Positions 1-64,000 of a stretch of 64,000 nt of DNA are shown piece after piece. Below the pieces are notes generated by a model that did not search any database, had not been told where the DNA came from, and was given only the letters and a program-made list of their open reading frames with translations. The DNA comes from Auricularia sp. M13 (lineage: Eukaryota; Basidiomycota; Agaricomycetes; Auriculariales; Auriculariaceae). The stretch lies in assembly GCA_037042915.1 (NCBI GenBank), contig CM073193.1:3844001-3908000 (forward strand). Reading direction: 5' to 3'. The first letter of the stretch is position 1. Each line of letters begins with the position of its first letter. Both the position numbers and the translations under genes were made by a program.

Positions 1-2737
1 CTCGTCCGTGCGCTGTGGCTGGTCATTAACCAATCTCCCAGGGTCACAGACGAAGTCAAGCCACAATTTGCTGGCCACGTCGTCGCTGTCGTTGAGCGCA
101 TGCCTGGACAGCTGTTCTCCGGAACGCTCGGTCTGCTGCGCCCGTCGTCAGCTGCTACCAAGGAGAAGCAGGAGGCCGAGCGCCGTGAGCGCGAGGGTGA
201 CAAGTCGCCCGAGGAGCCCAAGCGCGCGCCGACAGAGCGCCCCAAGATTGTGTGGTTCAAGCCTACCGACAAGCGTGTGCCTCTTATTGCCATCCCGACC
301 GAGCAAGCGCCGCCCGACTTTGTGCAGAATTCGGAGGCGTACGTCGACAGGCTGTTCGTCGCCTGCATCAAGCGTCATCCTATCAGTTCGCTCCATCCCT
401 TCGGCACCCTTGTCGAGGAGCTCGGGCCTATTGGCGACGTTGAGGTCGAGACGAGCGCCCTGCTCAAGGATTGCAACTTCCCGACCGAGGAGTTCCCTGA
501 CAATGCGCTAAAGTGCCTCCCTCCTATCCCGTGGACGTACGTGCTTCTCCTGGTTTTTGTGTTCTTGGGTGTCTGATTTAATTCCAGCATTCCTGAGCGC
601 GAGTTTGAAGTGCGCAAGGACCTTCGTGCCGACCGCATCTTCACCATCGACCCGCCTGAGGCGAAGGACTTTGACGACGCTCTCTCGATTAAGGCTAATG
701 AGGTTGGCACTTACACCGTCGGCGTGCACATCGCAGACGTATCCTACTTCGTGAAGCCCAACACAGCACTCGACCGTGATGCTCGCAAGCGCGCGACCAG
801 CGTGTACCTTGTCCAGCGCGCTGTTCCCATGCTTCCTCCGACTTTGAGCGAGCAGATTTGCTCTTTGATCGCGGGAGAAGACAGGCTTGCATTCTCGTTC
901 ATCTTCACCCTTACCAAGGACGGCCGCGTGCTTGACAAGTGGTACGGCAAGACGATCATCAAGTAAGTAATGCCATGGAATCACACTTGGGCACCATTAA
1001 GCATTTTGTAGGTCTGCTGCGCGTCTGTCGTACACCGATGCCCAGGCCGTCATCGACGGGCAGCAGCTACCGGCCACCAAGGTCATTGCCGAGCAAGACC
1101 CCGCCGCTGTTTCTGAGGACATCAAAGCTCTCTGGGTGCGAAACTCCAGATATCCTAGTGTCCTCACGGAAACTGACGGCGCCCACAGTCCATCGCGAAG
1201 GATATTCATGCTCGTCGCAAGGAAGAAGGCTACCTTCACAGCAGCCGCGAGAAGCTGAAGTTCACTCTCGACGACAAGGGTCTTCCGACTGACTGCTCAC
1301 CCTATGAGCACGTCGAGGCGCACAGACTGGTTGAAGAGGTAAGTTGTGTGTCGTGATATTCTGAAACGAAACTCATTCCTCGGCACAGTTCATGCTGCTC
1401 GCTAACCTGACGGCGGCTCAGCAAATTGCGGTGCATCTGCCTGAGCAGGCACTTCTTCGCCGTCACGAGGAGCCCGTTGAACGCCGCCTGGTATGTGAAT
1501 TCAGGCGAGCTTCGCTAAGTATATTGATTTGTATATCAGAAAGCATTTGCGGAGCGTGCCGCGCGCATGGGTTTCGAAGTTGACACAACTTCTGCTGGCA
1601 GTCTTCAGAAGTCACTTGAGGCCATTGCGGACCCTGAAGCCCGCCGCCTCTTCAACCTTCTGGTTCGCAAGACCAACCGCTCGGCGAAATACTACTGCGC
1701 AGGCATGCTGGACATTGCCAAGTATTACCACTACGGCCTCAACGTCCCCTTATACACGCACTTCACCTCGCCCATCCGTCGTTACGCCGACATTCTCGTG
1801 CACCGCCAGTTGGAGGCCATCTCATCGGGCGCCAGTGAGTGTCTCCTCGTCCTATCTCACCCCTTCTGACGTTGGGTCGTAGCTGCCGAACCGAAGTTCA
1901 CCATGGATCGCGACTCCGTTGCCAAGATTGCGCAGCAGTGCAACATGTGCGTACCCGCGTACTCACTGCAGGTCAGCTCTGACATTTAGTGAAGTAAACG
2001 CGACTCGGCGAAGCTCGCACAAGAGCAGTCGGCGCACTTGTTCTTGTGCCTGCTCATCTCGGACTTGACGACCCGCTACGGACCCGTTGTTCGTCAGGCT
2101 CGCGTCGTCGGTGTACTTGACGCCGCCTTCGACGTCCTCGTTCCTGAGTTCGGCATCGAGAAGCGCGTGCACGTTGACCAGATGCCCATCGACGTCAGTT
2201 TTCACTTATTACCTTCCACGAGCGGCAGTCTTACAATTTTCCAGAACCATGTGTATGACGAGCATACCCACTCGCTACAGATCTACTGGTCGACGAAGGA
2301 TGTCATCACTTGGCTTGCGGAGAACACTGACGACGAGCACTTGAAGAAGGTCAAGCGCACCGCCGACCACTTCGTGAAGATGGAGGTAGCAAGCGCTTCC
2401 GTGCAGGACGAACAAGCGCTCTTCGATGATGACAATGACGATGAAATCGTTCTTGACCGTGCCAGGGACAACAAGGAGTCTGCCGCAGAGACATCCAAGC
2501 AAAGGCTTCTGTCGTTGCAACACCCCGAGCCCAAGTTCGAGGGGTTGCGCACGACGAACGCTGGTCACCGCATCCAGGAAATCAAGGAGCTGATGAGCGT
2601 GCCGGTATGTCGTCCGTTCAATCGCATGCTTCCATTTCCTCATACTTTCTCAGGTCATCGTGACTGCCGACTTGACAAAGAGCCCTCCGGTCATCAAGGT
2701 CTACAGCGTAAACCCCTATGCAGAGAAGAAGGCCTGA
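1..2737 (+). CDS. SSD1: SSD1-family RNB-domain RNA-binding protein / DIS3L2-like exoribonuclease, 3' part
   Basis: The 5' part lies outside the window; an intron probably ends at 41. Ten exons are visible, with introns 537-587, 963-1011, 1136-1188, 1339-1388, 1491-1539, 1835-1882, 1947-1994, 2194-2244 and 2605-2653. The translation shows an SSD1-type cold-shock segment ([18 protein letters not shown]), then [17 protein letters not shown], then the RNB domain with [12 protein letters not shown] near 650 and [17 protein letters not shown] near 1760. It ends in an S1-like region. All four RNase II-type aspartates of the first RNB motif are present, unlike yeast Ssd1, whose nuclease centre is degenerate. 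Family role: cytoplasmic mRNA binding linked to cell-wall and polarity transcripts. Whether this copy is catalytic is inference. Family call is firm; DIS3L2 would be the alternative name. Confidence 0.93.
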
Positions 2738-2980
2738 TTATGCCCCTGCTATCTCGTATGTGCAAGCACGAACGGTTATGCTGCCGCGTCTTTGAAATGC
2801 CCCTGCAACGTCTTCATTTCTCGCTCAACTCGTGTACCAATGCCCTCCGTAGTCAACCTCCATCCTCTGCGCTCGAATTCGTGTACTTCACAGGATCGGA
2901 ATGAAAGTTTTTGCTCCAGACTGAAAACATGACCTCGGAGTCTTTGAACAACACGAGGCGATGGTTTGAGCAAATAACAA

Positions 2981-4620
2981 ATGGTTACGTGCCGCCTCGA
3001 TCAGCGCCGGGCGCTCGATGCACAGGCAGCCGTCGCGGAAGCCTCAGAAAATGCATTGAAAGCATTGCTGCTGCAAAGGTATGCTCAGTGACTGTCCAAG
3101 ATGTGTCCTTGCTAAACAGGAGAAGTACGGTGAATGCACAAGCAGTCGCACAAGCATCGGCCGTCCTTCTAGGCGTCGTCTACCGCGCCATTGCGACGTT
3201 CAGCTCACAGTTCAACGACTCTGCCTTGGTCAATTGCCTCCCCTCTGAAATCTTCTTAGACATTCTTCGCCGTCTTTCTTTCAGCGACAGGATCAGAGCA
3301 TCGCATGTGTGCAAGCTCTGGAGGGACCACGCTTTATCTCAGGCCACCCTGTGGACGACCTTAAAAGTCACCGGAGGACGCATACCTCCCGATGGCGTGT
3401 GGACGCTGTTGGATCGGAGTCGTTGCGCACCGCTTGACCTCGTGCTCTTCGTGCCTCGTATACGTGACAAACTCGGCGCCGATTTCGCCACTGTTACAGC
3501 CGTCGTGTCTACCCAGCTGCACCGCATGCGCACTTTGACCCTCATCTGCGACGAAGATACTGACTGGGACCTCTTGGATGTGTCACTCATGCGACCTGCC
3601 CCACTATTGGAATCTTTCACGATGCGAACACGACCTGGTGCGACAGTCGGCCTTGCTGCTACCGTGTTTGCTGGCCAGGCACCTGCTCTTCGGCGCGTTG
3701 CACTAGAATATGTTCAGGTTCCCTCCGCTCCATGCGTTGCTGCGGCCTTGACCAGTGTGACCGAGCTGCACTACATGCAGGCGCATATGTCAGCCGAGGA
3801 CATGATGCGAGTATTCTCTAATTGCCCATCTCTTCGAACAATATCTCTGCACGCAACAAGCATCGGTCGCGGAGCATCGATATCTGCACTTGCACTTGCA
3901 CCAGACTTAAAGACGTTGGACTTGAGCCGTTGTTATCCTCGCACAGCCGAGGATATACTCGAATGCATGCACGATTGGCCCAACATTCACCGCATATCGA
4001 TGTACTTGGCGGACGAGGTCACTATTGCGTGGCTCATGTCTTATATGCCAGATGTCGAATGTCTTGCTATAGAGTTCTGCGAGCGAGACGTTCGATACCC
4101 ACTGAGCATCCGACTCGGCGATGCAAAAAATTCATGGACGAGGCTCGTTACAGCTGCCGACCCAACTGTGGCTTCAGAACTACTCCAGGACAACAGCGAC
4201 CTCTTCACACACCTTACATCACTCGTCCTACCGGACGTGATTTGGCTCGCCATGCGAGGCGACTTCCCCATGTGCCCGGCATTGGCGCATCTCGAGGTCC
4301 TACTGTCTGATAGTAGGTTCTGGGCGATGTACAGCTCTTCGTATCGACCGGGCCTATTGACGCTCTGCGATCTCTCTTCACTGGGTGTGTGGGTTCTACC
4401 GAAGTTGCAGGCCCTGCATTTTCGCCCACTTCGTTTCGGGTGGGTGCCCCGTATCCCAGTCGAGGCGGAACATCTCTGCAGCTTCTTGGAACGGGCTATT
4501 CGATTCGATTCAACACGACTAGATCGGGTGGTTTTGGTTTCGGTACCTCTCGAAGACTCGACTGGAGGGTTGGCGACTGTGACACTGCGGGAGCAAGTTC
4601 AGCACCTCTTTATCCATTGA
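2981..4620 (+). CDS. F-box protein with leucine-rich-type repeats
   Basis: Start ATG 2981 follows an in-frame TAA. A 41-nt intron (3079-3119) joins it to the long second exon, giving 532 aa. The N-terminus (RLDQRRALDAQ, followed by an Ala-rich helical stretch) is typical of the many basidiomycete F-box proteins. The F-box itself follows at about residues 85-125 (LPSEIFLDILRRLSFSD, then ASHVCKLWRDHAL). The rest is rich in LRR-like leucine periodicity. Likely a substrate adaptor for an SCF ubiquitin ligase; the target is unknown. It lies 240 bp downstream of SSD1 on the same strand. Confidence 0.85.
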
Positions 4621-5408
4621 TGCCTCGCGCCATCTCCCAGCCATTGTGTCGTTCTGCAAAGTGTTATCAGCGTCCATTGTACGTGAAACGTACCTGCTGA
4701 AGTCTACACCTGTTGTTTCTGGGCATGGCTAGCTATCACCAGTGTTGGAATCACCTTCCTGTCCTGTGTACTCATCCCAGCTGTTTCATAGTGTTCCTTC
4801 GCAGCAAAAATGACAAGAATTCCGCACCAATAGTTGCCATTGGTGACTCTGTTGAGTCCGGATGCTTCTAAAATGGCCGCTCATTGACAGGTCTCCGCGG
4901 ACATCGTTCTTCGTGCTGCAATCAACTTTGGGTGGCCCCCGGAGTGTCCCAGTGCGGGAACTTGACTCGTGAGAAAGCCCTGCACGATAATGCATGGTCA
5001 ACTCAGCTGCAGCTGCGGTAGACGAATTCCCGGTAGTTGTACATAGAAGCACGGTTGACTGGAACGGGATTCGGAAATGAACGTGCGAGCAGGCCTCCGG
5101 AAATCGCGGCGATGTTATCAGGAGACGAGCATTGTCTCTCTGGATTGTTGTTGGAAGTTGTTGACGCGCGGTCAGCTGTTGATGCTAGCTTGGGGCACGT
5201 TTTCCCGTCCATCCCACCATCTGCTTGAGCAAGTGAGTCAACGCTACGCGCGCCTTCGCGGCTTCTCCGCTGCGGCAAGGGCGATGGCGACTCACCGCCC
5301 GTATAAAGCTCTCCATCCACTCCGACCGCTTCTATTGTAACTTGTCCCATTCCCCGTGACAAGCCCTTCATCCCCTTCGCTACCTGAGCTCCCATCTCGA
5401 CAAACATC
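4621..5408. other. Intergenic region upstream of an orphan gene
   Basis: No frame with convincing coding character. It carries the 3' flank of the F-box gene and the promoter of the next gene, including a TATAAA box. Confidence 0.5.
5302..5307 (+). promoter_or_regulatory. TATA box of the orphan gene at 5409
   Basis: TATAAA about 100 bp upstream of the proposed ATG 5409, followed by a pyrimidine-rich stretch typical of fungal transcription starts. Confidence 0.45.
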
Positions 5409-6248
5409 ATGTGGGCTCTCTTGCATCGCAGCATGTAGTCTGGGATGCTCACGCACGCCCATACAGGTCCAACCTTCCACCGAAGAAACCATCAACATAC
5501 ACCGACGATACCGGGTACCCCACCCCCATGGGTTCTCCCATTGAAGACGTCCAGGGTGAGGCCATATACGCCCTCACGTCGGAATGGACGGGCGCCCAAG
5601 GCGCGAACACCGTTCAGGTGTTCAATGCCCTTGGCCTCGATCTGGGGTCACCGGCACCCGCCTCGCCACAGCGCGAAGAGGAGGACAACGAGTCCTTCGT
5701 CTTCCCATGGCTGATGCCGGCGCCGGTGTCGGTACCCATGCCGCCCACATGGACCTTGGTGCCACCGGTTGGTGGCACGGCCCTCGCCACCGGCACGGCA
5801 CCGCCGCTGTGAGTCGTCCACCGCGTTGCCACATTGTTATCTGATTGGTGCCAGCACGCCGCCGCACACGTTGAAGGACGCAACGCGCGCCCTTCGCCGG
5901 TTTCGCCCGGTCCCACTTGGCCGCCGGCGCTTGATTGTACCGCCGGAGGACAAGGTCAGCAAGGTGAGGACGGCGCGCAAGGTGAAGGCTCTGCGAGAGA
6001 GCCTTCACCTCGCCCGCCGCCTGCGAGGCCCTACGACCGGTAAGTTGTGAGCGAGAGTTACCTGATTAGGCGATGTCGCTGAATTCACATCGATGGTAGT
6101 GTTCCCGCAGGGAACGACGGTCGTGATTAATTCGCCCAGCGGCCGCAGCGCCGTCGCCAACGCACAAGGGGGAGGTTCCCCCCAATCCAACAGAGTGATG
6201 CCTCAGTCAGAGGCAAACCGCGTCGCGGACAAGACACAATCTATGTGA
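5409..6248 (+). CDS. Orphan Pro/Ala-rich hypothetical protein (243 aa model)
   Basis: Not recognised. Four exons fit: 5409-5434, 5467-5808, 5855-6039 and 6070-6248, with phases that agree across all three junctions. The first and third introns would be only 32 and 30 nt; the second is 46 nt. Without the 30-nt intron the frame stops directly after the donor. The protein has a short N-terminus, a disordered Pro/Glu-rich middle (FPWLMPAPVSVPMPP), a basic Arg-rich stretch (ALRRFRPVPLGRRR) and a Ser/Gln-rich tail. No membrane segment or known domain. If the short introns are rejected, the start would be ATG 5528 and the C-terminus would change. Confidence 0.45.
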
Positions 6249-7180
6249 TCCGCGTCAGTGTTTTTCTCAAGTGAACGAAGCGTGAGTCGTACTTGAGCAT
6301 TGTTTGTTTAAAAAAATGCTGAAGGACGTTGTAGCAGCGCGGGATTGGCCAGGAGCCTGTCCTGCGGTTGTGTCAACGGTGTAGCAGAATGTTTTCAGAA
6401 ATTTGTACCTTGCTAGACGCCGAATATCAGAATCTCTGCTCATTTCCTGCGCCATTTGCCCCGTGAGGTATCACCCTGTTAAGCCTCGGGGGGCCGCTGC
6501 CCCAAGTCGTATATCAAAGCCGGCTGCCAGAAGCGAACAAAAAATCTAAGCGCGTCAAGATGGCAGCATCGGTCAACATTTCACTGGGCCATGGTTGAAC
6601 TCATACGCAAGCGTACGGAGGAGAGACATCGCGAGCAGCGATACGTATTGGCTGTGGCGGACGTACGTTACAGGGCACGAAGGAAGGTTGGCCAAAGCTG
6701 GTAAACGATCTGCTTCCGCATTCTGCCGCAAACCCTATATTCCGCTTCACCCACAGCCGATTGGTGGACCCTTTACGACGTCAGGCGAACGGCAGAAGAA
6801 ATGCTATATGAAGGCCCGCACCCATATATCAGGACAGCATGCGCAAGTTACAACAAGACCAGCTCAAAGCGTGTCGAAACCGTGAGCGAATCGATGCAGA
6901 AGCGTCTGTCGGTCCTGCACTCCGGGTAGAGGACAACCCATTCGTCGCATGTCCGGTCTGAGCAATATGGCAGCCAATGGGCAGACACCAGTCAACTGGG
7001 CCTCGTCATCGCGGCCTGGGTCACTTGTGGTACAGAAGCGCAATGGCCCGAATATCCATGTCACGGCGGGTGATGAGAACGGCCCGAGCGCAATCAGCTT
7101 GCAAGCTCACAGCCTGCAGTGCCAGCGACGGAACAATAACAGCGGCAGCATCCTTCCCTCTACCCAGCCTCAGGCTATTG
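6249..7180. other. Mostly non-coding region with one weak candidate gene
   Basis: Between the orphan gene and the RPR2-type gene. Several overlapping frames are open at 6591-7311 but none resembles a family I know. Confidence 0.4.
6591..6895 (+). CDS. Doubtful short gene, unknown product
   Basis: ATG 6591 opens a charged frame (MVELIRKRTEERHREQR) of about 35 codons. A possible intron at about 6687-6757 leads into either of two open frames; one reads WWTLYDVRRTAEEML and looks protein-like. Exon choice cannot be fixed from sequence alone. Listed because the region is otherwise empty. Confidence 0.2.
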
Positions 7181-7630
7181 TCATAGTCCCAGTGCGAATG
7201 GGTCCCGCTGTGCCGCCTCTGCCTGCGCCTGTCGCTGGCGGCTCTGGGCGAGCAGCTTCTCCAGTCCCTGTTTGCGGCGCTTGGCAGCGGGGGTCGGCTG
7301 TGCTATGCTGAGTGTGCGTGCGGGGTGAGGCTCCGGCTTCACTGCCTGTTCCTCGTTACGAGGCTGCGGCTGCGGGCGTTCCGTGGAGTGACGGAACGAG
7401 GGCTTGGTTGCCCTGGGCAGCTGGGTGTACGTGACGGTGCGGCAGCGTGTGCAGGTGCGTTCCAAGCGCGTCTTGGCTTTGCGCGTGCGAAGTGCTGAAT
7501 GGCCACAGCGCGGGCACGACAGCGGGCACAGCGTCTCCGTTCGGGCCCTGTGAAGCGCCGCCAGCGTCTCCGAGACGGGCTGCAGTGTAGCGACGAGCGC
7601 TCGTTGAAAGCCAATTGTGGCAGGGTCCAT
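7181..7630 (-). CDS. RPR2/SNM1/RPP21-family RNase P or RNase MRP subunit
   Basis: A single-exon 149-aa protein starting at ATG 7630 (MDPATIGFQR). A zinc-ribbon-like pattern lies at residues about 40-65: CPRCG, then 14 residues, then CTRC, in a basic context. The C-terminal tail (GLEKLLAQSRQRQ ... DPFALGL) matches the Gly-Leu-Leu ending usual in fungal members. The family binds the RNA of RNase P or RNase MRP and acts in pre-tRNA or pre-rRNA processing in the nucleus or nucleolus. Which of the two complexes it serves cannot be told here. It is divergent from the BTB gene. Confidence 0.7.
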   Translation of the reverse strand: MDPATIGFQRALVATLQPVSETLAALHRARTETLCPLSCPRCGHSALRTRKAKTRLERTCTRCRTVTYTQLPRATKPSFRHSTERPQPQPRNEEQAVKPEPHPARTLSIAQPTPAAKRRKQGLEKLLAQSRQRQAQAEAAQRDPFALGL

Positions 7631-7765
7631 GCGCCGCAGACGGTATTGTGCTTTGGAGGACTCCGAGCAGCTTTTTGCTTCCGCGCTCGACACGGTATAA
7701 AAGCGCACAGCACCCGGCGCGTCTGGTCTTTTGTTGTTTTCTTCCCCTCGCCCCCGTTCCCAGCT
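7631..7765. promoter_or_regulatory. Bidirectional promoter between RPR2-type and BTB genes
   Basis: Only 135 bp separate the two start codons. TATAAAA at 7696-7702 lies 64 bp upstream of the BTB start and is the only TATA-like box seen. Confidence 0.5.
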
Positions 7766-8971
7766 ATGCATTCAGCTACTGCAGTCCAGCACACCTTTCG
7801 ATCTGCCCCAGGGAGGGCAGCAGTACCTCAGCCTCTCACCCGGTCGTGGGCTCCCCCGCAGAGCGCAGGTGCACCGTTCAGACCTGGTCACCAGTATTCA
7901 TCCTCAGCAAGCGCGCTCCTTATTTCCGCGCCTCTGCAACGCGATGGCTCGCCATCCAGACCTCCAGGAAGCGGTGCTCAGGTCGTTCGCACGCCGCAGG
8001 AGGCACTCGAAACTCTCCGCGGTCCAAGTCCTGGTCATAGCCCTCCTGCGCGCCCGCCGCCCGTGGCACTTGATAATAGCGACGACGACGGCCCGCCCAC
8101 CCCTCCAGCCAAGCCCTATGTTGCTCCTCTCGCAGTCCGCTCGCGCTCTCCGCCCAAGTCGGCGCAGAGAGCGGTGCCGGTGAATCCTGCCTCCCCCGTG
8201 CATATATCGCCGACTGCCCTCGTCTCACCGCCCCCTCCGCCGTTCCGCCCAATAATTATGAGCAAAGTGCCAGCTCAGGTCATAGACCGGTCTCAGGTGC
8301 TGGTGACGATTGAGACAGCATCACTCTCGCTTAAAACGACATTTGAGACGTTGACGTCCCGGCCTTCACATCTGTCTACGTTCTTGAAGAACGTCATTAC
8401 GACGCCTCAGGACGGCGACGTCGTGTCGGAGGGCCACTCGGCTGCCTCTGACGCCACGTCGCCGTTCCGGTCGCTCTTCCAGGATCACCTGGTCGCCTCG
8501 GGCGTGTTGCCCGAGACCACGCACAACATCCATATCTTCCTGGACCGTCCTTCCGAATCGTGCGTTACCCAGTGCTCAGACCTGCTGCGTGACAATTCTA
8601 ATCACACTCGCAGTTATCCTCACATACTGGCCTACCTCCGCGCACCGGGATCGCACCTCCCGCACAGCGTCAAGCTGTCCCAGAAGCTGGAAGACCTCGT
8701 TGCTCTCCGAGACGAAGCGCGCTTCCTTGACCTTCTTGACCTTGCACGACTGTGCACTGACGAGCTCTCGAAGCACCGCATGGTCCGCGTCGGCACGGGT
8801 GTTGCGCATGTTGCACCGCTCGAGAGGATATACGAGCAACAGCCGCGTAGTCGGTCCCCACCCGACCCAATTATTATGCATACTATCAGCCCGCCCTCGC
8901 CACCTCGCATTGTCTCGGCGTCCGATTTGCCCAGCGCCATCAGCATAGTTCCCAAGCCTGGTTATATATGA
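7766..8971 (+). CDS. BTB/POZ-domain protein with long disordered N-terminus
   Basis: Single exon, 401 aa, from ATG 7766 downstream of a TATA box. Residues 1-165 are Pro/Ser-rich and disordered. Residues about 170-335 resemble a T1/KCTD-like BTB fold: VLVTIETASLSLKTTFETL, later SYPHILAYLRAPGSHLP, and LEDLVALRDEARFLDLLDLARLC. This is the order of strand, helix and hinge seen in basidiomycete BTB proteins. The tail is again Pro-rich. Likely a self-associating or cullin-3-type adaptor; partner unknown. Confidence 0.7.
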   Translation: MHSATAVQHTFRSAPGRAAVPQPLTRSWAPPQSAGAPFRPGHQYSSSASALLISAPLQRDGSPSRPPGSGAQVVRTPQEALETLRGPSPGHSPPARPPPVALDNSDDDGPPTPPAKPYVAPLAVRSRSPPKSAQRAVPVNPASPVHISPTALVSPPPPPFRPIIMSKVPAQVIDRSQVLVTIETASLSLKTTFETLTSRPSHLSTFLKNVITTPQDGDVVSEGHSAASDATSPFRSLFQDHLVASGVLPETTHNIHIFLDRPSESCVTQCSDLLRDNSNHTRSYPHILAYLRAPGSHLPHSVKLSQKLEDLVALRDEARFLDLLDLARLCTDELSKHRMVRVGTGVAHVAPLERIYEQQPRSRSPPDPIIMHTISPPSPPRIVSASDLPSAISIVPKPGYI

Positions 8972-9236
8972 TTCTCGCTCATGACTTATTACGCGTTTTG
9001 GACCTAGTCACCTAGATTTTGCACCATGTAGCAACGCTTGCCTGTGTATCATAATGTGTATTCTCCGGACTTAGGCTACCCTCCAGGGTTAATTTTTTGT
9101 GTAGGCCTATAATACAACCTACTATTTTGTCCGTACAGGCGATGTTGGTTGCGAAAGACGAAAGTCAAACACGCCGATCGTGCAACTCCGACACCACAGG
9201 CTTGCTCTGCGTAACGTTCTTCGCAGCACTTGCAAT

Positions 9237-11652
9237 ATGGATATCGACAAGCTGTTCAAGGCAAGCACGCGTGTCTCTGTGCATAGTAATCTCGTGCTCA
9301 TCTTGTGCAGGTGCCGAAGCTGCCCACGGGAGGCAACAAACGACGAATGCCGGACATGCCTTCCGCGGAGGTGCTGAAGCGCATGCGGCTGGACTCTGAG
9401 GGCTCTAGTAGCGTCACGAATGTATCTGGCTCCAGCATGGCAGCCCCACCTCCACCGAAACCGAAGTCGCGTAAAGCGACGGTCGAGGATGTGAACGAGG
9501 ACGAGGATATGGACACGGGCCCGGACGGTGACGGCGAGTTTGCACCGGGCGGCGACGCAGATTACTTTGCAGAAGAGGACGACGAGGGCCGATTCTTTGG
9601 CGGCGGCCTGACGAAGGAGCAGAAAGATATTCTTGCCATATTTGAAAAGGCTGCTGGCCAGGACGGCGTTCAGGACGAGAGCGTGCGTCGTTGTCGTTGC
9701 GCTTCGGTTTCTACCACGCTCATTTTGCTACTTCAGGCGGAAGATATGTCGCCCGCGCATATCAGACGCCTGCTGACGCGCTTCGAGCGCGCTGCCAACA
9801 AGAACCAGGAGCAGCGCGCGAAATATGCGGACGATCCGACCAAGTGCGCCCTATCCTTATACTCTAGCTCTCTTGTGTTGCTAAACATACTGCAAGGTTT
9901 ATTGATTCTGAAGCAGACCTGGACAGCGCGATAAAGGCCTTGTTACCGCTCGCCCAGGTGCCGACTCGCGCATACCCCGAAATCGCGAAAGGCGGCGCAG
10001 CGCGACTTGCAAGCCTCCTAAGCCACGAGAATGCGGACATCGCGCTCGATGTCATCGAGCTTATACATGAGCTCACAGATGAGGACACGGGTGACGATGC
10101 GCTTGATGACGACGAAGACGACGGTGAAGAATATACGCGGGACGAGGCGCTCAAAATGCTCGTGGACGCTTTCGTGAGTGCGCTTGCTATAGTGGTATAC
10201 AATTGTGTTTATCCGACGGCAGCTGGAAACATCTATTCTCGAGCTGCTCGTCCAAAACTTCGACCGCTTGAACGAGTCTGAGGAAGCGGACCGCCAAGGC
10301 GTCTTCCAAATTATGGGCGAGTCGTGGCTCTTGCTTAATGGCATTGTTTTTCTTATTTCAATCGCAGGCATATTCGAAAACGTGCTCAGCATTAATCCAC
10401 AACTGGCAAACGAGCTCGTGGCGCGGACGTCGCTTATGAAATGGCTCCTGCAGCGCGTCGAGGCCAAGGCGCATGACGAGAACCGCGGATATGCTGCTGA
10501 GCTCCTCGCCATCTTGCTCCAGGACAACACGGCGAACCGGTTACAATTTGGGCAGCTTGACGGCGTGGATAAGTTGCTTACAGTTCTGTCTGTGGGTTAC
10601 GTCAACAATTTCAAGATCGTATGCTGACCGTCTGCACGTAGCAATATCGAAAACGCGACCCACGGGATGCGGACGAAACGGAGTTCATGGAAAACTTGTT
10701 TGATGTGCTCTGCTCTGCGCTCGCAGAGACGGAGATCAAGAAACTGTTCTTGAAGGCAGAGGGCGTGGATCTTATGGTGCTCATGATGAAGTGTGTTCAT
10801 AATCATATTGCATTGCATGCGGTTGACAAGTTACGCAGGGAAAAGATGCAGTCGCGCTCACGCAGCATCAAAGTACTCGATTATGCACTGTCGGGGCCAG
10901 CAGGGAGTGCAAATTGCGAAGCCTTTGTTGAAGCACTGGGCCTGAAGACCCTCTTTCCCGCTCTCATGGGCAAGGTACTTACCCGGTTCTGCCCACGTTA
11001 TTCGCGTGTTAATACCTATCCCAGCAAGGGAAGAAGGGCAAGAATGCACAACCAGTGCAAGAAGACACAGCGCACGTTCTCGGGGTGATCTCATCGCTAC
11101 TGTCGAACCTTGCGTCCGGTTCGCCGTCGCGTACGCGGCTTCTCGCCAAGTTTGTCGATTCGGGTTATGAGAAGGTCGACCGGCTGCTTGAGCTGCGCGA
11201 GGGCGCCGAGGCACGCCTCGCGGCAACCGAGCGCGAAATCGACAACGAGAAGAAGGTACGCCGTACCAGCTCTGATGAATAGAAGAATACTGATGGTTTA
11301 CATGACCAGCAACTTGCGATTGCTGGCGAGGAGATCGGGCAAAATGAGGAAGACCTCTGGGACGTTCGCAGATTAGACGGCGGGCTTTTCACGCTGCAGA
11401 CTGTGGACTATATCCTGGGTTGGATATGTATGGAAGACGATGGGGTGCGTTTTGACCTGGGACTCTCCCGCCAGAAACTGCGACATGCTGACTTTGCATC
11501 AGATCCGCGCGCATGTGCAGAGTCTTCTCTCGCGCAAAAACAAGACGCTCAAAGACATCGTCAAAGTCCTGCAAATATTCCGGGACAACACTGCAGACGA
11601 GGAAGACCTCGCCCTGACAACAACGGCGAACCCGTCCCCACGCAGCGCATGA
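9237..11652 (+). CDS. CTNNBL1: Beta-catenin-like protein 1 (spliceosome/Prp19-complex armadillo protein)
   Basis: Eleven exons give a 632-aa protein; all junction phases agree. Introns: 9261-9310, 9683-9736, 9844-9896, 10174-10222, 10317-10367, 10592-10641, 10791-10838, 10975-11024, 11256-11309 and 11445-11502. Family landmarks are MDIDKLFK at the start, an acidic N-terminal region, AEDMSPAHIRRLLTRFE, GIFENVLSINP, QYRKRDPRDADE and QTVDYILGWIC. The family is a nuclear ARM-repeat protein associated with the Prp19/CDC5L spliceosome complex. Two introns (9261 and 10317) use GC donors. Convergent with UTP15, 126 bp between stop codons. Confidence 0.95.
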
Positions 11653-11778
11653 TCCTCACGGAGCTCGCGGCATTCTTGGATGCATGTTGATAGTTGCTGC
11701 TAGTGTGTACTATAGGCTACATTCGCACATCGGAAAGCAAATTACTAGGATAACCTGTGTACATGTACTTTTGGCGCA

Positions 11779-13557
11779 TCATTGCGCTGGGACGCTGCTC
11801 GTCGCAGCGGCAAAGAGCATGTCCATCGCGCCGCGCACTTTGAGCAACTCGCGTTGCATGCGAAGCTCGTGTTTTATCTTTCTACGCAATTGAGGAGCAA
11901 GCGGATCTATCAGTGGAGACTGGCCGAAAACGAGGCCGTACGTGTCTGCAAGGCCAATGAGCGGGAGTAGCAGCTACGAATGATATAACTGACCGATAAC
12001 CAGACTTGTCACCTCGCAGCAGATGTCACAAAAGCGCGGGTCGGTGACATGCTTGACCAGTAAACGCAGCAGAGGCTCGAGCAGAACGTCGTCTCGGCCG
12101 GAAATGGCAGGCAATATGCCGTCGCGGTGGATGAGCTCCTGCATGAGCGAGAACGCTGTCACGGGTTGTACGTCCTGCAGAAAAGCTACTGTCAGCGTCA
12201 ATCGTCAACCAGGCCGCAATCTACTTGCCTTCCGTAAGACAGCATCCAGCGCAGCAGCGTACTTGAATCGCTTGAGGAATTTGTCGTACTCGCGCAGCTT
12301 CTTGTGTCTGGACGCCAGGACGCGGAACTCTTCCACATTGTTGGTAGTATCTTTGCCCTTCCCCTTCGATTTGTACTGCTTGGTCTGCTTGCCCATGCCG
12401 AGGGCGCGATGGATCCACCCAGGAAGTATTCGTACGTGCCGGTCTTGAGCGGTGCGTCCCCACCCTGCGCGTTGGGGTCGACCGCCTTGGGCTCGCGACG
12501 GCGCACAGAGAAGGTGCCGTCCGACATGCCAGCGCCGATATGGGTGTCATCCGGCGAGACGGCGAGCGCGAGGATGGGCGCAGGATAGCGCATGGTGTGC
12601 ACGACCTTGTAGTTGCTGACGTCGTACACCTTGACGAGGTGATCAAGTCCGCCGGTGAGCAGGCGGCTCGCGGTGCCGTCAAATGCCAGCGCCGTCACGG
12701 TCTTCTGGTGGTTGGAGAGCGCGCGGACGCAGCGGCCGCCCGCGACGAGGTCCCATGCGCGCAGGATGGGCCCCGCCGTGCTCAGCGCGATGGTGCCCGC
12801 GGGGAACAGCGCGACCTGCTCGACGGGCGTGCCGGCGCCGCTGGAGGGCACCATGAGCATCTCGCTCGTGCCTGTGCGCGAGTCGAAGAGGCGCACGGTG
12901 CCGTCGTACGAGCCGGAGAGGATGAGGTGCGGGTTGTGCGACGCGATGAGGCCTGAGCGGACGTAGTCCGTGTGGGCATCGAACGTTGTGACTACAGACT
13001 GCGACGGGATGTCCCAGAGACAGACGGTGCTGTCGTCTGAGCATGAGAGGACGTGGGTCGAGCTGGGCGGGCCGAATTTGGTGACATGGACCGGCCTGGA
13101 GAGCAAGTCAGAAAGAAAGCAAGTTTGCGAAGAGGCAGCGTACTGCTTGTGATGATCCAGCGTTCGAAGAACGGCGCGACTGCTGAGGTCGAATATCTGG
13201 TACGCGTTAAAGGGATAACTGAAAAGGTTGACACGCGTAACAGACCTGGACGAGTCCGGTGTCGTCTCCGGCGACGACGAGCTTGCCGTCGTGTCTAATG
13301 TTGGCGCTGCGGGCGACGTCCTTGAAGCGCGATATGGTCTTGACGACCTTCTGCGTCCTGGGCGCGTAGAGCTGAACGCGGGTGCCGGCGGTGACAGCAT
13401 AGCGGTGTGGCTTTGCGGGCGAGAAATGGACTGCGGTGACGGGCGCGTACTCCTTGACGAAGACGGGGTGCCTGAACCTGCGCCAGTAGCGCGACTCTGC
13501 GCTGCGTTTTGGGCCCGGGCGCGCGTGCTGCTGGACGACGACGGGCGCGTACTCCAT
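11779..13557 (-). CDS. UTP15: UTP15, U3 snoRNP / SSU processome WD40 protein
   Basis: Start ATG 13557 (MEYAPVVVQQHARPG). Introns 13197-13245, 13096-13143, 12175-12228 (GC donor) and 11946-11993. Seven or so WD repeats fill residues 40-330, followed by the Utp15 C-terminal domain (REYDKFLKRFKYAAALDAVLRK, MQELIHRDGI, GRDDVLLEPLLRLL). Role: small-subunit rRNA processing in the nucleolus. Near 12,390-12,400 the frame changes from GGSIAPSA to the next coding frame (KSKGKGK). Either a 68-nt intron from the GT near 12,410 or a small indel explains it; homologues carry similar Lys/Gly-rich sequence here, which favours an indel. Divergent from TCTP. Confidence 0.93.
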
Positions 13558-13669
13558 GGCTTGTCTGAGGAAAATAGGCGCCCGTGCAAAATCTGGGCTG
13601 GCAATTGATCTCCGCCTGGCAGCAGCCCTCAAGTCCTTCTCCTTCCTTCCGCCCGCTCCCTCGCCCGCC
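13558..13669. promoter_or_regulatory. Bidirectional promoter UTP15 / TCTP
   Basis: 112 bp between the divergent start codons of a ribosome-biogenesis gene and a highly expressed translation-linked gene. Pyrimidine-rich toward TCTP; no TATA box seen. Confidence 0.55.
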
Positions 13670-14455
13670 ATGCTTCTGTACACCGACATCCTCACCGGCG
13701 ACGAGATGTTCTCGGACGCCTTCAAGCTGTACGCATATATCCATCCCAAAGGCCCGCCCGCTGCCAGCTCACCGGCCACAGCAAGGAGGTCGACGACATC
13801 GCGATCGAGGTCGACTGCCGCACGATCACCGTCAAGCCCGGCGCGGACGTCGACATCGGTGCGCACGGGCCCCGCAGAGCGTGCATCGACGCTGATGCTG
13901 GCGATATCGCGCCCGATATCTAGGCGCGAACCCGTCGGCTGAGGAGCAGGACGAGGCGGTCGAGGACGGCGCCGTCACCGTCAACGACGTCGTCTACTCC
14001 TTCCGTCTCCAGTCCACCTCGTTCGACAAAAAGAGCTACCTGACCTACCTCAAGGTCCGTCCGTCCGTCCGTCCGGCGCCTAACCCCGTCGTCACTCACC
14101 CCGTACCCAGGGCTACATGAAGGCAGTCAAAGCAAAGCTCGTCGAGACCAACCCCGACCGCGTTGAGGCCTTCGAGAAGGCCGCACAGGCGTTTGCCAAA
14201 AAGATCGTGGCCAACTTCAAGGACTACGAATTCGTCAGTGCTTCAAGCACTCAGTCCTCCCCAGCTAACCCGATCCTGCCCCACAGTACACCGGCGAGTC
14301 GATGAACCCCGATGGCATGATTGCGCTCCTCAACTACCGCGAGGACGGCACTACGCGTGGGTCCCCGCTGTCCACATCGATCTTGTCCCCTGACAGATTC
14401 GTTCGCAGCATATCTGACCTTCTGGAAGGACGGCCTCAAGGAGGTCAAGCTCTGA
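13670..14455 (+). CDS. TMA19: Translationally controlled tumour protein homologue
   Basis: Six exons, 168 aa, the usual family length. Introns 13729-13781, 13859-13923, 14055-14110, 14234-14286 and 14357-14408. Landmarks: MLLYTDILTGDEMFSDAFK at the N-terminus, the TCTP core (AVTVNDVVYSFRLQ), AYMK-type GYMKAVKAKL, and the ending TFWKDGLKEVKL. The family is a small ribosome-associated cytoplasmic protein. Intron 3 opens with a perfect GTCC tetranucleotide repeat. An AATAAA at 14668 is a candidate poly(A) signal. Confidence 0.96.
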
Positions 14456-14770
14456 ATCGCTGTCCTTCTCCAGTGTCATATTTGTGCTTTATGTTCATGT
14501 CTGTATCCTCACCGCCGTCCTGTTGTGCAGAATATAGATGTCACGAGCAATTCTTCCGTTCCTCCAAGTTCAAGCGCTTTACTCCACTTTCCACAGAACC
14601 GTGGCGCACAACCCGAACACGAACGTTGTTGATGCAGACGAATTAAATTGAAGGAGGGGAACGAATCAATAAAACTTTAATTACGCATACAACGTCAGGA
14701 GGCCAACGAGATCCTAGACAACACAAAGTGTATCGGCACACTTTTTAAATGTAGGAATCGTCAACTAGAC
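14456..14770. other. Convergent 3' flanks of TCTP and PDI
   Basis: 315 bp with no coding signal. AATAAA at 14668-14673 on the plus strand is the only clear processing-type motif. Confidence 0.5.
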
Positions 14771-16597
14771 CTACAACTCATCATGGAATTCATGCTGGGC
14801 CTCCTCGGTCGGCTGCGCGACCTTCGGCGACTCGCTCGGGACCTCCTCCGACGCCTTCGAGCCCTTGAACGGCACAGAGGCATCAAGCGGGTTGACGGCG
14901 TGCGTCTCGACGAACTCGACGAGCGACTCGAACGACCGGTCACCCTCGTAGTCGATGAACTCACGCGAGCCAGCCTTCTTGAACTTGAGCGTCGGGAAGC
15001 CAGACACGCGGAACGGCACCGAGGCCGGGAGGTCGTTCTCGGTCGCCTCCATCTTCGCACTGAAGGAGAGGATGTAAGATAAGCGGCGATGATCAATAAT
15101 CTCAAAGAAAATGTGGAAAACGCACATGGTGATGCGGTCCTTCACGGCAGCGTACTTGTCGCCAAGAGAATCCCAGGTCGGCTTAAGACGCTTGCAGTGT
15201 CCGCACCAGGTGGCGTAGAACTCGACAAAGACGTCCTTGTCGTCGTCGAACACAACCTTGTCAAACTCCTGGCCGACGAGGTAGTAGACGCTCTCGTCCT
15301 GGCTCTCCGGGACCGGCTCCGACTTGAGCTTCGGGACGAGCTTGCCCTCAACGAAGAGGTCGGCAAAGGCGGTAATCGCATCGGCCGTGATCTCGTTATC
15401 GGTGAATGGGTACTTGAGCTGGCCCTCGAGGTCCTGGATGACGAATGCGGGCCACTTGTCGCCAGCAAGGTTGAGGGCCTTGCCGTGGTCGGCGAACTTG
15501 ACGGCGTCGATGTAGACGAAGTTGAGCTTGCCCTTGTACTTGCGGGCCGCGGGGCGGAGCGCCTCGACGTACTCGGCGTGCTTCGGGTCGGTGGGCTCGA
15601 TGAACAGGTACGCGAGCGGCAGGCCGGCCTGCGCGTAGCGGCCGTAGTTCTCCGGGCCAACCTCGTCGACGAGCGGCATCGAGTTCGCGGCGATGAATGC
15701 CTCGAGGTCCTCTGCGGCAAAGTCCTTCTTCTCGAAGTCGAGGCGGGGCTCGTCGAACTTGCGGTAAATGACAACGGCCGGGGGAGTCACGCCGGCGGCG
15801 GCAATGGCAGCCTCGTCGGTGGAGAGACCGAAGAGGTAGTCATCACGGTGCTTCTCGGCGACCTGGGAGAAGACGGGGGCGGGTGCGTCGGTGGCGGACG
15901 AGGCATAGGCGATCACAACGATGTTGTCGGCGGCCTTGAACTCGTCGTGGTTCGCTGCCGTGACCTCGGTGACTGCGGGGAGCGACTGCCTGTGGAGACG
16001 GGTCGGAACATGCCCATAGCCGCACAGAGAGCGAGGCGACTTACTTGACCATGTAGCTAATGATTCCATCGGCTTTCCGAGGACCGGTGTAGTCGGTGGG
16101 GGTGCCGTTACGGAAGACCTGAGCGCTGTCAGCACCTGACTGGGCCGAAAAAGTCAGGATTCGCATGTACCTTGAGCGTGCTGTATGCAATTTAGCTCGT
16201 CAGCTTCCTGGGCGATATGAAGGGCAAGGCGGGGCACGCACGGGTAGCCCTGGACGCCGTGGGATTGGCAGAGGTCTGCCTGGTCGACACAGTCGACCTT
16301 TGCAACCTTGATGTTCTTGGCCTTGAGCGCAGTCGCGGCCTCCTCGTAGTGAGGCGCGAGGGCTTTGCAGTGGCCGCACCTGCGCGCAACGGGTCAGGCA
16401 AAGCGGGCTCCCAGGCTCGCAGGCTGACTGCTGACTAACCAGGGCGCGAAGAACTCGACGAGAATGAGCGGCTCGGGGTCGACGAGCTTGTTGAAGTCGG
16501 CGGCGGTGAGGGAAATGACATCCGACTCTTCTGCGGCGTCTGCGGCGACTGCGGTGGCCACGAGCAGCGCCGACGAGATGAAACGGAAGAACCGCAT
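14771..16597 (-). CDS. PDI1: Protein disulfide isomerase
   Basis: Six exons, 510 aa. Introns 16380-16439, 16181-16241, 16119-16170, 15990-16044 and 15060-15125. A signal peptide starts at MRFFRFISSALLVATAVAA. Two thioredoxin domains each keep a CGHC active site: residues about 50-60 (FFAPWCGHCKAL) and about 385 (FYATWCGHCKRL). The C-terminus is HDEL, the ER retention signal. Function: disulfide formation and isomerisation in the ER lumen. Exon 3 (16171-16180) is only 10 nt, and both flanking introns need it to keep the frame. Confidence 0.97.
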
Positions 16598-17138
16598 TTT
16601 GGTCGGGAGGAAGGGGAGGGTGAGAGTGAAAACGGCGGGCAGCGGAGTCCTTAAGTTATAGCCTGTGGGCCTACGTGTCACTTTGGCTATGGGCCTAAAC
16701 TTCCACGTCCCCCGCCTTTCTTGACTCAGCTCGCGCTAAGTACCAAGCACCAGTGCACGCTCGAGCGCTGGCAGCTTGGGTTGGACACTGCTCTTGACTA
16801 TTCCGGGCAGCGTGCCCGACCACCACCTTCTACAACGTTCCCGGATATTCGTCGGATTCTGTCATTAGGATATATCTTAAGCTGCCCGACAAGATTGCAG
16901 GCCACATGCAACCCTACAAGCGCGCCCTCCCAGCTCTCCTCGCTGCTGTATCTGCCTCTCGTCTCGCCCTTGCTAAACCACCCGCTTCACACCTCGTCTC
17001 GCGCCATAGTCAGTGTCTAGCCACGGTAAGGCCCCCGGTCCTCTTGGAGCGCAAACATGGTCGAACTCAACGTCTGGCTGAAATCTCCAGCCCTCCTCCT
17101 TCTCCCTGTTCTCCACAACCTGCGCACCTGCATCCATC
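16598..17138. other. Divergent promoter region between PDI and the next gene
   Basis: 541 bp without recognisable coding sequence. An open frame at 16906-17142 has no protein-like features. Confidence 0.5.
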
Positions 17139-17521
17139 ATGAGCGAGAACGCGTCTCTCCCGACCGCCGACGAGCTCCCGACGACGACGCCGAAGCTTCT
17201 CCTCCCGCCCTCGGCCACTCCTGCTGAGGCTGAAGCAGCCCAAGAGTCTTCTGCCCGGGTCCTGGAGGTCGACGGCGCCAAAGTCGTTTTGGACAAGCTT
17301 GGTCCGGTCGTAGTGAACAGCGACGGCGTATGTCCACAATCTCTAGGAACCACGAAAGGCACGTACTGATCGTTCCGCAGACTATCTCGCGCATAGCCAA
17401 CTGGCACGAATTGTCAGAGCATGAGCAAAAGACTACATTGCGACGCATCGGCAAGCGCAACCAGGAGCGCCGCGAGGCGCTTCTCGAGAAGGCTCAAGCG
17501 CAGGCTGGCGCTTCGCAGTGA
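17139..17521 (+). CDS. Small conserved fungal protein of unknown function
   Basis: Two exons (17139-17327 and 17381-17521), 109 aa. The second half (LDKLGPVVVNSDGTISRI, then ANW and RRIGKRNQERR) resembles a short motif I recall from many ascomycete and basidiomycete genomes. The N-terminus is disordered and Ser/Thr/Pro-rich; the C-terminus is a charged helix. No function is known to me. Convergent with the SDR gene. Confidence 0.75.
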
Positions 17522-17689
17522 TCGACTTTTCTGCGCTTTCGTGTACATTTATCTGGATGGGAGACAATCAATGAGCAATCCGGAATATTCATTTGGTGTG
17601 GGTTGAATCAAGATGCTAGCTAACACAAAAGTGCAGAACCCGTCCATAGAAACGGTCGGTGGGAAAATGTTATATCGGTACAACGAGCG

Positions 17690-18693
17690 TCACTTCTTAT
17701 ACGGCGCGCATTCCCGCCCATCTATGTTTACAAACTGGCCAGAGAGCTCCTTGGACGCTTCGAGCGCGAGGCGAACAATCACTGACGCCGGGACGTCCGG
17801 GCTGGCGAGCTTTCCATGTTCGTGCAGGTCGATAAACTTCTTGTGGTCGGCGGGGAGCATGACATTGCTCCCGGAGCTTCGAATGAGGACCTGCATCTTT
17901 TCGAGCGAGCGCGAGTCAGCCGACGAACAGTGAAGTGAGATTATGGTTTGCCTACGTACATCAGTGGCTACGACACCTGGGCGGAAGGCGATGGAAGTGA
18001 CCGAGGGTTCTTCACTGGCATAGGTTCTGGGAGCACCGTTATCAGCGTCAATGTGGACAGAGACGCAGCAAACATACCTTGCAAGACTGTTCATGGCTGC
18101 TTTGCCGGCATTATAAGGGCCCCAGCCAGCAGTGCCGCCAACAGCAGCACCAGAACTGACAAAGATGACTTTTCCACCGCCCGTAGCAGTGCTCTGGCGA
18201 AGCAGTGGGGTGGCATGCTGGAGAGCCAGAACGAGGGAGAAGAAGTTGACGTCGAAATGGTCCTTCCACTTGTCGAGCGAGGCGCCAGAGGTATCCGTAA
18301 TGCGCGCGAGTGGGTCGACTATTCCAGCGTTGAGCACGAGAGCATCCAGACCGCCAAATTTATCTTTGGCCGTGGCCACGGCCAGGCTGATAACGTCGGG
18401 ATCGGTGCTGGATGTATGCGGTTGGGCCATGGGACAGCGTGATCGGGCGTGGAGTGCTTACACGCTGCCCTGGACGGCGACGAGCTGGTCCGGGTAGTTG
18501 GACGCGAGATCTCGCAGCTCAGGGGGGCTGGAGCGCGAGACGGCGACGACTCTGGCGTTGTGGTCGAGGAAAATGCGGGCGACGGCGAGGCCGATCCCCC
18601 TGAGAGGCGCGGGATGAGCGCGAGCGGCGGAGAAGGGACAGCGGCTTGCCTGGACGCGCCGGTGACGAGCGCGACGGGCTGGGCGGTGGCCAT
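17690..18693 (-). CDS. Short-chain dehydrogenase/reductase
   Basis: Five exons, 261 aa, classical SDR length. Introns 18600-18649 (GC donor), 18408-18461, 18027-18077 and 17897-17959. Motifs: TGASRGIG for NAD(P) binding at residues 12-19, LNAG near 80, the catalytic Ser in VSSGAAVGG near 140 and YNAGK near 155, and PGVVATDM after it. Substrate unknown; it resembles fungal SDRs with a split TGxxxGxG exon. Divergent from PDB1 by 102 bp. Confidence 0.92.
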
Positions 18694-18795
18694 GGCTGCT
18701 CACTGTCAGGCGCCTGTCTGTCGGGGCGTGACGGAAGAGGGAGGTCCGCGTTTGCCCGCCCCAGTCTTTCGACTTTTCCTCTCTCGCCGCCAAAA
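18694..18795. promoter_or_regulatory. Bidirectional promoter SDR / PDB1
   Basis: 102 bp between start codons; no TATA box seen. A short pyrimidine tract precedes the PDB1 ATG. Confidence 0.5.
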
Positions 18796-20189
18796 ATGCC
18801 CGCCCCGTCCGCGGTCCTCGCTCGTCTGTCGCGCGCAACCCGCGTCGCCGCCCGCCCCGCCGGACGCGCCTTGCCCAGCGCGGCCTGCCCGCCGCCCAGC
18901 AGAGGAGATGGGCAAGCTCCAGTCAGCAGACCCAGGCGCGCGCAGTCCTTGGGCCCGCTGCCGTGCCATTTACTGAGCCTTTTCCGCGCTGCAGATGACG
19001 GTGCGCGAGGCATTGAACAGCGCAATGGAGGAGGAGATGCTGCGCGACGAGACCGTCTACATTCTCGGCGAGGAGGTCGCCCGCTACAACGGCGCGTACA
19101 AGGCGCGCGCTCATCAGTCCACATTTTCTCGTCCCACAACTGACCGCAACACAGGTTACGAAGGGTCTGCTCGACAAATTCGGCGAAAAACGCGTAGTCG
19201 ACACGCCCATCACAGAAATGGGTTTTGCTGGTCTTGCCGTCGGCTCTGCGCTTGCGGGTCTCCGTCCCATGTCAGCTCTCCAGCATACCTTCTAGTGCTC
19301 ATGCTGATATTCCGGTATATAGTTGCGAGTTCATGACGTTCAATTTTGCGATGCAGGCCATCGACCAGATCGTCAACTCGGCAGGCAAGACCTATTACAT
19401 GTCCGGCGGAAACGTCCCCTGCCCTGTCGTCTTCCGTGGGCCAAACGGTGCCGCGGCCGGTGTCGCTGCCCAACACTCCCAGGACTACGCAGCATGGTAC
19501 GGCCAAATTCCCGGCCTCAAGGTCATCTCGCCCTGGAACTCGGAGGACTGCCGCGGCCTGCTCAAGGTCACACCACTCCTCCAACCTTTGCTCGTGCTCA
19601 CAGTATTCCAGGCAGCAATTCGTGACCCTAACCCAGTCGTCTTCCTCGAGAACGAGATGATGTACGGCGTGTCCTTCCCAGTCAGCCAAGAGGCGCTCTC
19701 GGAGGACTTCCTGCTCCCCATTGGCAAGGCCAAGGTCGAGCGCGAAGGCTCCGACATCACCATTGTCGCCCACTCGAAGATGGTCACGCATTCACTCGAG
19801 GCCGCCGAGATTCTTGAGAAGGAGGAGGGCGTCAAGGCCGAAGTCATCAATATGCGCTCCATCCGCCCGCTCGATATCGACACTATCAAGAAGTCGATCA
19901 AGAAGACGAACCGCCTCGTCACCGTCGAGGGCGGCTTCCCCATGTTCGGCGTCGGCAGCGAAATCTGCGCGCAGGTAGTAGAGAGCGAGGCGTTCGACTA
20001 CCTCGATGCGCCTGTCGAGCGTGTCACTGGCGCCGATGTCCCGACTCCCGTGAGTACTTCGCGTGTTCATCAGTACTGTAGCCTGATTCACCCGCGACTC
20101 TTCAGTATGCCAAGAACCTCGAGGCTCTGGCTTTCCCGGATACTGGGGTCATTGTTCGCGTCGCGAAGCGCGCCTTATACAAGTCGTAA
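18796..20189 (+). CDS. PDB1: Pyruvate dehydrogenase E1 component beta subunit, mitochondrial
   Basis: Clear exons: 18995-19102, 19155-19270, 19323-19566, 19612-20049 and 20106-20189. Family landmarks: [66 protein letters not shown] and FLENEMMYG. Role: TPP-dependent decarboxylation of pyruvate in the mitochondrial matrix, with E1 alpha. The first exon encodes a transit peptide (Arg/Ala-rich, with RRWASS, a likely processing site), but ATG 18796 and RRWASS are in different frames. A 35-nt intron 18844-18878 or a 1-nt indel would join them. A 32-nt intron (18963-18994) links it to the mature part. Intron 19103 has a GC donor. Confidence 0.94.
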
Positions 20190-20970
20190 TCGGGTATTCA
20201 CGTTCACTTCTTTTCTTGCGCGGCAAACGGTGTACATATTATCTTACCTACTTAGACGCGCCCGCCGTGCAGTCGTTTTTTGGAGCCAGGGACAGTGATG
20301 TTAATCGTCGAGATTTCGAAGATGGCGCTCGCCGTGGACCGATGCATTGAGGTTTCGACGTCTCTCCTAATATCGAAATAGCAACCAACACTGCTCGTGC
20401 TTGAGGCCGTTCGGGCCTCAGGACCTCTCGACAACACTGTATCGAGCTGCCAGTCAGGTTCTGCTTGGGTTTGTCGGCAGTTTTTGACTTTCCAAGCCCA
20501 ATACATTTCCCGGTCGAGAAACCCCGCGCTCCTGCTGCCGAAGGTCGTTATCCCGTCAATCCGCAAGATTCAGTTGTCGGTATGCTACGAAGATTAGTCA
20601 CGCACCTATCTACATATCATGACGGGGCGTGGACCGCCGCCAACTAGCTATTTGTAGTGATATTGTATGGTGTTCGGAACACTGACTATTACAGTACTTG
20701 GACCAATTCGAGTTGAATACCGTGCAGCAATGCTTGGTGAAGCTGTTCCCTTTCAGAGGTTCGTGGGATAGATGAAATTGGCGTCAAGGGCGACGAGCGG
20801 GCAGATTCTCGAAGAGTAGAACAGCTCAAGCGTACACAAACATTGACACAACTGGAAACAATGCGACCACCACCTGGTCATAAAAAAATATATGCAGCGC
20901 CATCCCCGGCCATACCATACAAATCGATAATAATTCAAAGACGACAGCGTCTATGCGATTATGCTGCAGC
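20190..20970. other. Intergenic region between convergent PDB1 and hydrolase genes
   Basis: 781 bp; AT-richer than its neighbours. No coding frame I would support. Confidence 0.5.
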
Positions 20971-22839
20971 CTACTCCATATCCACCCCCAGCCAATTGAA
21001 AATGTCGTGAAACTGCGCGCAATTCGTGAGAATGGCCTCGCCATGCATGCCTGTGGGGTTCCACATGACGCCCTCGCCATCGCGCGCGCCGTGCGCAAGC
21101 AGGTACTGCCGCACACGCTCGCTCGCCACGATTGAATCGTGTCCGCCCAGATGGAACTTGGTGTAAGCGGCGTTACGCGCGTTGGGAATTTCTTCGATCC
21201 AGAGCGTGTTTTCCGCCCACTGTTTTGCTATTGTTAAGCGATGATTCTTGGTGGATGGGCACTTGAAGACTCACATTGAAGTGTCGCTGGATCGTGTTGG
21301 CGATGCCCAGCTCTGTGCCGACGAAATAGCGCATCAAGAGTTGCAGACCCTGGAAAAACAAACTGCGCTGAGCACCCAGACCTGGTCATGCGCAACACAC
21401 CGAAACTCACGTTTTGCGGCACACGATACACAAAGTTATAGCACACGTCGCCTTCCCAGGTGCAGAAAACGACGGGATCGACAAAACATGATCTCTTGAC
21501 GAGGCGAGGGTATTCCTTGACGAGCCACGCGTGCGGGATCGATCCACTGCCAGCGTTTTAGCACGAGGACGAGGAAAGCATGTAGTCGGCATACGCACTT
21601 GGAATGGCTGAGCACAGTAACGCCACACGCCGTCCAGCCCAACTTGTCCAGGAGACTATGCATGGCTTCGACCATCTCACGCTGCCCCATGGGTTTCAGA
21701 TGCATAGGATGGAATATTTCCTGAGAGATGCTGGGTTGACGCAAGACGAGCACAGGGCGATCGGGATGCGCGTGCATTAGCCGACCGATGATGTCCTGGT
21801 ATTGGAGGAAGCCTACGCCGAGACCGTGCAGGAACACGATGGGCTGCAGGCCGGACGCGGGAGACCATGACGGCGGGACGCGGAGCAGGTAGTCGAGGCT
21901 GGCATGTTGGCCGATCTGCGCGCGGTATTTGGAGACGAAGTGGCGCCGAAGGAGGTAGTTCCCGAGGGCTATTAGGCATAGTAGATCTGTATGGTTTGTC
22001 TTCAGCATGTAATGGGGAATGGGGCGGGAGCAGACGTACAAATGGACGGCCATGGACGTTGATTGGGTCGAGTTTGAGAAGATATGGTCGGCCCTCTGGA
22101 TTTGAGCCTTCTGGCAGTGTGCAGCCCGTGCGATACTGGAGTAACTGTAGGGCATCCTGCAATGCTACACGGTGGCCCTCGGGGATGTCGTCAACGCTGG
22201 TAAAATAGGCGCCGAAGGTAGCCCAATACAGCCAGGTCTGCATCTCGTGTAGGTGAATAGCACTCCAAGGGATACCGCGAAACCTGAGATTAAGGTCAGC
22301 GTTGTTGAGAGCAATATTGAGACAATACTGTCGGTTACCATGTACGGAGACTGTCGCGGAAGCTGACCGCCCGAGGGTCGTCGAAGCGCAGGGGCTCGAA
22401 AATTGCCATGGGGTCGACGGCCGAGGATTTGTCGTCTGCTGAGACGGCGACCTGAGTCAAGCCAGCTTCGAGAACACGGGAGAGACATTTCCGGAGCAGG
22501 TGAATGTCGACGGGTGTGGGTGCTGGTGTGCCTGCTATAGAGGTATATAACCTGTAGTGGAATACGCTGAAGATGACCTGGGAGGGCGTGTCAAACGTGT
22601 GAGGCTGCTGGGGAGTGTAGAATATACCTCTACGAGACAGAACGCAAAGAGGCAGCGTCCTGGCCACGCGAAGCTGAGGAGACCGTTCGTTGAGGCGAGT
22701 GAGTAAAGAACGAACGCCCAGGAGAAGGGCACGAGAGAATAGACAGGGCCGACCAAGAAAAGCAGGCACGCGTAATAAGACAAGGCGCGCCGCTGGACCG
22801 GCCTGGGAGCTCGTCGAGCGCAGCAGCGTGCGGCTTCAT
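20971..22839 (-). CDS. Membrane-anchored alpha/beta hydrolase
   Basis: Introns 22578-22627, 22284-22338, 22000-22039, 21547-21598, 21350-21410 and 21220-21274. The N-terminal part holds hydrophobic segments (YYACLLFLVGPVYSLV, FVLYSLASTNGLLSF). Later comes the oxyanion region VFLHGLGVG, the nucleophile elbow SHSNGS split by intron 21547-21598, and a C-terminal GMHGEAILT stretch offering the catalytic His. This pattern fits a widespread basidiomycete serine hydrolase group of unknown substrate. The 5' end is uncertain: ATG 22839 is in a different frame from the first membrane segment, whose frame is open further upstream without an ATG. The 40-nt intron 22000-22039 was chosen because the more obvious acceptor leads to stops. 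Confidence 0.8.
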
Positions 22840-23149
22840 TGCAGCGCTGGTCAGAGCTGGTCGCACCAGGACAGTCAGCAGCGATGTTCAGCAACAGCAG
22901 CGGCGGCCGAACACGTGATTTAGCAGGATTTTCTGTTTCGCGTGCAATAGTTCAGTTATTGCACTTTTGCTTCTCACTAATCCTGTAAGTATCTACAGAG
23001 CATGTATCTCGGATAGTTGTATGAATACGGAGCATATGCAACAGTAATACCAAGACTCGAGGAAGGAAACTATCTTATCAGTTCATCTTTTCCGTCCCGG
23101 CCGACAGTCCGTCATCCGTTCTGCATCTTTTTCCCTTTCCATTCGCAAA

Positions 23150-24594
23150 ATGCTCGCCCGTGCGCTTCCCCGCGCTGTCGCGACCCAGCGGCTGCTGCAT
23201 ACGTCTGCGCACCGCCAGGCGACCACGCTCGCCGCGGGCTTCCCCAGAGTCTCCCAACGGGTCAGTCTCCCAACGTCACCCGGAACGCGACTGACGCATG
23301 GTGCCGCCAGCTCCCCTCCAAATACGGCGGCGTCTACACTGTAAGATGATACAGGCCATGTACACTGCCCGACGCGTCTTGACGTTCCCTGCGCCCAGGT
23401 GACGCTCATTCCCGGCGACGGCATTGGGCAGGAGATCACGGCGTCCGTCAAGGAAATCTTCGAGCACGTCAACGCGCCCATCGAGTGGGAGCAGTACGAT
23501 GTCTCGGGCATGTCCTCCTCGGGCGAGACGCTCTTCCGCCAGGCAATGGACTCGCTCAAGCGCAACCGCGTCGGCCTCAAGGGCGAGTGCTCGCACCGTC
23601 TTCGGGCCTGGCGCTGACACCAACACAGGCATTCTGTTCACGCCCATCTCCCAGACCGGCCATATCTCCTGGAACGTCGCCATGCGCCAGCAGCTCGACA
23701 TTTACGCCTCCGTCGTCCTGTGCAAGTCTCTGCCGGGACACCCGACCAGGCATGACAACGTCGATTTCGTTATTGTCCGCGAGAATACCGAGGGCGAGTA
23801 CTCTGGTCTCGAGCACCAGAGCTACCCCGGCGTCGTCGAGTCCCTCAAGGTCATGACGCGCCCGAAGGCTGAACGTATCTGCCGCTTCGCCTTTGATTTT
23901 GCGCTCAAGAACAACCGCAAGGTATGAGGATCTGTCCGTGATCCAAATAATGCTCAGACATGGCCTGCAGAAAGTGACCTGCGTGCACAAAGCCAACATC
24001 ATGAAGCTCGGCGATGGTCTCTTCCTCAATACCTTCCGTCGCGTCGCAGAAGAGTACTCTTCCTCTGGAATCGAGTTCAACGACATGATTGTCGACAACA
24101 CGTTAGTTCCCCTATTCAACAGTTGACAACACCTGACCATGGTCCTATAGCTCGATGCAGCTTGTGGCTAAGCCCAGGCAGTTCGACGTGATGGTCATGC
24201 CCAATTTGCAAGTGCCACGGCCCAAGGGATGACTTTTGGCTGAACATGCTGTTACAGGTACGGCGCCATTGTGTCCAACATCGGCGCTGCCCTCGTTGGC
24301 GGTCCGGGCATCGTTCCCGGTTGCAACGTCGGCCGCGAATACGCGCTCTTCGAGCCGGGTTGCCGCCACGTTGCGCAGGACCTGATGGGCACGAACCGCG
24401 CAAACCCGACGGCGATGATCCTGAGCGCAACGATGATGCTCCGCCATCTCGGGCTCGACAACCTTGCCAACACCATTGCGGGCGCGACGCTGGACGTCAT
24501 CAACGAGGGCAAGGTCCGCACGCGTGACATCGGCGGCTCGGCCACCACCAGCGAGTTCACGTCGGCCGTCGTGGCCAAGATCGACTCCCAGTAG
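23150..24594 (+). CDS. IDH1: NAD-isocitrate dehydrogenase subunit 1, mitochondrial
   Basis: Seven exons, 380 aa. Introns 23261-23310, 23341-23398, 23583-23628 (GC donor), 23922-23970, 24102-24150 and 24208-24257 (GC donor). A mitochondrial presequence ([19 protein letters not shown]) precedes [20 protein letters not shown]. Other landmarks: [32 protein letters not shown] and [20 protein letters not shown]. The overall resemblance is to yeast Idh1, the regulatory subunit, rather than Idh2. Role: TCA-cycle oxidation of isocitrate as part of an octamer. Confidence 0.96.
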
Positions 24595-24850
24595 ACGCTA
24601 TCCATGCATCCAGTAGACGTAGACCCGGTTGGTACACCGCATACACTGACAGCCCTTCCCTTCGGTTTGTACGTCTTTATTATTCGGAACATAGACTTCT
24701 TCCCTTCATGCGCACGGTCGCCGCACCGACTCCCGCGCGTGTCTATTAGAAACATCCGGCCTGTTCAGTGTAAATTGAGGCATCTGCTCCCTGCGGCAGT
24801 ATCATCCCAGCCAATGTAGGCTGTGCGTTTTGTTCCTTCGTGATGAAGTT

Positions 24851-27481
24851 TCAGGCCTCCTCCATCGCCTTGAGTCGAATGCGCACGGCATTCGCATGAG
24901 CATCGAGCCCTTCGCAGTCGGCCAGCGTGGCAACAATGGGCCCCAGCCCTTGCAACCCTTCGCGACTGATTTCCTGTGACGTGATGTGCTTTTGGAACGA
25001 AAGAGTGTTGACGCCGCTGAACTGGCGCGCGTATCCATTCGTAGGAAGCGTGTGGTTCGTACCCGACGCATAGTCGCCGCAGCTATAATGCGTTGGTACA
25101 CAGATGCATGCAATAGGACCGGCACTCACCTTTCTGGGGTATACGGCCCCACAAAGACCGAACCCGCGTTTTCAACGAGTGAAACGGCGTCTGGCGCTTT
25201 CTCGAGGTGCATGATGAGGTGCTCCGGCGCGTAGTCGTTGCTGAATGCCAACGCCTCCTCGACGGTGTTTACGCGCACGATGAGGCTCTTTGACACAGAC
25301 TCGCGCACGATGTCCACGCGCGTCAAGGCATGCGCCTGTTTGTCCACCTCGTCTTCGATAGCGGAGACCTGTTCATCGGTGAGGCTGACGGCGACGAGTA
25401 CCACTTGCGAGTCGACGCCGTGCTCCGCTTGTGAAAGGAGGTCGGCTGCGACAAATCGCGGGTCGGCGGTGTGGTCCGCAATCACCTATTCTCCTCCGTG
25501 AGCTCTTTGTGGAAGTACTATGGCGGAAACAACATACGAGCACTTCTGACGGCCCAGCAGGCATGTCGATGGACACCAAGGCGTCCGTGTCGTTCTGGAC
25601 GAGCATCTTCGCAGCGGTGACCCACTGGTTCCCCGGGCCAAAGATCTTGTCGACCTTGGGCACGCTGGCCGTGCCATACGCCATCGCCGCAACGGCCTGC
25701 GCACCACCCGCACGCAATACAGCGGACGCGCCGACCAGGTGCGCGACGTACAGCACCTCCGGAACGACGCTGCCATCCGGCCGCGGGGGCGTGGCGAGCA
25801 CGATCTCCTTGCAGCCGGCCACCTGCGCCGGGATGCCCAGCATGAGCGCCGTGCTGGGCAACACGGCCGTCCCGCCGGGCACGTAGAGGCCCACGCGCGC
25901 GACGGGCCGCGCAAAGCGCGAGCACACCACTCCCGGCATCGTCTCCACCCGGAGCGTCTTGCCGTCCACCTGCGCGGCGTGGAACTTCTGGATGTTTGCG
26001 TACGCAGCATCGATGGCGTCCTTGAGCTCCGGCGCCAGCTGCGAGGCCGCGGCGTCGAAGGGCGGAAGCAGGACGGGCGACGTGAGTTGCGCTTTGTCGA
26101 ATTTGGCAGTGAGCTCGAGCAAGGCTGCGTCTCCGCGCCTGCGCACATCGTCCACTATGGGCCGCACTTTCGCTATCATCTCGTCTGAGCGAAGGACCGG
26201 CCGGCGCAGAAGGGCACGCCGCTCCTCTTCGGTCACGGCAGAGAGCACTGCGGCCCGCATGCGTATCTTGCCATCATCCTCAGTCACCACGGGTGCGGGA
26301 AGCGGCTTGTCATCTTTGGGAGGTGGGGGTGGAGGCGTATCGGATTGCGGGACGAGGAATTGCGGCTTTGCGTGGCCGGGACGACGGGTGACCCGTTTGG
26401 CCTTGACATCCAGCGACCGTTCGATATCTGCCAGCGAGACGCCCTTGGCAACACACCGCGTGAGGGCAAAGTATAAAAGGTCAGCGGCCTCGAACGATAC
26501 ATCCTCCTTGCTCTCTGCGGCACACAGCTCGCTCGCCTCCTCCATGATCTTGGCTTGCAACAGCGCATGATCGTTGAAGAGACGACGAGTGTATGAGCCC
26601 TCCGGCGCAGAGTGCAGGCGAGACTGTAGGGTCTTTTCCAGAGCCGCAAGCCCGCGAAGGTCGCCGAAACAAGAAGCCGATCCCAGGTGACAGAAGCCTG
26701 CGCCGTGCTGGATTACGCTGAACTCGAGCGCGTCAGAATCGCAATCCAGCCGGATGCTCACGACGTCTTGCACGTCGCCAGACGTTTCCCCCTTGCGCCA
26801 CAGGCCATGTTTTCGACTTTGATAAACGCCGCGTCCAGATGCAATGGCCTCTGCGATGGAGTCGCGGGACGAGTAAACGAGGCCGAGAGACTTTCCGCCT
26901 TGCAGATAGGATGAGACAACGGTGGGGAAAAGTCCATCTGGTCTGTCAGATGATATCCGCTGCAGAAATACGTCGCAGACGTTCAAGTGCGTGTCGGAAG
27001 TCGGCTCGAGCGTAAGCGCAGAGGTCGGCAGCAACGGAACGACGCCGCATTGCTGCAACCTCTGCACGGTGAGCAAGTCATACGGGCCGGTATAGGACAG
27101 ATAGACAGTCACGCGAGAGCGCTGGGTCGCATATTTGGCAACCGCGTCCGTATCCAGCCGGTCTCCACATAAAAGCAGGATGTCGTAGCCAGCAAACGAG
27201 TCTGTCCCTCCAGCCTGGTCGAAAGGGACCGAGATAATCAATCGCTGAGGCGCAACTGAGCCCACCAGTTCGTGCGCTGTAGCAGGCGAGACGACGGCCT
27301 TGTCAGCGCCGCGGTCCAGGTGCTCGATAACGGCGTCGGGCGTAGTGTCGGCCGAAAGAAAATAGGACTGCAGCCGGTGGCCCTGGGCTGCATCGGCGGC
27401 CTGCAGAAGCACTGGCCCAATGCGGGCAAGCGCAGCAAGCAGACGAGGTTCTGCCTCGTCGACGACGGGAAGGAAGGACAT
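24851..27481 (-). CDS. HIS4: HIS4 trifunctional histidine biosynthesis protein
   Basis: Three exons, 843 aa; introns 25486-25537 and 25083-25129. Start ATG 27481 ([13 protein letters not shown]). Domain order: a HisI-like N-terminal region; phosphoribosyl-AMP cyclohydrolase ([22 protein letters not shown]) at about 215-290; phosphoribosyl-ATP pyrophosphatase ([24 protein letters not shown]) at about 300-385; a Pro-rich linker; histidinol dehydrogenase ([43 protein letters not shown]) from about 420 to the end. It catalyses steps 2, 3 and 10 of histidine synthesis, a fusion typical of fungi. Confidence 0.97.
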
Positions 27482-28324
27482 GTCGGTGGTCACGGGCGAG
27501 TGTCCGAGTCGGGGCAAGCCGGCCTGGACGCGTTGAATTGGCCCAATGACTCGGACATGTTCCCTGCGTGATCTTTGAGCCTGCATACGACGAATAGGTC
27601 TGGCCGTATGCGGTGTTTATAGATATCCAATGAAGAGGAGAGACCAGAGAGCTGCGAGGCTGGGGGGACAAGTTCAGACCGCAGCTCTTTGCAGCCGTGC
27701 TTGTCACTGAGATGTTGGCTCAACTGACGGGGCGGACCTTGCAGGTGTGGTGCGCAGCATGCTGCGTGCGCGTTGTATGGACGCAACTCAGTGACTCATT
27801 ATGGGCTATTGGGATGTTGAGGCAGCAAGATTGGTCGCGACATGACAGCTTCGCTGAATCTCATGCGAGAACGCAACTGGTGTCTTGCTGCGCATGTAAC
27901 ATGCTGAGAGAGTGCGGGGTGAGAGAACGACTGCAGCAGAGGCCTGCAGTGATAGGCGATGATCGCCGTGGCTGCGAATCCGGCGATAACGGAGAGTGCG
28001 CGCACGATTGCGCGATCGCAAAAGCATTTGCCACGAATTCAAGGGTCTGAGAGTCATGAGGGGAGCTTGGAATAGCAGAGATCGCAAAAAAAATACGGCG
28101 GGGCAGGACCAGCGGTTCTACGCCTCCCGGCTCATGAGGCTGAGACACGGAGGGTTTCGCGTCTGAGGGCACAATTGCGGATGATGGGCAACAAGGCATG
28201 CATTGTGGTGGCTTACAAGGAGAGAGAGTTGGAAGCAACATCCGCAGTCTTCCTTTGTGGCGGCGGCGGTCATTGAAAAGGGCTCGAATCGTTGCTTCCT
28301 GCCACTCCAAACCCCCGTCATCTC
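27482..28324. other. Divergent promoter region HIS4 / Argonaute
   Basis: 843 bp with no supported gene. I did not recognise regulatory boxes with confidence. Confidence 0.5.
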
Positions 28325-31300
28325 ATGCCTCCCCGAGGTGCTCCCTCCTCCCGCGGCGGTCCTGGCTCGCGCGGCGGCCCCCCGTCCATGCGCGGCCGCG
28401 GCGGCCCCCCGGCGCCTGGCCCGCCGCCCTCTGCAGGCGGTGTGCCGTCGCACGTCAACACGATCGGCGTCCGGCGTCCTGGCGTTGGCTCTGCGGGCAA
28501 GCCGCTCAAGGTCGTCACGAACCACTTTGGCGTCACGATCCCCGAGGGCATCATCCACCACTATGACGGTGCGTCCAGCTCTCAGCATACAGCGCCCGCT
28601 CGCCGCTCACTCATGCCTTGTAGTCGGTCAGTGCCTCCGTCTACAGCTCGCGTGGCGCGTCGTCTAACCCTCTCCAGTGATCGACAACAATGCGGACAAG
28701 ACCCTGCCAGCCAGGCTTAACATGGAAATCATTGCTGAACTCCAGAACAAAATCCAGCCCAATATCTTCAACCCGCGCGTCGTGTACGATGGCCGCAAGA
28801 ACATCTTCTCTCCGCGCCAACTTCCACTAGGTGACACGCACGCTGCAGAGGTTCGTTGACCATTGTATGTGCGTCCCAGACTCACCACTCCTGCAGTTTC
28901 AAGTATCCCTCAGCAAGGCTGTCCCAGGCAAGGCTGCAAAGCCCTTCCGAGTCAGAATTGTCAAGGTTGCCGAGATAAACCCAGAGTCCGTGTGTCCATC
29001 CTGTTCTACCATTCCTCTTTGACGCTGTGCCCATCCAGAGTCTTGGCCCGTTTCTTGCTGGGCAAGCAGTCGCATGAAGCCACAGTGCTGACCGCCACCA
29101 CGGCCCTCAACGTCGTCATCAGGATGGCGCCGTCCATGTATGTCTTGCCTTACAGTCGCCTATTGCCACCTCATGCGCCTCACTTAGGCTTTATCCGTTC
29201 AATGTTCGCTCCTTCTTCACGCCCCGCGAGACAGAAGACATTGGTTCGTGCTTGCCCACAGCAAACACAATGTATAGTCCATACTCACCATCATTATCAC
29301 AGGTTCTGGCATCGTTCTTTGGAGAGGTTACTTCCAGTCTGTGCGCCCTGCTGTTGGCCGCATGTTGGTCAACATAGACATCAGCACTGGTACTATGTGT
29401 GTTCTCTTCGCCTTGCGTTCGTTCACCTCCATACTCACGCATTGCCGACTAGGTACAAGCCCGGCAACTTGTATCCTCTGTGCATGGACGTCCTCGAAGC
29501 GCGAGACGCCAGGGCCCTCTATGTCGGCGCCGTGAGCGATCGTGACGGCATTAAGCTATCGCGTTTCCTCTCTGGTGTTCGTGTCACATCTATTCTCGAC
29601 AAGAACAAGCCCCCGCGTGTCATCAAGCGGGTCATGCACAAGGATAATGCGCACAAGACCTTCCAGCTGCAAGGCGACACTGGTCCGCCGCGCACGATCT
29701 CCATTGCAGTACGTAAACACACCCGGCCGCAATGTGCTCTTTACTCACCCACTCGCAGCGCTACTTCAAGGAAACCTTCAACAAGGACTTGCAGCATCCT
29801 GATGCCATTCTCGTCGAGGTATGAAAGCATTGTATCGTAGCTGGCACATCACTGACGAATGAGGTCAGGTCGGCAAGGGCGCCTTTGTGCCCTTGGAAGT
29901 TCTCATGGTACCGCCGGGACAAATCATGAAGAAGACCGTGCCACCGCATAAGACGAAGAAGGTGCTTGAATTCGCAACGAAGAAGCCCAAGGAACGGCTC
30001 AAGTCGATTCGCGATGGTTTATCGGTACGCCTCATGCGCATTGTACTGGCAGTTGCTGAATGAGCTCGTGCAGGTTCTCAACTACACCCAATCTGAGTAC
30101 ATGCGCTCGTTCAACATGAAGGTAGACGAGTCGACCATTCGGACAACCGCGCGCGTGCTCGTGCCGCCTACTCTCAAGTATGGAGCGGGCAGCAAACAGC
30201 CAACCATTGTAAGCACAGCAGTCCTTGATTTTCAATCGCCGTGGTCTCATCCATTTTCACACGCAGCAACCAAGGAACGGGCAGTGGAATATGATGGATA
30301 AAAATTCTACCTTCCCGGGAGGGTCTCGTTGTGGGCCATAGTGGTATACGAGCGTCAACAACGCTTCGGAACGGACGCTGTGAACGGCGTGATCAAGGGG
30401 CTCCGCGACGCTGCGAAAGCAGTTGGTGAGTCGTCTCTTGGGAATCCGTATCTCCCATGTCATGATATACTGATCTTGTTCATTAGGTATACCTGGATTC
30501 GACACTCAGCCCATGGTCGAGTATGAGACTGCGCAAGGAGACATTCCGCAGGTTGGTAATTCCATCTGTTGGATCATATTTTTCTGACAGGCTTCCGGTA
30601 TAGGCATTGCGTGTGATCGGAGGGAAAGCGAGAAACACTCGCAACATGCTCCCTACCATTCTGGTCTGCATCCTCCCCGATGGCGCCACGGATGTGTACA
30701 CCGCGGTCAAGCAGTACGTGTTCATAGTATTTGCGCATTGCGGATCCTGATATACCCATCAGTTTTGGTGATATCCTGGCCGGTGTCGCCACCCAATGCT
30801 TGAAGGCTTCCAAGTGCGCCAGGGCGAATGCGCAATACTATGCCAACGTCATGCTTAAGTGAGCGGTGCTTTCCCGTCCAGTTATCAATTTACTCAATTA
30901 CGTCGCAGGATCAACGTGAAGCTCGGCGGCGTGAATACCATCCCCGAGGAACGCTCGGTCCCCTTCTTCTCGGACCCCACCAACCCCGTTCTCGTCATGG
31001 GTACGCTAGATCTCTCTCATCATCTTCTCCAATGCTGAAGCACTTTGCAGGTGCCGATGTAATTCACCCCGCCCCCGGCTCGGAAGGCCGCCCGTCTTTC
31101 ACTGCGCTCGTGGGCAACGTCGATAGCGCAGTCAGCAAGTACGTGGCAACCAGTCGTGTCCAGACCTCCCGGAAAGAAATCATCGAGGACATGGGCAACA
31201 TGAGCGAGCAAATCCTCGCTATGTACATGAAGTACCGTTCTGTCATGGAGAAGAAAACGGGTGGACCGCGCCGCGTTGTCCTGTATCGGTACGTCTGGCA

Positions 31301-32083
31301 TAGACTGCTTGCGTCCCGTGAGCTTACATGCTTCCAGTGACGGTGTGTCCGAGGGCCAGTTCCAGGCTGTTCTCGACGAGGGTAAGTTTGCTCATCCCTT
31401 GTCGCTTCGTGGTTGCTCATGTCTCTGAATTCAGAGGTGCCTCAGATCAAGGGTAATTTATCAGTATTATAGTGTTTTCTCCTATGCTAAATTGTTGCAG
31501 CTGCACTCGATCGCCTGGGCATGAACCCGCCTCCAAGGCTCACAGTCGTCGTCGTCGGCAAGCGTCACCATGTGCGTATGTTCCCCGAGAATGAAAGTGA
31601 CGGCGACAAGACGGGCAATTGCCCTTCCGGCACGGTCATCGACTCGGACATCGTCCACCCGACGGAGTTCGATTTCTACCTCCAAAGCCACGGCGGTCTT
31701 CTTGGCACCAGTCGCCCTGCTCATTACAGCGTCTTGTTCGACGAGAACAACTTCACGGCGGACGCGTTGCAGCAGCTGAGTTTCGCCCTCTGCCATGTCT
31801 TCGCTAGGAGCACGCGCACGGTGTCAATTCCTGCCCCGGTCTATTGTTCGTCTCTCTCTCTCTCTCTCTCGTTTTCATAGTAGTGCAGGTCCTCACCATC
31901 TTTCCAGATGCTGATATTGTGTGCGGGCGCGCAAAGACGCATTACGACCCTCAGTGGCAGGCGAGACTGCAATTCTCGGACGACCCCTCGGGCTCTCAAC
32001 AGCCGACGAACCTCCTCTCGAAGTACAAGGAGAACTTCAAGCCCGTCCACACCTCCACCCAACTGACGATGTATTTCAACTGA
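28325..32083 (+). CDS. AGO: Argonaute (RNA silencing)
   Basis: Twenty exons, introns mostly 48-62 nt plus one of 109 nt (28569-28677). The N-terminus is Gly/Arg/Pro-rich (RGG-like). N, L1, PAZ, MID (about [14 protein letters not shown]) and PIWI domains follow. PIWI catalytic residues look intact: D in MGADVIHP, E in KEIIEDM, D in [10 protein letters not shown] and D in [11 protein letters not shown], i.e. a DEDD slicer set. The protein ends in MYFN. Exon 18 (31435-31452) is 18 nt. In exon 11 (30267-30425) one base is missing relative to the expected frame, at a run of five A near 30,300: six A would restore the usual DKKFYLPG. Exon lengths elsewhere agree. Probably a sequence error, otherwise a recent inactivation. 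Confidence 0.95.
31851..31870 (+). repeat. CT microsatellite in the last Argonaute intron
   Basis: Ten TC units within intron 31846-31907. A second, shorter CT run follows the stop codon at 32089-32101. Confidence 0.9.
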
Positions 32084-32392
32084 ATTCCCTCTCTCTCTCT
32101 CGTTACTTTTTTCTTGATCACTCGCATTGAACTTGCTGTCGGAAGCGTCTTGTAGTCTTGTACTGCACTGAATCGCCTTATGTCTGTACAATATGTGAAC
32201 GCACATGACCGCACGCCCACACCCTTCTTGACGTACAATAGCAATCGAAATTTTGTTGGACTTGATGACATGCGTGACAACGAAGTCGCTCTTGGAAACA
32301 GTAGAGCAAGTCACATGACGTCGTCGCCGACGCGAGGAGAGCGTGGATCACTTTTGCAGCTCCGACGCGACGCGTCTTGCACCCGTTCTTGC

Positions 32393-35300
32393 ATGAGCTC
32401 GCCTCTGGCTTTCAGCCTCGAAGGCCCCGCCGCCAGCGCATCCGTCGACCTAGACTCTGTTGAGTTTACCGCGAGGACCGGGACTGATTCGCCTCAAGAA
32501 CGAGTTCGACGACCCAGGCCCAGTGAATTTCACCTTCAAACCGGCACAGACTCCAGCTCGTCGCACCATCGATCTCGGCAAACAACAGAGCCCTGCAGTC
32601 CCCGCCATGAGCTGGGCTCCCAACACGTCGACATACGTGTCTCCGTTTGGACGTTCGGACACGCATCAGCCTTCTGCACCTCCCATCCAGAGACAGCAGC
32701 ATGTCTTCGCGTTTTCGAAGGAAAACCCGCTTCTGCCTCCCTTTACATTGCTGCCAAAGATTCTTTCCTTTCGTCGTTGTCATCTGGGGTTCCGTCCTCG
32801 CGCATACAGGCACTGGCAGCATCTGAAGAGACGCGCAACTCTGCCGACTTCGCCCACATGCCTTCACCTGAACTTCCGACTCGGACGCATTCTTCAGAGC
32901 CTGCAGCTGCTTCTTCTGTGATACGAGCAAGGAGCGCCACCCGTGATGAGTCCAGCGAAAGCAATGGGGACGTCGTCAGTCTGCTTTGGGAGAAAGTCAA
33001 GGAGCGTGAAGCCACCATCGCGCGAAAGGTATAAAAATTCACGAGCCACAAGCCTCATTCTTATGCGATGATTTCCAGGACGCGGAGATCGAAGAGCTTT
33101 CCAGCGAAGTTGGGCGAATGGCGGAACTGAAGGAAAGCGCAGCCAAGGAGTTGGTTGCTGTGAAGACACTGGCAAAGGACGCGGTCTCATCGAGTGCCAA
33201 ACGGTCAGTCACCGGGATTCGCGAGCTGCGTGACAGACGTTGACTCTGTTCCACCAGCCTTGAAGAGATGCACGCGCAGATGATGGAGCTGAAGAGCCAG
33301 GCTAACGAGGCCTTTCCATCAGCCGATACCGTTCGAGAATCACTTGAAGAACTACGCGACCTGAAGCAGACCATTCGCGTGGTACTGGATGAATTGGAGC
33401 CTCTGCTCATTCCGGGCGAGTCAAGTTTGGAGAATCAAGTAACACAGACCAAGTTCGTCGTACGAGAATTGCAGCTCAATCTGGACACCAGTATGTATTT
33501 ATGCTTTGAGAGTCTTGAAACTGACTTCAGTCAGAACAACAAATTGCCGATCTCCTTCGTGACCGGGTCGACCAGGCGATGATTGAACTCACTGAGGCTA
33601 AAGTCAAGTTCCAATCGCTTGAAGACAGTCAAAACAGGCGGATCCTGGCAGAAAAGCAACACGCCGAGCAGCTCCGAGATATTTGTGAGTCCTTGGAATG
33701 TCACTTCATTTACATAGAAGCTGAAATCGGCAGCCGCAAATATGGCTGCTTTAGCGGATGCTCTGGCTCTCGAGAAGGATAAGCTACGCGAAGCGACCCA
33801 GCACGCAGAGAGATTGCAGGCCACTAACGATCGCTTATCACATGAGTACGTTCTCATAATTGGTTCTTATATCAAAGCCTTATGCTTGATAGAATTGCGG
33901 ACAAAGAGGCATTGTTGGATCAACAAGACGCTCGCGAGCAGGAGCTCGCAAATGTCAAATTGGAGTCAGTGCAGTTGGTTTCGCTTACTTGCAGTATCCC
34001 GGTTTATCACTCAACGCAGGTTGGCTTTGCTGGAAACGCAAGCAGAGGAACTGCGCGCGAGGGCTGAAGCGCTGAAAGACGTCAACGAGGAGTGCGTCGC
34101 AGGTTAAATGTGGCCCTTGCTGATCCGCTTTAGACTGGCGAGCTGCAAGCTTCAGCTTCATGACGCAGTAGCTACTTCCGAAAAGCTTCGCGAACAGCTG
34201 CAATCGCAGCAGGAAGACCGCGATTTTTGCGTGAAAAGTGAAGTCTGTCATCTTGCGGTCGCGAAGGCTCCGCTAACCATTATCAGGCTTTCGGAAATGA
34301 CAATTGAATGTCGCAGTGAGATATCGAATCGGATCCGTCTCGAAGAGGAGCTTCAGGCCAAAGGAAAGGAAATGGCTTCTTTAACTGAGAAGTAGGTTTA
34401 CCGGTTTAAACGATGAACTTCGGCGTACTCACCAAAATGCTAGACTGGCGGATATGACACTGGCGATGAAAGATGAAGGCAAAAAGCGTGGGAATTTGGA
34501 GCAAGATATTCGAGTTGTGCAGAACGAACGAGATGGCATCGCTCAACAGTGCGTTGAACTACTTGGCAGATTTGGCGCAGCTCAGTCTACGCAGAGTGTC
34601 AGCCCTTCAGGATCAACTGGGAGATTCGCAAGCTCGCCTCGAGCAGACTCGGAATGAACATCTGGTGGCCGTCGCAGAATGCGCTGCCACTAGGCAAAGC
34701 GTTGCACACCAGACCGCCATGATCGATGCACTGCGTGCAGAACTGTCCGAGCAGAACAAGGCCTACGATGCTACGCGAGATGCTCGGACCCTGCTACAGG
34801 CGGAGATGGATAGGCTGCTCCAGGAACACCATGGTCTGCAACAGCGCGCGCAGGAAATGCAGCTACAAATTGCCGAGCTATCAGACAGGCATGAATATCT
34901 TGTCTTTTATGTGTAGCTAACTGGTGTAATCCAGGTTGGCTACTTCTACCGCACGTGAACAGGTCAGCACAATGCGTTCCATACATACAATATCACTAAA
35001 CAACATGCAGGGTCTCCGAGAACGACTCGATGACCAAGCGATGGGTATCAGAGGCACACAGCAAGAGCTTGCAATTCTAAGAGTGCGTGACGCATTTCTG
35101 AAGCCGTCAGTCTCACCTAGATATCGGCGCAGGAGAAATGTTCTCAGCAAGAGGCCGAGCTGGCTGTTCGATTTCTCCTTGCCTCTGGATACCAGCCGGT
35201 GATACGCTTTACAGGTTCAAACCGTTTTGACAAACAATATACGATCAGACTGCGAGAAGGTGGAACAGCAGCTTGCAGCAGACCGAAGCGTACTGGAGAA

Positions 35301-36982
35301 GACTCGTATATCCTTGGATGGCCTCTGCGCCGATCTTCGCAACAAAGAGGCTGTTGCCGAACAGTTGCGCATCGACATGTCGACCGTCCGTGAAGAAAAG
35401 GCCGTTCTTCAAGCTGCGCTGGAGCAGGCCCGCGCTCAAGAAGCTCTACACGCCCAGGAGTTTGCCTCCCGCGAAGAGGAGCTAAAGCATCGCTGCAAAG
35501 GCTGGGAGTCTGAAAAGGCGCAGATGGGTGAGATTATTCACGCAGCGCAGCAGCGAGAGGCCGAGCTGCTGGGAAAGCTCGCTGCATCGGAACAACGGCT
35601 AGCCTCTCCGCGCGCAGAATTCCCGGCGGCAAAGGACGCTGAGGATGCAGCCGCCGCCGCGAACCTCCTCGTTCAACAGCTCAAAGACGAAATCACCGTC
35701 CTCAAGGAAGCAGCATCTACGATCGGAATACGATACGACAAGAAGCTTCTGGTATGTGTTCAAGCAACATTGAGTTTCGTGAAGTCACACACATTGCAAC
35801 AGAGTGCCGAAGAGAAAGACCTCGTCGGCAGAATTGGCAAAGACGCTCGATCGATATACGAACAGGAGTTGGTAGCCAAGTCCAATGAGCTGGTCAGTGC
35901 AGCATTCAATCTCGTTCGTATTGCATGCATTCTCATGCGCACTGCAGAAAAAGGTGTGTGCGGCTCGACAGACTAGCAGTATATGTCGCTACATGGGTCG
36001 CAGCGAGAGAACACAATCAATGAGCTTCAGTCGCGAAACAAGCTCCTTGAGGAACAAATCACAAAGCAACTTCAAATTCAGGTCACCGGTTCCATAACAG
36101 GAGCCAAGTGTCGACACTCATGTATCGTAGGCAGAGGCCAACGCGGCTCTCGTGCCACCAGCATTTTCCCCAATCAGCGTGGAAAACCCTCAGGTTTGTT
36201 CCTCAGGCGACATAATGGGCTAATCACAGACAAATGCAGCCCTTATCCGAGCCTGTGGTCATTGTCGCGGGAAGACGTTTTGGTCGCATGCCTGTGCAGG
36301 AAGCACAACCACCGCCGCCTACTTCTCGCGCCCATCGGTTCGCAGAGTTGAATGGCCCTCCATCTGATTCTGCCCTTGGTCTGCCCTCGTCTCCCAGTCC
36401 TCCGAGCGAAGGATCAGATTATCTATCCACTACCAAGTTGACGAGGAAGCGGCCAGCTCCCACACAGACTGGAAAGGCGCAGAAGCCGCAAAACGCGTGG
36501 TTTGGAGTTTCACGAACTAGCAGGCTCTGCGGATTCTTATGGATTCATTCAGCGCACAGTAGGGCAAGACGCGGAAAGGAAGGTATGGTCCTTAAGGTCG
36601 TCGTTTAGCTGATCGCTACTGAAATATTGCTAGGTTCCGGACAGACCGCGCAAGGTGACAAAGACGGGTCCTTGTCAGAGCGATAGTTAATTCAGTTAGG
36701 GCAAGCCAATCACAACCACGGCGAAGGCTTCGGCACCCGGTGGATCGTCTTCAATTGCTATCAAGGTACGTGAACACCACCGTGGGACTGCTAGCATAAC
36801 AGTCCTGGAAAGACCAGGAATCGGAAAGTTTCAAGCGCGATGGGCGAATGAAATGCGATCGAGGTAAGTATGTGGCTCTGGCTGTAGTTTTAGAATATGA
36901 TTTGCTGCATCTCGAATGGCATTCGTCTTGCCATCGAATTCCCACTTTACAATGCAAGGCTGGTTCGGTGAATATACTGTGA
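32393..36982 (+). CDS. Large coiled-coil protein, many exons, ends uncertain
   Basis: Not recognised beyond its fold. From about 32,730 to 35,950 successive short exons give long heptad-rich helices (LLWEKVKEREATIARK; LEEMHAQMMELKSQ; LREATQHAERLQATNDRL; LQAALEQARAQEALHAQEF). Introns of about 50 nt separate them, for example 33029-33078. The N-terminal 110 residues are Ser/Pro-rich; at 32,460-32,720 a second frame (LIRLKNEFDDPGPVNF, RRTIDLGKQQ) looks more protein-like than the one starting at ATG 32393, so an indel or missed intron is likely. The tail is disordered and basic (TKLTRKRPAPTQTGKA) and can be followed to a stop at 36980-36982. A structural role in chromosome, spindle or trafficking scaffolds is possible but not shown. 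Confidence 0.6.
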
Positions 36983-37032
36983 AAATTGTATAAATACGCA
37001 GGAACGTCACATTCAGGGCTCGTTCAACGTGC

Positions 37033-38412
37033 TTAGTTGATGCCATTGAGTTTCCTTCCAGCATCAATGGCCTGGCCCTTGTCAACCCAGTCAAGGAGAA
37101 CATGTGTGACCTTGATGTTGTCCCCGATGGTTTGACAGGTGTTGACCTGACCCGAGATCGAGTCTACAGAGTTGGTCTCGTCCGCGGCGCCGCGGTCAGG
37201 TATCAGAATCTGCAAGAAAACCGTTAGCAGGAGGCAGAAAAGTAACGATGGATCATACTCCGAAGAGGTCGATGTCGAGGAAGTGGTTCTGCGTCTGTGA
37301 GATTCAATCGCACACAATCAATTAGGGCGCACCATCATCCCCAGCTTGTTCTCAGCGCCGCCATTAACACGGTCAACAGCGCATGGCCAGCTCTTGTCGA
37401 CCTCATTGTCTGAGAACCGAGTTAACGAGCTATAAATTTGGCCGCAGCTGCCTGGATACTCACAGTGGGTCTCCCACATCTGTGGAAAATTGAGCACGAA
37501 TGAAACCCGATCGGAAATCATTGCAGCTCACGTTGTCGAATTCGGGAAGAATATAGGGGACAACCGACGTGTCAGCATTGTAGTCCTGCGAAGGCCGTGA
37601 GGATTGAGCTAAGAGACTTGGAAGTCAAGACACACCATGAGCACCACGACGCGGGTATTGGCAGAGATGAGGTCCGCCATCTTTGGCCAGGCATCGCGAG
37701 CCACTGGAGAGGATGAGGGCGTGAAGACAAATTGCTCGAGGCCAGAGGCCTTGAAAATCTCCGCCCACTTCGCCACTTCGACATTGTCATTGTTCGTTAC
37801 GACGAGCGTGAGGACTAGAGGGAGCGAGTCAACTTCATGTTATGCCACTGGGTATTAAATTTGACCTTCGTTCCTATTCGCGTCGTCTGACAGCCAGTTG
37901 GAGATGGTGCGGAAGTAGTCTTCAAGGGAACCACCATCGTAAAGAGCCTACAGAAGTTCAACGCTTGGACAAGATAGGTCATAGAAGGGGCATACGCAGT
38001 CAGTGTGGCAGACATGGAGCACGTCGTCCTTGAGATGTGTCTGAGCCTGGAGCAGACGAACTCCCATGTTCAATTGAGAGGGAATATCAATATTCTGGTT
38101 CGATGCAATGGCGGAGACTACGAAAAAGGAGGTGAGGATTGCGAGTGAGAGGCTGCCTGTTGACTTTACGCACGACCGCCATTGTCGACAGCGTAAGAGT
38201 CGTGTGCTCCTATGAAAACGACATCGCCGAAGGACTTGTCACAGAGACTCGGGTGACCATTGCAAGACAGAGCGTCGTCGCGTAGAAGTGAAGCGAGAGG
38301 GTAGAAAATTGGCGCCGACGAAGACGACGAGGAAGAGGCGAAAGAGGCGCACCGCAGTCGTCAGACTGACAGCAAGAGAAGCAACCGCCAGAAGGCGACC
38401 GAACGAAGACAT
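37033..38412 (-). CDS. Secreted PLC-like phosphodiesterase (PI-PLC X-domain type)
   Basis: Ten exons, 301 aa. Exon 1 (38353-38412) is a signal peptide (MSSFGRLLAVASLAVSLTTA). Then CNGHPSLCDKSFGDVVFIGAHDSYAV carries the first catalytic His, DVLHVCHTDC the second, and LYDGGSLEDYFRTI, DYNADTSVVPYILPEFDN and HVLLDWVDKGQAIDA are family landmarks. Introns include 38118-38173, 37948-37995, 37815-37865, 37586-37635, 37480-37531, 37410-37463, 37295-37332 and 37210-37258. Exon 7 (37464-37479) is 16 nt. The first intron begins with a good GT donor at 38352 but has no AG where exon 2 must begin (38276). Family members act on phosphoinositide-like substrates; activity here is inferred. Confidence 0.9.
38280..38340 (-). 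repeat. Intron-like direct repeat, copy A (inside intron 1 of the PLC-like gene)
   Basis: About 61 bp nearly identical to 38442-38505. On the minus strand it is pyrimidine-rich and fills most of intron 1, ending CTACGC where copy B ends CTACGCAG. Confidence 0.85.
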
Positions 38413-38441
38413 AGTATCAAGAGTAGCTGAAAGAGAATCCT

Positions 38442-38505
38442 GCGTAGAAGTGAAGGCGAGAGGGCAGAAAATAATGGCGCCGACGAAGACGACGAGGAAG
38501 AGGCG
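38442..38505 (-). repeat. Intron-like direct repeat, copy B (upstream of the PLC-like gene)
   Basis: About 64 bp matching copy A with a few mismatches and 1-3 nt indels. On the minus strand it ends in a perfect acceptor, CTACGCAG, 30 bp before the start codon, so it could be a 5'-UTR intron. Confidence 0.85.
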
Positions 38506-38873
38506 GAGCAAGTGTTTGCTCCATGCGGAATGTGGGCCAAACAGATTCAGGGGCCAAGAAACGACGCCTTTGCAAGAAAATGATTTATTGGATTCGATTT
38601 TATGTGATAAATGGGCTGTCGGAGCGGCAAGCCACAATGCAGCGCCTGCGACGAGACCAGAGGTCGTTCAAATCGGCCAAAATTAATTTATCGCATAGAT
38701 ATAGACCTAATTGAATTTTCAAATCTGTGAGGTAGTCTTTCCGAGTGTATCGGGCTCTTCGAGGAGCTGTGTATTGATTCTCCTCGTTGTTAGGGACAGT
38801 ATCTGGAATAGTAGATATGCTTCAGCGGCCTTATCAACAGGTTTTAAAACTTCCTAGGTCCCCCGTATAGCGG

Positions 38874-38980
38874 AGGTGGGCGTTTCACGACAGCCATGGT
38901 AAGGCTTGACTGGATTAGGGACAGCACAGCGGCCTGCAGACTGCCAGGTGGGCGTTTCACGACACAGGCTTGACTGGATT
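38874..38980 (+). repeat. Degenerate tandem repeat
   Basis: AGGTGGGCGTTTCACGACA occurs at 38874-38892 and 38946-38964; GGCTTGACTGGATT occurs at 38903-38916 and 38967-38980. The two units are 64-72 bp apart, the second shortened by 8 bp. Confidence 0.9.
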
Positions 38981-40585
38981 GCAACTTTCCCTGCTGCGAC
39001 GCGTACAGGGCCAAGACAGTTTGTATCCGCCAAGCCGAGGATCGTCCATTTTTGTCGTTGTCGCTCATTGCTGTGCAGGAAGCTAGGATGGCGCGGAATC
39101 GATTCCAACCCAGAATGGAGGAACAAGGTTGGAGAACGACGCAAGCGATGGTACAAAACTAGCGCCCAAAAAGCGAAAGGACGCCCCATAGAAAATGGCG
39201 CTTGGTTGGTAGTGGCATTGCTAGAAGAACTCTTGAAGAACAGTGCAGAAGCCACGATGCTTACATCGCAGCAAGATCGTAACTCCTCTTCCGCTGGTCA
39301 TCTTTACTTGCGTCCTGACCAGGAAGACATCGTCTGACATGACAATGCTCCTTGAAATACCGGCCTGCGCGGCCTTCGCCCTTCTTAGTCAGCACCGACT
39401 TGCTGACATAAAGGACATGACACATCCGGCCGGCGCGTGTGCGTGCTGTCCGGGACGCGTTCCAGGGACGCGCACGCTCTAGGCACCCAAGGGCTAGACT
39501 GGAACATCTCTGGAGAGAGAGCCATAAGGAGATGCGCCTCCATCGGGCGCCGACGGCGTCCTGGGTCGCGTAAGGCTCCGAAACCTCCGCGGCATCGAGG
39601 AATTTTAGATTTGCAAGCGCTCTGCAACTGCAACTGCAAATCGATTTGTGAGCACTAAAGCACACACGCAGCCACATTCATCCATGCTGACCCGAAAAAG
39701 TCGGGATTGCATTGCAGGCTCAGTTCACGAAGATCTCCATATTTCGCGACCACAGCCAGAGTGTATTTCAAGATGTTGATTTCTTCCTCTATGGATGTGT
39801 ATGTATAGTGCGCACGAGAACCCAATCAACAAACAGACGGCAGGCAGACGGTTCGGAGATGAGGACCTTAAAAAGGGGAAGCAATAAAATCCCTCCATGC
39901 TGGACAAAGCGATGACTGGGGAGGAGAGCACAGCGACAATAGGCAAGGCAACCAAGCCAAGGGAAAACGACCCACGCGACGCGACACCAACGAACGAAAA
40001 AAAAGCCGACGAATAACAGGGGAGAGGGGTGTAGGGAGGAGGGTGCAAATTAGGCGGGATGACTCTTTGACTAGCCTAGAACCGACAGTGTGCAAATAGG
40101 AGAAGCCATGAAATTGGGTGGGATGGAACGGGATGGTTGCGGGGGAGAAACCAATGTGTACGGCGGACAGGAAGAACACCGCGGACGGCGCCGTGTGGGA
40201 GTGCGATGGTCTAGGCGCGCCGCGGGAGGGCGATATTACGGAGTGGGCAGGGTGGAGCGTGTGGTAATATAAGCCGATGGTAGATCTGATCCTTCCGAAG
40301 CAGCACGATGCACGATGCAAGACGAGCGAATAAAGAGGGTAAAATAAATGTCGCGTGGGGAAGAAGTGTGGGTGTGAAAAATGCGAGCGGTGAAGCAGGC
40401 AATGCGATGGAGCGCAGGAAGTGTAGAGTGTGGGTGCGTGTGTCGTAGACGTGGTCGTTCGGAGTCGTCGTGAGATCCATGATGCCGTGGACAGTGCAAC
40501 AGAGAACCCAAACCCGAGAAGATGCGGCTAGTGATACAGTGATTGAAGGACGCAAACCCGTCGGGGAAGAGCCCTAACGCGCATG

Positions 40586-41975
40586 CTATGCCGGCGACGA
40601 CGCGATGTCGTCCTTCTCGGTGAGCGGAATTTCCTCTTCGTCTGACGAGCTTGCTCTATGCTTGGACAACGAGCGGCGCAGGGGCTCGGGCACGCGCATC
40701 CACGCGGACCACCGGCGAGCTCGCTGCAAAGAATCGCGCTTCTCCGCAGCCGCTGATGCGTCGTCCATGTCAGCACCTTCGGCGTCGGCGTCGTAGCCAA
40801 TTAACGCGCTGAGACGTGATCGCGCGAGAATGGGGCCGAGCGAGAGAAGCGTGAGGAAAACTAGCTTGGCAACGACGCTGGGGGACGCAAGAACCTGTCC
40901 GATGGTCTGCTGGGTCGTCGCGGACGTGGGGGCGGCGGCGACACTTTGTAAGATATCCCCAATCTGGACGGTGACTGCGGTCCACGGGAGCGTTCCGAGG
41001 AAGGCTCCGAGGAAGCAGTCCCAGAGTGGAACGCCGCACACGCCCGAGGCGATGTTGATGCCCGACCAAGGGACGACGCCAATTAGACGCAGGACGGACA
41101 GTCTGATCCACGCGGGCGAGCGCTTGGCGGGCGGGACAGCGGCAGAGGCAAACGGCGCTGCGGCATCTGGCTCTGTGAATGATCCGAGGGATATCGAGTG
41201 GCCTTGGAGCGCCGCGGCGGTGAGCGCGAGTGCTTTTGGGAACAGATGCGAGAGCAGGGGCGCCAGGGGCTTTGCGAGCAGAGACGAGAGCAGGGAGCCC
41301 TCGGAGGTCAGGAAGGTCATGTAGAGCGTGGCGACGACGGGGTTAAGCAATACGCCCGCCAACACGTTCTGGATCGGGCAAAACACAGGTTAGCGGTGGG
41401 GCGCGCATGACGGCTCGATTACGCACCAGCAGGACGCTCCCCGGCACGGACCAGGCGTGCTTCCAGCTTGCGGTGACGGCGAGGACGGCGAGGATGTGCA
41501 GCAGCGACGAGCCGCCGGACGCGGCGTAGCCCTGCAGCTCGCGCGAGAGCTGGGCAAGGTCTCCGAGCGTGCGCGGCAGCGAGCCGGTGATGGGCAGCGT
41601 GGAGAGCGCGAGGACGACCATGGCGCTCGTGATTGGGAAGAGCAGGACTATGAGGAGCACGGGCGCCGAGGCCTCGCGGGCGATGCGCCAGGTGCTCTGG
41701 CCGTCGTCGAAGCCGGGGTCGAGGGCGAGCGGCGAAGTGGGCGACGGCGGGCACGACGACGAGGAGGAGGTGCCGGAGTCGTCTCTGGAGTGGAAGCGCA
41801 TGTGTCTGAAGATGGCCTTGAACGCGCGCTGGGATGGCGAGTCTGACTGGGCGGGGAACGAGCCGGACGCGGAGCGGGTCGAGAGCGTCGCGATGGACAG
41901 CGGCGGGCGGAGTGCGGTGCAGATGGAGGACGAGCGCGAGCGCTGGCGACCGTGGGCAACGTCCAGCATGGCCAT
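40586..41975 (-). CDS. TVP38/TMEM64-family (VTT domain) membrane protein
   Basis: Two exons (41975-41427 and 41368-40586), 443 aa. A Ser-rich cytosolic N-terminus is followed by membrane helices (APVLLIVLLFPITSAMVVLAL; SSLLHILAVLAVTASWKHAW). The VTT/DedA-like core follows: PGSVLL|NVLAGVLLNP, RLIGVVPWSGINIASG and FLGAFLGTLPWTAVTVQIGD. The C-terminus is acidic/basic and disordered. The family sits in Golgi/endosomal or ER membranes and some members scramble lipids. The ATG 41975 start was chosen as first Met with a good downstream frame; ATG 41969 is the alternative. Confidence 0.9.
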
Positions 41976-42191
41976 GGACGCACGCGACTTAAGAGCACAA
42001 GGAAGAGGAGCGTTCCGGTTTCGGCGGCCGCGCAACAGATGGCCGGCTTTACACTCAGACTGATGCGCGTTCCGATCTCAGACTCGATTCGTAATCAGAC
42101 AGCCCGGGCACATAACGCGGTCAATGTAAGCATGGAGTAGCAAGCAGGCATGAGTGCATGAGTACAGGTCCCCGGTCTCTCCCTCATTCTC

Positions 42192-42680
42192 TCAGTGGCC
42201 CGCGCGCCTGCTCTCCTGGATGATCCCAGACAGCTCCTCCAGCTTGCGCTTCGAGCGCAGAAGGGTCCCCAGCTGATCGAATGACAATTATTAGCCCGAA
42301 TCCAAATGTCTGTCGGTCCACCGACTCACCCGCTTCTTGGTCAGCTTGCGGGCCTTCTTGTCCTGAAACACAGTGTCAGTCCTATTTTTTTTTTCAAGAC
42401 CGGCTGCCCGACCTTCGAGTTGCGCAACAATTCCATCACGCGGCGCTCGTACGGCGCAAAGCCAGCAACCTCGCGCACAACGGAGCGCACAAACTTGGTC
42501 TTGGTCGACGACTGGCCCTTGCGGTGGGACGGACGCGTGCGCTTCTCGAGGCGCGTCGTCGGGTGGCCCTTGTTCAGGCCGACGCGGAGGTCTGCAGCGA
42601 CAACGGCCATCCGTCAGCATACGCGCACAATGCTGCACTATAGCGGCGGCGGTGGACGCACTGGTTTTCGTGGTGGCCAT
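42192..42680 (-). CDS. RPL36: 60S ribosomal protein eL36
   Basis: Four exons, 103 aa, the family length. Introns 42592-42661, 42363-42412 and 42273-42329. Landmarks: [34 protein letters not shown] and [20 protein letters not shown]. Intron 42363-42412 contains a run of ten T on the plus strand. A structural protein of the large ribosomal subunit. Confidence 0.97.
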
Positions 42681-43524
42681 ATCTTGCGGCGTGTCGGCGT
42701 CGGGCCTTGTTTTTGTTGATTGAGAAGGGAAAGTAAGCTTTCGGCGTCAGCCGAGTCTACACCCGCACCTGTCCCGAATTCTCCTCAGTCGCAGACTTGT
42801 CTCCACTGCCTTCAGCGATGCGATCTGCTCATTCTCTTCTGCGACCTTTGTGCTTGCGCACCGCCAGGCCATATACGTCGTCTTGCAATAATTCCGTCCA
42901 ACGACGTCCATCTGCGCAGTAGACTTAACTCTCCTCGTTTCTCCATGGCCTCGACGCGCGTTCTTGCACCGCCCTCTGCTTTCCCTGCGCTGAGGATCCA
43001 CGATTTTCCATGCACAGCTTCTTAATGCTGCAGACCCGAACTGATGTTCCCCCGCATGTCCCGCACGAAGGACTGCGCACCGGGATAGCACTCATTGCCT
43101 CCCGTGTCCACTGTCATACTGCAATCAGGGACTGTCGTCGCCGGAATTGTGCGCGTTTCAGGTTGCTGCGAACTGGCCTGAGGAATTCGGGCATGTACAC
43201 TCTGCTGGTGCGCTGCCCGATAGTTCAGGCAACTGGACGCTTTTGCCGTGTTATGAGTTCCAACTTCACTGTTCAGCCGATTTAGTGACGCGCTTCTCAA
43301 CCACGATCTTTTCCACCCCTGCGCAATTCTCGACACTACTACGGTTCTGGTCTCCGTTCGAAATTCTGTTGCGGTTTATTCCGCGGTTTTGGAGGAGTAG
43401 GGCTGAAGTAATTGTGATATAAGTAAGTTACTCTAAGTACGCTAAGTGTGCTACAATACAATCCGTACCATATACCATCGATGGAAACAGAAAAAGCAGG
43501 ACAACAATTATAACAGATGGATAT
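42681..43524. other. Intergenic region between eL36 and the Zn2Cys6 gene
   Basis: 844 bp. Contains the eL36 promoter and the 3' flank of the transcription factor gene; no supported coding frame. Confidence 0.5.
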
Positions 43525-46106
43525 CTAACACGAACCACGCCTCGCTACGGGTCCGTCTGCATCGCAGCTCGCTGCGACTGCGGCTGCAGTCGCAAGTCCG
43601 TGGTCATGCGCATGCGCACCGTAGGGCGTTCCCAGCCCTGGTGCATATTGCGCTCCGGAGACGTTGCGCTGGAGGAACATGAGCGGCGGTGCGCTGCTCT
43701 GGTTCGCGCCGGTGAGCGCAGCCGCGGCGACGGTGAGCAGCACGCGCGTGCTGGCGATGTGGCCCGCGCCGATGGTACCGTTGGCCTCGGCGACGGTGAA
43801 CGCATCGAGCGCGGCGCTCAGCACGTCCTGGATCATGAGCAGCAGCCCGCGTCGCGGCGCGTCGGGCGGGATGGTCGACGCGGCCGCGACAACAAGGCCC
43901 AGCCCTTCCTCCTCCTCCTGCTCGTCCATATCGCGATCGCGCTTCCGCGACAGCGCGTACGGCTCGACATGCGGGTTGTTGAGCCGCCCGAGCGCGGAGT
44001 TTTGCGCGAAGACCAGCCCCTGTTCAGCCAGAGGCCAGAGCCAGTAATGTCGCGTGTGTAGAAACCAGTCGGCTGTATCGACCTGAAACCTCGTCAGCGC
44101 TTCGTGACATTCGGGTACTTCCACCCGCACGTACTATGTTGGCCATCGCTGCACGTATGGACGATATGCGAACTGGCGACATCATGCTCAATGTCGTTTG
44201 CTCAGCTTGATGGAATAGCTCGACTTACCCGACCCCGTGCTGTTCACCGACTCGCTCCCTGGGGCAGGCTTCCAATAGCGCGTGCACAACGAGTAGTATA
44301 TGAGCTGGATAATGCGTGCCGCCGCTTGCCTCTAATTATGGGAGCTTAGCGCAAGTTACCACCGAGTATAGAGGCGACACGCGCGTACCTCAGCTGGCCG
44401 TCCATCACCTTCAATCCGCATGCGCTCCCTGTCATCGCCCTCTTCAACAGGCATCGACACCATCTGGACGACACCCTGACTGAAAGTAGCCGGCAATTGC
44501 TCAAGCCACCGCTGCACCCGTATTGGTTCTTTCCCTTCGCCCACATTCCCATAGCAAAGGTCGACCGCCAGTGCGATAGTAGAATCGAAGACGCGGGCAT
44601 CCCCTTCGAGGTCCAGACCTGGAACACGACCTACAACGCCCTCAGGCATCTCGCGATGGATTGCTATGATGGATTGGATGAGTGTGGGGCTGAGCGCACG
44701 CCCGAGTCGGAGGGGTCCGTAGGGCGTAGCCGCGAGGGCGATCGAAAGATCCCAGAGGAATAAAACTCGGCTGAACCAAGCGCGCACGGCGCTAGTCGGG
44801 GGCATGGCCTCGACAATGGACGCCGACAACCGTAGGAGTGAGGCGGAGGCAGGCGTGTAGCCATGGACGAACACCTCCCGTACGCTGAGGTAGGCCATTC
44901 CTGCGGCGGTCAGTGTGCGTGGGTCGTTCCAAGATAGGGCATCCGACGTGGCGCTGATGGAAAGCGCGTAGAGGTAGGAGGGCATGCTAAGCGACTGCGC
45001 GCGGTCGGCATTCGCGTGGTGTTGCGGTGTATTTCTATCACAGTGTAAGAGAGGCCTCGCGTCGTGACAGCTAACTCACGGGGTGACCTCGGTCGTCTCA
45101 ATGAGCGCTGCAAGCGCCAGACTGCAAAACTCCTTTGGAGAACCATCTTGTTCGTCAGAAACGGATTGGAGTAAGGCTTCTGCGACCGCCATCGGAAATA
45201 AGGGCATCCAGCACTGAATGCGGAAGATCTTGCGCGCATCGGGTGTTGCGAGATTGATTTTGGAGGGACCGCTCTGCGACGTGGACGAGGAGGCAGGCGA
45301 GGGCGTGTTATGGGCGAAGGAGGTGGCACTCGTAGCGGCTGAGACATCGGTATTGACATTTGTAGATGTACTGGTGTTAGAGCTGTTTGGGCTGGCGAAA
45401 TGTTGCGGGTGAAGATCAAATGGAGTTTGGGCAGCACTCTGGCTTGGAACCTGTGGGGTGGTAAACGGCGAAGGCACCGGCTGCAGGTCTGCAAAGAGAT
45501 CGCCGAATGCGTTGCTGTATTGGCCGGCGTACGGGCTGAAGATATTCGAACCTGGGAGCTGCGCGGCTCCCGTCGCCGACGCTTGGGCGATGAACGAACC
45601 TGAGATGGATCAGATCAGTTACTGGAATTGGAAGTGGATTACGCGCTCAACTCACCATTGCTGAATGCATTCTGATCAAAGGGCGCCGGATTATAGAGCG
45701 CAGACCAGATGTCAAAGTCAGGCGCTGACTGTGCGGGCTCGAAGTCGATTGCTGGCGCAGCGCTGAATGTAAAGTCGAATGGCTGTGAGGGCGGCTGTGA
45801 TGGCGAAACCGAGTCGGAATGCTCCTCCTGCTGCTGCCCTTGCTGGTCGTCTGCTCGTCGCTGTATGCGCGCGTTCTTCTTGGGTTCTGCTGGAGCATTG
45901 GGGTCCTTCTTCTTGCGCGTGCTGCCCTTGGGCGGTCCACTCTTTGCGCGGCTGGTGGCGTACTCGCAAGTCGCGCCATAAAGTGGGCAGTTGGTGCATA
46001 TGGGCCGCGTGCCAGAGCACTTCAGCTTGCGTGCTCGACAGTTCATGCACGCGGTGGAAGCCTTTGCGCGCGGGCCTGCGCTGGTGCTGGCGCTCGGTTC
46101 AGGCAT
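43525..46106 (-). CDS. Zn2Cys6 fungal transcription factor
   Basis: Five exons, 746 aa. Introns 45600-45655, 45035-45079, 44305-44388 and 44073-44228. The zinc cluster is near the N-terminus (residues 20-47): [11 protein letters not shown], then CTNC, with spacing C-x2-C-x6-C-x6-C-x2-C-x6-C. A basic linker follows ([13 protein letters not shown]), then a Ser/Gln/Thr-rich disordered stretch and a helical regulatory domain. In the last intron the acceptor at 44073 was chosen over the one at 44083 because only the former keeps the frame (SADWFLHTR). Target genes unknown. Confidence 0.9.
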
Positions 46107-47658
46107 GTTGGGAAAAAGGAGGATGGTGTCCCAGTATGCTGTGCATTAATGTGTGCTGCGTCGGACCTTTTTTGCCTCCCGGTCACCGCGCCGATTTTGT
46201 GATCTGGGATACCCTCGCGATCCCCGCCCGATTTTTGCTATCACTGCGCGATAACTGCAATCTGGACGCTACGACGCAAGTCCGCCCGTTCAGCTGTCCA
46301 CGTCCCGCTCACGTGTGCCCGGCCCCTTTGAGCTCTGTCCTCATCGTGGATCATGTACAGGTGACATAATCACCATGACGAGACGGTTCCGAAACATCCG
46401 GCTATCAATTTCGTCGTAAGCATGCTAGGATTGTCGGCATTCCTCTTTCCAGAAATATGACTGGGCAACAAGATCTGTCTTTCTCCCGCCCGTGCGCCGC
46501 TTTACATCGAGATAGGCTATATTTCTGCAATATTCAAATATCTAGCAATACGGTCCCCATTTACAACCATATCTTCCTGTCATCGTCGGACTTTTGCGGA
46601 ATACCGCCACACGCATCAAGATAGCCGAGATGAAATTTGCCGGCCACGTGCAGCTCAGACTGTTTCGGGAAACGAGATCGTTACGATGCGCTGGCAGTAG
46701 TACATCGCGTGAATCCTGAATCGTATGGACGGCACTCAGCAACGCTAGATGTATGGAAGACTTTGCAAATGTGCTGCCATTGTAGCCTTTGCAACTGGGG
46801 CGTCCCTTTGTCTGCACAGCAAGCGCTGCTGCCCCGCTGCACAAGCTCTGCTGCAGCTCGGTCGGTGTCACAACGAGATTCTCGTCGAGAATCCGATGCA
46901 TGGATAGCTAAGATTCGCGCATGAGTAATCACCGACATGCACGCAGATCTGTAGATTTGTCTTTCCGGAGTGGATTCGCCCAAGATTCGCGTCGGTCTAC
47001 TTTTTGCGCCCTTCGAGGCACCGCAAACTTGAAAGCATCATGCCCCATGTTAGTCGAGTCAGTGAGGCACTGGATGCGTAATGCAGCTGAACTTGGTTAG
47101 CCAGGTCAGTGCGGAGGGATGCTGGGGTGGCCAATTACCTAGGCGCACACGGAGGATGGGAGGAGTCGGAAGGCCGCAATGTCTGTGACTCTGTCTTATG
47201 ATGCAAGGAACGGACTACGATGACTGTACCCAGTACTGGGACTGAGTACTGAGTGATGGTGGCGGTCGTGTGATCAATTGACAGAAATGTCGAAGAGCCG
47301 CGAATTCGTTAGAGTACCTAGTCCGGGTGGATGACGCAGAAGTGCAGCAAGTTGATCGCAGACCGGTATAAGCACCTGGATCGGAACTCGCGCCCATTGA
47401 ATAGGGAGATGCGAATGTAGTAGTCCTATGGATTACTGCACGGTATACGTATGATAGGTACAACAGTGCCAGCTTAGATATTGCTCCTGAAGATAACATA
47501 TTAAAATGTGGTCTGACCCTGTGAAAACGTAGCGACGCACCCGGTAAATGGCTTCTGGATCTGTACCTCCAGGAGCAGGGAGATAAAAAGAGTGATAATA
47601 TGTCAACATCGGCGTGGGAGTCCGTAGAATAGATACGAGATGCAATATGACAGACCGC
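46107..47658. other. Intergenic region between the Zn2Cys6 gene and the P450
   Basis: 1.55 kb, AT-richer than average. Short frames only; no domain seen on either strand. Confidence 0.5.
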
Positions 47659-50189
47659 TCAGGCCTCGAAGATTTTAAACCACAGTCCTCCCTGGCGCGA
47701 CATCAGCACTGAGCAGCCACACTCAACAGCCACGGGTGCACACACCTTGGAATACAGCGTCAAGTGCGACGCAGGCCGCATCTTTTCGACTCCCTTACGG
47801 CCCGGCATGCCCTCCCATTCCTTCGGGGCGCGTGCGGGCTCGATCTGCGCCTCCGGCGCGAGCTTGAGCGTACGGACACGCTGCAACATACGGACGAGGA
47901 AGAACGACACTTCGTTGTACGCGAACTGCTGGCCAAGGCAGATGCGCGGCCCGGCGTTACTGCACGAATCACATAGTTCAGTTATTTGAGTGAATACAAA
48001 TAGCTGCACGGCATGCGTACAAGGGAAGGAAAATGAATGGATTTGGCGTCACGTATTTGCGCACGCGCTCGTCCAGGAACCGGTCAGGGTCGAACTCTTC
48101 GGCGTCGGGCCCCCAGAAATCCTTGCGCCGATGCATGTACCATGTAGACCAGGAAATGCTACGAGATTATTAGCATGGGCGACAAAATGAATGGATTCCA
48201 CAGTACCTCGTGCCCTTTGGAATATAGTGATGTCTGCCCTCTTTATCCTTCGAAGGCAACAGTGTGCCCTTGACAGCTTGCCTGCCCAGGAGGATTAAGG
48301 ACCCGTCCTTGTGACTATAGTAGAAAAGTGAACACACCTGACATTGAATGGTACAGGAGGCATAAGACGCAGAGTTTCTACACAGCCCCAGGTAAGGAGA
48401 AGACTCGCGGTAACGGTATGTCAAGGCACCCACCGTTGATGAACGCGCGCAGATATTTCATGTCCCTGAGATCGTCATACGTTGGCAGACGCGTCGTACC
48501 AAACTTGTTAAGGACTTCCTCGCGCAGGCGCTCCATGACGTCGGTGTGCATAGCGAGGAAATATGTTGCGAAGGTCAGAGTGGCCGAAGTTGTGTCGCGG
48601 CCCGCCACGGAGATGTTCATGATCTCGTCCTTGATAACCTTTGCATCTAGAAGCGGTAGGATTCGCATTCAGAGGTTAATCCACGGCATGATGTGTATAC
48701 GCACCGTCCGTGTGCATAACAAGGTGATCCAGCAGCGTGGCGGCTTCCTCCTTGTCATCCGCGGCAAATTCGCCGAGTGCCTTGCGCTCCTTCTTCTTAC
48801 TGAGCGCCTGCTCAAGAATAGGATCGATGAATGCGTCGATGACCTTCATGGGCTCCCTGGTGCACAAGACATTGATTAATCAGTGGACAAGGAGATAAGA
48901 CAGGTGCATACTTTGTTTTGTCCGTGAAGAATTCATAGAGCGGCCACACAGGCCCGACCCAGAGCCGATTGGAAATGGCGACCTGCGCCTGATTGAAGGC
49001 GCGCACGAATTCGTCGGCCTTGCTCAGAGTCGCGCCGGGGGAGGAGCTTGGAGCCGTCCAACATGATTTCGCCAGGATACGGAAGCGGCGACGCGAGTGC
49101 ATGTACACAGCTGCCGAAGAGGAATTCCGTTGCACTGTCGAGCGTGAAGCGACCCGTAAGGTCTTGCATGTCAACGGGAATGTCCTGCCGCGCGCGTTCG
49201 AGCATGGCCGAAATGGCGCTGTCTGCATGCCGGGCGAATATGTCGAAGTCTGAGATACGCTCGCGGTGGAAGAATGGACGGGAAATTTGGCGATGGAATC
49301 TGGTCAATGCGATGAGGGGAGATGCATTAAGTGGTAAATTCATACGCACTTCCACATCTCGCCTTGTGATTGAAATGTGAGAACTACGTCAGATAGATAG
49401 GTGGCATCACATACCGTCCGCGTTGAAGACACCTTGACCGAGCACCGCTGACGTTGCGTAGTCCATGCGAGATCCTGACGGGCACCATGGCATGAGAACT
49501 AAGAGGTGCGGAAAGAGGTATGTTGTTTTGCATTACCTTTCTCGAAGCTAGGAAAGTCTGTCGCCAGAATAGCCTTGACGTTGTCGGGTTCCGCAGTAAA
49601 TATCTGATTCACCGGTAAGACAATGAAGACGGTGGGGGCGAGGAGAAGCAGTCGCAGACCTGATTCGTCCCAATGATCTTGAGGTTGTAGGTGTCGCCAT
49701 ACGCCTCGACCTGAGACTTGGTCAGGCACACGCCGAGGAACCAATGAGCGGGAAGCTATTAGCCAACATACGAGGGTGGGGAACAAATTCGCCTGACGAA
49801 TTGCATGTTAAGCTCAACGTGCCATGTACAAAGAAGAAAGAGGCGCACCGAAATAGCCAGTTTCGCGGATATGCATGATCTCGAGGGCGGTGAGCACGGC
49901 GCAATGCGAAGAACGACTTGCTGCGTACTTGTCTCAACAGGTCCAAGTTGCCCGGAAGGGAGCCCTGGGTGACTGGGATGCGGGCGCCTCCCAGCTTCCT
50001 GCGTTCTCTTTCCTCCAGGAGATACTCGAGCCAGGGTTTCAGAAGCAAGTAGGCCGGCAGCGCAAGGAGGGCTGCCCATTTGGGCAGAGGGAGCCCAGCG
50101 AAGCGCTGGAGCGCGTAGACGATGCCACATGTCGCACAGGCCTTGGCTGCGCCTGGGGCGAGATATGCGACGCCCGGGGGGAGGGCCAT
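47659..50189 (-). CDS. Cytochrome P450, CYP63-like
   Basis: Multi-exon. Start ATG 50189 ([13 protein letters not shown]) leads into a hydrophobic anchor ([21 protein letters not shown]) and the Pro-rich hinge. Landmarks: [38 protein letters not shown]; the I-helix [13 protein letters not shown]-helix ETLR followed by [22 protein letters not shown]; and the haem loop [17 protein letters not shown]. All P450 signatures are intact after splicing. The overall pattern matches the CYP63 clan of wood-decay fungi (ER monooxygenases often induced by xenobiotics or alkanes). Some 5' exon borders (49,500-49,900) are less certain. Confidence 0.9.
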
Positions 50190-50444
50190 GGTGGAAATGG
50201 GAACAGTCGCTTGTCAGCCGGGAATTACTTATTATCATACAACAGCAGCCACGTGAGCCAGGCGGAGACAAGCTCGGCTGGCACGGAGATGCATTGCACT
50301 CAGGCGGCCGCATCGCTGGCTGGCTTCCGAGTCGACGGCTGGGCGCTGGCAGCGGAGATCGGATTGGCACGCTCACTGCGCGCGACGACGAAACCGGGGA
50401 CCGGAGGCGCGCGGTTGACAGCCAGCACGGCAAACTCAGCTCGC

Positions 50445-51849
50445 ATGTCCTTTGCTCGCGAGCCCTCATCATCCCGAGTCGCCACGGCCGGCTCTGCCAA
50501 GGACTACAGCGCTGCGATGTGAGTCCCCGCCGCCGTTCTGAGGCTGCCCGGCGCCGCGCTGAACGACGGCAGGACGACGCCGGTCGACGAGCAGGACGTG
50601 CCGCAGGAGTACGACGAGCGGTCGAGCGACAACTCGGAGCAGAGCAGCCTGACCTGGATCGCCTGGTTCTGCTCGATCCCCGGCCACGAGTATTTCTGCG
50701 AGGTCGCCGAGGAGTTCATCGAGGACGACTTCAACCTGACCGGCCTCAACGCCATGGTCCCGTTCTGGAAGGAGGCCATGGAGATGGTCCTCGACGTCGA
50801 GCCTGGTGCGCGCCCCGTCCCCGCCGCCGTCCCACGCTCACCCCCAAAACAGAGGACACGCTGAAAATCCCAGACGTCTCCATCGTCGAGCAGTCCGCCG
50901 AGGTCCTCTACGGCCTCGTCCACCAGCGCTACATCCTCACACGCGCAGGCCTGCAAGCCATGGTCAGTGCGCAGCTGCCGGTCCGCGCTAAGCTCACAGC
51001 TCGCAGGCCGAAAAGTACGACAACGGCCAGTTTGGCTCGTGCCCGCGCGTGTACTGCCAGGCGACGCCCGTCGTGCCCTGCGGCAGGACCGACCTGCCCG
51101 GCATCGAGACCGTCAAGCTCTACTGCCCCAACTGCCACGACCTCTACACGCCGCCGTCCAGCCGCTACCAGTCCGTCGACGGCGCATTCTTCGGCACCAC
51201 CTTCCCCCAGCTCTTCTTCCAGACCTACCGCGAGCTCGCTCCGGCCTCGTACTACAACCCGAACGAGCCGCGCGACGCCCCGTTCGTCAACACCATGCCG
51301 CACGGCGGCCAGCGGCGCGCCGTTGGCGACGTCTACGTGCCCAAGATCTACGGCTTCCGCGTCAGCGAGCGCGCCAAGAGCGGACCCCGCATGCGCTGGC
51401 TGCGCATGCGGCCCCAGACGTCGCAGGAACTAGACGCCGTCGACTGGCGGGGCCGCTGGATTGGCTCCGATGACGGCTACGACGAGGATGACGAAGACGG
51501 CGACAACCCAGCTCCCCTGGAAGACTTCGATCCAGACGCCGGCGACGACGACGACGACGAGAGCGAGTCCGAGGAAGAGGAGGAGGCCCAGGTGCAGCAG
51601 GTGCCGCTTGACCATGGCGTGCCTAGGCGGCGGGCGGCGCCGCTTGCACCGCCGTTGCACGCGGCAACGCGCGAGCCAAGCCCGTCCAGCTCGGCCTCGA
51701 GCACCGTACATACGCCGAACGACGACGCTGAGATGGAAGAAGAGCAGCCGCGCTTGAAGTCGCTCAATGTGCTTGTACAGGGTAAGGAGGTGCTCTCGGC
51801 CTTTGCGGCCGCACATGCTTCATGGTTGGCGCGGGTGGTGGGTACATGA
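50445..51849 (+). CDS. CKB1: Casein kinase 2 regulatory (beta) subunit
   Basis: Four exons, 419 aa. Introns 50519-50572, 50806-50852 and 50963-51006. Landmarks: SSLTWIAWFCSIPGHEYFCEV; the zinc-binding cysteines in SCPRVYCQ and LYCPNCHDLY; and DGAFFGTTFPQLFF. The tail beyond about residue 300 is long, acidic and Ser-rich, as in other basidiomycete versions. It dimerises and holds two catalytic CK2 subunits. 255 bp separate its start from that of the P450. Confidence 0.95.
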
Positions 51850-52008
51850 TGGACACGCCGAGACACGCGCATGCTTGTGCCATTGTGTGATATACATTCC
51901 CAGTAGACTGTTCTTGTCTGTTAAAGAAGCATCCATTTTATTTGCATTTTCTCCTGCTGTAATATTTTGTGTGCGTCGGAGTTTTCGACCGTGAGTCCTC
52001 CTCTTGAA

Positions 52009-52539
52009 ATGGCTACAGCGCGTCCAACCGTAAGTGTGTACCTGCTCGCTTCGCTGTCTCCGGCCTTGCTCACAGGAATCCAGTCAAAGCTTCCCCCAGG
52101 CGCGAACCGCATTCTGTTCGTCAAGAATCTGAACTACACGATTACCGGCGAGGACCTGTACGACCTGTTTGGCCGCTATGGCAGCATTCGCCAGATCCGC
52201 ATAGGAAACGATGCCAAGACACGAGGCACTGCGTTTGTCGTGTACGAGGATGTTATGGACGTGCGTCGTGCCGGGTCGTCTGTATCGTTCAGCGCACTTA
52301 CGACGCTGCAGGCAAAGAACGCGCTGGACCACCTGAACGGTTTCCATTTGCAGGAACGATACATTGTCGGTACGTGCACCATGAACTCTGCGTAGGCACG
52401 GGAAGATTGACTAGGATTCCTAGTTCTGTATCATATGCCTGCGAGACAGGACGCCGCTGCCGTCAAGTCCGAGATCGCAAGGCGAGAAGAGGACCTTGCG
52501 AAACTGAAGCAAAAGCACAACATCCGCGACGAGGACTAG
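52009..52539 (+). CDS. SF3B6: Splicing factor 3B subunit 6 (p14)
   Basis: Four exons, 123 aa; introns 52030-52083, 52261-52311 and 52370-52423. One RRM: RNP2 in [13 protein letters not shown]1 in [10 protein letters not shown]; the ending is [10 protein letters not shown] plus a charged helix ([14 protein letters not shown]). The family sits at the SF3b/branch-site adenosine of the U2 snRNP. Start ATG 52009 gives [16 protein letters not shown], as in homologues. Confidence 0.95.
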
Positions 52540-52777
52540 ACAACACAGACCGTCTGCATTGTATTTTAAGAGTTTTTTTGCGCGAGTTACGGTGATTTCT
52601 GCAACCCATGTATTCCAGTCTCTTGTCCATGCGAAATATAAGCGTTTACCAGCAAAATCCGAGCTGGAGACTCACTCTGCCATCGGTTTCTTGCCTGTAC
52701 GCGGTTCCGAGGATTTTCAGTCATGTTCGCAGAGGCTTTGCGGCTGTTTGGCGGAGCACTCTTGTCCCGCTGCAGCC

Positions 52778-54288
52778 ATGTCAGCCCTGAACGCCGGTGA
52801 TTCTGAGCTCGTCTTCGAGTCCTCAGAGGCAGTCCAGGTGCGGAGCGCGAGCGTATCACGCGGAGGGCGGGTCTCTGACACGGGTCCAGGTCGTCTCAAC
52901 CTTCGACGACCTCAACCTGAAAGAGGACCTCCTCCGCGGCATCTATGCCTATAGTGCGTGTCTCTGCCGCCGCCCAGCGCGTCTGCCAGCTGCTAACGCA
53001 CGCGCAACAAGACTTTGAAAAGCCTTCAGCCATCCAGCAGCGCGCCATTCTGCCCATTATTCAGGGCCGCGATGTTGATTGCGCAGGCCCAGTCGGGCAC
53101 GGGCAAGACGGCGACGTTCTCGATATCCATCCTGCAGAGCATCGACACCTCGCTGCGCGACACCCAGGCGCTGGTGCTGTCGCCGACGCGCGAGCTCGCA
53201 ACGCAGATTCAGTCCGTCGTGCTCGCGCTGGGCGACTACATGAACGTCCAGTGCCATGCGTGCATCGGCGGCACCTCCATCGGCGAGGACATCCGCAAGC
53301 TCGACTACGGCCAGCACGTCGTCTCCGGCACGCCCGGCCGCGTGTTCGACATGATCCGCCGCCGCAACCTGCGCACCCGCAACATCAAGCTGCTCGTGCT
53401 CGACGAGGCCGACGAGCTGCTCAACAAGGGCTTCAAGGACCAGATTTACGACGTCTACAGGTATCTCCCGCCCGCCACCCAGGTTGTCATCCTCAGCGCG
53501 ACGCTCCCCTTCGACGTGCTCGAGATGACAACCAAATTTATGAGCGACCCCATCCGCATCCTCGTCAAGCGTGACGAATTGACGCTCGAAGGCATCAAGC
53601 AGTTCTTCGTGGCTGTCGAGAAGGAGGACTGGAAATTCGACACGCTGACCGACCTCTACGACACCTTGACCATCACGCAGGCTGTCATCTTTTGCAACAC
53701 AAGACGCAAGGCAAGATTCCCGATTTTGACAGTGTTTGCTTCGCTTCATGTGATCCCACCTAGGTCGATTGGTTAACGGAAAAGATGCGCGCCGCCAACT
53801 TCACGGTCTCATCCATGCATGGAGAGATGCCGCAAAAGGAGCGCGACGCAATCATGCAGGAGTTCCGCAGCGGGACGAGGTATGTTCACAGTTTCCTTGT
53901 GGCCGCAATGTCACCCATTCGTACTGTAGCCGTGTTCTCATTACGACCGATGTCTGGGCGCGCGGCATCGACGTCCAACAAGTATCGCTAGTCATCAACT
54001 ACGATTTGCCCTCGTAAGTGCCAGTGCTTTTTCTTTTTCTTTTTTTGCTTATTGAATGGCATTCGTTCAGGAATCGTGAAAACTACATCCACCGTATTGG
54101 TCGGTCTGGGCGCTTTGGACGCAAGGGCGTCGCGATCAACGTGCGTGTCTTATAAAGTTTGTATGACTATGCTCATGCTTCAATTACAGTTCGTCACGGT
54201 GGAGGACGTCCGCATCTTGCGCGATATTGAGCAATTCTACAGCACTCAAATCGATGAAATGCCTGTCAACGCTGCCGAGCTCATCTAA
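52778..54288 (+). CDS. FAL1: eIF4A3/FAL1-type DEAD-box RNA helicase (with one apparent frame break)
   Basis: Seven exons, about 396 aa. Introns 52838-52889, 52954-53011, 53711-53763 (GC donor), 53880-53929, 54014-54070 and 54141-54189. Helicase motifs in order: Q motif [34 protein letters not shown] in [22 protein letters not shown] and [13 protein letters not shown]; the ending is [10 protein letters not shown]. Role: exon-junction-complex/rRNA-processing helicase. At about 53,072-53,076 the frame shifts by one (GATGTTGATTGCG where GRDVIAQ expects GATGTGATTGCG); exon 3 is one base too long. The rest is intact, so a base-call error or recent mutation is likely. The tandem duplication starts inside intron 53711-53763. 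Confidence 0.94.
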
Positions 54289-54435
54289 CCGCCTTAACGT
54301 GCGCTGCGCAGTCGTCCAGGTCGTTCTCATTCTCGTCTGTAATTGCTGTAACGTATAAAGCACATGCACCCAAATCTATTCGCTTCCGCGGAAAACGACC
54401 ATATATCTGAACATACGATAGCAAAAATAAGAGCC

Positions 54436-54981
54436 TCAATCCTCAGCTAGATGTTTTTGCCAAAACGACACGCTGATATAGCGATCGAATTTGTATCCCA
54501 CGTCCTTCAGCTTTCCGACGCATTCAAAACCTTCCCTCGTGTAGAACTTGTCGACACCGCGCCCCAGCCCAACATTGTCCTCGGCAACGACCGCGATAAC
54601 CTCGCGCACGGGCGGATCGCGTTTGCATTTGCGTAGGTCATTGAGCAGGCGCGCCATGAGCATCTTGCCAAGGCCACCGCGTATTGTGTCCGAACGGACG
54701 TAGATCGAGATTTCGACAGTATGCGCATACGCTATGCGCTCGGAGCGGTACTGTGCGGCGTATGCGTAGCCGAGCACGGAGCGGTCGTTGCTGGAGATGA
54801 CGACGACATAGGGCAGGTTCTCCGCGCGCACGGCCTCGAAGCGCCGCGCGAGCTGCTCGCGCGGCGGCGCTTTCGTCTCGAACGTCGCCGCGCTCTTGTT
54901 GCAGTAGAATGCGTAGATGGACGCGATCTCGTCCAGGTCCTCCTCGCGCGCCTCGCGCACTATCGCACCGAGGCCGGACAT
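54436..54981 (-). CDS. GNAT-family N-acetyltransferase, phosphinothricin-acetyltransferase-like (copy 1)
   Basis: Single exon, 181 aa from ATG 54981 (MSGLGAIVREA). Pattern of PAT/bar-type GNATs: VREAREEDLDEIASIYAFY at the start, TFETKAPPREQLARRFEAV, VVVISSNDRSVLGYAYA, then the acetyl-CoA loop RGGLGKMLMARLL and a final YTREGFECVGKLKDVGYKFDR. Single exon and PAT-like resemblance are unusual among the intron-rich neighbours, but codon use looks native. Substrate unknown (amino-acid-like or xenobiotic amine). Its protein is identical in copy 2. Start 54981 preferred over 55068 because family members begin at this position. Confidence 0.87.
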   Translation of the reverse strand: MSGLGAIVREAREEDLDEIASIYAFYCNKSAATFETKAPPREQLARRFEAVRAENLPYVVVISSNDRSVLGYAYAAQYRSERIAYAHTVEISIYVRSDTIRGGLGKMLMARLLNDLRKCKRDPPVREVIAVVAEDNVGLGRGVDKFYTREGFECVGKLKDVGYKFDRYISVSFWQKHLAED

Positions 54982-56129
54982 TGCAGCGCGCTGGAGGGAG
55001 GGATGGCGCACGATGAGATGGCGAGCGGCGAGATGATCGATTCGATGGGCGAATTCCGGATTGGGCACGTGCCGCTGTGGAGAGGCCCAAATAAATAGTC
55101 CGCAATTGGGATCAGATCTGCGGAGGCAGGTAATACCTGCGAATGCGCTGGGGTGGACGGCATTGCAGACAAAAGCGTTCCTGAAGATGCGATATTAGCG
55201 AGATGATGAACTGGATTCCCAGGAGGTTGTCAGGCTGGCCGCGAACAGCAGCTATTGTCCGGCCTGGGGACCATGCGACAGAAAAACATAGGCGAGAGGC
55301 GCAACGGAGCAGATGTATTCGGAGAGATGCAGGACGACACCGTAGCCTCCCATGATCCATGAGGTGCGAGCGATACATCCGTTGGGTTGCCAATCGCAGA
55401 ATCCGTCCATTGTCATAAAGTAAATCAATCGACGGCATTGCGAACTGATGTAGTCACCTGGGGAATACCGAGATGAAAATGTACCATGGCCGAGATAGTG
55501 GTGAATCATTGTCGGCGGGGTTGTTTGAGCGCAGAAAGAGCCGCCCAAAACCTGACTGCAGCGAATCCAGGTTGACAAACGGCACATGGGCAGGCCAAAA
55601 TGCAGAGATTCAGTGAGATATCTCCGAGAGTACGAGGTAGACGGGGGACGAGGGAATAATTGCTGTCGCGAGCACGGACCAAGATGCTGCATGAAGTCCT
55701 CGAGCTTCCGGCAGAGAAATCTCAGTCGTCGCTGAGCGTGCAAGACAGGACCTTGCTTTTATCAGTTCCGCTGCATGGCAATCCGGCGCCGACGAGGACA
55801 TGTGCGCGTCGAAGCATTGTCGCGGTGGAAGTCGGACACTATAGCACCCAAAACACAGGCTATACCGTTGCTAAAAGAATGTCCAGAGTCCGGAGGTAGT
55901 ATACGCAACAGATACACTTCCGTTGCACTTGGTGTTGTAGGACAAGGGCAATGGAAAGGTTCGAACGCGCGGACGGTTGACTCGCACGGTCAAGCGGGGA
56001 CGGAGGCAACGGCGCTGACAGGTTTTGAACGCCGCAAAACGCGTCTTGCTCCCGAACGACGCACCGCTGCCGCTGTAGGCTTGTGCCCGGTGCCTCCAGC
56101 TTTTACGTCGGCCTTACAGTTGTGCGAAC
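54982..56129. other. Intergenic region between GNAT and SF3A3 (copy 1), with a weak candidate ORF
   Basis: 1.15 kb, the most diverged part of the duplicated unit. A 163-codon minus-strand frame (55252-55743) reads WQPNGCIARTSWIMGGYG and hydrophobic stretches, but uses no known domain and shows three amino-acid changes between copies. I leave it as an open question. Confidence 0.35.
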
Positions 56130-57956
56130 ATGGACTCTGTGTTCGAAATCCAGCGTCAGACGCACGAGGAAGTTGAGCGCCTCCAACGCGCTCTTTCCAC
56201 CGTCCTCTCGCACACGTACCCAACCCAGCAGGCCCACATTGCCAACCAGCACAAAGCCAGTCAGCTGTTGGAGCGCATTTCCAACCGCGTGTATGAGCTT
56301 AATACCTCATACAATGACGACGCAGCGAGGAAAGCTGAACTTGACGCGCTGTCCGCGCCGACCAATCTTCAGCCTGGCGCCGATGACCTAGCCGAGTTCT
56401 ACACGAGGTTGGGGAGACTCAGGGAGCACCACTTGAAGTACCCTGATACCGTAGTAGGAGCCTTCGAAACCGAGCTTGCAGCACTCGTTGACGAGCCGCT
56501 TGAAGGGGAATATGAAGATGAAGATCGTCCGTCGTCCATGTCGTGTTGCTTTTCGATCCCAACTGACGCGCTTCCTTTCCCCTCGCAGCTTTATCCGTCA
56601 TGTTCTCCGGTGAAGAGGCGTACGGCCGTTATCTCGACCTTTACAGCCATCATACCGCGTACAACAACTTGAAGAACATTCGTCGAACGACGTACATGCA
56701 CTACCTCGGCGCCTTGATGAACGTTTCGAATCAACCAGTACACTCTGAACTGTCCATGGAGACCCGATTAACCAAGGAATACGAGTCGTACGTAGCGCTC
56801 ATTCATTCATGGGTCGCATTATACTCACATATCCTTCAGATACCTTCAGAACTTGCATACATATCTGCTGTCCTTCACAAAGCGTACACGACCGTTGACG
56901 GATGTCGACAAAGAGCAACTCGTCGCCGAAGCCGAGTTTGCTGCCTTGTGGGATGCGGGCCAGACCGGAGATTGGCAAAAGTCCTCCAGTTCAGGTGCCG
57001 CGAACGGCAATGGTCAGACAGGCATCTGGTGTTCAGCCTGTAAGTCGATTGTTGTTGTTTGTGGTAGGCCCGATCCTGATCAAAAGAAAACAGGCAAGAA
57101 GTCCTACTCGAAACAAACTGTGTATGATGCGCATCTCACCTCGAACAAGCACCAGAAAGCGGCCGCCAAGGCCGAGGCGGCTGCCGCCACGAACGGTGAA
57201 TCTGGAGGCGCAACAGCCAACGGAGGCAACTTCAACAACAGCGCACAAGAATCCAAGAACCGACGACTTGCGCGCTTGACACATCTCGTCACGGCGCTCC
57301 TGCAGCCGCTGGTCAACACTTTGGGGGAGACGAAGTCAAATGTCGAACGACGTTTTGCGTTAACCGCTCGGGAACGTGAGCAGGAGTTGCTGGATGCACC
57401 AACGGCTGCTGCAACGGCACAAGGCGGTGACGAGCCGCCTGCCGCGGAAGAGGAACAGGAGGAGGAGAAAATCTACAACCCCCTCAAGCTGCCGCTCGGA
57501 TGGGACGGCAAACCCATTCCCTACTGGCTCTATAAGCTGCATGGCCTCGGGGTGGAGTACCGCTGTGAAATTTGCTCCGATCACGTTTACATGGGCCGGT
57601 ATGTTCACTTCTTACCGAGTATCATTACTTCTCGCTTACCCCCTCTCGTTACCTTAGGAAAAATTTTGAGCGTCATTTCCAGGAGTCTCGCCACGCGTTT
57701 GGTATGCGGGCACTTGGGCTGCCGAACACGAAGCATTTCCACGAGATTACTCGCATCGAAGATGCACTTGCATGTGCGTCGCCCTGACACCCATTTATTT
57801 ACCTGCTGACTTGTTTCAGTGGCCGAGCGACTGAAGCAGGAGGGTCGCCAGGAAGTCGTGCAAAATGAGACCACTGAAGAGCTTGAAGATGAGGATGGCA
57901 ATGTCTACAACCGCAAGACATATGACGATCTTAAAAAGCAGGGTATCATTCGGTAG
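56130..57956 (+). CDS. SF3A3: Splicing factor 3A subunit 3 (SF3a60 / Prp9), copy 1
   Basis: Six exons, 517 aa; introns 56527-56588, 56788-56839, 57040-57093, 57599-57657 and 57774-57819. Landmarks: MDSVFEIQRQTHEEVERLQ, FSGEEAYGRYLDLYSHH, the C2H2-like WCSAC ... SKQTVYDAHLTSNKH zinc finger, PLGWDGKPIPYWLYKLHGLG, YRCEICSD and FERHFQESRHAFGM. U2 snRNP component that helps form the prespliceosome. Intron 57040-57093 is 54 nt and free of in-frame stops, so its retention would simply add 18 residues inside the zinc finger. Confidence 0.96.
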
Positions 57957-58227
57957 CCGAAGCATGGTAACTCCTTCGTGTTATGCTGTTTGTAAGATAT
58001 GTCTGCGAAAGATATATAGTAGTCATTGGCCTGTGCTAAGGTGTCGGACTCGATGGCTGGCAACGAGCAGGGAGGCTGAACGGCAACTTGCGCCGGTCGA
58101 TCCGGCTTAGACTTGTGGCTTGCTACGTACGAGCCACACCGCGACCTGCACGCGACGTTGGGACACAGCCTGCTGTGAGCCGTGTCCGCTCCCATCACAG
58201 GCGCATTGAAGTGTAGCGCCGCAAGCG
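57957..58227. promoter_or_regulatory. Spacer SF3A3 to PROPPIN (copy 1)
   Basis: 271 bp, serving as 3' flank of SF3A3 and promoter of the PROPPIN. No motif recognised. Repeated at 63364-63634. Confidence 0.45.
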
Positions 58228-59162
58228 ATGCACCTTGCTCGGCACTCGATCACCAGCACCCAGCCCATCCAGGTATCCGACGCGCGCTTCGACGCCGACC
58301 ACCGTATCTTTACATGCGCGACACCCAATGGCTTTGCGGTCTACCAGACATATCCACTCAGACTCCTGCGCAAGCACGGTATGCACTGGCATCGTCGCTG
58401 GGATTGGCACAATAGATTGACCTGTTGTCGCAGAGCTGACGGACGCCACTCTTGCCATGGTATTGCCCATGCACTCGAGCTCTCTGCTATTCCTGCTCGG
58501 TGGAGGCACTATGCCACTGTACCCGCCCAACAAGGTCGTACTGTGGGACGAGTCTCTCAGCAAGGCTGTCGCAGAGCTCGAGTTCAGGGAGAAGGTGCGC
58601 GGCATGGCCGCTCGCAGGGGCTGGCTGGCCGTCGCGCTCCGACGGCGAGTCGTTGTATTCGAGGTTGGCGAGCAGATCAGGCGACACGCAGAATATGAGA
58701 CCAATGAGAACCTGCGGGGTGCGTTGTGTTGCTCGTCATCGTACAATAGCATGCTGACACCGTCCGGACCAGGCCTCGTTGCAATGGCTACTGCTACAAA
58801 TGCGACGCTCTTAGCGATACCCGGACGGCAGATGGGACATGTACAGCTGGTGCATCTGCCCCCTTGTCCCCCGCCCAAGCTGTCTACCCCAACCGCGCAC
58901 CCTCCACCTTTACCAGCTGCGCCGCCGTCCAAACACCCGACATCAATCATCATTGCTCATGAGACAGCGTTATCTACAATCGCTGTGACACCGAGCGGGC
59001 GGTTACTCCACTACTTCGGCGCGAGGGACACTGGTACGCGTGTGGGACGCGCACACAGGCAATCCCATCGACGCCTTCCGCCGCGGAAGCGACCAGGCGG
59101 AGATATACGCTGTAGCATTCAGACCTGACGAGAAGGGACAGTGTTTGCTTCGCTTCATGTGA
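58228..59162 (+). pseudogene. PROPPIN (WIPI/ATG18/HSV2-like), copy 1, truncated by the duplication junction
   Basis: Exons 58228-58378, 58434-58718 and 58773 onward. The beta-propeller begins MHLARHSITSTQPIQVSDARFDADHRIF and includes FREKVRGMAARRGWLAV and HETALSTIAVTPSGRLL. The next expected part (TTSARGTLVRVWD, then the phosphoinositide-binding FRRG in DAFRRGSDQAEIYAV) is in another frame: near 59,008 two bases seem to be missing. At 59137 the sequence passes into eIF4A3 intron DNA; reading on from the FRRG frame adds QCLLRFM and stops at 59160-59162. The last propeller blades are absent. Intact PROPPINs bind PI3P/PI(3,5)P2 in autophagy; this copy should not. Confidence 0.88.
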
Positions 59163-59173
59163 TCACCACCTAG

Positions 59174-59695
59174 GTCGATTGGTTAACGGAAAAGATGCGC
59201 GCCGCCAACTTCACGGTCTCATCCATGCATGGAGAGATGCCGCAAAAGGAGCGCGACGCAATTATGCAGGAGTTCCGCAGCGGAACGAGGTGTGTTCACA
59301 GTTTCCTTGTAGCCGCAATGTCACCCATTCGTACTGTAGCCGTGTTCTCATTACGACCGATGTCTGGGCGCGCGGCATCGACGTCCAACAAGTATCGCTA
59401 GTCATCAACTACGATTTGCCCTCGTAAGTGCCAGTGCTTTTTCTTTTTCTTTTTTTGCTTATTGAATGGCATTCGTTCAGGAATCGTGAAAACTACATCC
59501 ACCATTGGTCGGTCTGGGCGCTTTGGACGCAAGGGCGTCGCGATCAACGTGCGTGTCTTATAAAGTTTGTATGACTATGCTCATGCTTCAATACAGTTCG
59601 TCACGGTGGAGGACGTCCGTATCTTGCGCGATATTGAGCAATTCTACAGCACTCAAATCGATGAAATGCCTGTCAACGCTGCCGAGCTCATCTAA
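59174..59695 (+). pseudogene. eIF4A3/FAL1 3' fragment (copy 2)
   Basis: Matches exons 4-7 of the helicase at 53764-54288 but lacks the first half, including the ATPase motifs I to III. It also lacks two bases in the [11 protein letters not shown] exon (CACCATTGG for CACCGTATTGG, near 59,503), so even the fragment is out of frame. It follows the truncated PROPPIN directly and has no promoter of its own. Confidence 0.93.
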
Positions 59696-59842
59696 CCGCC
59701 TTAACGTGCGCTGCGCAGTCGTCCAGGTCGTTCTCATTCTCGTCTGTAATTGCTGTAACGTATAAAGCACATGCACCCAAATCTATTCGCTTCCGCGGAA
59801 AACGACCATATATCTGAACATACGATAGCAAAAATAAGAGCC

Positions 59843-60388
59843 TCAATCCTCAGCTAGATGTTTTTGCCAAAACGACACGCTGATATAGCGATCGAATTTG
59901 TATCCCACGTCCTTCAGCTTTCCGACGCATTCAAAACCTTCCCTCGTGTAGAACTTGTCGACGCCGCGCCCCAGCCCAACATTGTCCTCGGCAACGACCG
60001 CGATGACCTCGCGCACGGGCGGATCGCGTTTGCATTTGCGTAGGTCATTGAGCAGGCGCGCCATGAGCATCTTGCCAAGGCCACCGCGTATTGTGTCCGA
60101 ACGGACGTAGATGGAGATTTCGACAGTATGCGCATACGCTATGCGCTCGGAGCGGTATTGTGCGGCGTATGCGTAGCCGAGCACGGAGCGGTCGTTGCTG
60201 GAGATGACGACGACATAGGGCAGGTTCTCCGCGCGCACGGCCTCGAAGCGCCGCGCGAGCTGCTCGCGCGGCGGCGCTTTCGTCTCGAACGTCGCCGCGC
60301 TCTTGTTGCAGTAGAATGCGTAGATGGACGCGATCTCGTCCAGGTCCTCCTCGCGCGCCTCGCGCACTATCGCACCGAGGCCGGACAT
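59843..60388 (-). CDS. GNAT-family N-acetyltransferase, phosphinothricin-acetyltransferase-like (copy 2)
   Basis: Second copy of the gene at 54436-54981. The 181-aa protein is identical although several bases differ, so the changes are synonymous. Both copies have intact upstream flanks and could both be expressed. Confidence 0.87.
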   Translation of the reverse strand: MSGLGAIVREAREEDLDEIASIYAFYCNKSAATFETKAPPREQLARRFEAVRAENLPYVVVISSNDRSVLGYAYAAQYRSERIAYAHTVEISIYVRSDTIRGGLGKMLMARLLNDLRKCKRDPPVREVIAVVAEDNVGLGRGVDKFYTREGFECVGKLKDVGYKFDRYISVSFWQKHLAED

Positions 60389-61536
60389 TGCAGCGCGCTG
60401 GAGGGAGGGATGGCGCACGATGAGATGGCGAGCGGCGAGATGATCGATTCGATGGGCGAATTCCGGATTGGGCACGTGCCGCTGTGGAGAGGCCCAAATA
60501 AATAGTCCGCAATTGGGATCAGATCTGCGGAGGCAGGTAATACCTGCGAATGCGCTGGGGTGGACGGCATTGCAGACAAAAGCGTTCCTGAAGATGCGAT
60601 ATTAGCGAGATGATGAACTGGATTCCCAGGAGGTTGTCAGGCTGGCCGCGAACAGCAGCTATTGTCCGGCCTGGGGACCATGCGACAGAAAAACATAGGC
60701 GAGAGGCGCAACGGAGCAGATGTATTCGGAGAGATGCAGGACGACACCGTAGCCTCCCATGATCCATGAGGTGCGAGCGATACATCCGTTGGGTTGCCAA
60801 TCGCAGAATCCGTCCATTGTCATAAAGTAAATCAATCGACGGCATTGCGAACTGATGTAGTCACCTGGGGAATACCGAGATGAAAATGTACCATGGCCGA
60901 GATAGTGGTGAATCATTGTCGGCGGGGTTGTTTGAGCGCAGAAAGAGCCGCCCAAAACCTGACTGCAGCGAAGCCAGGTTGACAAACGGCACATGGGCAG
61001 GCCAAAATGCAGAGCTTCAGTGAGATATCTCCGAGAGCACGAGGTAGACGGGGGACGAGGGAATAATTGCTGTCGCGAGCACGGACCAAGATGCTGCATG
61101 AAGTCCTCGAGCTTCCGGCAGAGAAATCTCAGTCGTCGCTGAGCGTGCAAGACAGGACCTTGCTTTTATCAGTTCCGCTGCATGGCAATCCGGCGCCGAC
61201 GAGGACATGTGCGCGTCGAAGCATTGTCGCGGTGGAAGTCGGACACTATAGCACCCAAAACACAGGCTATACCGTTGCTAAAAGAATGTCCAGAGTCCGG
61301 AGGTAGTATGCGCAACAGATACACTTCCGTTGCACTTGGTGTTGTAGGGCAAGGGCAATGGAAAGGTTCGAACGCGCGGACGGTTGACTCGCACTGTCAA
61401 GCGGGGACGGAGGCAACGGCGCTGAAAGGTTTTGAACGCCGCAAAACGCGTCTTGCTCCCGAACGACGCACCGCTGCCGCTGTAGGCTTGTGCCCGGTGC
61501 CTCCAGCTTTTACGTCGGCCTTACAGTTGTGCGAAC
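60389..61536. other. Intergenic region between GNAT and SF3A3 (copy 2)
   Basis: Counterpart of 54982-56129 with about ten base differences. The 163-codon minus frame at 60659-61150 stays open. Confidence 0.4.
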
Positions 61537-63363
61537 ATGGACTCTGTGTTCGAAATCCAGCGTCAGACGCACGAGGAAGTTGAGCGCCTCCAACGCGCTC
61601 TTTCCACCGTCCTCTCGCACACGTACCCAACCCAGCAGGCCCACATTGCCAACCAGCACAAAGCCAGTCAGCTGTTGGAGCGCATTTCCAACCGCGTGTA
61701 TGAGCTTAATACCTCATACAATGACGACGCAGCGAGGAAAGCTGAACTTGACGCGCTGTCCGCGCCGACCAATCTTCAGCCTGGCGCCGATGACCTAGCC
61801 GAGTTCTACACGAGGTTGGGGAGACTCAGGGAGCACCACTTGAAGTACCCTGATACCGTAGTAGGAGCCTTCGAAACCGAGCTTGCAGCACTCGTTGACG
61901 AGCCGCTTGAAGGGGAATATGAAGATGAAGATCGTCCGTCGTCCATGTCGTGTTGCTTTTCGATCCCAACTGACGCGCTTCCTTTCCCCTCGCAGCTTTA
62001 TCCGTCATGTTCTCCGGTGAAGAGGCGTACGGCCGTTATCTCGACCTTTACAGCCATCATACCGCGTACAACAACTTGAAGAACATTCGTCGAACGACGT
62101 ACATGCACTACCTCGGCGCCTTGATGACCGTTTCGAATCAACCAGTACACTCTGAACTGTCCATGGAGACCCGATTAACCAAGGAATACGAGTCGTACGT
62201 AGCGCTCATTCATTCATGGGTCGCATTATACTCACATATCCTTCAGATACCTTCAGAACTTGCATACATATCTGCTGTCCTTCACAAAGCGTACACGACC
62301 GTTGACGGATGTCGACAAAGAGCAACTCGTCGCCGAAGCCGAGTTTGCTGCCTTGTGGGATGCGGGCCAGACCGGAGATTGGCAAAAGTCCTCCAGTTCA
62401 GGTGCCGCGAACGGCAATGGTCAGACAGGCATCTGGTGTTCAGCCTGTAAGTCGATTGTTGTTGTTTGTGGTAGGCCCGATCCTGATCAAAAGAAAACAG
62501 GCAAGAAGTCCTACTCGAAACAAACTGTGTATGATGCGCATCTCACCTCGAACAAGCACCAGAAAGCGGCCGCCAAGGCCGAGGCGGCTGCCGCCACGAA
62601 CGGTGAATCTGGAGGCGCAACAGCCAACGGAGGCAACTTCAACAACAGCGCACAAGAATCCAAGAACCGACGACTTGCGCGCTTGACACATCTCGTCACG
62701 GCGCTCCTGCAGCCGCTGGTCAACACTTTGGGGGAGACGAAGTCAAATGTCGAACGACGTTTTGCGTTAACCGCTCGGGAACGTGAGCAGGAGTTGCTGG
62801 ATGCACCAACGGCTGCTGCAACGGCACAAGGCGGTGACGAGCCGCCTGCCGCGGAAGAGGAACAGGAGGAGGAGAAAATCTACAACCCCCTCAAGCTGCC
62901 GCTCGGATGGGACGGCAAACCCATTCCCTACTGGCTCTATAAGCTGCATGGCCTCGGGGTGGAGTACCGCTGTGAAATTTGCTCCGATCACGTTTACATG
63001 GGCCGGTATGTTCACTTCTTACCGAGTATCATTACTTCTCGCTTACCCCCTCTCGTTACCTTAGGAAAAATTTTGAGCGTCATTTCCAGGAGTCTCGCCA
63101 CGCGTTTGGTATGCGGGCACTTGGGCTGCCGAACACGAAGCATTTCCACGAGATTACTCGCATCGAAGATGCACTTGCATGTGCGTCGCCCTGACACCCA
63201 TTTATTTACCTGCTGACTTGTTTCAGTGGCCGAGCGACTGAAGCAGGAGGGTCGCCAGGAAGTCGTGCAAAATGAGACCACTGAAGAGCTTGAAGATGAG
63301 GATGGCAATGTCTACAACCGCAAGACATATGACGATCTTAAAAAGCAGGGTATCATTCGGTAG
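61537..63363 (+). CDS. SF3A3: Splicing factor 3A subunit 3 (SF3a60 / Prp9), copy 2
   Basis: Same six-exon structure as copy 1, shifted by 5,407 bp, and 517 aa. One amino-acid difference was seen: ALMTVSNQ here, ALMNVSNQ in copy 1. All splice sites are kept. A duplicated, apparently intact gene for a stoichiometric U2 snRNP subunit. Confidence 0.95.
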
Positions 63364-63634
63364 CCGAAGCATGGTAACTCCTTCGTGTTATGCTGTTTGT
63401 AAGATATGTCTGCGAAAGATATATAGTAGTCATTGGCCTGTGCTAAGGTGTCGGACTCGATGGCTGGCAACGAGCAGGGAGGCTGAACGGCAACTTGCGC
63501 CGGTCGATCCGGCTTAGACTTGTGGCTTGCTACGTACGAGCCACACCGCGACCTGCACGCGACGTTGGGACACAGCCTGCTGTGAGCCGTGTCCGCTCCC
63601 ATCACAGGCGCATTGAAGTGTAGCGCCGCAAGCG
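63364..63634. promoter_or_regulatory. Spacer SF3A3 to PROPPIN (copy 2)
   Basis: Copy of 57957-58227 with no difference noticed. Confidence 0.45.
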
Positions 63635-64000
63635 ATGCACCTTGCTCGGCACTCGATCACCAGCACCCAGCCCATCCAGGTATCCGACGCGCGCTTCGAC
63701 GCCGACCACCGTATCTTTACATGCGCGACACCCAATGGCTTTGCGGTCTACCAGACATATCCACTCAGACTCCTGCGCAAGCACGGTATGCACTGGCATC
63801 GTCGCTGGGATTGGCACAATAGATTGACCTGTTGTCGCAGAGCTGACGGACGCCACTCTTGCCATGGTATTGCCCATGCACTCGAGCTCTCTGCTATTCC
63901 TGCTCGGTGGAGGCACTATGCCACTGTACCCGCCCAACAAGGTCGTACTGTGGGACGAGTCTCTCAGCAAGGCTGTCGCAGAGCTCGAGTTCAGGGAGAA
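63635..64000 (+). CDS. PROPPIN (WIPI/ATG18/HSV2-like), copy 2, 5' part
   Basis: Same start and first intron (63786-63840) as copy 1. It runs off the window end at the codons for FREK. Because copy 1 is cut at the junction, this one is the likely complete gene, assuming the right end of unit 2 matches the ancestral locus. Confidence 0.85.
   Translation, partial: MHLARHSITSTQPIQVSDARFDADHRIFTCATPNGFAVYQTYPLRLLRKHGMHWHRRWDWHNRLTCCRRADGRHSCHGIAHALELSAIPARWRHYATVPAQQGRTVGRVSQQGCRRARVQGE

Follow-up and report, generated by a model that had tools for sequence, protein, structure and literature searches.

Organization of the locus

The window (the whole 64-kb stretch of DNA analysed) ends within a direct repeat, which was delineated by BLAST self-comparison of the window together with its downstream continuation (80 kb). 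The two units are 99.50% identical over 5,412 alignment columns (21 mismatches, 4 gap openings) and adjoin head to tail with no intervening bases, at a blunt seam between positions 59136 and 59137. In the window alone, the repeat comprises 53728–58593 against 59137–64000. The features are as follows (window positions, strand in brackets).

53728–59136: unit 1 of the direct repeat, 5,409 bp
59137–64545 (C1:3908545): unit 2 of the direct repeat, 5,409 bp, ending beyond the window; window part 59137–64000
52778–54288 (+): eIF4A3 (DDX48-like), left copy, seven exons modelled
53711–53763 (+): GC-AG intron of eIF4A3, 53 bp, from the sequence, the exon ends and the continuous 3' reading frame
54436–55068 (−): GNAT-family acetyltransferase (Acetyltransf_4), copy 1; Pfam PF13420, E 3.1e-14
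56130–57956 (+): SF3A3 (SF3a60/Prp9), copy 1; PF12108 and PF11931 on pieces, SF3A3 and Prp9 chains
58228–59128 (+): truncated 5' part of PROPPIN in unit 1, 281 aa (complete protein 489 aa), FRRG motif absent
59137–59695 (+): eIF4A3 3' fragment of unit 2, with the unit 1 frame as reference
59843–60475 (−): GNAT, copy 2; protein identical to copy 1
61537–63363 (+): SF3A3, copy 2, by comparison with copy 1
63635–64000 in the window, coding to about 65.2 kb (+): full-length PROPPIN of unit 2, modelled on the extended sequence

The left break (53728) lies inside the GC-AG intron of eIF4A3 and the right break inside the second coding exon of PROPPIN. Self-BLAST and the gene models thus agree with the first-pass annotation on the layout, the genes, both break positions and the position of the junction. 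At an E threshold of 1e-5, the 80 kb yielded just one further repeat, a 64-bp pair near 38.3–38.5 kb, so a chance origin of the single long direct repeat is excluded. In the surrounding 280 kb, no repeat of at least 80 bp other than the 5.4-kb unit was found at the sensitivity of megablast. There are no N bases at the seam or across these 280 kb, and hence no scaffold gap at the seam.

The left flank reads ...GATTTT, the seam ...GAGAAGG/GACAG and the right flank agctg; the seam has 0 bp in common with either outer flank. Neither homologous sequence at both break points, as expected for unequal crossing-over, nor microhomology or a simple repeat at the seam, as expected for replication slippage, was found. 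Unequal crossing-over between repeats (NAHR) produces the head-to-tail geometry seen here, but there is no repeat at the break points of this locus. An exact (TTAGGG)x4 string has no match on either strand, which is uninformative about the seam.

Genes in and around the repeat

Both genes that lie wholly within the unit occur twice, as had been annotated. The GNAT gene is intact in both units, and its copies differ at four nucleotides, all synonymous. The SF3A3 copies, compared in the open frame, differ by a single substitution (56721/62128, N to T) and by no indel, and these two places are the only SF3A3 matches in the genome. A 2.6-kb span over SF3A3 contains a single difference between the units (scan P about 0.00015).

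The left eIF4A3, whose exons 1–3 were placed by eye and not translated as one, had been described as complete. As assembled it is not: one extra base at 53077 causes a +1 frameshift between GRDV and IAQAQSG, in single-copy sequence 651 bp to the left of the repeat. The frame 53015–53773 matches human eIF4A3 chains (E 2.7e-121), and the frame 52945–53571 matches the stretch just before it. No second eIF4A3 was present among 24 rows of matches, the next best of which (73%) is on C4. The eIF4A3 fragment of unit 2 carries a 2-bp deletion at 59503, which shifts the frame within the HRIGRSGR motif, and differs further from unit 1 by 1-bp indels at 59165 and 59591 (both intronic) and by three synonymous substitutions.

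The gene at the right end, which we take to encode a PROPPIN, is complete on the extended sequence, as the annotation had presumed, with three exons, 489 residues and the FRRG motif. Its counterpart in unit 1 lacks a TG at 59007; the resulting frameshift leads to a stop codon at 59126–59128, 8 bp before the seam. A PROPPIN–eIF4A3 fusion protein, which the annotated hybrid at the junction might suggest, is therefore rejected: the seam is where it was placed, but on this model the PROPPIN frame ends ahead of it and no hybrid protein is encoded.

Differences between the two units

The substitutions that separate the units look allelic, even in the fragments that would have been dead since any real duplication event. 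In the truncated parts, which are cut off from their genes, six of the seven exonic substitutions leave the amino acid unchanged, whereas about 71% non-synonymous changes would be expected under neutrality (P about 0.003), and on this ground the units resemble two functional alleles. Transitions account for 14 of the 21 substitutions (2:1), unlike random errors.

All four indels lie within about 460 bp of the unit ends. The two that break a frame are 2 bp long, are located 130 bp to the left (59007) and 366 bp to the right (59503) of the seam, and were each assigned to a unit by the intact counterpart. The 1-bp intronic indels fall 28 and 454 bp into the unit. By length alone, the placement of all four in truncated parts has P = 0.0055; compared with the substitutions (4/4 against 9/21 in truncated parts), the excess is not significant (Fisher P = 0.096). 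Frameshifts in both truncated pieces could be taken as proof of a real, decaying duplication. This argument is weakened by geometry: the truncated pieces fill the whole of the roughly 0.5 kb on either side of the seam, and for that reason base errors at the ends of joined pieces would land in them as well.

Second versions of other genome regions

Other regions, namely C12/C9 and parts of C5, also seem to be present in two versions in the assembly, although these may be real segmental duplications. Five gene pairs on C12 and an arm of C9 are collinear in inverted (mirror) order; the C12/C9 pairs, like those within C1, were identified from coordinates, profile ranges and bit scores. On C5, loci at 2.70–3.11 Mb match loci at 3.20–3.73 Mb in direct order, about 0.5–0.6 Mb apart. 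Where read, the two stretches are 98.4% identical, a 504-aa helicase frame is open in both, and one of them contains an extra 5.4-kb segment. Of the four kinase rows at 3.19–3.74 Mb, two (3530782 and 3626563) are without a partner at 2.69–3.11 Mb. The two C5 stretches thus do not form a straightforward twin pair.

Kinase pairing drew on 147 search rows and required profile ranges to agree to within 2 positions and scores to differ by no more than 1.0 bit. The script returned 12 row pairs, and the 10 that were kept represent eight gene pairs. Two were set aside as likely chance pairs: C1:3546167 with C1:3594788 (open frames of 164 and 629 aa) and C8:3701325 with C5:1569917 (417 and 280 aa). C12:368979 with C9:545879 was kept despite frames of 384 and 753 aa, because a further row from each of these genes is matched as well. 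For the kinase row C9:546731, there is no counterpart among the C12 rows. The C12/C9 order also agrees with a weak M3-peptidase pair (C9:366375, 50.6 bits; C12:522761, 27.4 bits), which was left out of the count. Two chaperonin copies, 2.2 and 4.2 bits apart in the compared rows, are split into different open frames.

Origin of the repeat

The 5.4-kb repeat is probably a false heterotype duplication, in which two haplotypes were joined in the assembly and their overlap was kept twice. The sequenced isolate would be heterozygous and probably dikaryotic, each type of nucleus having its own haplotype, and the assembly would switch from haplotype A, ending at 59136, to haplotype B, starting at 59137. 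Software joining the two pieces would have left the shared 5.4 kb in twice instead of removing it. The units would then be the allelic forms of a single-copy region, the indels close to the seam would be base errors where the consensus is of low quality towards the ends of the pieces that were joined, and the other doubled regions may likewise be haplotypes. This reading is favoured by the blunt seam without microhomology, by the synonymous bias in both the truncated parts and GNAT, by the proportion of transitions, and by the clustering of indels near unit ends with the two frame-breaking ones beside the seam. It is also favoured by the frameshift in the sole eIF4A3 found, by the second versions of the C12/C9 and C5 regions, and by precedent, as the false duplications in the cited part of PMC9516828 include a gene doubled next to itself. 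The rarity of repeats in the surrounding 280 kb enters on both sides: the lack of any other repeat of at least 80 bp at megablast sensitivity speaks for a join, and the lack of another doubled stretch speaks against it. The uninterrupted seam also counts against a join, since in the same part of PMC9516828 false duplications showed a gap or a depth gap between copies, and no such gap was seen in true duplications, among them an allele-specific tandem duplication contained in a single contig. The frame-breaking 2-bp indels in both truncated fragments, whose counterparts are intact, are equally what decay after a duplication predicts; the near-uniformity over SF3A3 could come from gene conversion between real tandem copies; and the unpaired kinase rows of the second C5 stretch, together with the possibility that the paired regions elsewhere are real segmental duplications, weigh on the same side.

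The repeat could instead be a real tandem duplication that arose through unequal, non-homologous exchange between diverged homologous chromosomes, for example in the meiosis of a dikaryon, an origin that we regard as unlikely. The copies would have differed from the start as two alleles, and the truncated ends of eIF4A3 and PROPPIN would have acquired their frameshifts later. Such an exchange explains why allele-like substitutions occur together with frameshifts that are confined, between the units, to the two truncated fragments, and both the lack of N at the seam and the layout are as one exchange would leave them. However, it requires end joining at unrelated sites, leaves the extra base in single-copy eIF4A3 unexplained and turns the second versions elsewhere into coincidence or a further set of duplications. 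There is a small chance that end joining between dikaryon haplotypes gave rise to a duplication born about 0.4% different, which doubled an SF3a subunit and an acetyltransferase, whose truncated pieces are decaying and whose SF3A3 copies are kept uniform by gene conversion. Its age could then not be read from divergence, because the copies were different alleles from the outset. A duplication from one template, by replication slippage or sister-chromatid exchange with all differences arising later, would account for the perfect head-to-tail order and the high identity. It is highly improbable given the seam without microhomology, unlike the yeast junctions in the cited part of PMC2518615, and a synonymous excess in fragments that such an event would have left non-functional at once. 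Least credible of all, and close to negligible, is sequencing error alone, in which error-rich reads from one haplotype were built into the assembly a second time ("homotype"): the indels near unit ends agree with it, but the 21 substitutions, with transitions twice as frequent as transversions and a bias towards synonymous change, are the product of evolution and not of random error.

The first-pass annotation had proposed a genuine duplication, made by unequal exchange or a replication slip and able to change dosage, and had named two haplotypes joined in the assembly as the opposing possibility. The latter was the right rival to name. The former is not favoured, in view of breaks without homology or microhomology, the allele-like substitutions, the frame-breaking indels beside the junction and the doubled regions elsewhere. 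If the repeat is an artefact, as it appears to be, this assembly seems to retain both haplotypes at several places (C12/C9, parts of C5 and the present locus), and gene counts and "recent duplications" taken from it need a depth check first; unless raw reads confirm the doubling of the unit, it should not be counted as a gain of genes.

Comparison with known systems

Replication-based segmental duplications of yeast (BIR and MMIR), as described in the cited part of PMC2518615, resemble the locus in being direct and intrachromosomal and in having a gene–gene junction. Their junctions carry homology, microhomology or trinucleotide repeats, whereas the seam here has none; in that text, microhomology or trinucleotide repeats were found at the junctions of 13 chimeric reading frames identified among 26 sequenced breakpoints. 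False heterotype duplications, in the portions of PMC9516828 and PMC2864568 drawn on, resemble the locus in their near-identical side-by-side copies (here 99.50% over 5.4 kb, head to tail), in differences that here look allelic and in gene pieces at the seam. Unlike in those cases, there is no N gap at the seam, and the class is defined by read depth, k-mers and read pairs; the present case was judged from the assembled sequence. Dikaryotic fungal assemblies with phase switches or collapsed regions, as treated in part of PMC8957140, differ in that a switch here would retain a 5.4-kb overlap twice within one contig of what is presumably a dikaryon. The likeness would lie in two nuclear haplotypes within a single assembly and in switches at haplotig boundaries; C12/C9 and parts of C5 look like unmerged haplotypes.

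A direct tandem repeat starting within eIF4A3

The assembly comprises 52.1 Mb in 14 contigs, and the window corresponds to C1:3844001–3908000 (C1, like the other C numbers used here, is a contig of this assembly). Judging by its short introns and the genes present, the sequence is probably fungal. Self-comparison of the window together with neighbouring stretches beyond its end identifies a single long repeat, in which positions 53728–59136 (unit 1) and 59137–64545 (unit 2) follow each other directly, head to tail. Each unit is 5,409 bp long, and the two are 99.50% identical, with 21 substitutions and four indel events between them. The 5.4-kb direct tandem duplication reported in the first-pass annotation is exact as a description of the sequence. 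At megablast sensitivity there are no other repeats of at least 80 bp in an uninterrupted 280 kb that begins where the window does and that also contains no N bases. SF3A3 occupies exactly two places in the genome, both in the repeat units, and a genome search with the first kilobase of the unit returned the two repeat places and one 84-bp match (79%) on C4, which adjoins an eIF4A-like gene. A 64-column direct repeat (94% identical) is found elsewhere in the window, at 38280–38340 and 38442–38505.

Genes in and around the repeat units

eIF4A3, plus strand; the left break of the repeat lies in its 53-bp GC-AG intron, 53711–53763
GNAT, minus strand; matches Pfam Acetyltransf_4, E = 3.1e-14
SF3A3; pieces match PF12108 and PF11931, and also SF3A3 and Prp9 chains
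PROPPIN, unit 2; complete, 489 residues in three exons, FRRG present

The 489-residue protein of unit 2 is one that we take to be a PROPPIN with its FRRG motif. The GNAT proteins of the two units are identical. Two truncated pieces meet at the junction 59136/59137 (the seam): a 5' fragment of PROPPIN in unit 1 and a 3' fragment of eIF4A3 in unit 2.

Frameshifts around the seam

A TG missing at 59007 (130 bp to the left of the seam) shifts the frame of the PROPPIN piece in unit 1. The shifted frame ends at 59126–59128, so that on this model the PROPPIN–eIF4A3 hybrid once proposed for the junction encodes no hybrid protein. The eIF4A3 piece of unit 2 lacks GT at 59503, 366 bp right of the seam, and is likewise frameshifted; at both sites the altered unit was assigned from the intact counterpart. 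The other two indels are single intronic bases (53755/59165 and 54184/59591), 28 and 454 bp from a unit start. The truncated parts contain all four indels (P = 0.0055, judged by length) and 9 of the 21 substitutions (P = 0.096 for indels against substitutions). Such clustering is predicted by decay of a real duplication and equally by poor consensus ends of joined pieces, since all sequence near the seam belongs to the truncated pieces.

The balance is tilted from decay toward consensus error by the left eIF4A3, which lies in single-copy sequence outside the repeat. It had been described as complete, but as assembled it is not intact: there is one extra base at 53077 (53071–53083; C1:3897071–3897083), between GRDV and IAQAQSG. 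The frame 52945–53571 matches DEAD-box chains as far as GRDV, and the frame 53015–53773 matches eIF4A3 from IAQ onward (E = 2.7e-121). In the solved protein the two stretches directly adjoin, and no intron could fit between them. There is no second eIF4A3 in the assembly among the 24 rows of a search for DEAD-box relatives, the next best being 73% on C4. A base error near 53077 is more likely than a genome without an intact eIF4A3, and the extra base is likely to be a consensus error.

Origin of the two units

Copying from one template would leave both truncated pieces dead from the start, and their changes should then be blind to the code. Against about 71% non-synonymous changes expected, six of the seven exonic substitutions in these pieces are synonymous (P = 0.003 for at most one non-synonymous change in seven; 0.004 under stronger transition bias). 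All four substitutions in GNAT are also synonymous, and the single difference in SF3A3 (N to T in an open frame, exon model partial) is non-synonymous, provided that the stretch is exon. Although the numbers are small, it seems that both versions were functional genes when most of the substitutions arose, and the units therefore look like two alleles. The seam is blunt: the bases preceding it (GAGAAGG) have nothing in common with the left flank (GATTTT), nor those following it (GACAG) with the right flank (agctg). This argues against both repeat-mediated unequal crossing-over and slippage at microhomology; end joining is a possible origin. In one yeast study, microhomology or trinucleotide repeats are reported at the junctions of the 13 chimeric reading frames identified among 26 sequenced breakpoints (PMC2518615). 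Slippage from one template is very improbable.

Allele-like units fit two models: the assembler joined two haplotypes, or diverged homologues underwent a real exchange. A 2.6-kb span over SF3A3 with only one difference (scan P ~0.00015) does not fit neatly with a haplotype join. Haplotypes may have identical blocks in common, but such a span would also result if real tandem copies underwent gene conversion. By the same measure, a pair of similar regions on C5 gives 1.2 kb, at a higher density of differences. Nor does it fit neatly that the local region is single-copy apart from the repeat and has no N, since in PMC9516828 the duplications lacking a gap are the true ones. False duplications of adjacent alleles are described in PMC9516828 and PMC2864568, phase switches at haplotig boundaries of a dikaryotic fungus in PMC8957140, and haplotype duplications are a subject of a Laccaria study (PMC10995626). 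As biology, then, the tandem duplication is best explained as a haplotype join, which we consider probable; a real exchange between homologues ranks second and is rather unlikely.

Apparent second versions elsewhere in the assembly

A protein-kinase search (147 rows, recounted) was screened for pairs of near-equal score and range. It contains 12 row pairs; with two set aside, there are eight gene pairs, two on C5, three between C12 and C9, and the rest inverted on C1, C8 and C11.

Inverted kinase pairs within contigs

C1:979250 and 4662069; opposite orientation, near-equal scores
C8:1601548 and 1650915; opposite orientation, near-equal scores
C11:408295 and 2057913; opposite orientation, near-equal scores

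Two further genes, for a chaperonin (36 rows) and an M3 peptidase (6 of 20 rows), link C12 with C9 in the same way. All five C12/C9 gene pairs have near-equal scores and are inverted, in perfect order (C12 at 0.099, 0.104, 0.240, 0.369 and 0.889 Mb; C9 at 0.837, 0.832, 0.677, 0.546 and 0.270 Mb), so C12 looks like a second haplotype of a C9 arm. Real segmental duplications might also account for the paired regions of the assembly. The telomere-type repeat (TTAGGG)x4 has no exact match on either strand of the whole genome.

Paired regions were compared at the DNA level in the C5 helicase region, where two of the 24 DEAD-box rows are twins 624 kb apart. With 10 kb read at each, the twins are 98.4% identical over 4,556 columns; a 4.5-kb realignment gives 43 substitutions (34 transitions) and three indels, and a 504-residue helicase reading frame, open in both, differs at one residue. 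Two kinase gene pairs, at 2.696/3.200 and 2.724/3.228 Mb, follow the same direct order. In all, loci across 2.70–3.11 Mb recur at 3.20–3.73 Mb as three gene pairs in direct order, as if, judging from the sampled loci, two haplotypes had been placed in succession. The second stretch has four kinase rows, two of them unmatched in the first, and with loci only sampled, large insertions or another history have to be allowed for. One C5 copy alone carries an extra 5.4-kb segment (C5:3100060–3105440), which looks like a mobile element since it has relatives of 69–97% identity on C1, C3, C7, C8, C11 and C12. Further left, sequence is also common to both copies, in order, with other insertions.
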